Below are positions 1-40,920 of a stretch of 40,920 bases of DNA, one piece after another. Both the position numbers and the translations under genes were made by a program. The notes beneath the pieces were generated by a model. That model was not told the DNA's origin and made no database searches. It saw only the letters and a program-made list of their open reading frames with translations. The DNA lies in assembly GCA_035536535.1 (NCBI GenBank), contig DATLNZ010000073.1, positions 1 to 40,920 of the forward strand, written 5' to 3'. Within the stretch, counting starts at the first letter, position 1. Each line of letters opens with the position of its first letter. This DNA comes from Actinomycetota bacterium. GTDB lineage: Bacteria > Actinomycetota > JAICYB01.

Positions 1-3575
<3,575 letters not shown>

Positions 3576-3578
3576 GTG

Positions 3579-6500
3579 TTAGAGCTCCTCCCCGCTCGCG
3601 CGCTCCGGACGGGACAGGTCGATGCCTAGCTCTTCCTGCACCCTGTAGTCCTCGTCTGACTCCTTGACTTCGATCTGCTGGCCGGTCGCCGACAGGACCT
3701 CGACGTTCAGGCACAGCGACTGCATCTCCTTGATGAGCACCTTGAAGGACTCCGGGATGCCCGGCTCGGGGATGTTCTCCCCCTTCACGATGGCCTCGTA
3801 GACCTTGACGCGGCCGAGGACGTCGTCGGACTTGACGGTAAGCAGTTCCTGCAGGGCGAAAGCGGCCCCGTAGGCCTCGAGCGCCCAAACCTCCATCTCC
3901 CCGAACCGCTGGCCGCCGAACTGGGCCTTACCACCCAGAGGCTGCTGCGTGATCATCGAGTAGGGGCCGGTGGAGCGGGCGTGGATCTTGTCGTCCACCA
4001 GGTGGAGCAGCTTCAGGATGTAGATGTAGCCCACCGTGACCGACTGGTCGAACGGCTCGCCGGTGCGCCCGTCAAACAGCTGCGCCCGCCCGTGCTCGTC
4101 GACCAGCTTCGCGGATCCGTTGCCGTTCGTTCCGGCGTGGATGAGGAGGTCCTTGATCTCGTTTTCGCGGGCGCCGTCGAAGACCGGCGTCGCGATGTTG
4201 ATGGGACCCGGCACCTCGCGTGCCGAGGCGTCCCAGCCGGACCCCTTCATCCAGTCGGGCATGCGGTCAAAGCTCCATCCGGACTTTGCCACCCATCCCA
4301 GGTGCGTCTCCAGGACCTGTCCCAGGTTCATCCGCGACGGGACGCCCAAGGGGTTGAGGATGATGTCCACCGGTGTGCCGTCGGGCAGAAAGGGCATGTC
4401 CTCCATCGGCAGGACCTTGGAGATGACTCCCTTGTTGCCGTGGCGGCCGGCGAGCTTGTCCCCGTCGGAAACCTTGCGCTTCTGCGCGACGTAAACGCGC
4501 ACCAGTTGGTTCACACCCGGCGGCAGCTCGTCTTCGTCCTCACGGGTGAAGACCTTGACGGCGATGATCGTGCCGGACTCGCCGTGGGGGACCTTCAAAG
4601 ACGTGTCGCGGACGTCCCTCGCCTTCTCACCGAAGATGGCGCGCAGCAGACGCTCCTCGGGCGTCAGCTCCGACTCACCCTTCGGCGTGACCTTGCCGAC
4701 GAGGATGTCGCCCGGCGCGACCTCGGCCCCCACGCGGATGATGCCGCGGTCGTCGAGGTCCTTGAGCAGCTCCTCGGAAACGTTGGGGATGTCGCGGGTG
4801 ATCTCCTCGGGGCCGAGCTTCGTGTCCCGCGCCTCGACCTCGTGCTCCTCGATGTGAATCGATGTCAGGACGTCGTCGCGGACCAGCCGCTCGGACACGA
4901 TGATCGCGTCCTCGTAGTTGTGCCCCTCCCAGGGCATGAAAGCCACGAGCATGTTGCGGCCGAGCGCGAGCTCGCCGCCCTCGGTGCAGGGGCCGTCGGA
5001 GATGACCTCGCCGGCGGCCACCTTCTGGCCCTCAATGACGATCGGCTTGTGGTTGACGCAGGTGCCCTGGTTGGACCGCTCGAATTTCGCCAGCAGGTAG
5101 GTGCGGTCGGACCCGTCGCGATGGGTGATCGTGATCGACTCCGCCGAGACCTCCTTCACTGTCCCGGCCTGCTCGCACACGACGATCTCGCCGGCCCCAC
5201 GGGCTGCGATCGTCTCCATGCCGGTGCCGATCAGCGGGGCCTCCGTGCGGAGCAGGGGAACCGACTGACGCTGCATGTTCGAACCCATCAGCGCCCGGTT
5301 GGCGTCGTCGTGCTCCAAAAACGGGATCAGGGCCGCGGCCACCGACACGATCTGCTTTGGTGACACGTCCATGTAGTCGATCTTGCCGGGCTCGACCCAG
5401 ACGATCTCGCCGCCCTTGGACCTGCACAGCTCGTGATCGGCCACAAAGCGGCCCTTTTCGTCCAGCGTCGCGTTGGCCTGCGCGATGACGTACTTGTCCT
5501 CCTTATCGGCGGTCAGGTAGTCGATCCGCTCGGTGACGCGGCCGTTCTCCACCTTCCGGTAGGGGGTCTCGATGAACCCGTAGGGGTTCACCCGCGCGAA
5601 GGAGGAAAGGGAACCGATGAGGCCGATGTTCGGGCCCTCGGGAGTCTCGATCGGGCACATCCTGCCGTAGTGCGAGGGGTGGACGTCGCGCACCTCGAAC
5701 CCGGCGCGCTCACGGGACAGACCGCCCGGCCCCAGGGCGGACAGCCGCCGCAGGTGCGTGAGGGAGTCCAGGGGGTTGGTCTGCTGCGAGAACTGCGACA
5801 GCTGCGACGTCCCGAAGAACTCCTTGATGGATGCCGTGAGCGGGCGGATGTTGACCAGGGACTGCGGCGTGATCGCCTCGGCGTCCTGGGTGGACATGCG
5901 CTCCTTGATGACCCGCTCCATCCGGGCCAGGCCGATCCGAACCTGGTTGGCGATGAGCTCGCCCACGGACCGCACCCGGCGGTTGCCGAAGTGGTCGATG
6001 TCGTCGGTGTCGAAGTCGGGGTTGCCCTCGTGCAGCTGCACCAGGTACTTGAGGGCCGAGGCAATGTCTTTGTTGGTGACGACCGTGACGGCGTCGGGCA
6101 GGTTGAGGTCGAGCTTTGCGTTGATCTTGTAGCGGCCGACCTTTGCCAGGTCGTAGCGCTTGGGGTTGAAGTACATGCCCAGCACGAGCGCTCCGGCGGA
6201 CTCGGCCGTGGGGGGCTCGCCAGGGCGGAGCTTGCGGTATATGTCCATCAGCGCCTCGCCCGGCGTGCGGATGGCGTCGCGGTTTAGCGTCTCCAGGAGA
6301 GCCTGGGACTCCCCGAGTTCCTTGAGGATGTCCTCGTTGGGGATCTCCTTGTCCAGGATCTCCCTGTTGAGCTCGACTGCCCCGGTCTTCAGGTCGAACG
6401 TGAAGGCCCGCAGCGCCCGCAGCAGCACGGTTGCGTTCTGGCGGCGCTTGCGGTCGATGCGGACGCCGATCGTGTCCCGGCGGTCCATCTCGAACTCAAG

Positions 6501-7013
6501 CCACGCGCCGCGCGACGGGATCACCCGGCACGAGACGAGCTCTCTGTCCGAGGTCTTGTCCAGAGTGCGGTCGAAGTAGACGCCGGGAGACCTCACCAGC
6601 TGGGATACGACGACCCGCTCGGTGCCGTTGATGACGAAGGTGCCCTTCTCGGTCATCATCGGGAAGTCCCCGAGGAAAACCGTCTGCTCCTTCAGCTCGC
6701 CGGTCGTCTTGTTTACAAAGCGGGCCTTCACGAACAGCGGGGCGGAGTAGGTGATGTCCTTTTCCCGGCACTCCTCCACCGAGTGCTTCGGCTCTTCAAA
6801 CCAGTGGCCGGAGAACTCGAGAGCGAGGTTGCCGGTGAAGTCCTCGATGGGAGAAACGTCACGAAAGGCCTCTCCGATGCCTTCGGACTTAAAGGCCGCG
6901 AAGGAGTCGCGCTGGATCCCGATCAGGTCGGGGAGGTCGAGGATGTCCTTGATCTTCTGGAAAGAAAGGCGCTGCCTGGAACCGGTGCGAGGCGATGCGG
7001 ACACGTCCGCCAA
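3579..7013 (-). CDS. rpoB: DNA-directed RNA polymerase subunit beta
   Basis: This is the beta subunit of RNA polymerase, 1144 residues from the proposed TTG start at 7011-7013. That start has a strong GGGAGG ribosome site 7 bases upstream; the only in-frame ATG, at 7100, lacks one and would add an unconserved basic leader. Beta lobe and fork domains, the [10 protein letters not shown] segment, the GRHGNKGV motif and the C-terminal clamp segment are all present. The rifampicin-binding cluster is recognisable (SQLSQF, then [21 protein letters not shown]), but the residue equivalent to E. coli Asp516 is glutamine (residue 410, codon 5784-5786) and its neighbours also differ. rpoC follows after 3 bases. 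The usual upstream rplJ-rplL genes are absent; instead two promoters lie upstream. Confidence 0.98.
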
Positions 7014-7126
7014 TCGTCTCCCTCCCTTCGGGGGTCCGTTTATCTGATCCGGGAACCGCGGGGGCCAGGCGCGGGGCGCGCGGCACGACGAAATCGACAA
7101 CGGGCCCCGGACATGGCGGAACGGCC

Positions 7127-7155
7127 AGTATAGACGCGAGCTATACCGGCGTCAA
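7127..7155 (-). promoter_or_regulatory. Proximal sigma-70-type promoter for rpoBC
   Basis: Read on the minus strand, a -35 box TTGACG (7150-7155) and a -10 box TATACT (7127-7132) are separated by exactly 17 bases. This is close to the housekeeping consensus. Transcription would start near 7120, giving a leader of about 105 bases before the rpoB TTG start. No terminator is visible between this promoter and rpoB. Confidence 0.8.
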
Positions 7156-7190
7156 GAGACGATGGCAGCTTCCCAATCGCGGATGCGTAG

Positions 7191-7220
7191 TTGATACACC
7201 GGATGCGTCGGCCGAGTCAA
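7191..7220 (-). promoter_or_regulatory. Distal sigma-70-type promoter for rpoBC
   Basis: On the minus strand a -35 box TTGACT (7215-7220) and a -10 box TATCAA (7191-7196) stand 18 bases apart. It lies about 65 bases upstream of the proximal promoter and just after the lipoprotein gene. It is weaker than the proximal site in its -10 box. Tandem promoters would let rpoBC be tuned separately from the eno-side genes. Confidence 0.55.
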
Positions 7221-7261
7221 GGCTCCAGACGTCCTGGGAGGCGTAACCGCAGGTCAGGGGG

Positions 7262-7864
7262 TCAGGAAACCTGGATGCGGAACAGCCAGCAGGGCTGGCC
7301 GTTGCCGGTCCACGCGGCGCAGAGGTCCACGTGCCACTCGCCCGGATCCAGGTCGATGGTCAGCGTCGTCTCCCTGGCGGGGTCGATCTGCTGTGTCGGG
7401 TACGAGTTTCTTTCCCCCTGAAAGGGCCGGATCGACTCGGAGTCGGGAGGCCGGTCGGCGTCGACCACGAGCAGGACCGCCTCCCCGCGGCGGACGGCCA
7501 AGCCGGCCGGCTGGGACGGCGGGGGGAAGTCCTGGCAACGGCTGGCGGCGCCGGACGTCCAGCAGTACGAGGCCGGGGCTCCCGCCTGCGTGCCGGCCGC
7601 AGCGCGGATCGAAGTCGAGCGGGGCGGCGCCAGGGGGACCGCGGTGGGCCCGGGCGTCGCTGTCGGGGGGGGCGTGGGCCGCGGCGTCGGCGTCACGCCC
7701 GGGGCCAGCGTGTGAACGGCCACACGTTGGGGGCCGGGCGTGGGTGAGTCGAACTGCACGAGCGGGGCATCGTCGGAGTCGACGCCCTGGCCGCCGCAGG
7801 CGGCCAGTGCGATGAGCGCGATCACGGCCAGTGCCCGTCTCGGCACCCTTGTGCGGGCCGGCAT
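7262..7864 (-). CDS. Putative lipoprotein with a proline/threonine-rich stalk
   Basis: A 200-residue predicted lipoprotein of unknown function. The ATG at 7862-7864 is chosen because it puts a basic stretch and hydrophobic helix directly before the lipobox LAAC (Cys23); the reading frame continues upstream, but a start there would overlap divIC. After the cysteine comes a low-complexity linker rich in Pro and Thr (about residues 45-85, TPTPRPTPPPTATPGPT), typical of an extracellular spacer, followed by a compact C-terminal domain with four cysteines (CW, RCQ, DLC, PCW) that could form two disulfides. The C-terminal part looks like a small beta-sandwich, but I do not recognise a family. It starts 8 bases after divIC and is the last gene before the rpoBC promoters. 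Confidence 0.7.
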   Translation of the reverse strand: MPARTRVPRRALAVIALIALAACGGQGVDSDDAPLVQFDSPTPGPQRVAVHTLAPGVTPTPRPTPPPTATPGPTAVPLAPPRSTSIRAAAGTQAGAPASYCWTSGAASRCQDFPPPSQPAGLAVRRGEAVLLVVDADRPPDSESIRPFQGERNSYPTQQIDPARETTLTIDLDPGEWHVDLCAAWTGNGQPCWLFRIQVS

Positions 7865-7872
7865 CGGCGGGC

Positions 7873-8286
7873 TCAGTCGCCGAACAGGTCCGTGACCCAG
7901 TCCCAGGCTCTGGACGGCCACGGACGCTTCGGCTGCCCGGTGGCCCGGACCGCCGGCGACGGGCTGGGGGTGGCCACCAGCAGGTAAGCCTGTTCCCCCG
8001 GCTTCACGAGTCCGAGCCTGGCACGCGCGAGCAGCTCGAGCTCCCCCGGATCCTGCAGCCGGTCCACCTGGCGCTCGAGCCGCCGGTTCTCCTCGGTGAG
8101 CACCTCCAGCCGCGTCTCGAGCCTGGCCATCCGGGTCCGCTGGACGACGAGCTGCTTCGTCGGGAAGAAGACGAGAAAGGCCGCGATGACGAGTCCGATC
8201 CCGAGCAGGGTCCGGCGTTGCGGGTCCTTTTCACGGGCGGGCCGGGAAGAGCCGACGGCCTCCCGCACCTTGGTGATCACTGCCAC
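7873..8286 (-). CDS. DivIC/FtsB-family septum formation protein
   Basis: A 137-residue bitopic membrane protein of the septum formation initiator (DivIC/FtsB) family, which joins FtsL and FtsQ/DivIB in the division complex. A basic cytoplasmic N-terminus leads to one membrane helix (about residues 27-42) and then a periplasmic coiled coil (about 45-85, with [20 protein letters not shown]) ending in the family-typical segment [17 protein letters not shown]. The rest is a Pro/Ser-rich tail. The GTG at 8284-8286 overlaps the end of eno by 10 bases; a second in-frame GTG at 8278-8280 would give a 4-base GTGA overlap and is an equally plausible start. The eno-divIC pairing is characteristic of actinobacteria and supports the call. 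Confidence 0.88.
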
Positions 8287-9635
8287 GAGGTCGCGGACTC
8301 CTGGTCCGCCGCCGGCGGCTGCGCCTCGTCAGACGGAACTCCGACGTCCAGCGGCAGCGCCGTCCAACCCGCGTACCTGGCCCCCGATCCGAGCTCCTCC
8401 TCGATGCGCAACAGTTCGTTGTACTTCGCGGTGCGCTCGCCGCGTGCGGGGGCGCCCGCCTTGATCTGGCCCACACCGGTGGCCACGGCGAGATGGGCGA
8501 TTGTCGTGTCCTCGGTCTCGCCCGAGCGGTGGGACATCATTGCCGACCAGCCGGCCCGTCTCGCCAGCGCGATTGTGTCCAGCGTCGCGGTGAGCGTGCC
8601 TATCTGATTCGGCTTCACCAGCACTGCGTTGGCGCAGTCCTCCTCAATGGCACGCGCCAGCCGGTCGGGGTTGGTCACGAGAAGGTCGTCGCCCAGCAAC
8701 TGGACCCGGTGCCCCATGCGCTCCGTGAGCTCCGCCCAGCCGTCCCAGTCCTCCTCCGCGCACCCGTCCTCGATGGAGACGATCGGGTAATCGGCGATGA
8801 GGCGGTCCAGGAAGTCGGTCATCTGTGCCGGCGAGATGACCTGTCCCTCCACGGAATAGGACCCGTCCTGCCACAACTCGGTCGCCGCGACGTCCAGCGC
8901 GAGGACCACGTCACGGCCGGCCTCGTAGCCGGCGACCTCGACGGCCTCGACGATGAGGTCCAGCGCGTGGCGCGTGGACTGGACGTCCGGGGCGATGCCC
9001 CCTTCGTCGCCGACGTTGACGTTCAGTCCGCTGGACCGGGCCTGGGACCGCAGACAGGCGTATATCTCCGCTCCCGCGCGCAGCGCGTCGGCGAACGTGG
9101 GAAGTCCTATCGGGGCGACCATGAACTCCTGGACGTCCACCGCATTGTCGGCGTGCGCACCGCCGTTGATGACGTTGAAGTAGGGAACGGGCAGGATCCC
9201 GGACCCGGGACCTCCCAGGTACCGGTGCAGGGAGAGCCCGGTGTGGCCGGCCACGGCCTTGGCCGCCGCCAGAGAGACGCCCAGGACGGCGTTCGCCCCC
9301 AGGGACGCGAGGTTGGGGGTGGCGTCCATGACGGACAGGGCGTCGTCCAGGCCCCGCTGGTCCACGGCGTCGCGGCCGAGGATCTCCGGTGCGATCCGGT
9401 CCCGGACCGCCTCCACCGCGCGAAGCACTCCGCGACCCCCGAATCTGTGGTCGCCGTCGCGCAGTTCGTGGGCCTCGTGGGCACCGGTGGACGCGCCGGA
9501 GGGGACGGCCGCGCGGCCGAGCGCTCCGGACTCCAGCCGCACCTCCACCTCGATCGTGGGGTTTCCGCGTGAGTCCAGGATCTCCCTCGCCCAGACACGC
9601 TCGAGGGTGGTGGGTGCAACGGGTGAGCTACGCAA
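8277..9635 (-). CDS. eno: Enolase (phosphopyruvate hydratase)
   Basis: Enolase interconverts 2-phosphoglycerate and phosphoenolpyruvate in glycolysis. The sequence carries [12 protein letters not shown] near the N-terminus, the mobile loop SGASTG, the catalytic and metal-binding segments [13 protein letters not shown] and [10 protein letters not shown], the catalytic lysine in LVKPNQIGT, the loop [19 protein letters not shown], and [20 protein letters not shown] near the C-terminus. The TTG at 9633-9635 is preferred because GGAGG lies 6 bases upstream; it gives 452 residues and overlaps mazG by 8 bases. Translation could also begin elsewhere in this short leader. The C-terminal extension after the last conserved helix, rich in Pro, Ala and Gln, is longer than in most enolases. 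Confidence 0.97.
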
Positions 9636-10482
9636 TAGAGTCCTCCAGGCCCTTGGCCTTGTCCCAGTATTCCGCCCAGTCGCGCTGCGACAAGGATTCG
9701 AGCTCACGGCCGTCCGCCGCAGCCATCTCCTCCATCGCGTCGAAACGCCTGCGGAAAAGGTCCGCCGAGCGCCGCAGGGCGGTCTCCGGCTCGACGCCCA
9801 CCTTGCGCGACAACGCCACCGCCGCCAGCAGCACGTCGCCGACCTCGGCCTCCAGCCGGTCCGCCCTGGGGTCGTCGCGGGCCATCTCCTCGTGCAGCTC
9901 GGACAGCTCCTCGTCCAGCTTCGCGGCCGCGGCGTCGGCGGAGGACCAGTCGAAGCCGGTCTGGGCCGCCCGCCGGACCAGTTTCGCCGCCCGAGAGAGG
10001 GCGGGCATCGCGCTGGGGATCCCGTGCATCACGGACGTCCCCTTCTGGGCGCGTTTGGACTTCTCCCAGTTGGCCAGTACTTCGTCGGAGCGCGACACCT
10101 TCACGTCGCCGAAGACGTGCGGATGGCGCGTCACGAGTTTTGTCCGCAGCCCCGACACGACGTCGGTGATCGTAAAGGCGCCGGAGTCCGCCGCCACCTG
10201 AGCGTGAAGCACGACCTGCAGCAGCACGTCGCCAAGCTCCTCGCGCAGGGCTTGCGGGTCCTTTGTGTCGATGGCCTCGAGGACCTCGTATGTCTCCTCG
10301 AGCAGATACCGGGCGAGGCTTTCGTGGGTCTGTTCCCGGTCCCAGGGACAGCCGCCGGGGGACCGCAGCTGCGCGATGACCTCGACCAGGCGCCGGAACG
10401 GCTCGGGGGCCGGTTCGACCACCTTCGAGGCGACCTCGGGAGCCAGGGCAGGGCCCCGGGGGCCGGGCACCTCGGCGCTCAT
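9628..10482 (-). CDS. mazG: Nucleoside triphosphate pyrophosphohydrolase MazG
   Basis: MazG hydrolyses (d)NTPs to the monophosphate and pyrophosphate, cleaning the nucleotide pool. The 284-residue protein from the ATG at 10480-10482 has the two tandem MazG domains of the full-length form. The first has [12 protein letters not shown], then [12 protein letters not shown] and [17 protein letters not shown], carrying the acidic residues (EExxE and ExxD) that bind Mg. The second has [13 protein letters not shown] and [17 protein letters not shown] with the same acidic pattern. The order foldase-mazG-eno, with 16 bases before mazG and an overlap into eno, matches the actinobacterial mfd-mazG-eno region. 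Confidence 0.95.
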
Positions 10483-10498
10483 AGCGCCTGTGCCGGCG

Positions 10499-11455
10499 TC
10501 ACTCGGGCAGCGACTGCGGCCCTCTGGTGACCAACAGCTCCTCGGCGTCGAACTTTCCGTACTTCGGATTGACGACGATCTTCGCCCCCTTGAGCTCGCG
10601 CTCCAGAAACTGCTGCAGCGCCTGCTCCCGGGCCTGCTGGGATAGCTGCTGCTCGATTTGAGGGCGCACCTCCTCAAAGGGAGCGGTCCGCCGCTCGCGC
10701 ACCTGATAGACGGCGAAACCGCCGGCGACCTGAAGGGGGCCGACGATCCCCCCGATGGGAGCCGCCTGCACCTGCTCGCCGGCGGGACCGAATTGCTCGG
10801 CCGACAACCAACCCACGTCGCCCCCCGAGCGGGCGGCGGGGTCCACCGACTGCGCCCGGGCGATCTCGGCGAAGGGGCGTCCCGAGTTCACCTGCGCCAT
10901 CGCCTGCTCGGCCTCCGGGCGTGTCCGCAGGGTCATCTGGGACACCCGCACCTCGGGGAACCGGCTGGGGTTCTGGTCGTAGAACGACCTCGATACGGCC
11001 TCGTCCAGGCGGACGTCCTTCGCCGCGATCTCGGCGATGCGCTGCTGCAGCGCGTTGCGCCTGATCAGCACCCGGAGGCGATCCCGCGAGATCTTTCTGG
11101 ACTTCAGGATCTCCTCGAAGGCCTCTTCGCCGCCGACCTGCGCGCGGGCCTGCTCGATGTCGCGGTCCACGTCGGCCTCGGTCACCGAGATCCGGTTGCG
11201 CTCGGCGTACTGGCGCGACACCTCCGTGCGGATCAGAGTCCCGAGGATCTGCCGGCGGAGCTGGCCGCGGCCGCTCGCTTCCTTGAGGAACTCCTTGGCC
11301 TCGGGGTCCTCCCGCAGCTGGAGCACTTCCTGCTCGACCTCCGACTCCGGGATCTTCTCGCTGTTGACGATCGCAGCCGCGGGGGTCAGCGCCGCGCAGG
11401 AGGTGGCCGCGAGGGCGCAGGCGGCAGCAAGGACAATGAGGTGCCGGGAGCGCAT
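10499..11455 (-). CDS. SurA/PrsA-like peptidyl-prolyl isomerase lipoprotein
   Basis: A secreted foldase of 318 residues. The ATG at 11453-11455 gives a basic-hydrophobic signal peptide ending in ATSC (Cys20), a somewhat weak lipobox, so the protein is probably a lipoprotein but could be soluble or membrane-tethered. An upstream ATG (11480-11482) would only lengthen the n-region. Residues about 25-180 form a SurA_N-like helical domain (VNSEKIPESEVEQEV and following); about 185-285 form a parvulin (PpiC-type) rotamase domain with VSQMTLRT, SVDPAARSGGDVGWL and GFAVYQVRERR. It probably helps fold exported proteins. It begins 52 bases after mfd ends and is followed by mazG, an order found in other actinobacteria. 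Confidence 0.85.
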   Translation of the reverse strand: MRSRHLIVLAAACALAATSCAALTPAAAIVNSEKIPESEVEQEVLQLREDPEAKEFLKEASGRGQLRRQILGTLIRTEVSRQYAERNRISVTEADVDRDIEQARAQVGGEEAFEEILKSRKISRDRLRVLIRRNALQQRIAEIAAKDVRLDEAVSRSFYDQNPSRFPEVRVSQMTLRTRPEAEQAMAQVNSGRPFAEIARAQSVDPAARSGGDVGWLSAEQFGPAGEQVQAAPIGGIVGPLQVAGGFAVYQVRERRTAPFEEVRPQIEQQLSQQAREQALQQFLERELKGAKIVVNPKYGKFDAEELLVTRGPQSLPE

Positions 11456-11507
11456 CAGGCGGGACGATATCACGCGCACCATCGACCGGCGGAGGTGTCC
11501 AGGTCCT

Positions 11508-14942
<3,435 letters not shown>

Positions 14943-14967
14943 GGCCTCCTATCAGGGAAACGCGGAC

Positions 14968-14994
14968 AGGGCCCGGTCCGAAGAACCGGGCCCT
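14968..14994 (-). terminator. Strong hairpin between the cyclase/ATPase gene and mfd
   Basis: A perfect 10-base inverted repeat, AGGGCCCGGT and ACCGGGCCCT, encloses a 7-base loop. It begins 21 bases after the end of the upstream minus-strand gene and ends 25 bases before the mfd start. Only a short T run follows, so it is a GC-rich, possibly imperfect terminator or a partial read-through attenuator. A role in protecting an mRNA end is also possible. Confidence 0.6.
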
Positions 14995-15014
14995 TATCGA
15001 CTGCGGCGACCAGT

Positions 15015-18000
15015 CTAGCGGGGGGCCGGGGAGCCCTCGTCCGGAGTGACTGGGGGTAGTGGCCGGTGGTTGAGCCAGATCCGCGTCATACCGACTGCAG
15101 CCCACGCCAGTCCGAAGGCCACACCGGCGGCCGCCGCGGAGGGGACTCGCGGGCTGGAAAGGGCGAGGAACAGCCCGAGCGATGTCAGTCCGACGAGCAA
15201 TGCCGGCCAGCGCAACGGGGGGTCGTGCACCACCAGGGCGCCCGCGACGAGCAGAAGGCCCAGCACGACCAGAGGCAGGGCGGCCAGGCCCCACAAACCG
15301 AAACCGAAGCCTCCGCCGGTGCGCGACACGGCGAGCGCGTGCATGGCGCCGATCGGGGCCCAGGTCCCGATGAGCAGCCATCCGATCGAGGTGGCGCGCC
15401 AGAGACCCGGCAGCTTCCGCGCGAACGTCCCCAGCAGGACGCAAACCACCACCACCGCTGCCGGAGGGCCAATGAGGGAAACAGTGGCCAGGTCGGTCCA
15501 CGCTGTGACGAGTCCGGCGACGGCCGCCGCGATGGCCATCAGGCGCGGCAGCCCGGTCCCGGGGAGCCTCTTCAGCACCCACACGAGCAGCCACGCCAGA
15601 AGCAGGGTCGAGGCCACGCCGGCGCTGCGGGTCTTCAGCCCCAGCCAAAAGGACAGCAAGGACGCCGGTGTGGCCCCGAGGACCCAGCGACTGGCCCCGT
15701 CCAGCTTCCTCGTCCTGGAGACCACCAGATGACGCACTCCTCCTGCCAGAAACCATCCGATGACGCTGAGCAGTACGGCCAACCCGTGGCCCCAGGGCTT
15801 CGTGGCGAACGCCAGCGACCATGCAACGCCGGCGACCACGGTTCTCGTGCCGCCGGCTCTGTCCAGCCTGATGATCAGATCCATTACACCGATGAGGAAG
15901 CGTTCGGAGGAGTCTCCGGCGGCGTCGGCCATCCGGTAGATCTCGGCTCTGTGGTGATCGGCGGCGGCGCGGTCGCCGCGCCTGAAATCGTTGAAGATGA
16001 GCTCGCGCAGGTTCGTCCGGACCGACTCGTCATCCTCCAGGTCGCGGAAGATGGACAGGCTCTGCTCGAGGAGAGACTTGCCCAGGTGCGGGTCGCCCGT
16101 GCTTCCGCTGATCGTGCCGAGGGTCATCAGAGAGGAGGCTTCCAGCCGGCGGTCACCGAGCTCTCGGGCGAGCCCGAGCGCCTCGCCGGCCGCCTCCTTT
16201 CTGTGCCTTTCGTTGCCCGACCTGACGCGCACTTGGAGCAGTCCGGCCAGAGCGGTCTTGTCGCCTCTCGCCTCTACGAACTGCCTCCGCGACTCGTCCA
16301 CCTGGGACCGGCCCATCAGCGAGCGGAAGAACGCGAGGGGCCCGCCCTTGGTGCGTTCCACTCGGTACTCCAGGTCCGCCAGAGTCGTCTCGTCACCCAA
16401 GGCTTGCGCGAGGGCGATCGCCTCGTCGGCCAAGGGCCTGCGCGTGGGATCCAGATATGCGACGTCCGTTACCTCGACCAATACGTCCAGCAGCAGGCGT
16501 TGATCACCAAGCGCGCGGGCCGTTTGCTCTGCTTCGCGGAGCCAGGCATCCCGGTCCCCTTTGGACCTCGCAGGCCCCCCCTGGTGTCCCGTCGAGAACC
16601 CACTCATGAAATCGCTCACAGCCCCCGAGGTGCGAGCACGGGGGTCGGGAGGGGATGTGTCGGCGGCCGCGATGGGCATCGTCGGAGCCGAAGGCGAGGT
16701 GGCGACCGCGGCCAAACCCTCCTTTTGGGATACGGGAGCGGACGTGCCCGTGGGGGTCAGACGAACCTGCCCCAGCAGGCTCATGACCCTTTGTGCGGAG
16801 CCGGGCGCAGAGGCGGCGACGGACCGTGCCAGCCACATCCGGCCTTCACGGAAGTGGCTGTGCACTCGCCAGAACCTGCTCAGCCGCCCCGCCAGGCTCA
16901 CCCCCAGCGCGGGGTCGGCCCCGTCCATCAGGGTCCGCTCCAGCACGGCACGAAAGTTGTCGTGGTCGGCCTCCAGTCTTTGGAGCCACACGATCTGTTC
17001 GCGCTCTCTTAGGTGCGCGTCGGCTCGCTCTGCCTGTTTCAAAAACCACGCCGCGTGGCGTCGACGGGTGTCGACGTCTTCCCCCGTTTCGTGCAGCTTC
17101 TCACCCGCGAATTCCCGGATCGTCTCCAACAACTCAAACCGCAGGACGCCCGGAGGTGACACGGCACGCCGGATCAGACTCTTGTCCACCAGCGAGTGCA
17201 GCACGTCGGCGATTTCTGGGCCCCCGCCAACGACGGCGAAGGCTGCTTCCGCCTCGAACCCGCCGCGGAACACGGCGACGCGGCGCAACACCTTTCGCTC
17301 GCCCTCATCGAGAAGGTCGTAGCTCCAGCCGATCGTCTGGCGAAGCGATTGGTGCCGCTCCGGCAGGTCCTCCGGACCCCGGGGAAGAGCCTCCAGGCGG
17401 CTCTCCATCCTGGACAGCATCTCGTGGGGGCCGAGCACCTTTGAGCGCGACGCGGCCAGTTCGATCGCCAGCGGCAGTCCGTCCAGCCGCGCGCAGACCT
17501 CGGCGACGGCGGGCGCGGAGGACTCGTCGAGCTGGAAGTCGGGGTTGACCGACATCGCGCGCTGCACGTAGAGCCGGACGGCGTCGCTGGACGAGACATC
17601 CTCGAGCGACGCGGCGGTGGTCGCCGGGAGCTCCATTGGCTGCAGAGGCATCTCCTGCTCGCCGGACAGGTGCAGGGGCTCGCGGGACGTGACCAGCACG
17701 GTCACGTCCGGACACGTGGCCAGCAGGTCCCGGACGAACGACGAGGCCTCCATCACCTGCTCGAAGTTGTCCAGGACGACAAGGCGTCGCTTCGTGCGCA
17801 GCTCAGACAGCACGGACTCCGCCGCCCCGGCCCCCGGGCTCTCCCGTATCCCCAGTGCCTGGGCGACGGCCCGCGGCACGTCCTCGGCGTTGGTCACCGA
17901 CGCCAGAGGGACGAACCACACACCGTCGGCGAAGTCGTCGGCCGACTCCGCCGCGACCTGCAACGCCAGCCTGGTCTTGCCCATGCCACCCGGACCGGTG

Positions 18001-18713
18001 ACGGTGAGCAGGCGCAGTCCCGGCCGCAGGACAAACTCGCGCGCACGGGCGAGGTCGGGCTGCCGGCCGGTGAACGGAGTCTGCTGCACGGGAAGGTTGT
18101 GCGGCCTGGACTCCAGAGTCTTGAGCGGTGGGAACTCCCTTTGAAGTCCAGGGTGGCAGACCTGGTAGAGCCGCTCGGGCCGCGCGAGGTCCTTGAGCAT
18201 GTGGGGGCCGAGGTCGCCGAGGGTCACATCCTCCGGGAGATCGTGCCCCGCCAGCGCCCTGGTCGTCTCCGACACGAGGATCTGACCACCGTGGGCTGCC
18301 GCGCTCACCCGGGCGGCCTGGTTCACGGCCAGGCTTACGTACTGTCCCGCCACGGGCGAGGCCTCGCCCGTGTGAATGCCGGCACGCACCCGCACCCTCG
18401 CGCCCTCGGGCCAGTCGTGCGCCTCCAGTTCGCGCTGAAGGTTCACCGCCGACCGCACGGCGGCTCCGGCGGTCGAGAACACGACGAAAAACGAGTCTCC
18501 CTCGGTTCCAAGCTCGATGCCGCCGTGGCGCGCGAACGCGGCTCGAAGGATCTCCCGGTGGGCCTCCTGCAGATCCCGGTAAGCCCCGCCCCGGGCGGCC
18601 AGCAGCCGGGTGGATCCCTCGATGTCGGTGAACAGGAAGGTAACGGTGCCGGACGGCAGCGAAACCGCGGACGACCCGTCGCCCCCAGCCGGCGCCTTAT
18701 ACCGCATGCGCAC
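15015..18713 (-). CDS. Class III cyclase / STAND ATPase / polytopic membrane fusion protein
   Basis: A 1232-residue multidomain signalling protein. Residues about 22-185 are a class III nucleotide cyclase domain with FLFTDIEGST (Asp30) and EGDSFF (Asp73) for metal and AVNQAAR (Asn131, Arg135) for the transition state. The usual substrate-specifying lysine and aspartate appear to be Gly69 and Leu128, so activity or specificity is uncertain. Residues about 210-480 are a STAND/NB-ARC-like ATPase: Walker A GPGGMGKT (240-247), Walker B LVVLDNFEQV (311-320), VTSREPL and GLPLAIELA. A helical, TPR-like region follows, broken by a Pro/Ser/Thr linker (about 660-715). From about 956 to 1215 there are 8-10 predicted membrane helices. 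Mycobacterial relatives usually end in a LuxR DNA-binding domain; none is seen here. GTG at 18713 or ATG at 18707 may start it. Confidence 0.85.
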   Translation of the reverse strand: MRMRYKAPAGGDGSSAVSLPSGTVTFLFTDIEGSTRLLAARGGAYRDLQEAHREILRAAFARHGGIELGTEGDSFFVVFSTAGAAVRSAVNLQRELEAHDWPEGARVRVRAGIHTGEASPVAGQYVSLAVNQAARVSAAAHGGQILVSETTRALAGHDLPEDVTLGDLGPHMLKDLARPERLYQVCHPGLQREFPPLKTLESRPHNLPVQQTPFTGRQPDLARAREFVLRPGLRLLTVTGPGGMGKTRLALQVAAESADDFADGVWFVPLASVTNAEDVPRAVAQALGIRESPGAGAAESVLSELRTKRRLVVLDNFEQVMEASSFVRDLLATCPDVTVLVTSREPLHLSGEQEMPLQPMELPATTAASLEDVSSSDAVRLYVQRAMSVNPDFQLDESSAPAVAEVCARLDGLPLAIELAASRSKVLGPHEMLSRMESRLEALPRGPEDLPERHQSLRQTIGWSYDLLDEGERKVLRRVAVFRGGFEAEAAFAVVGGGPEIADVLHSLVDKSLIRRAVSPPGVLRFELLETIREFAGEKLHETGEDVDTRRRHAAWFLKQAERADAHLREREQIVWLQRLEADHDNFRAVLERTLMDGADPALGVSLAGRLSRFWRVHSHFREGRMWLARSVAASAPGSAQRVMSLLGQVRLTPTGTSAPVSQKEGLAAVATSPSAPTMPIAAADTSPPDPRARTSGAVSDFMSGFSTGHQGGPARSKGDRDAWLREAEQTARALGDQRLLLDVLVEVTDVAYLDPTRRPLADEAIALAQALGDETTLADLEYRVERTKGGPLAFFRSLMGRSQVDESRRQFVEARGDKTALAGLLQVRVRSGNERHRKEAAGEALGLARELGDRRLEASSLMTLGTISGSTGDPHLGKSLLEQSLSIFRDLEDDESVRTNLRELIFNDFRRGDRAAADHHRAEIYRMADAAGDSSERFLIGVMDLIIRLDRAGGTRTVVAGVAWSLAFATKPWGHGLAVLLSVIGWFLAGGVRHLVVSRTRKLDGASRWVLGATPASLLSFWLGLKTRSAGVASTLLLAWLLVWVLKRLPGTGLPRLMAIAAAVAGLVTAWTDLATVSLIGPPAAVVVVCVLLGTFARKLPGLWRATSIGWLLIGTWAPIGAMHALAVSRTGGGFGFGLWGLAALPLVVLGLLLVAGALVVHDPPLRWPALLVGLTSLGLFLALSSPRVPSAAAAGVAFGLAWAAVGMTRIWLNHRPLPPVTPDEGSPAPR

Positions 18714-18749
18714 ACGCTAGACGAGGTGACGGCCGGAGGCCAAGACCTT

Positions 18750-19343
18750 CTACGAGGCGGTGTGCAACCGGGTCTGCGCAGCTTCCAGGCCCTTGGAAAC
18801 CAGAAGCGGCAAAACCTCCAGGGCCGCGTCCATGGACTTCTCGAGGACCGGCCGTTCGTCGGGCGTGAAGGGGCGAAGGACGAACTCGCGCGGCTCAACC
18901 CCCACGGGCGGACGGCCGATTCCGATTCTCAGCCTCAGAAAGTCCCTGGACCGCAGGGACGAGGCGATGGACTCAAGACCCCGGTGGCCCCCCGTCCCTC
19001 CTCCGGACTTGAGCCTCACGCGTCCGAGGGGCAGGTCCAGCTCGTCGTGGACGACCAGCAGCGACTCCGGCTTCGCGCCGGCCTTGCGCAACAGCCGCGC
19101 CACGGGAGGGCCCGACTCGTTCATGAAGGTCGTCGGGATGGCCAGCGCCACGGACTTGCCCTCCAGATGGCAGTCGCCGGAGCGGATCTGCCCCCTGACG
19201 CGCCTGAGATCGGCCCCACATCGCGACGCGAGCATTTCCACCAGCACCGCGCCGACGTTGTGCCGTGTCCGCGCGTAGCCCGGTCCGGGATTGCCGAGCC
19301 CCGCCACCAGCAGGGACCGGTCGCGGGAGTGCCGGTGAAACAC
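18750..19343 (-). CDS. pth: Peptidyl-tRNA hydrolase
   Basis: Pth cleaves the ester bond of peptidyl-tRNA released from stalled ribosomes, recycling the tRNA. The 197-residue protein has the family start LVAGLGNPGPGYARTRHN, with Asn18 and the catalytic His28, then TFMNESG (Asn75), VVHDELDLP with Asp100, and GGGTGGHRGLESI. The GTG at 19341-19343 lies 12 bases after rplY and has no clear ribosome site; a later GTG at 19305-19307 would place the start nearer the usual position but would leave a very short leader before GLGNPG. The rplY-pth pair is common in bacteria and suggests co-transcription. Confidence 0.96.
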   Translation of the reverse strand: MFHRHSRDRSLLVAGLGNPGPGYARTRHNVGAVLVEMLASRCGADLRRVRGQIRSGDCHLEGKSVALAIPTTFMNESGPPVARLLRKAGAKPESLLVVHDELDLPLGRVRLKSGGGTGGHRGLESIASSLRSRDFLRLRIGIGRPPVGVEPREFVLRPFTPDERPVLEKSMDAALEVLPLLVSKGLEAAQTRLHTAS

Positions 19344-19355
19344 CGCTGGCGCGGC

Positions 19356-20012
19356 CTAGGCCGCGCCGTCCTCGGCTTCGCCGCCTGCGGTCTCGCCGGC
19401 AGCGGCCTCGTCCCCCGCTTCCTCGCCTTCGGCTGCGACCGTCGTGAGAGGCTCCTCGGCACGGGGGGTGACGACCGTCACCAGCGTCTCCTCAGCGTCC
19501 GTCAGGATGGTGACACCCTCGGGCGCTTGGATGTCTCCCACCCGCGCGACGTCGCCCAGCTCCAGGGAGGAAACGTCGAACTCGATGGCCTCCGGGATGG
19601 AGCGCGGAAGCGCCTCGATCGAAAGCGAACGCGTGTGGAGGTCAAGGACTCCGCCCGTCTTGACCCCCGGCGCATCGCCGACAATCGTGACCTCGACCTC
19701 TGTGTGGACGGGCTTGTTCTCCTCGACCCGGTGGAAGTCCACGTGCAGCGCCTCCAGCCGGACGGGGTCGATCGCCACCTCCTTGATGAGCGCGAGGTAG
19801 TCGCCGCCGCCGGCGATCTTGAGGGACACCAGAGCATGGGTCCCGTGCGCGTGGAGCAGTCGGATGAAGTCGTACCGGGGCACGGCCAGCTGCTGGGTGT
19901 CGATCCCCTTGCCGTAGATGATGCCCGGCAGCATGCCCTGCGCCCTGAGCTTGCGGACGCTGCTGCTGCCGGTGCCCTCCCGGGTCTGGACGGACAGGGT
20001 CGTGGCCTTCAT
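19356..20012 (-). CDS. rplY: 50S ribosomal protein L25/general stress protein Ctc
   Basis: A 5S-rRNA-binding ribosomal protein of the long L25/TL5/Ctc type, 218 residues. The ATG at 20010-20012 has AAAGGAA about 9 bases upstream; the frame is open further back but without conserved sequence. The N-terminal L25 domain (about residues 1-90, with REGTGSSSVRKLRAQGMLPG and IIYGK) binds 5S rRNA; a TL5 beta domain (about 95-180) follows with LHVDFHRVEENKPVHTEV and IPEAIEFDVSSLELGD. The last 35 residues are an acidic Ala/Glu/Gly-rich tail that looks disordered. pth follows in the same direction. Confidence 0.95.
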   Translation of the reverse strand: MKATTLSVQTREGTGSSSVRKLRAQGMLPGIIYGKGIDTQQLAVPRYDFIRLLHAHGTHALVSLKIAGGGDYLALIKEVAIDPVRLEALHVDFHRVEENKPVHTEVEVTIVGDAPGVKTGGVLDLHTRSLSIEALPRSIPEAIEFDVSSLELGDVARVGDIQAPEGVTILTDAEETLVTVVTPRAEEPLTTVAAEGEEAGDEAAAGETAGGEAEDGAA

Positions 20013-20112
20013 GGGGTGGGTTCCTTTCGAGATTGCGGGCCAATCAGCGTAGCAAGCGCCGCCGGTCCCGACGAACCGCGTCGGGGGCATCGGATGCCTC
20101 CGGCCCCGGTCG

Positions 20113-20118
20113 TACACT
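20113..20118 (+). promoter_or_regulatory. Candidate -10 box for tRNA-Gln
   Basis: TACACT lies 8 bases before the first base of tRNA-Gln, so transcription would begin almost at the mature 5' end. No convincing -35 box is seen at the expected distance. The divergent rplY gene shares this 114-base gap. Confidence 0.35.
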
Positions 20119-20126
20119 TGCCGCGG

Positions 20127-20200
20127 TGGGAGGTCGTCCAATGGCAGGACCCGGGTCTTTGGATCCCGTTATGGCGGTTCGAGTCCGCCCCTCCCAGCCA
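20127..20200 (+). tRNA. tRNA-Gln (anticodon TTG)
   Basis: A complete 74-base cloverleaf. The acceptor stem TGGGAGG (20127-20133) pairs with CCTCCCA, followed by the discriminator G and an encoded CCA (20198-20200). The anticodon arm is CGGGT-CTTTGGA-TCCCG, so the anticodon is TTG and reads CAA (and CAG by wobble). The T arm is GGCGG-TTCGAGT-CCGCC. The final A of CCA is also the A of the glmU ATG start codon, so tRNA 3' processing and glmU translation compete for the same base. Confidence 0.96.
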
Positions 20201-21657
20201 TGAGGAGATCACCCGCCCGCAAGCCCCGCGTGGGCGCGATCATCCTGGCCGGTGGCCGGTCGGTCCGGTTCAGGTCGGCGACCCCCAAGGTCCTGCACAC
20301 GGCCGCAGGCAGGCCGCTGGTGGTCCACGTTCTCGAGACGCTGCGGGAGGTGCACCGGAGGCAGAAGATCAGCCGGGCTTGCCTGGTCGTCCCGCCCGGA
20401 GGAGCGGTGGAGTCGGCCCTGGCCGGCATCGGGCTGCCGTTTGACCTCGAGTTCGCCGTCCAGAAGCAGCCGCGCGGGACGGGGGACGCGGCACGGGGCG
20501 GGCTCGGCCCCCTGAAGGACTGTGACGAGGTGATCGTGCTGGCGGGCGACGCGCCCCTGGTGCTGGCCGGCAGCATCGGCGGCCTGATCGCCGCGCGTCG
20601 GCGCCGCGGAGCCGGGGCGGCGGTCCTGACGGCGCGGCTTGAGGACCCCCGGTCGTACGGCAGGATCGTCCGGCGCGGCGGCCGCATCGAGGCAATCGTG
20701 GAGGAGCGCGACGCGACGCCGGAGCAGCGTCAGATCAGCGAGGTCAACGCGTCCTGCTACGCCTTCGCCCGCGACTCGCTGGCCGCGGAGCTCCCGCGGC
20801 TTCGTGCATCCAACGTCCAGCGCGAGCTCCTGCTTACGGACGTCATCGGCAGGCTCGCCGCGAAAGGAGGGGTGACATCGCGCGAGGGGGAGCCGGGCGA
20901 GGTGCTCGGAGCCAACACCCGCAGGGACTTCGAGTTGGTCACGTCGATCCTGCGCCGGCGCGTGCTCGACTCGCTGATGGACGCCGGCGTCACCGTCGTG
21001 GATCCCGCCACCACCTACGTGGACGCCGGCGTGTCCGTCGGTCCGGACAGCGTGCTGCACCCGATGACGTTTTTGGAAGGCGCGACGCGGGTGGGCGCGG
21101 CGTGCGAGATCGGACCGGCGGCGCGTCTGGTTGACTGCGACGTCGCCGACGGCGCCCGCATCGCCTTCGCCGTTGCCCGCTCGGCCCGCATCGGCCCACG
21201 CGTGGAGGTGGGTCCGTTCGCCAGCCTGAGGCCGGGCACCGTCCTGCACGAGGGCTCCAAGGCCGGGACGTTCGTGGAGATGAAGAACGCCGACGTCGGC
21301 GAGGGGGCCAAGGTCCCCCACCTGGCTTACATGGGCGACGTCACCATCGGCCGCGGATCCAACGTGGGAGCGGGGACGATCACTTGCAACTACGACCCCT
21401 TCAAGCCGGGTCCGGACGGAAGCACCAAGCACCGCACCGAGATCGGCGAGGACGTCTACATCTCCTCGGACACGATGCTGGTCGCCCCGGTCACGCTCGG
21501 GGACGGGTCGCGGACGGGGGCGGGATCGGTGGTCACGCACGACGTACCGCCGGGCGAGCTGGTCTACGGTGTTCCGGCGAGGCCGAGGGCTCCGTCGGAA
21601 CCGCGCGAGGCCGCAGACAAGAGCAGAAAGTCGGGGCGCCGGAAGAGGGGGTCGTGA
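20200..21657 (+). CDS. glmU: Bifunctional GlmU: UDP-GlcNAc pyrophosphorylase / GlcN-1-P acetyltransferase
   Basis: GlmU makes UDP-N-acetylglucosamine, the precursor of peptidoglycan, by acetylating glucosamine-1-phosphate and then uridylating it. The 485-residue protein has an N-terminal nucleotidyltransferase domain (to about 235) and a C-terminal left-handed beta-helix. The nucleotide loop is unusual: LAGGRSVRFRSATPKVLH instead of LAAGxGTRMxSxxPKVLH, and GTGDA instead of GTGHA, although the arginine and lysine remain. The acetyltransferase half is conventional, with KAGTFVEMKNADVG, KVPHLAYMGD (catalytic His), GAGTITCNYD and GSVVTHDVPPGELVYGVPA. The C-terminus is a short basic tail. The ATG overlaps the last base of tRNA-Gln; the next start is a GTG at 20230-20232 without a well-spaced ribosome site. 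prs follows with a 1-base overlap. Confidence 0.94.
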   Translation: MRRSPARKPRVGAIILAGGRSVRFRSATPKVLHTAAGRPLVVHVLETLREVHRRQKISRACLVVPPGGAVESALAGIGLPFDLEFAVQKQPRGTGDAARGGLGPLKDCDEVIVLAGDAPLVLAGSIGGLIAARRRRGAGAAVLTARLEDPRSYGRIVRRGGRIEAIVEERDATPEQRQISEVNASCYAFARDSLAAELPRLRASNVQRELLLTDVIGRLAAKGGVTSREGEPGEVLGANTRRDFELVTSILRRRVLDSLMDAGVTVVDPATTYVDAGVSVGPDSVLHPMTFLEGATRVGAACEIGPAARLVDCDVADGARIAFAVARSARIGPRVEVGPFASLRPGTVLHEGSKAGTFVEMKNADVGEGAKVPHLAYMGDVTIGRGSNVGAGTITCNYDPFKPGPDGSTKHRTEIGEDVYISSDTMLVAPVTLGDGSRTGAGSVVTHDVPPGELVYGVPARPRAPSEPREAADKSRKSGRRKRGS

Positions 21658-22625
21658 TGGAGTTGCTGGTTCGCAAGCAGCTTGTCCTGTACTCGGGGTC
21701 GTCTCACCCGGAGCTGGCGGAGGACGTCTCGAAGCTGCTGGACGTGAACCTCGGGGACGTAGACATCCACCGCTTCCTCAACGGGGAGATCTACGTGCGG
21801 TTCCTGGAGTCTGTCCGGGGGTCCGACGTGTTCGTGATCCAGACCCACGTGACTCCGGTCAACGAGCACATCATGGAGACCCTCGTAATGCTCGATGCGC
21901 TGAAGCGCGCTTCGGCGGCCAGGATCACGATCGTGCTGCCCTTCTACCCGTACTCACGGATGGACCAGAAGACGCTGGCGCGGGAGCCCATCTCGGCGAA
22001 GCTGATGGCCGACCTGCTCCACACCGCCGGGGCGGACCGCGTCATCTCCACCGACCTGCACGCCGGACAGATCCAGGCGTTCTTCAACTTTCCGTTCGAC
22101 CACCTGACCACCCGACCGCTGCTGGTGGACTACCTGGCCAAAGAGATCGGCGGCGACATGATGCTGGTTTCCCCGGACGCAGGCCGAGCCAAGCTCGTGG
22201 ACAAGTTCGCCAACGCTCTTGGGGCCCCGCTGGCGATCCTGCACAAGCGGCGCGACCCGAACAGGCACAACGTGTCGGAGACGCTGGATGTGGTCGGTGA
22301 CGTCCAGGGGCGCCGTTGCGTGCTCGTGGACGACATCATCGAAACGGCCGGGACGCTGTGCGACGCCGCCCGGGTTCTGGCAGAGCACGGGGCGGCCGAG
22401 GTCTACGCGGTCGCGACCCACGCGGTGCTTTCGGGACCGGCCGTCGACCGGCTGCGCAACTCGGTCATCAAAAAGGTGGTCGTGACCAACAGCCTTCCGA
22501 TTGCGCCCGAGAAGCGGTTTGAGAAGCTCGACGTGGTTTCGATCGCACCGGTCATAGCTGACGCCATACGGGCGGTGTTCGAAGACGAGTCGGTATCCAG
22601 CATCTTCGGCGGCGACAACGCCTAG
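21657..22625 (+). CDS. prs: Ribose-phosphate pyrophosphokinase (PRPP synthase)
   Basis: Prs makes 5-phosphoribosyl-1-pyrophosphate from ribose-5-phosphate and ATP for nucleotide, histidine and tryptophan synthesis. The protein has 322 residues, the usual length. Motifs include the N-terminal LVLYSGSSHPELAEDVSKLL, FLNGEIYVRF, the ATP loop region PFYPYSRMDQKT, DLHAGQIQAFFNFPFDHL (metal and ribose phosphate) and the PRPP loop VLVDDIIETAGTLCDAA. The ATG shares its A with the glmU stop (TGATG) and has AGAGGGGG upstream; glmU-prs coupling is typical. The gene converges on ispE, and the two stop codons share a CTAG. Confidence 0.97.
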   Translation: MELLVRKQLVLYSGSSHPELAEDVSKLLDVNLGDVDIHRFLNGEIYVRFLESVRGSDVFVIQTHVTPVNEHIMETLVMLDALKRASAARITIVLPFYPYSRMDQKTLAREPISAKLMADLLHTAGADRVISTDLHAGQIQAFFNFPFDHLTTRPLLVDYLAKEIGGDMMLVSPDAGRAKLVDKFANALGAPLAILHKRRDPNRHNVSETLDVVGDVQGRRCVLVDDIIETAGTLCDAARVLAEHGAAEVYAVATHAVLSGPAVDRLRNSVIKKVVVTNSLPIAPEKRFEKLDVVSIAPVIADAIRAVFEDESVSSIFGGDNA

Positions 22626-23560
22626 GTCGCCGGCGCTGCGCCGAGTCTGAGCCTCACCCCCCAGGGCACGGGCTGGGCGACCACGACCCGCGAGAACGCT
22701 CCGGAGGCCCGGCTCGCGACCTGCCTCGCCTCCGCCTCCGAGGCGGTGACGCCGACGACGGCCGGTCCGCTTCCGGACACGAAGACCACGGGTGCCCCAG
22801 CCTCGGACATCGCCGCCACCCCATCCCCGGTATCCGGACAGAGCGAAAGCGCCGCCGCCTCGAGGTCGTTGGTATGCAACAGGCGAGGCTGATCGCCGTG
22901 ACAAGGGTCTGGTCCGAGGTCGTCCAGCGCTCGGTACACCTCCGGCGTCGAAAGCTGTGACCGGCTGATGCCGAGCACGAACCACCCGTCCGTCGCCGAT
23001 CCGATCGACCGCACCCGTTCGCCACGACCGGACACGTGGACGAGGCCACCCAGCAGGATCGGCAGGACGTCGGAACCCAGTCCCACCGCCAGCGACTCAA
23101 GACGGCCGGGCTCGAGGTCCACCCCCCAGGCGACGCACAGCCCGACCAGGGCAGCGGCGGCGTCGGCGCTGCCGCCTCCCAGACCGGCGGCCACCGGGAT
23201 CGACTTGTGGAGCCGGATTGAGGTGGGCAGAGGTGCAGCCAAAGTCGCCACCTCCCGCGCCGCCCGAAGGACAAGGTTGTCCTCGTTCGCCAGGGCCTCG
23301 AAGTCAGCGGGCTCGACCTGGAGCGACACCTGTGCACCCTCCACCTCGACGCACATATGGCCGGCGTCGGCACAACCGGTCGAGATCCTCAGGGTGTCCA
23401 GCAGCGAGATCGTCTGGATGGTGCCGGCGACGTCGTGGTAACCGTCCGGCCGCACGCCACCCACCGACCACCCGATGTTGACCTTGCAGGCCGCGTCCAC
23501 CATCACCGAGGGCGGAGGCCCCGCACCGAAGCGTGGAGGACGTTCCCGAAAGCGCCTCAC
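22622..23560 (-). CDS. ispE: 4-diphosphocytidyl-2-C-methyl-D-erythritol kinase
   Basis: IspE phosphorylates CDP-methylerythritol in the MEP pathway to isoprenoid precursors. This GHMP-family kinase of 312 residues shows the N-terminal ACKVNIGW (Lys26), GVRPDGYHDV, the ATP-binding glycine loop IPVAAGLGGGSADAAAAL with catalytic Asp133, and the C-terminal FVSGSGPAVVGV. GTG at 23558-23560 overlaps the rsmA stop as GTGA; a later ATG at 23501-23503, just before the conserved start, is an alternative. It ends the minus-strand run and meets prs tail to tail. rsmA-ispE pairing is standard in actinobacteria. Confidence 0.95.
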   Translation of the reverse strand: MRRFRERPPRFGAGPPPSVMVDAACKVNIGWSVGGVRPDGYHDVAGTIQTISLLDTLRISTGCADAGHMCVEVEGAQVSLQVEPADFEALANEDNLVLRAAREVATLAAPLPTSIRLHKSIPVAAGLGGGSADAAAALVGLCVAWGVDLEPGRLESLAVGLGSDVLPILLGGLVHVSGRGERVRSIGSATDGWFVLGISRSQLSTPEVYRALDDLGPDPCHGDQPRLLHTNDLEAAALSLCPDTGDGVAAMSEAGAPVVFVSGSGPAVVGVTASEAEARQVASRASGAFSRVVVAQPVPWGVRLRLGAAPAT

Positions 23561-24396
23561 TGCCCCATAGCCCGGTACAGCCGAGCGTAGTCGTCCAGAT
23601 CCAAGACCTCAGGGCGCGACGCGGGAGCGATGGCGGCTTGGCTCAGGGCGGTCTCCACCACAGCGGAGTCGAGGCCCGCCGAAACCAGTGCGTTGCGAAT
23701 CGTCTTGCGGCGGTGCCCGAAGGCGCGGGAGACGAAGTCCAAAAACGGCTTGTGCGGCCCGACGTCGACCGCAGGCGCGTCCAGGCGCCTGAAGTCCACC
23801 AGCACCGACGAGACCTTCGGCGGAGGCATGAACACATGGCGCGACACTTCCGCGGCCACACGTGCCTGTGCGTGGTACGCGAACTTCACGCTTATAGCGC
23901 CGTAGGTCCTGGAGCCGGGTGGGGCGGTCCACCTCTCCCCGAGCTCCCTCTGCACCATCACCAGCCCCCCGCGCACGGCGGGTACTTCGTCCAGCACCCG
24001 CGCCATGATCGGAGTCGCCACGTTGTAGGGCAGGTTCGAGATCATGCGGCAGTCGCCACCGACGGCGGCCTCCAGGTCGATCCTCAGCGCGTCGCCCACG
24101 ACCAGGTCCACATTGTCGAACCCGGAGATCACCTCGCGCAGAGCGGGAACGACCGCCTCGTCCACCTCGACCGCCACGACCCGGGCCGCGACGGCGGCCA
24201 GCGAAGATGTGAGGGAACCGATGCCGGGACCCACCTCCAGCACCGTGTCGCCATCACGCACACCGGACAACCGCATGATCTTGCGGACCGTGTTGGGGTC
24301 CACGAGGAAGTGCTGTCCGAGGCTTCGCCGCGTGTGCAGTCCGTGACGGTCGAGAAGGTCCCGCGCGGTGGTGGCGGTCGGGGGTCCGGACGTCAC
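23557..24396 (-). CDS. rsmA: 16S rRNA dimethyladenosine methyltransferase (KsgA)
   Basis: RsmA dimethylates two adjacent adenines in the 3' terminal hairpin of 16S rRNA during small-subunit assembly. The 279-residue protein starts at GTG 24394-24396, overlapping the tatD stop as GTGA. It contains SLGQHFLVDPNTVRKI, the SAM-binding VLEVGPGIGSLT, VAVEVDE, GDALRID, the catalytic NLPYNVATPI (121-130), and VFMPPPKVSSVLVDF. The C-terminal helical domain binds rRNA. The tatD-rsmA-ispE order is typical. Confidence 0.97.
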   Translation of the reverse strand: MTSGPPTATTARDLLDRHGLHTRRSLGQHFLVDPNTVRKIMRLSGVRDGDTVLEVGPGIGSLTSSLAAVAARVVAVEVDEAVVPALREVISGFDNVDLVVGDALRIDLEAAVGGDCRMISNLPYNVATPIMARVLDEVPAVRGGLVMVQRELGERWTAPPGSRTYGAISVKFAYHAQARVAAEVSRHVFMPPPKVSSVLVDFRRLDAPAVDVGPHKPFLDFVSRAFGHRRKTIRNALVSAGLDSAVVETALSQAAIAPASRPEVLDLDDYARLYRAMGQ

Positions 24397-25214
24397 GACC
24401 GCGGCACCGGCAGCCCGAACGCCCGGTGGAAGTTGTGCCACAGCGTCCCGGCCAGCTCGGGGGCCGGGATCCCACGCACGCCGGCCAGAGCCGCCGCCGT
24501 CAGCGGGAGCAGTGCGGGCGAGTTGGGCTTTCCCCGGTGGGGGTGCGGCGCGAGGTAGGGAGCGTCGGTCTCGACGAGCAGCAGCTCGTCCGGTACCTCC
24601 TGCGCGGCCAGCCGCAGATCGTCGTTGCGCTTGTAGGTGATGTTGCCCGCAAACGAGCACCACCAACCTCGGTCGGCGCACTGCCGCGCGTGAGCCGCGT
24701 CGCCCGAGAAGCAGTGCATCACGACGCGGTCCGGCGCCCCCTCGGCCTCCAGGACCTCCAGCACGCGCTGGTGTGCTTCGCGGCAGTGGATGACCAGCGT
24801 CCTGTCCGTCTGCTTGGCCAGAGCGATATGCGCCGTGAAGCAGTCCTCCTGCTCGGCCGGCGACCAGCGGTCGCGGTAGAAGTCCAGCCCCGTCTCGCCG
24901 ACCGCCACGACTCCGCCGGCGAGGGCAAGCCCGGCGAGAACCTCCATGCACCCCGGGGGGTCGGAGAGGAAGTCGTTCAGCTCGTTGGGGTGCACGCCCA
25001 CACACGCGAACACCTCACCATCCGAAGCGCCTGCCCGCGCCGCGCACTCAGCCGACTCGCGGAGGCCCATCCCGACGTCCACCACCAGGGCCACTCCAGT
25101 CTCCGTCGCCCGTCGCACGACCTCGTCCGGCGACCCTTCCACGTGGGCTACGTGACAGTGGGAGTCGGCCAGCGGCGTCTCGGCCGGAAACCCGCCGGAC
25201 GCCGGCCCGCTCAA
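24393..25214 (-). CDS. tatD: TatD-family metal-dependent deoxyribonuclease
   Basis: A TatD-type TIM-barrel hydrolase, probably a 3'-5' exonuclease on DNA or RNA. The metal ligands are seen as HxH (DSHCHV, His19 and His21), GETGLDFYRD, VIHCREAHQRVLEVL, MHCFSGD and ETDAPYLAPHPHRGKPN. The TTG at 25212-25214 overlaps the metG stop as TTGA and gives 273 residues, close to the usual 260; no ATG or GTG in a better position precedes the conserved start. The gene sits between metG and rsmA, as in many actinobacteria. Confidence 0.93.
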   Translation of the reverse strand: MSGPASGGFPAETPLADSHCHVAHVEGSPDEVVRRATETGVALVVDVGMGLRESAECAARAGASDGEVFACVGVHPNELNDFLSDPPGCMEVLAGLALAGGVVAVGETGLDFYRDRWSPAEQEDCFTAHIALAKQTDRTLVIHCREAHQRVLEVLEAEGAPDRVVMHCFSGDAAHARQCADRGWWCSFAGNITYKRNDDLRLAAQEVPDELLLVETDAPYLAPHPHRGKPNSPALLPLTAAALAGVRGIPAPELAGTLWHNFHRAFGLPVPRS

Positions 25215-26728
25215 CCTTCCAGGCGCGGGAACAGGGGGTCGCCTGGACGCACCCGGGCTCCCGCGAGAGGGGGCGCGTCCAGCCGGGGAGGCCCCTCCAG
25301 CCCGAGACGCGACCACAGCTCGGACATGGCGCCCGGCATGGCCGGGCACAAGAGCGCCGCCACCGTCTTGAGTGACTCCGCCGCGGTGTTCAGCACCGAA
25401 CCGACCAACGGCAGGCTGGACTCGTCCCGCGCGAGCTTCCACGGCTCCCTTTCGACCAGGTAGCGGTTGGCGTGACGGATCACCTCCCAGACCGACCCGA
25501 TCGCTTCGTTGATCCTGTACTGGCCGACCAGGGCATCGGCGGACGGGCCCGCCGCACCGGCCCGGTCCAGCAGATCCTGCTCCGGCGGCTGGACCTCTCC
25601 GGGCTCCGGTACCACGCCGCCGAAGTATCGGTCGACCATCGCCACCGTGCGGCTGGCGAGGTTGCCGAGGTCGTTGGCGAGGTCGGCGGTGTAGCGCGCA
25701 CCCATGTCCTCGATCGAGAAGTTGCTGTCGTCGCCGAACGACGTCGCGCGGAGGAAGTGGTATCGGTAGGCGTCGACGCCGAACTGGTCGATGAGCTCCA
25801 GCGGCGAGATCTGGGCGATCGAGCGACCGGACTTCGCGATCTTCTCTCCTCCGGCGAGCAGCCAGCCGTGCGCGAACACCGTCTTCGGCAAAGGGAGCCC
25901 GACGGACATCAGCATTGCCGGCCAGACGATGGCGTGGTGCCAGATGATCTCCTTGCCCATCATGTGGACGTCCGCGGGCCAGATCCTTTTGAAGCGTTCG
26001 TCGTCGGTCCCGTAGCCGATCGCAGTGATGTAGTTCTGCAGAGCCTCAATCCACACGTAGATCACGTGCTTGTCGTCCCAGGGCACCGGGATTCCCCACT
26101 TCAGCGTCGGACGCGAGATCGGGATGTCCCGCAGCCCCTGGCGGATGCGTCCCAGGACCTCGTTGCGGGTCCGCTCCGGCTGAGCGAAGCCCGGGTTGGA
26201 CTCGTAGTGGTCCAGCAGCCTGTCGGTGTAGGCGGACAGACGGAAGAAATAGTTGTCCTCGGCAAGCGTTTCGACCGGTGTCTTGTGGATCGGGCACACC
26301 CCGCCCTCGGCCTCCGTGTCGGTCTTGAACTCCTCGCAGCGCACGCAGTACAGGCCCTCGTAGGAGCCGAGGTAGACGTCGCCGGTCTCGTGCAGAGCCG
26401 TCATGAACCTGCCCACCGGACCGATGTGGCGCGGCTCGGTAGTTCGGATGTAGTCGTCGTGGGAGATCTCCAGGCGCTCCCACAGCTGCTTCCAGTGGAC
26501 GACGACCTGGTCCACCCACTCACGCGGCGTCAGCCCCCGCTCCTCGGCCGCCTTCGCGTTCTTGGCACCGTGCTCGTCGGTGCCGGTCAGGAAGTGGACG
26601 CGGCGTCCGTGGAGTCGGTGCCAGCGCGCCAGGAAGTCGCACGCGACCGTCGTGTACGCGTGCCCCAGATGGGGAACGTCGTTGACGTAGTAGATGGGCG
26701 TGGTGACGTACCAGGTGTCTTTGGTCAC
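25211..26728 (-). CDS. metG: Methionyl-tRNA synthetase
   Basis: MetG charges tRNA-Met. The 505-residue enzyme has the HIGH-type motif HLGH (20-23), TGTDEHG, the zinc knuckle CVRC then CPIH (Cys128, Cys131, Cys145, His148), AEDNYFFRLS, YVWIEAL and the second signature KIAKS (296-300), a variant of KMSKS. The length fits the short form without the C-terminal tRNA-binding EMAP-like domain. The GTG at 26726-26728 overlaps the rsmI stop as GTGA. In actinobacteria metG often follows rsmI and precedes tatD, as here. Confidence 0.97.
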   Translation of the reverse strand: MTKDTWYVTTPIYYVNDVPHLGHAYTTVACDFLARWHRLHGRRVHFLTGTDEHGAKNAKAAEERGLTPREWVDQVVVHWKQLWERLEISHDDYIRTTEPRHIGPVGRFMTALHETGDVYLGSYEGLYCVRCEEFKTDTEAEGGVCPIHKTPVETLAEDNYFFRLSAYTDRLLDHYESNPGFAQPERTRNEVLGRIRQGLRDIPISRPTLKWGIPVPWDDKHVIYVWIEALQNYITAIGYGTDDERFKRIWPADVHMMGKEIIWHHAIVWPAMLMSVGLPLPKTVFAHGWLLAGGEKIAKSGRSIAQISPLELIDQFGVDAYRYHFLRATSFGDDSNFSIEDMGARYTADLANDLGNLASRTVAMVDRYFGGVVPEPGEVQPPEQDLLDRAGAAGPSADALVGQYRINEAIGSVWEVIRHANRYLVEREPWKLARDESSLPLVGSVLNTAAESLKTVAALLCPAMPGAMSELWSRLGLEGPPRLDAPPLAGARVRPGDPLFPRLEG

Positions 26729-27573
26729 TGTGCGTCCTCGTCGCGCAGCCGCAGGACCCGATGGTACAGCGCGCGCCTGGGCACCCCCGTCCGCTCGGAC
26801 GTCTGCCGGGCCGCGTCGCTGAGGCTGGTCCCCGACCTGTGCATCTCGAGAGCCGACGCGGCCGCCGACTCGAGGTCCGGCTCAGCGGGAGCAGCCCCCG
26901 AGACGATCACCACGATCTCGCCACGGGCGGGGTCCAGTCGCAGCGACTCCAGGACCTCCGACAGCAAGCCCCGCCGCACCTCCTCGTGGACCTTGGTGAG
27001 CTCACGACACAGAGCACACCGGCGGTCGCCCAGAGACAGCAGCATGTCGGCGACGGATGCCTCGACGCGATGCGGCGACTCAAAGAACACCAGCGTCCGG
27101 ACATCAGCCGCCAGCGATTCGAGCCGCCGGCGCCGCTCGCCCTGACGCCGGGGCAGGAATCCCTCGAACGCAAACGACTCGATCGGCAGCCCGGAGACGA
27201 CCAGTGCCGCGAGAAGCGCAGACGCGCCGGGGACCGGTTCCACCGGGATCCCCTGGTCGATGCAGGCCCTGGTGAGCCTCAGACCGGGGTCGAACAGCGT
27301 CGGGGTCCCGGCCTCCGAGACCAGGGCCACGCTTTCGCCCTCCTTCATCCGTCCGAGCAGTTCGGGGGTCCGGGAGTCGGAGTTGTGCTCGGTGTAGGAC
27401 ACCAGTTTCGCTTCGACGCCGTGATGGACAAGCAGCCTCCGGGTTGTTCTCGTGTCCTCCGCGGCGATGACATCAACCGACGACAGCACGGTCAACGCCC
27501 TGAGGGTGATGTCGGCGAGGTTGCCAATCGGCGTCGCCACCACGTAGAGCCGGCCGGAGTTCTGGGTGCTCAC
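26725..27573 (-). CDS. rsmI: 16S rRNA 2'-O-methyltransferase RsmI
   Basis: RsmI 2'-O-methylates C1402 of 16S rRNA. The 282-residue protein has the family signature LYVVATPIGNLADITLRAL, AAEDTRTTRRLL, ALVSEAGTPTLFDPG, PVPGASALLAALVVSGLP, FLPRRQGERRRRL and FFESPHRV. A short C-terminal helical domain (about 230-282) follows. The GTG at 27571-27573 overlaps the DUF192 stop as GTGA, with AGGAA about 6 bases upstream. It is translationally coupled to metG. Confidence 0.96.
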   Translation of the reverse strand: MSTQNSGRLYVVATPIGNLADITLRALTVLSSVDVIAAEDTRTTRRLLVHHGVEAKLVSYTEHNSDSRTPELLGRMKEGESVALVSEAGTPTLFDPGLRLTRACIDQGIPVEPVPGASALLAALVVSGLPIESFAFEGFLPRRQGERRRRLESLAADVRTLVFFESPHRVEASVADMLLSLGDRRCALCRELTKVHEEVRRGLLSEVLESLRLDPARGEIVVIVSGAAPAEPDLESAAASALEMHRSGTSLSDAARQTSERTGVPRRALYHRVLRLRDEDAQ

Positions 27574-27947
27574 CCGCTTTCCTCGACGAGGTCCAGCCGG
27601 CAGCCTTCCACGACGGCGGCCGCCGATGCGGATCCGGCAGGCGCCTCGATGCAGCACCTGGCCTGTCGGTAGGTCCGGGACAACCGCCAGGGCGGCAGGG
27701 TGTGGACCGCGACGACCCGCAGCTGAGCGTCGCAGAACACCGCGTCGATGACGTAGCGCATACCGAACGTGTGGACCTGTGAGCACGGATGCAGCAGCAG
27801 GGCCTCGCCGGGCCGAAGGACGGGCCGCCACAGCAAACCCCTCATACGCCGGAGCGGCGTGGCGGCAACGGTCAGCCGGGCGGCGAGCACACCGCCGGGC
27901 GCGTGCAGCGACCACCGGCCGTGCAGGGCGCGCGTAACTGCTTCCAC
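27570..27947 (-). CDS. DUF192 family protein
   Basis: A 125-residue protein of the DUF192 family (PF02643), a small beta-barrel fold of unclear function. The signature is MRGLLWRPVLRPGEALLL followed by CSQVHTFGMRYVIDAVFCD and VVAVHTLPPWRLS. Members are often exported, but I see no signal peptide here. The GTG at 27945-27947 has no ribosome site, and the start is uncertain. It lies between the small membrane proteins and rsmI, and its stop overlaps rsmI. Confidence 0.85.
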   Translation of the reverse strand: MEAVTRALHGRWSLHAPGGVLAARLTVAATPLRRMRGLLWRPVLRPGEALLLHPCSQVHTFGMRYVIDAVFCDAQLRVVAVHTLPPWRLSRTYRQARCCIEAPAGSASAAAVVEGCRLDLVEESG

Positions 27948-28008
27948 GCTTGCGATGGTAGGTCCAGGAGGAGGCTCTTGCGCCGGGGTCTCGAGCCCAC
28001 CGGAGGCG

Positions 28009-28416
28009 TCAGGAAGCCGCGGCGCCCCCCGGCCGGGCGGCGCGCAGCACTCGCGTGGACCCGGACTCCTCCTTGGACTTCCTCCTGGCCTCCATCAGCC
28101 GGATCCCCGCCCAGACGGCGACCGCGGCGATTCCGAGCGCAACCGCCTGCGGTGGAATCACGTTCACGACGACGGGAGCCGGGGGAGGAGCCTGGGTTTG
28201 CGAGACGGCCTCGTCGACCTTCTTCTTCGTCCGTTTCCGGCGAATCGCCATCCACAAAACAGACCCGCTGGCGCCGCCGCCCAGCAGCATCCCGACGGCC
28301 TTTTTGCCGACCTTGGCCACCGCCGGAACGCGGTTCTCGAGCTCGTCGAGCTTTTCGTCCAGGCCCGTCCTCAGGTCCTCGATCTCCTTCAGCGTTTGAG
28401 ATGCCCGCGAGCCCAT
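28009..28416 (-). CDS. Small membrane protein, resembling DUF3618 partners of Holin-X
   Basis: A 135-residue predicted membrane protein. The ATG at 28414-28416 has GGAGG 7 bases upstream. An N-terminal amphipathic or coiled helix (about 5-30, TLKEIEDLRTGLDEKLDELE) precedes a hydrophobic stretch (about 35-55), a basic loop (RRKRTKKK), a Pro-rich spacer and a second hydrophobic helix (about 85-105), with a basic tail. The N-terminus resembles DUF3618-type proteins, which often sit beside Holin-X proteins, as here (28-base overlap). Function is unknown; an envelope role is only inferred. Confidence 0.7.
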   Translation of the reverse strand: MGSRASQTLKEIEDLRTGLDEKLDELENRVPAVAKVGKKAVGMLLGGGASGSVLWMAIRRKRTKKKVDEAVSQTQAPPPAPVVVNVIPPQAVALGIAAVAVWAGIRLMEARRKSKEESGSTRVLRAARPGGAAAS

Positions 28417-28775
28417 CTCACGTCCTCCTTGATCGACTCCACCGAGGTACCCACACCGCCGGACTTCTCCTTCAGGGCCCTGGCTCCCAGAACGACACCC
28501 AGGGCGGTCAGGGCCAGCATGATCAAGCCTACGATCAGAAAACCCAGCGCTGTGCCCACCGGCAGCCACACCGCGAGTGCCACGGCGAGGAACAGCAGGC
28601 CGGGAAAGGCGGCGAGAACCCCCGCGGCGATCAGCCCCGCTCCCTTCAACTTCGATGAGAGCGAGTCCACCAGCTCGACACGCGCGAGCTCCATTTCCTT
28701 TCGGACGAGCATCCGCAGGTCGTCCGCGACGTCGCGAATGAGCTCCCCGGTCGATCTGGTCGAGACCTCCGCCAT
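28389..28775 (-). CDS. Holin-X (phage_holin_3_6/DUF1469-like) membrane protein
   Basis: A 128-residue protein of the actinobacterial Holin-X superfamily. The N-terminus has STGELIRDVADDLRMLVRKE, typical of the family, then an amphipathic helix (ELARVELVDSLSSKLKGAG), and two membrane helices (about 45-68 and 72-95). Despite the name, members occur widely in bacterial chromosomes next to DUF3618 proteins and are not evidence of a prophage. The ATG at 28773-28775 has GAGGTGA in good position; a GTG two codons earlier is possible. Confidence 0.85.
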   Translation of the reverse strand: MAEVSTRSTGELIRDVADDLRMLVRKEMELARVELVDSLSSKLKGAGLIAAGVLAAFPGLLFLAVALAVWLPVGTALGFLIVGLIMLALTALGVVLGARALKEKSGGVGTSVESIKEDVRWARGHLKR

Positions 28776-28849
28776 CTTCACCTCGCTGTAGTCGGCGACG
28801 TCGAGCAGGATACTCGTGTGATGCGCAGCCCGGAGCGACCTCCAACCCG

Positions 28850-29914
28850 ATGAAGCTCACAGACGTGGGCACTCCGGCGCTGTGTGTGGACGTGGACGTC
28901 CTCGATCGGAACCTGAGGGTGATGGCGTCGTTCTTCGAGGCGCGGCCCGCGTCGCTGCGCCCTCACGTCAAGGCGCACAAGACCCCGGCCATAGCCAAGC
29001 TCCAGGCGGCCGCGGGCTGCGAGGGCTTCACCTGTGCCACCGTCTGGGAGGCCGAGGTCATGGCGGCCAGGGGGTTCGGCGACCTGCTCATCGCCAACGA
29101 GATCCTCGACCCCACCAAGCGCGAGCGCCTGCGCCGGCTGAGCGACTCCGCGCTCGTCACCGTGGCCATCGACTCCCGCGAGGCCCTGGACCTCGTGCGC
29201 GACCTTCCCATCGCCGCTCTGGTCGACGTCAACGTCGGGCTGCCGAGATGCGGGGTGGACCGTGCCGGAGCGCTGGAGCTGGCTCTGGCCATCAGCGAAA
29301 CAGAAGTCAACTTCAGAGGAGTGATGGGCTACGAGGGTCACGCCATGGCCATCGCCGACCGGGAGCTGCGCGACAAGACCGCGCGGGAGGCGGTGGAAGT
29401 CCTGGTGTCGGTCGCCGCGGAGCTGTCCGCCGAGGGCCTGGACGTGTCGGTGGTGAGCGCAGGGGGCACCGGGACTTACGACACGACGGGGACGGCCCCC
29501 GGGGTGACCGAGGTGCAGGCCGGCAGCTATGCGCTGATGGACACGACGTACTCCGGTTACGGCCTGCCGTTCGAGGAGGCGCTCGGGGTCCTGTGCACGG
29601 TCCTCAGCGTCCAGGGACCGATCGCCGTGCTGGACGGCGGGCTCAAAGCGCTCGCGGTGGACCATGGCAGCCCTCAGCTTCACGAGGGGACGCCGGCGAA
29701 TGTGCTTTTTCTGTCCGACGAGCACACCACGCTGGCGACCGGAGAGGGATTCAGCTCCCGTCCTGGGGACAGGATGTGGCTGCGTCCCTCGCACGTCGAC
29801 CCCACGGTCAACCTGCACGACGTCATCTACGCGTTTCGCGACACGGACGTGGTCGACGTGTGGCCGGTCGAGGCGCGCGGATACGGGGTGGCCAAGCGGG
29901 CAGAACGGCCGTGA
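28850..29914 (+). CDS. D-threonine aldolase / D-serine dehydratase-like PLP enzyme
   Basis: A fold-type III (alanine racemase-like) PLP enzyme of 354 residues. The PLP lysine is in RPHVKAHKTP (Lys41); VDVNVGLPRCGVD, VSAGGTGTYDTTG and EVQAGSYALMD are conserved in the family. Near the C-terminus the metal site is HVD (His315, Asp317). The D-serine dehydratase clade normally has His-x-Cys, while D-threonine aldolase has His-x-Asp, so an aldolase acting on D-beta-hydroxy amino acids is favoured. The natural substrate is not determined. The stop overlaps hisN as GTGA, suggesting co-expression. Confidence 0.88.
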   Translation: MKLTDVGTPALCVDVDVLDRNLRVMASFFEARPASLRPHVKAHKTPAIAKLQAAAGCEGFTCATVWEAEVMAARGFGDLLIANEILDPTKRERLRRLSDSALVTVAIDSREALDLVRDLPIAALVDVNVGLPRCGVDRAGALELALAISETEVNFRGVMGYEGHAMAIADRELRDKTAREAVEVLVSVAAELSAEGLDVSVVSAGGTGTYDTTGTAPGVTEVQAGSYALMDTTYSGYGLPFEEALGVLCTVLSVQGPIAVLDGGLKALAVDHGSPQLHEGTPANVLFLSDEHTTLATGEGFSSRPGDRMWLRPSHVDPTVNLHDVIYAFRDTDVVDVWPVEARGYGVAKRAERP

Positions 29915-30693
29915 CGGCCTGGAGCGGAGAGTTGCGGTTCGCCAACCACCTGGCGGACGTCGCCGACTCGATTGCCATGAGGTTTTTCCGGATGAACCCC
30001 GGGGTGCGCATGAAGCAGGACGGCAGTCCCGTCACCGAGGCGGACGAAGCCGTCGAGAAGGCGCTTCGGCAGGAGATCCTTGCCTCCTTTCCACGGGACG
30101 CGGTCGTGGGCGAGGAGGAGGGGGCGGCCGCTGGGACGTCCGGGCGTCGCTGGATCCTGGACCCGATCGACGGGACGAAAAACTACTCGTTCGGGATCCC
30201 GGTCTGGGCGACGCTCATCGCGCTCGAGGAGCGGGGCGAGGTCGTAGCTGGGGTGGTCAGCGCTCCAGCGATCGCCGAGCGCTACGAGGCCGCAAGAGGC
30301 TCGGGGGCCCGTCGCAACGGTGAGACGCTGTCCGTGTCGGGCGTCTCCAGCCTGCCGGAGGCGAGGGTCTCCTACGGCTCGTTCAGCAGCTTCGAGAAGC
30401 ACGGCAGGGGCGAAGGCTTTCTGCGGCTGATCCGGACTGCTCGATGGAGCCGCGGGTTCGGCGACTTCTGGGGCCACATGCTCGTCGCGGGGGGGCATGT
30501 GGACGTGATGGCAGAGCCTCAGGTCAACGTGTGGGACCTGGCCCCCCTGCTTGTGATCGTCGAGGAGGCGGGGGGAAGGTTCACCGACCTGTCCGGGGCC
30601 AGGCGGCCGGACGGGGGCTCAGCGCTCAGCACCAACGGGCTGCTCCACGAAGCGGCCCTCGAGTCGCTGGGGCTGAATGTCATGGAGCCGTAA
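29911..30693 (+). CDS. Inositol monophosphatase family, HisN-like phosphatase
   Basis: A 260-residue Mg-dependent phosphatase of the inositol monophosphatase family. Metal ligands appear in VVGEEEG and in ILDPIDGTKNYSFGIPVWAT, a form close to actinobacterial histidinol-phosphatase (HisN), which usually has DPIDGTKNFVRG. The C-terminal NVWDLAPLLVIVEEAGGRF completes the site. GTG at 29911-29913 overlaps the upstream gene as GTGA. No other histidine gene is near, so a different phosphoester substrate cannot be excluded. Confidence 0.87.
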   Translation: MTAWSGELRFANHLADVADSIAMRFFRMNPGVRMKQDGSPVTEADEAVEKALRQEILASFPRDAVVGEEEGAAAGTSGRRWILDPIDGTKNYSFGIPVWATLIALEERGEVVAGVVSAPAIAERYEAARGSGARRNGETLSVSGVSSLPEARVSYGSFSSFEKHGRGEGFLRLIRTARWSRGFGDFWGHMLVAGGHVDVMAEPQVNVWDLAPLLVIVEEAGGRFTDLSGARRPDGGSALSTNGLLHEAALESLGLNVMEP

Positions 30694-30727
30694 CATCGGC
30701 GACCCGTGACCGATATGTCCCGGGGGC

Positions 30728-30946
30728 ATGGTTATCGCAATGGCAGGCTCACCAGTCCCTGAAGGCGCCTCGATCACGTCCGTTTCCGGCGCCACGCCCG
30801 TCGGACAGTGCGACTTCTGCCACGGCGACATCGTGGTCCCCAGGGAAGTGCTCGTTTGGGTGGACGACCACAGCTACCACCGAGGCTGCTACCAGGCCCA
30901 CCTCGCACGCAGCGCCGTCGACGAGGGCATTCGCCCAGCCATCTGA
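30728..30946 (+). CDS. Small protein with one LIM-like zinc finger
   Basis: A 72-residue reading frame with a single zinc-finger pattern: CDFC, 19 residues, then HRGC (C-x2-C-x19-H-x2-C), the spacing of the first half of a LIM domain. The rest has no recognisable domain. The start at 30728 or 30740 lacks a clear ribosome site. It lies 34 bases after hisN and its stop is back to back with the stop of the lpqB-like gene (TGATCA). The conserved-looking ligand spacing makes it credible despite the size. Confidence 0.6.
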   Translation: MVIAMAGSPVPEGASITSVSGATPVGQCDFCHGDIVVPREVLVWVDDHSYHRGCYQAHLARSAVDEGIRPAI

Positions 30947-31519
30947 TCAGGCCGCGGGACCGAGTCCCGAGTAGTCGCTGCGAGAAACCGGCTCCTGACG
31001 CAGCGCACCGTCCTGCGCGACGACGTCGGCCGGCACCCCGTCGATCATGAACCTCACCCGCTCGATGCTGGCGAGGTCGGTCAACGTGAAAACCACCTGA
31101 GCCAGACGCAGGACGAGCACCCCCTGCTCGGCCCCCAGCTCGAACTCGCGGGACAGGTCCACGGTCGCCACGGGACCGGACAGCTGGACCCCGAGCAGGC
31201 CGGTCCCCTGGGGAATCACGGTCCTGAGGCCGACCGCCGCCTCGTCCGGGTGGGGGCCGGCCAGCAGGGCGGTCATGGCGGCCTCGCTAGGCCTCGAGGG
31301 AGCTTCGACCCGGCGCCCGACGGACTCCACAGCCGCACCCCTCGCGAAGAACACGCGAACGTCGTCGGCCGGTGGCTCGATCCGCACCGGGGTGGGTGAG
31401 GCGTACAGGTCACGCGGCAGGTCCTCGATGACCTTGACGCCCGACGGCGCGCCGCAGCCGGCGGCCAGGCACAGGATGGCGCCAAGGCCGGTTAGCCGGA
31501 GTCCGTAGGCCCGGATCAT
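30947..31519 (-). CDS. GerMN-domain lipoprotein, short LpqB-like
   Basis: A 190-residue predicted lipoprotein. The signal peptide ends in the lipobox LAAGC (Cys22), after which a GerMN domain (about 75-180) is visible: SEAAMTALLAGPHPDEAAVG, TVIPQGTGLLGVQLSGPVATVDLSREF split around the family core, and VVFTLTDLASIERVRFMIDG. It overlaps mtrB by ATGA. In mycobacteria the lipoprotein LpqB follows mtrAB and has a long C-terminal beta-propeller; here only the GerMN part exists. The order suggests it modulates MtrB, as LpqB does, but this is inference. Confidence 0.85.
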   Translation of the reverse strand: MIRAYGLRLTGLGAILCLAAGCGAPSGVKVIEDLPRDLYASPTPVRIEPPADDVRVFFARGAAVESVGRRVEAPSRPSEAAMTALLAGPHPDEAAVGLRTVIPQGTGLLGVQLSGPVATVDLSREFELGAEQGVLVLRLAQVVFTLTDLASIERVRFMIDGVPADVVAQDGALRQEPVSRSDYSGLGPAA

Positions 31520-32895
31520 GGCTGTCCGGTTGCGGCCGGGACCGCGTCGCCCATCGGGAGCCTGACCGTAAACTTCGTGCCGGTCTCCTTGGACGACTCC
31601 ACGTCCAGCTCGGCCCCCAGCACGTGGGCGTTCTCCCTGGCGATCGCGAGCCCGAGGCCCGCGCCCGCTAGTCCCCCGCGACGGCGCGAGGCGTCGGCAC
31701 GCCAGAAGCGCTCGAAGATGCGCGGCACGTGCTCCGGCGGGATGCCCGGCCCCCGGTCGGCCACCTCCAGCGACACCCATCCGACCGAGCGCCGGACGGC
31801 GATCTCGATGTCCCGCGCCTCTCCATGGACCACCGCGTTCTCCACGAGGTTGCCGACCACCCGCTCCAGCCTCGCCTTGTCGGTACGGACCACGCAGCGG
31901 TCATCAGGGGCCGTCACGTAGACCGGACGTCCGGGTGCGCGCCTGCGGGCCACCTCGACGGCGAACGCACCGAGGTCGACGTCCTCCGCGGCCGGCTGGA
32001 CTCCACCGGCCTCCATCCGTGAGAGCTCCAGCAGGTCGTCCACGAGCCTCTGCAGGGAACGCACCTCCTCGGCGGCCAGCCCGACCACCGGGCGCAATCG
32101 CGACGGAAGGGCGTCGGCGTGGTCGGCCAGGAAGTCCACGGATGTTTTGAGCGCGGTGAGCGGGGTCCGCAGCTCGTGGGAGGCATCGGAGACGAATTGC
32201 CTTTCACGCAGGATCCGCTCTCGCAGAGCCGAGGCCATCGAGTTGAAAGAGGAAGCCAGCACCCCAAGTTCGTCGCGCCCTGTCACCTCGAGGCGGGTGT
32301 CGAGCAGCCCTTTGGACACCTGCTGCGCGGCCTCACTGGCCCGGCGCAGCGGCTCTATCGTCCGTCGGGCCAGACGCAGGCCGACCAGCGCCGCGACCAG
32401 GACGGCCCCCGCCACCACGGCGAACAGGATCTGGGCGAGCAGGCCCAGCGTCGCATCCAGGTCGTCGATCGGATAAACGAGGTACGCGTGCAGGTTCGAC
32501 GAGGGAATGGGCGAGCCGAACGCCAGACGGCGCGGGTCGGAGTCCAGGATTGTGTACCCGACCTGCCCGCGCTCCACAACTCGAATCAGTTCCGACGGTA
32601 TGGCCTCCGGGGTCAGCGACACCGACGCGACCACGGGACTGCGTCCGTCCGTGACGAGCACGTCGGCGTTTGACCGTGCGCGCAGCGATTCCACGAGCTG
32701 GTCCAGCGGATGGTCCGGACGCGCGAGGTACTCCCTTGCGTAGCGAAGGCTGTTGTAGCTGGACCCGACCACGGCGTCGGTGCGCTGCCGCGTCATGTAG
32801 GTGCGGGCCAGCGCGTACGTGGAACCGGCGACAAACGCCGACACGACCAGGGCCCCGACGAAGAAGGCAGCCGCAATCCGCAGCCTCAGTGTCAC
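31516..32895 (-). CDS. mtrB: MtrB-like sensor histidine kinase
   Basis: A 459-residue membrane sensor kinase. Two membrane helices (about 8-30 and 152-175) enclose an extracellular sensor of about 120 residues. HAMP follows (about 176-230), then the dimerisation helix SDASHELRTPLTALKTSVDF with phosphoacceptor His240, the N box NLVENAVVHGE, G1 DRGPGIP, and G2 GAGLGLAIARE. GTG at 32893-32895 overlaps mtrA as GTGA, with GAGGG upstream. The mtrA-mtrB-lipoprotein order and the MtrA similarity make it the MtrB equivalent, which in related bacteria senses division and envelope state. Confidence 0.88.
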   Translation of the reverse strand: MTLRLRIAAAFFVGALVVSAFVAGSTYALARTYMTRQRTDAVVGSSYNSLRYAREYLARPDHPLDQLVESLRARSNADVLVTDGRSPVVASVSLTPEAIPSELIRVVERGQVGYTILDSDPRRLAFGSPIPSSNLHAYLVYPIDDLDATLGLLAQILFAVVAGAVLVAALVGLRLARRTIEPLRRASEAAQQVSKGLLDTRLEVTGRDELGVLASSFNSMASALRERILRERQFVSDASHELRTPLTALKTSVDFLADHADALPSRLRPVVGLAAEEVRSLQRLVDDLLELSRMEAGGVQPAAEDVDLGAFAVEVARRRAPGRPVYVTAPDDRCVVRTDKARLERVVGNLVENAVVHGEARDIEIAVRRSVGWVSLEVADRGPGIPPEHVPRIFERFWRADASRRRGGLAGAGLGLAIARENAHVLGAELDVESSKETGTKFTVRLPMGDAVPAATGQP

Positions 32896-33608
32896 GGCGG
32901 GCCCTCGGCCCCCCTGGACTGTGCCTCCGACAGTTTGTAGCCCATGCCACGAACGGTCTGGACCAGGACCGGGTGGGCCGGGTCGTCCTCCACCTTCGAC
33001 CTCAGGCGCCGTATGTGCACGTCCACCAGCCGGGCGTCGCCGAAGTAGTCGTAACCCCACACCTCCTCGAGCAGAAGCTCCCGGCTGAACACCCGCGACG
33101 GCCTCGACGCCAGCGTGCACAGAAGCCTGAACTCCGTGCGCGTCAGCGGCAGCGAGGCCCCGTTCTTGAGGACCACGCCTTCGTCCGGACGGATCTCCAG
33201 GGGGCCGAGGTGAAGGATCCTCTCCGCCCCCTCCCTGGACCGGGCCCGACGCAGCAGCGACCGCAGCCGGGCCACCAGCACGCGCATCTCGAAAGGCTTT
33301 GTGACGTAGTCGTCCGCTCCGGACTCCAGGCCCACCACGACGTCGATCGTGTCGGTCTTCGCGGTCAGCAGGACGATCGGGACGCTGGAGGACTTTCGGA
33401 TCTCGCGGCACAGCTCGAACCCGTCCCGTCCGGGGAGCATGACGTCCAGCACGAGCAGGTCCGGACGGTTCACCCGCATCGATTGCAGGGCCTGCTCGGC
33501 GTCCCCCGCGGTATCGACCCGGTAGCCCTCCTCCTCCAGCGCAACACGCATGATCTCGATGATTCGCTCGTCATCGTCGACGACAAGAAGGCGGGGGCCG
33601 GTGGTCAT
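32892..33608 (-). CDS. mtrA: MtrA-like OmpR-family response regulator
   Basis: A 238-residue OmpR/PhoB-type regulator. The receiver has the acidic pocket VVDDDE, phosphoacceptor Asp55 in LVLDVMLPG, Thr82 and Lys104. The stretch LLTAKTDTIDVVVGLESGAD and TRTEFRLLCTLASRPSRVFS and the winged-helix segment EEVWGYDYFGDARLVDVHI closely match mycobacterial MtrA as I recall it. MtrA controls cell-division and cell-wall genes in those bacteria. The ATG at 33606-33608 is the likely start. It is divergent from the acetyltransferase at 33694, with an 85-base gap in which I see no clear promoter. Confidence 0.92.
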   Translation of the reverse strand: MTTGPRLLVVDDDERIIEIMRVALEEEGYRVDTAGDAEQALQSMRVNRPDLLVLDVMLPGRDGFELCREIRKSSSVPIVLLTAKTDTIDVVVGLESGADDYVTKPFEMRVLVARLRSLLRRARSREGAERILHLGPLEIRPDEGVVLKNGASLPLTRTEFRLLCTLASRPSRVFSRELLLEEVWGYDYFGDARLVDVHIRRLRSKVEDDPAHPVLVQTVRGMGYKLSEAQSRGAEGPP

Positions 33609-33693
33609 GGGACAAGTGTCCCGCAGGCGGCGTGTTCCCGGAGTGCGATGCTCTAGCCGTCTCCGCCGCCGGCGGTGACCATGAGGAGGAGGC

Positions 33694-34209
33694 ATGATCC
33701 GCGTGCGCTCACTCGGGATTCGCAACGGAACCGCCGGAGACCTGGCAGCGGTCAACGAGATCTACAACCACTACGTGCTCACGTCCCACTGCACGTTCGA
33801 CGTGGAGCCCGTGGGCATCGACACGCGCCACGAGTGGTTCGGTACCTTCGAAGTCCGCGGGAGATATCGCTTTCTGGTGGCAGAGTCCGGGGGCCGGGTT
33901 GTGGGGTGGGCCACCAGCAGCCCGTATCGTCCGCGCAGGGCCTACGAGACGTCCGTCGAGACGACCGTGTACGTGGCTCAGCAGGCAACCAGGGGCGGCA
34001 TCGCGACCAGCCTTTACTCCGCGTTGATGGACCTTGTGGCAGGTGAGGACGTCCATCGCGCCTACGGCGTCATCGCCCTGCCGAACGAGCCATCCGTGCG
34101 GCTGCACGAACGGCTCGGCTTCCGGCTGTCGGGCCTGTTCAGCGAGCAGGGCCGGAAGTTCGGACGCTGGTGGGACGTCGCCTGGTACGAGAAGAAGTTC
34201 GATGATTGA
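33694..34209 (+). CDS. GNAT acetyltransferase, phosphinothricin/MnaT-like
   Basis: A 171-residue GNAT-family N-acetyltransferase. Its sequence follows the PAT/MnaT pattern: RNGTAGDLAAVNEIYNHYV, TSHCTFDVEP, AYETSVETTVYV, the acetyl-CoA loop QQATRGGIATSLY, PNEPSVRLHERLGF and GRKFGRWWDVAWYEK. PAT enzymes acetylate phosphinothricin; close relatives act on methionine sulfoximine and other compounds, so the substrate here is open. GGAGGAGG precedes the ATG. The stop overlaps the next acetyltransferase by 8 bases, and the pair is likely co-translated. Confidence 0.85.
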   Translation: MIRVRSLGIRNGTAGDLAAVNEIYNHYVLTSHCTFDVEPVGIDTRHEWFGTFEVRGRYRFLVAESGGRVVGWATSSPYRPRRAYETSVETTVYVAQQATRGGIATSLYSALMDLVAGEDVHRAYGVIALPNEPSVRLHERLGFRLSGLFSEQGRKFGRWWDVAWYEKKFDD

Positions 34210-34744
34210 GGATCTGGACGACACCTGCGTAGAGCTCGAGGCGCTGTCGCCTGAACTGGTCGGGTCGCTACTGGAACTCATGGAGCTGGCCTATGGCCTG
34301 CGCTTCTCCCCCCATGACTGGGACAACGCGAGCGGGGGTCGCCACTTCATCGTCTTCCGGGGAGGCGCACCCGTGGCGCACGCATCCGTGGTCCCCCGCC
34401 CCCTGTCGACCCCCGAGCTCGAGCTGGCGACCGGGTTCGTCGAAGCGGTGGCCACCCGCCCGGACCTGCAGGGCAGGGGACTGGGGACGGAGGTCATGCA
34501 CGCGGCACAACGTCACATCCACTCGACATATGAGCTCGGCGGGCTGTCGACGGGGTCCGGCCCGTTCTACGAGCGGCTGGGGTGGGAGCAGTGGCAGGGA
34601 CCGACCTACGCCAGGACGCCGCAGGGATGGCTTCGGACTGAGGAGGACGACTACGGCCTCTACATCCTTCGGACGCCGTCCACCCCCGACTTGGACCTGA
34701 CGCGGCCGATCAGCTGCGACTGGCGGGTGGGCGACGTCTGGTAG
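34202..34744 (+). CDS. AAC(2')-I-like aminoglycoside acetyltransferase
   Basis: A 180-residue GNAT protein resembling the mycobacterial AAC(2')-I family. The core is DWDNASGGRHFIVF, PVAHASVVPRPL, GFVEAVATRPDLQGRGLGTEV (the acetyl-CoA loop), YELGGLSTGSGPFYERLGW, and EEDDYGLYIL with the terminus SCDWRVGDVW, which corresponds to the MCDWRAGDVW end of the mycobacterial enzyme as I recall it. AAC(2')-I acetylates the 2'-amine of some aminoglycosides, and its natural role may concern other amines. I infer a related substrate but cannot prove activity. Confidence 0.82.
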   Translation: MIEDLDDTCVELEALSPELVGSLLELMELAYGLRFSPHDWDNASGGRHFIVFRGGAPVAHASVVPRPLSTPELELATGFVEAVATRPDLQGRGLGTEVMHAAQRHIHSTYELGGLSTGSGPFYERLGWEQWQGPTYARTPQGWLRTEEDDYGLYILRTPSTPDLDLTRPISCDWRVGDVW

Positions 34745-34763
34745 GGGACCGCGGAGCCTACGG

Positions 34764-35201
34764 CTACTCGGGCAGCTCCAGCGAACCGTCCCTGCCGATC
34801 GTGAAGGCCGGGTTGTGGGCGACCTCCCACGCGTAGCCATCGGGGTCGGCGAAGTAACCCGAGAATCCACCCCAGTCGGTTGCAGCGGCCTGCTTAACGA
34901 TCCGGCCCCCGGCCTGGACCGCCTCGTCCAGCGCCCGTGTCACGTCGTCCGGCGACTCGACGTTGATGGCCAGGGTGATACCGGTGAACGCCGGCCGGGG
35001 AACGGGCGCCGGGAGGGTGGCGTCCTCCGCCAGCGAGTCGTACGGGAACAGGCCCAGGACCGAGTCGGCGGTGATGAACCACGCGATATGCGGGTTGGAG
35101 GCCGAGGACCGTTTCCACCCGAGGTCCTCGTAGAAGCGGGAGGACCGCTCCACGTCCTCGACTCCAAGGGTCACGATGCTGATCCGCGCCGGCACGGCCA
35201 T
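34764..35201 (-). CDS. VOC/glyoxalase-family protein
   Basis: A 145-residue vicinal-oxygen-chelate protein with two beta-alpha-beta modules: RISIVTLGVEDVERSSRFYE at the start and GGFSGYFADPDGYAWEVAHN near the end, the typical VOC signature DPDG. Glyoxalases, dioxygenases and resistance proteins share this fold, so the function is unassigned. The ATG at 35199-35201 has a near-perfect AAGGAGGTG ribosome site. The gene is divergent from the sigma-factor operon. Confidence 0.85.
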   Translation of the reverse strand: MAVPARISIVTLGVEDVERSSRFYEDLGWKRSSASNPHIAWFITADSVLGLFPYDSLAEDATLPAPVPRPAFTGITLAINVESPDDVTRALDEAVQAGGRIVKQAAATDWGGFSGYFADPDGYAWEVAHNPAFTIGRDGSLELPE

Positions 35202-35259
35202 GTGCACCTCCTTGTCGGGTCGCAGGATAACGTCTCGCCGCCAGGGCCCCCGGCCGGAT

Positions 35260-35284
35260 GTAACGGAAGGCAGGCAGCCGCGTC
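35260..35284 (+). promoter_or_regulatory. Candidate ECF-type promoter upstream of the sigma gene
   Basis: GTAAC (35260-35264), 16 bases, then CGTC (35281-35284) matches the general layout of ECF-sigma promoters (an AAC-containing -35 and CGTC-like -10). It would start transcription a few bases before the ATG at 35295, as an almost leaderless mRNA, and would allow autoregulation. The match is short and may be chance. Confidence 0.3.
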
Positions 35285-35294
35285 TGTAAAGGTC

Positions 35295-35870
35295 ATGGTG
35301 CAACTTCTCAGGGCGCAGTCACGCGCGGACACTCCCGACGAGATCCTCGCGCAGGGCGCCGCCGACGACAACCACGCCTTTACAGAGCTGTATCGCCGCT
35401 ACCTCGGCCCCGTCCACCGTTACATGCGGTACCAGGCCCCCCACGAGGAGGCCGAGGACCTGACGGCGCAGGTGTTCATGCAGGCGTACAGGGGCGCGTC
35501 CCAGTTCCGGGGCGAGGGCGCCTCTTACCGCGCCTGGCTGTTCCGCATCGCCCACAACACCTTGGCGACGTACCGCCGCGTGAGTCGGCGGACCCCAATT
35601 CCCCTGTCCGAGATCCCGGACCAGCTGGACGACGCGCCCGACCCCGCAGCCGGAGCCGCCGACCGCGAGCTCCGCCTCATCGTCAGGTCGATCGTCGACG
35701 AGCTCCCCGCGGCGGACCGCGAGCTCATCGAGCTGCGCTACGTCGAAGGCCTGGCTCCCCAGGAGATCGCGCACGTGACGGGCGCCTCGGACGGAGCGAT
35801 AAGAGTCCGGATCCACAGGCTCCTTAAGAGACTCCGGCCTCGGCTGGTCGAACGGGGGGTGCGCCTGTGA
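35295..35870 (+). CDS. ECF-type RNA polymerase sigma factor
   Basis: A 191-residue sigma-70 family protein with only regions 2 and 4, as in extracytoplasmic function sigma factors. Region 2 (about 28-95) has AFTELYRRYLGPVHRYMRY, EAEDLTAQVFMQAYRGA and SYRAWLFRIAHNTLATYRR; region 4 (about 135-185) has LPAADRELIELRYVEGLAPQEI and SDGAIRVRIHRLLKRLR, the helix-turn-helix for the -35 box. The ATG at 35295 has AAAGG just before it. It overlaps the next gene by GTGA and leads directly into the fatty-acid operon, so a link to lipid or envelope stress is suggested. Confidence 0.9.
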   Translation: MVQLLRAQSRADTPDEILAQGAADDNHAFTELYRRYLGPVHRYMRYQAPHEEAEDLTAQVFMQAYRGASQFRGEGASYRAWLFRIAHNTLATYRRVSRRTPIPLSEIPDQLDDAPDPAAGAADRELRLIVRSIVDELPAADRELIELRYVEGLAPQEIAHVTGASDGAIRVRIHRLLKRLRPRLVERGVRL

Positions 35871-36097
35871 ACGATGTAGAGCTTCTGTTGGTAAGGGCGC
35901 TTCCGAGGCCCGAGCCCGGCCCGGACCTGGCCGCGAGGCTGCTGGACCGGATCCTGTCATCGCAGGAAGATCCCCACGAACTGCCCCACAACCGGCGCCT
36001 GTACTTCGTCGGAGGCGCCTTTGCGGGGGCCGCCGCGCTGGCGGCAGTCATCGGAGTGCGCCTTACCCGGTCCAGGCGCTCCGGCAGGGCAGCCTGA
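35867..36097 (+). CDS. Small single-pass membrane protein, possible anti-sigma partner
   Basis: A 76-residue protein that overlaps the sigma gene by GTGA. The N-terminal 45 residues are predicted cytoplasmic (VELLLVRALPRPEPGPDLAARL), followed by one membrane helix (about 46-66, YFVGGAFAGAAALAAVIGV) and a short basic tail. It lacks the HxxxCxxC zinc motif of ZAS anti-sigma factors. Position next to an ECF sigma gene and the topology suggest it may tether or regulate the sigma factor, but this is a guess from context. Confidence 0.65.
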   Translation: MNDVELLLVRALPRPEPGPDLAARLLDRILSSQEDPHELPHNRRLYFVGGAFAGAAALAAVIGVRLTRSRRSGRAA

Positions 36098-36099
36098 CG

Positions 36100-36978
36100 G
36101 TGCGGGCGGTTCTTTTCCCCGGACAGGGGGCCCAGCACGCAGGGATGGGTTCGGGCCTGCGGGATCGCCATCCGGACGCCTTCGTTGAGGCCTCCACCGT
36201 GGTCGGCTTCGACATTGCGGCCTTGTGCGACTCAGGCCGTTGCGAGTCCGCGACCCTGGACTGCACACGCTGGGCCCAGCCGGCGATCGTGCTCGTCAGT
36301 GCGCTGTCCGCCCTGGACCACGGCGACGCCTTCTGCGCCGCCGCAGGCCACAGCGTCGGCGAATACTCGGCTCTCGTCCATGTGGGCAGCCTGACCCTGC
36401 GCGACGCGCTCTGGCTGGTCCTTCAAAGGTCCGACGCTATGGAGCGGGCGACGGCCGAGTGCCCGGGTCGCATGGCTTCGGTGCTCGGGCTCGACCGGCA
36501 ACTGGTTTGGTCGATTTGCTCCAGGACGGGGGCATCGATAGCCGCCGAAAACGCCCCGGGACACGTGGTGGTGACCGGTCCGAACGCTTCCGTGGAGGAA
36601 GTGACGAGGCTCTCTGCTGAGGCCGGGGCCAAGGTCCGGATGCTGAAGGTGTCGGGTCCCTTCCATTCGTCCGCAATGAGATTGGCCGTGCCAAGCCTGA
36701 CGCGAGCGCTGGACGCAGTGGACATCAAGCGTCCGCGACTGCCGTTCTGGTCATCGACGCGGGCCCGGGTCCTCGACGACCCTTCCGCCATCAGGGCTTC
36801 TCTGATCGATCAGCTGACGGAGCCGGTCGAGTGGGCCGCGACCATTCGAGGCATGCGGAACTCGGGGGTGGCCGACTTCCACGACGCAGGGCCCGGCAAC
36901 GTGCTGGCGGGGCTCGTCAAGCGCATCTTGCGGGAGGAGGTGCGGGATGGAGCTCCTGTCGCGGGAGGCACCCGCTGA
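36100..36978 (+). CDS. fabD: Malonyl-CoA:ACP transacylase
   Basis: FabD moves malonate from CoA to acyl carrier protein, feeding chain elongation. The 292-residue protein has LFPGQGAQ at the start, the nucleophile elbow GHSVGEYSAL (Ser85), Arg110 in LQRSDAM for the malonate carboxylate, catalytic His189 in GPFHSSAM and the C-terminal GPGNVLAGLVK. The GTG at 36100-36102 follows the previous stop by 2 bases and has no clear ribosome site, so coupled translation is likely. It overlaps the next gene by 32 bases. Confidence 0.95.
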   Translation: MRAVLFPGQGAQHAGMGSGLRDRHPDAFVEASTVVGFDIAALCDSGRCESATLDCTRWAQPAIVLVSALSALDHGDAFCAAAGHSVGEYSALVHVGSLTLRDALWLVLQRSDAMERATAECPGRMASVLGLDRQLVWSICSRTGASIAAENAPGHVVVTGPNASVEEVTRLSAEAGAKVRMLKVSGPFHSSAMRLAVPSLTRALDAVDIKRPRLPFWSSTRARVLDDPSAIRASLIDQLTEPVEWAATIRGMRNSGVADFHDAGPGNVLAGLVKRILREEVRDGAPVAGGTR

Positions 36979-37255
36979 CATAGGCGCAGCTGCGTCCTCG
37001 CAGGACGCGCTGGCCGACACGCACCACCGGATCGTCGTTTCCCCGGCCTTCGGAAAGTTCGTGCACGCGGCTCCGATGACGTTCACAGCTGAGGGCGAAT
37101 GGGTGTCGGCGGGACAGGTTCTCGGGACTCTGGAGACGGGCGACGGAACGATCGACGTCCCCTCGCCCTGCGACGGCTGGCTCGTGGACTACCTGGTCCT
37201 GGATGGGCAGCGCGTTCGTCCGGGGACGGCGTTGTGTCACGTGGAGGCCGAGTGA
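36947..37255 (+). CDS. Biotinyl/lipoyl-domain-like protein lacking the attachment lysine
   Basis: A 102-residue protein whose last 75 residues have the biotinyl/lipoyl carrier fold pattern: SPAFGKFVHAAP, GEWVSAGQVLGTLE, then VPSPCDGWLVDYLVLDGQRV and PGTALCHVE. In BCCP the hairpin has EAMKM with the biotinylated lysine; a gap-free alignment puts Asp66 there (ETGDGTIDV). It therefore cannot carry biotin or lipoate at the usual site. The ATG at 36947 has GGGAGGAGG upstream, within the end of fabD. Its place between fabD and fabH suggests a role around acetyl-CoA carboxylase, possibly regulatory like plant BADC proteins, but this is inference. Confidence 0.8.
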   Translation: MELLSREAPADIGAAASSQDALADTHHRIVVSPAFGKFVHAAPMTFTAEGEWVSAGQVLGTLETGDGTIDVPSPCDGWLVDYLVLDGQRVRPGTALCHVEAE

Positions 37256-38211
37256 CCGGCGCAACCGTCCTCGGATGCGGCATGGCGGTTCCGAGCCGGC
37301 GGGTCCCGAACTGCGAGCTCGAGGCGACCCTGGACACCGACGACGCCTGGATCAGACGCCGCACCGGCATCCAGGAGAGAAGGGTCGCCGCCCCGAACGA
37401 GGCGACCTCGACGTTCGCCGTTGCCGCCGCGAAGGAGGCTCTGGACGACGCAGGCGTCGAGGCTGGAGAGGTCGATCTGGTAATGGTCGCGACGTGTACC
37501 CCCGACTACCCGATGCCGGGGTCCGCTCCCATCGTGCAGCACGAGCTCGGTGCGACGTCTGCCGGAGCGGTGGACGTGAACGCCGGGTGCACCGGCTTCG
37601 TGTCCGCGCTTGCGCTGGCTGCGGCAACGGTTGACTCCGGCCAAGCGAGAACGGTCGTCGTCTGCGGCGCGGAGACGATGAGCAGGGTGATGGACTGGTC
37701 CGACAGGCGAACCGCCGTGCTTTTCGGCGACGGCGCCGGAGCGGTCGTGGTCGGCCGTGGATCAGGCGGCATCGGTCCGTTCGTCCAGGGCTCCGACGGA
37801 GCCAAGGCCGACTGGCTGCTGATTCCGGCGGGAGGCTCGAGGCGGCCCGCGGACGCCGAGTCCGTCGAGGAGCATGCCCACACGGTCCAGATGCGCGGAC
37901 AGGACGTTTACCGCCACGCGATCGACCGAATGGCGGAGGCCGCCACCGCCGTGTCCGACCCCCGCGACGTCGACCTGCTCGTGGCGCACCAAGCCAACGG
38001 CCGGATCATCGAAGCGCTCGGTGAGCGGCTGGGGCTGGAGCCGGAGCAGGTCGTGTGCAACATTGCCCGCTACGGCAACACCTCCGCCGCGTCCATCCCG
38101 ATCGCCCTTGCGGAAGCCGCGCGTAGCGGCCGTTTGCGGCGCGGGATGCGTGTTCTCCTCGTGGCCTTTGGGTCCGGTTTCCTGTGGTCCGCCGGAGTGG
38201 TCCGATGGTGA
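37252..38211 (+). CDS. fabH: Beta-ketoacyl-ACP synthase III
   Basis: FabH condenses acetyl- or branched acyl-CoA with malonyl-ACP to start fatty-acid chains. The 319-residue protein has the thiolase-fold triad Cys113 (VNAGCTGFVSAL), His246 (LLVAHQANGRII) and Asn276 (RYGNTSAAS), plus DAWIRRRTGI near the N-terminus and the C-terminal GFLWSAGVVRW. GTG at 37252-37254 overlaps the previous stop as GTGA. Primer choice (acetyl versus branched) cannot be read from sequence alone. Confidence 0.95.
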   Translation: MTGATVLGCGMAVPSRRVPNCELEATLDTDDAWIRRRTGIQERRVAAPNEATSTFAVAAAKEALDDAGVEAGEVDLVMVATCTPDYPMPGSAPIVQHELGATSAGAVDVNAGCTGFVSALALAAATVDSGQARTVVVCGAETMSRVMDWSDRRTAVLFGDGAGAVVVGRGSGGIGPFVQGSDGAKADWLLIPAGGSRRPADAESVEEHAHTVQMRGQDVYRHAIDRMAEAATAVSDPRDVDLLVAHQANGRIIEALGERLGLEPEQVVCNIARYGNTSAASIPIALAEAARSGRLRRGMRVLLVAFGSGFLWSAGVVRW

Positions 38212-38939
38212 CCGGCGTCGCTTTGGTCACCGGCGCGTCGCGAGGCATCGGGCGCGCCGTGGCGCTGCGTCTCGCAGACCAAGGAAGGACCGTGGCGGTC
38301 AACTACCGCAGCGACGAGGCGGGGGCCAAGGAGACGTGCAGGCTCATCGAGGTCGCGGGCGGCACGGCCATCACGGCCGCCGGCGACGTCGGCACCATCA
38401 CCGGCGTCGACGAGATGTTCGCGGCCGCCGAGCAGGCCGGGCCGGTGGAGGTCCTGGTCAACAACGCGGGCACGCGCCGAGACGGCCTCGCGGTGCTGAT
38501 GAAGCCGGACGCGTGGAGCGACGTGATCCGAACAAACCTCGACGGCCCGTTCCACGCCACCCGCCGCGCCCTGCGCGGGATGTTGTCGAAGCGCTGGGGG
38601 CGCATCGTCAACATCTCGTCGGTGGCGGGGCTGCGGGGCAGTCCCGGCCAGGCCAACTACTCTGCCGCCAAGGCGGGTCTGATCGGGATGACGAGGACGC
38701 TGGCCCGAGAGCTGGGGGCCAAGGGGATCACGGTCAACGCCGTGGCACCCGGACTCGTCCTGACCGCGTTGACCGAGGAGCTTCCGGCGGACCGGGTCGC
38801 GGCTATGACGGCGCAGTCGCCCATCGGGCGACTGGTGACCCCCGAGGAAGTGGCCGCCGCGACTGCGTTCCTCACGTCGGAGGAGGCGGCGGCGATCACT
38901 GGACAGGTGCTGTGTGTGGACGGCGGAATGACCGCCTAG
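38205..38939 (+). CDS. fabG: 3-oxoacyl-ACP reductase
   Basis: FabG reduces the beta-keto group with NADPH. This 244-residue short-chain dehydrogenase has the cofactor loop [12 protein letters not shown], Asn111, Ser139, and the catalytic YSAAK (Tyr152, Lys156), with NAVAPGLV and the C-terminal CVDGGMTA. The ATG at 38205 overlaps the fabH stop by 7 bases and has GGAG upstream; the GTG at 38208 would give a 4-base overlap. Position before acpP and fabF, and full-length motifs, support FabG rather than a general SDR. Confidence 0.93.
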   Translation: MVTGVALVTGASRGIGRAVALRLADQGRTVAVNYRSDEAGAKETCRLIEVAGGTAITAAGDVGTITGVDEMFAAAEQAGPVEVLVNNAGTRRDGLAVLMKPDAWSDVIRTNLDGPFHATRRALRGMLSKRWGRIVNISSVAGLRGSPGQANYSAAKAGLIGMTRTLARELGAKGITVNAVAPGLVLTALTEELPADRVAAMTAQSPIGRLVTPEEVAAATAFLTSEEAAAITGQVLCVDGGMTA

Positions 38940-38957
38940 GAAAAGGAGAGACAGGAC

Positions 38958-39200
38958 ATGGAGCAAGAAGTAATGGTGAAGCTGACCGAGCTGCTCGCGC
39001 AGTTCCAGGTCGAGCCCGGCCAGGTCTCCGGGGACGCCACTTTCGAGGCACTCGGACTGGACTCTCTTGATGTCGTCGAGCTGTCCGTGAAGATCGAGGA
39101 CGCGTACGGAATCGACATCGAGGAGTCCGACCTCAAGGACGTTCAGACGGTCGGCGACGCGGTCCGCGTCGTGGTCGGCAAGGCCGGCGCGCGCGCATGA
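38958..39200 (+). CDS. acpP: Acyl carrier protein
   Basis: An 80-residue acidic acyl carrier protein. The 4'-phosphopantetheine attachment serine is Ser36 in [11 protein letters not shown]; the helices around it ([16 protein letters not shown] and [16 protein letters not shown]) match the family. The ATG at 38958 has AAGGAG upstream. A later in-frame ATG at codon 6 is possible. The stop overlaps fabF as ATGA. Confidence 0.97.
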
Positions 39201-40426
39201 GGCGCGTTGTCGTCACCGGCCTCGGTGTGGTGGGTCCTCTGGGCACCGGGGTGGAAGCCACCTGGCAGGCCCTGCTCGAGGGACGCTCGGGGGCCGGACC
39301 CATCACGCGCTTCGACACTGAAGGCTTCGGAGTCCGGATCGCCGCGGAAGCGTCGGACTTCGACCCCGGCGCGTTCATGGACGCTCGGGAAATCCGCAGG
39401 TCCGACCGCTTCTGCCAGCTGGCGGTCGCCGCGGCGCAGCTGGCGGTCGACGACGCGGGCTGGAACGGGTCCGTGCCCTTCGACCGCGACAGGGTGGGCG
39501 TCGTCGTCGGGTCCGGAGTCGGGGGCCTGGAGACGATGGAGCAGCAGCACGATGTCCTGCGCGACCGCGGCCCTTCCAAGGTCAGCCCCTTCGTCATCCC
39601 GCTGCTGATGATCAACGGGGCTCCCGGCGCGATAGCCATGCGTCTGGGCCTGACGGGCCCCAACTACGCCCCCGTCTCGGCCTGTGCGACCGGGGCCCAC
39701 TCTCTCGGAGAGGCGGCCAGGATGGTCCGGGACGGCTCGGCGGATGCGGTCCTCGCGGGGGGAGCCGAATCCGCGATCACCCCCTTGTCCATAGCCGCGT
39801 TCTCCGCAATGGGTGCCCTGTCCAGGCGAAACGACGAGCCCGCCGCTGCCTCACGTCCGTTCGACTCCGACCGTGACGGCTTCGTCATGGCAGAGGGCGC
39901 AGGCGTGCTCGTGCTCGAGTCCTATGAGGCCGCCGAGCGTCGTGGGGCCAACATCCTGGCGGAGCTCGCCGGATATGGGGCCTCCTGCGACGCGTTCCAC
40001 CTGACCCAGCCCGACCCCAATGGGACGGGCGCCGTCGCGGCGATGAAGATGGCGCTGGAGGACGCGAAGCTGAACCCGGGTGACGTCGGTTACGTCAACG
40101 CGCACGGGACGTCGACTCCTTTCAACGACAGGGTCGAGACGTCGGCCATCAAGGCCGTGTTCGCGGAGGCCCCTCCTGTCTCCTCGACCAAGTCGTCCAC
40201 CGGCCACCTGCTGGCTGCGGCCGGAGCAGTGGAGGCCGCGTTCAGCGTCATGGCCCTGCGCACCCAGACGCTGCCCCCGACCATCAACTACTCGACCCCC
40301 GATGCCGACTGCGACTTGGACTACGTGCCGAACACGCCGCGGAGCAGCCGGGTCGACGCGGTCATCTCCAACTCCTTCGGCTTCGGCGGACACAACGCCT
40401 GCCTCGCCTTCCGGGCGGTGCCGTGA
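39197..40426 (+). CDS. fabF: Beta-ketoacyl-ACP synthase II
   Basis: FabF elongates acyl-ACP by condensation with malonyl-ACP. The 409-residue protein has the Cys-His-His active site: Cys163 in SACATGAHS, His303 in NAHGTST and His337 in [14 protein letters not shown], with Lys332. The N-terminal [16 protein letters not shown] and the C-terminal [10 protein letters not shown] are typical. It starts with ATGA overlap to acpP and overlaps fabL as GTGA. The set with FabG and AcpP is typical of a type II system. Confidence 0.97.
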
Positions 40427-40920
40427 AGACGGCCTTCGTCACCGGCGCATCGCGCGGGATAGGCAAAGCCATCGCCCTGCAGCTCGCACGCGACGGCTAC
40501 TGCATCGCGGCCGGGTTCTTCCGCAACCGGACGGCGGCCGCTGACGTATGCCGGCAGATCGAGGACGAGGGCGTGAAGGCCGTGGCCGTGAAGGTCCACA
40601 CCGGCGACCCCGCCTCCTTGACGCGGGCGTTCGCCGAGCTGGAGGAAACGTTCGGGAGCCTGGACGTGTTCGTCTCCAACGCCGCGTCGGGAGTCCTGAA
40701 GCCGCTCATGGACGTCGACGAGCGCGGATGGTCCTGGACCATGGACGTGAACGCCCGCGCGTTTCTGTTCGGCTGCCAGAGGGCAGCGCGGCTTATGCCG
40801 CAGGGCGGGAGCATCGTCGCCCTGACGTCGGCGGGGTCGGTGCGTGTCCTGCCGGCCTACGGCGCGGTAGGTGCGTCCAAAGCGGCTCTGGAGAGCCTCG
40901 TCCGGTACATGGCCGTCGAG
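40423..40920 (+). CDS. fabL: FabL-like enoyl-ACP reductase (3' end outside window)
   Basis: A short-chain dehydrogenase open at the window end; 166 residues are seen. [12 protein letters not shown] binds cofactor. The active pair is Tyr146 and Lys153, spaced Y-x6-K as in enoyl reductases FabI and FabL rather than Y-x3-K of FabG. The stretches [34 protein letters not shown] and [16 protein letters not shown] closely resemble Bacillus FabL as I recall it. FabL reduces enoyl-ACP and is less sensitive to triclosan than FabI. It overlaps fabF as GTGA. A plain SDR is the alternative, but the operon and motif favour FabL. Confidence 0.85.

Follow-up and report, generated by a model that had tools for sequence, protein, structure and literature searches.

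Proteins that resemble the biotin carboxyl carrier protein (BCCP) and have lost its cofactor site are known from plants. The BADC proteins, subunits of the plastid heteromeric ACCase, lack the biotin motif and bind both biotin carboxylase (BC) and BCCP, and models of BADC as an inhibitor and as an assembly 'glue' have both been published, the plant construct used spanning A55-Q263 (PMC11926652). The BCCP domain itself (PF00364, TIGR00531; P. horikoshii 2evb/5gua, E. coli 1bdo) carries biotin on the lysine of an (A/V)MK(M/L) motif, and the E2 lipoyl domains share the same barrel-sandwich fold, with their lysine in DKA or DKV. Actinobacteria also possess AccE (PF13822), the small non-catalytic epsilon protein tied to acyl-CoA carboxylase (ACC).

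The DNA analysed here (the window, 40,920 nucleotides from an Actinomycetota bacterium) carries on its forward strand a type II fatty-acid synthesis operon in the order fabD, X, fabH, fabG-like, acpP and fabF, where X denotes a 102-residue protein with a biotinyl-type fold and no attachment lysine (36947-37255). The fabD gene (36100-36978), encoding malonyl-CoA:ACP transacylase, was identified by Pfam Acyl_transf_1 (4e-28) and has an intact GHSVGEY active site. It shares 32 nt with X, whose clean reading frame begins at an ATG located 6 nt downstream of an AGGAGG ribosome-binding site read directly within the end of fabD (36935-36940). At the other end, the GTG start of fabH at 37252 overlaps the X stop codon (GTGA); fabH (37252-38211) encodes ketoacyl-ACP synthase III (Pfam ACP_syn_III_C, 6e-33). 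These overlaps at both ends of X suggest, from gene layout, that translation of fabD, X and fabH is coupled. The operon continues with a fabG-like ketoacyl-ACP reductase gene (38205-38939, with ATG at 38205 in an ORF listed from 38184), assigned from fabG relatives in the equivalent place, and with acpP (acyl carrier protein, 38958-39200) and fabF (ketoacyl-ACP synthase II, 39197-40426), both assigned from the ORF list and the operons of relatives; the contig stops shortly 3' of fabF. Upstream (35300-36097), an ORF for an ECF-type sigma factor and a short one of 76 aa lead directly into fabD, and an ECF sigma factor is also found 5' of fabD in one relative.

The original prediction gave X a biotinyl/lipoyl fold and placed Asp66 at the site of the attachment lysine, in gap-free register with BCCP, and both assignments hold. 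Pfam Biotin_lipoyl (PF00364) covers residues 30-97 with an E-value of 4.8e-7, over the curated cut-off. The AlphaFold2 model, run with an input alignment of X and ten relatives, is an eight-strand chain with pLDDT of at least 90 at 66 residues, preceded by an N-terminus of about 26 residues that is mostly low-confidence or disordered. When this model was compared with the PDB by Foldseek, P. horikoshii BCCP came top, with TM scores of 0.82-0.86 by target length for the best matches; E. coli BCCP, Arabidopsis BCCP1 and other biotinyl/lipoyl domains followed, as did the barrel found in the hydrolase CphZ (8eip). X thus has a biotinyl/lipoyl fold as judged from Pfam and predicted structure, and neither profile nor fold searches moved it to a non-biotinyl family. 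In a multiple alignment with six genuine BCCPs, Asp66 (GAC codon, 37142-37144, forward strand) occupied the exact column of the biotin lysine without gaps, and in the model residues 65-66 form the turn joining strands 58-64 and 67-72, at the position of the biotin hairpin.

X differs from the carriers that it resembles. It scored 23.3 bits against the 115.2 cut-off of the BCCP equivalog TIGR00531, the (A/V)MK(M/L) lysine is absent, and so is the lipoylated hairpin lysine of E2 and GcvH; the sole lysine of X is Lys37. Sequence matches to E2 lipoyl domains were weak, and the window genome's own E2 keeps its TDKV motif. The long N-terminal region of BCCP and BADC is also missing, X having only the disordered residues in its place. 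X likewise differs from AccE: with matches admitted up to E 1, Pfam did not report PF13822.

To establish how widely these features hold, relatives of X were collected by profile searches of Actinomycetota genomes and of one named collection, and 115 domains were kept after duplicates were removed and true carriers separated. A lysine was found in the biotin column of none of the 115, a set drawn from the top profile matches, in which absence of lysine was not a direct selection criterion and from which true BCCPs were excluded by motif. No lysine-bearing orthologue is thus among these relatives. The residues in that column were Arg (42), Gly (31), Ser (11), Ala (5), Gln (4), Asp (2) and others. 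The predicted non-lysine character of the site is therefore borne out by the alignment and Asp itself is not conserved: the trait kept at site 66 is 'not lysine', and Asp as a special residue was ruled out, Arg and Gly being commonest.

The hairpin around this site is also poorly kept. In the 115-member alignment, columns 63-70 averaged about 1.1 bits compared to 1.95 elsewhere in the domain, and the hairpin tip was deleted in 15 relatives; much of the strongest conservation fell on fold glycines and core residues and thus marks out no binding surface. From these alignments, the hairpin that a carrier requires has been given up, whereas the rest of the domain has been retained. The same pattern bears on the parallel with plant BADC drawn in the original prediction. 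In a BADC-like role, X would bind BC or the BCCP part of AccA3 and either aid its assembly or block it, and fusion to FabD would provide feedback from malonyl-CoA use. Both proteins are BCCP-like, devoid of the biotinylation motif and placed in fatty-acid synthesis (PMC11926652), and X adjoins accD in two genera. However, the degeneracy and frequent deletion of the hairpin speak against simple mimicry of the biotin end, being unlike what is expected of a domain that must enter the BC or carboxyltransferase (CT) active site, and the N-terminal region of plant BADC and BCCP is absent. Nor does X take the place of the ACC epsilon subunit, as AccE is also present in most Actinomycetes with fused X. 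We therefore regard a BADC-like action as quite unlikely and retain the parallel as an analogy between a plastid ACCase subunit and a short bacterial protein, either joined to FabD or encoded next to it, known here from its sequence.

Conservation of the domain core speaks equally to the possibility that X is a relic, descended from a biotin carrier and now without function. The loss of the lysine and of the hairpin motif would fit such a history, but it is contradicted by open frames and a core that are preserved across 115 members of many families, by recurrent fusion to FabD, by the strong ribosome site and by the maintained operon place. This wide conservation rules out decay, in agreement with the original prediction, and makes a relic scarcely credible. 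We are highly confident that X is a lysine-less, FabD-associated and functional protein.

The association with FabD is apparent from gene context. In 66 of the 115 relatives the domain forms the C-terminus of FabD (PF00698), each time followed by fabH, and 39 others, the window X among these, are small separate genes beside fabD. Among the 37 separate genes having both fabD and fabH in the locus, 36 are ordered fabD-X-fabH and one has a divergent fabD; two more come after fabD on contigs ending before fabH. Eight X genes lie 5' of fabH with no fabD match upstream, and two have neither a fabD nor a fabH match, one of these two being followed by accD. Thus the fabD-fabH position is kept, with fabD before or fused and fabH after, by the window X and 104 others (two cut at the contig end before fabH). 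Neither fabD nor fabH adjoined the excluded true BCCPs. A profile built from the family recovered fused and split forms together, indicating homology of the separate protein to the FabD C-terminal extension. The FabD structures found stop before this domain, S. coelicolor 1nm2 aligning to query residues 1-307 of 391.

X is fused to FabD only, in these 66 cases, which indicates that it works with FabD. One way for it to do so would be as a structural or allosteric FabD domain, packing on the enzyme and tuning how stable it is, how it recognises ACP or how substrates reach it, in the manner of the barrel appended to some hydrolases; the barrel within CphZ offers a similar case, and in one half of the family fused and split forms alike keep an N-terminal GE..ER motif. 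Against this, X is retained before fabH in one order although fabD lies elsewhere or is divergent, and accD is the neighbour of two X genes. In addition, fabD and X were joined in silico via a +1 reading of the overlap and modelled with AlphaFold on a shallow unpaired alignment, which makes the outcome weak evidence; a disordered linker separated two confident domains whose docking was not confident (pTM 0.73), and there was no fixed interface. We consider it unlikely that X is mainly such a domain.

Since fabH lies 3' of X in 111 of the 115 relatives, including loci without an adjacent fabD, X could alternatively act mainly on FabH, at initiation, its fusion to FabD passing malonyl-ACP on. 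But fabH following fabD is general in actinobacterial operons, no X-FabH fusion was seen among the 115 relatives, and two X genes are found with accD in place of fabH, which makes a FabH-directed module very unlikely.

Where fabD is elsewhere, X nevertheless stays in front of fabH or accD, which suggests further business with those partners and, taken with the FabD fusions, favours a tethered docking module. The two confident domains on a disordered linker in the joined FabD-X model have the form of such a module, whereas the lack of confident docking there counts against it. We propose that X is a barrel-sandwich domain without biotin or lipoate that would be made with FabD, whether as the last domain of the FabD chain or, translated from the next, overlapping gene, as a small protein of its own; the separate form would bind FabD. 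Being flexibly tethered, it would dock on a partner of the malonyl-CoA pathway, probably acyl-CoA carboxylase (AccD/AccA3) and perhaps also FabH, and would thereby keep FabD close to where malonyl-CoA arises or to the next enzyme, with a presumed effect on flux. As a whole, this mechanism, a cofactor-free BCCP-fold docking module of actinobacterial FAS-II that acts with FabD and probably tethers it to the carboxylase, is tentative and falls somewhat short of being probable. In a broader proposal, acetyl-CoA carboxylase would be coupled to FabD (and FabH) in much of the Actinomycetota by a dedicated BCCP mimic without cofactor, giving a malonyl-CoA channel or a flux sensor at the entry of FAS-II; this is a real possibility but a doubtful one.

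Binding of X to the carboxylase would be suggested by gene neighbourhood, on which this link rests, and such an order would be expected anyway in a fatty-acid operon. Within an order whose X genes usually open an operon X-fabH-acpP, two genera have X directly before an accD-type carboxyltransferase gene in place of fabH (L235/L208:7136-8953 in G279; L241 in G567). In seven other X-bearing operons, seen in longer stretches, accD is located 3' of fabF. The original prediction of a regulator or scaffold linking carboxylase to FabD and FabH thus gains genomic support for a putative scaffold, from the 66 fusions, the X-accD pairs in two genera and the accD genes ending several operons. X as the window genome's own ACC carrier was ruled out: genuine AMKM carriers (BC-BCCP proteins) and several carboxyltransferases are encoded elsewhere in this genome, and these have no need of X as a carrier. 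The idea that X stands in for AccE was likewise discarded, as most fused-X Actinomycetes have both and AccE is not replaced there; in the window genome itself, a search for AccE gave no match.

With regard to distribution, the 12 X loci of the named collection all come from MAGs titled Actinomycetota, Actinobacteria or Acidimicrobiia. In an even sample of one class, the fused form was present in roughly 75 of 198 genomes, as scored by match strength and open-frame length, and it was confirmed in the fused genomes inspected in detail. On the FabD tree, the fused and split states require three changes, of which well-supported branches force only one, and the fused forms fall into two or more distinct regions of it. 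No X match was obtained in a second genome of the same family as the window genome.

The fold of X is known and its domain architecture is new. Our searches of the open-licence literature for FabD with a biotinyl/lipoyl-like domain, a C-terminal extension or carboxylase channelling found no account of the domain, and it may have been mentioned elsewhere. It should be noted that domain databases already give a Biotin_lipoyl match on some fused FabD proteins, so that the architecture is visible to automatic annotation. In many Actinomycetota, then, a textbook enzyme carries or pairs with a biotin-carrier-like domain unable to carry biotin. The domain has the look of a docking part not yet described, through which the supply of malonyl-CoA may be tied to its use. 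If X docks the carboxylase or FabH, it would offer a testable physical route controlling the flow of malonyl-CoA into membrane lipids. X genes are also easily mislabelled as BCCP, a warning for annotators.

Two further observations were made among the loci. A near-perfect 22-bp palindrome, TTGACATTGACGTCAATGTCAA, is found shortly upstream of X at L228-L243, from three families. In the nine genomes searched with up to 3 mismatches, it occurred once each, before X, and twice in a genome with two X copies, and a reversed-pattern control gave zero matches. It precedes X-fabH and X-accD alike and looks like the operator of a dedicated regulator. Finally, two other genomes encode short separate carrier-like proteins in which the lysine is kept within AAKQ or TAKQ, compared to the usual AMKM.
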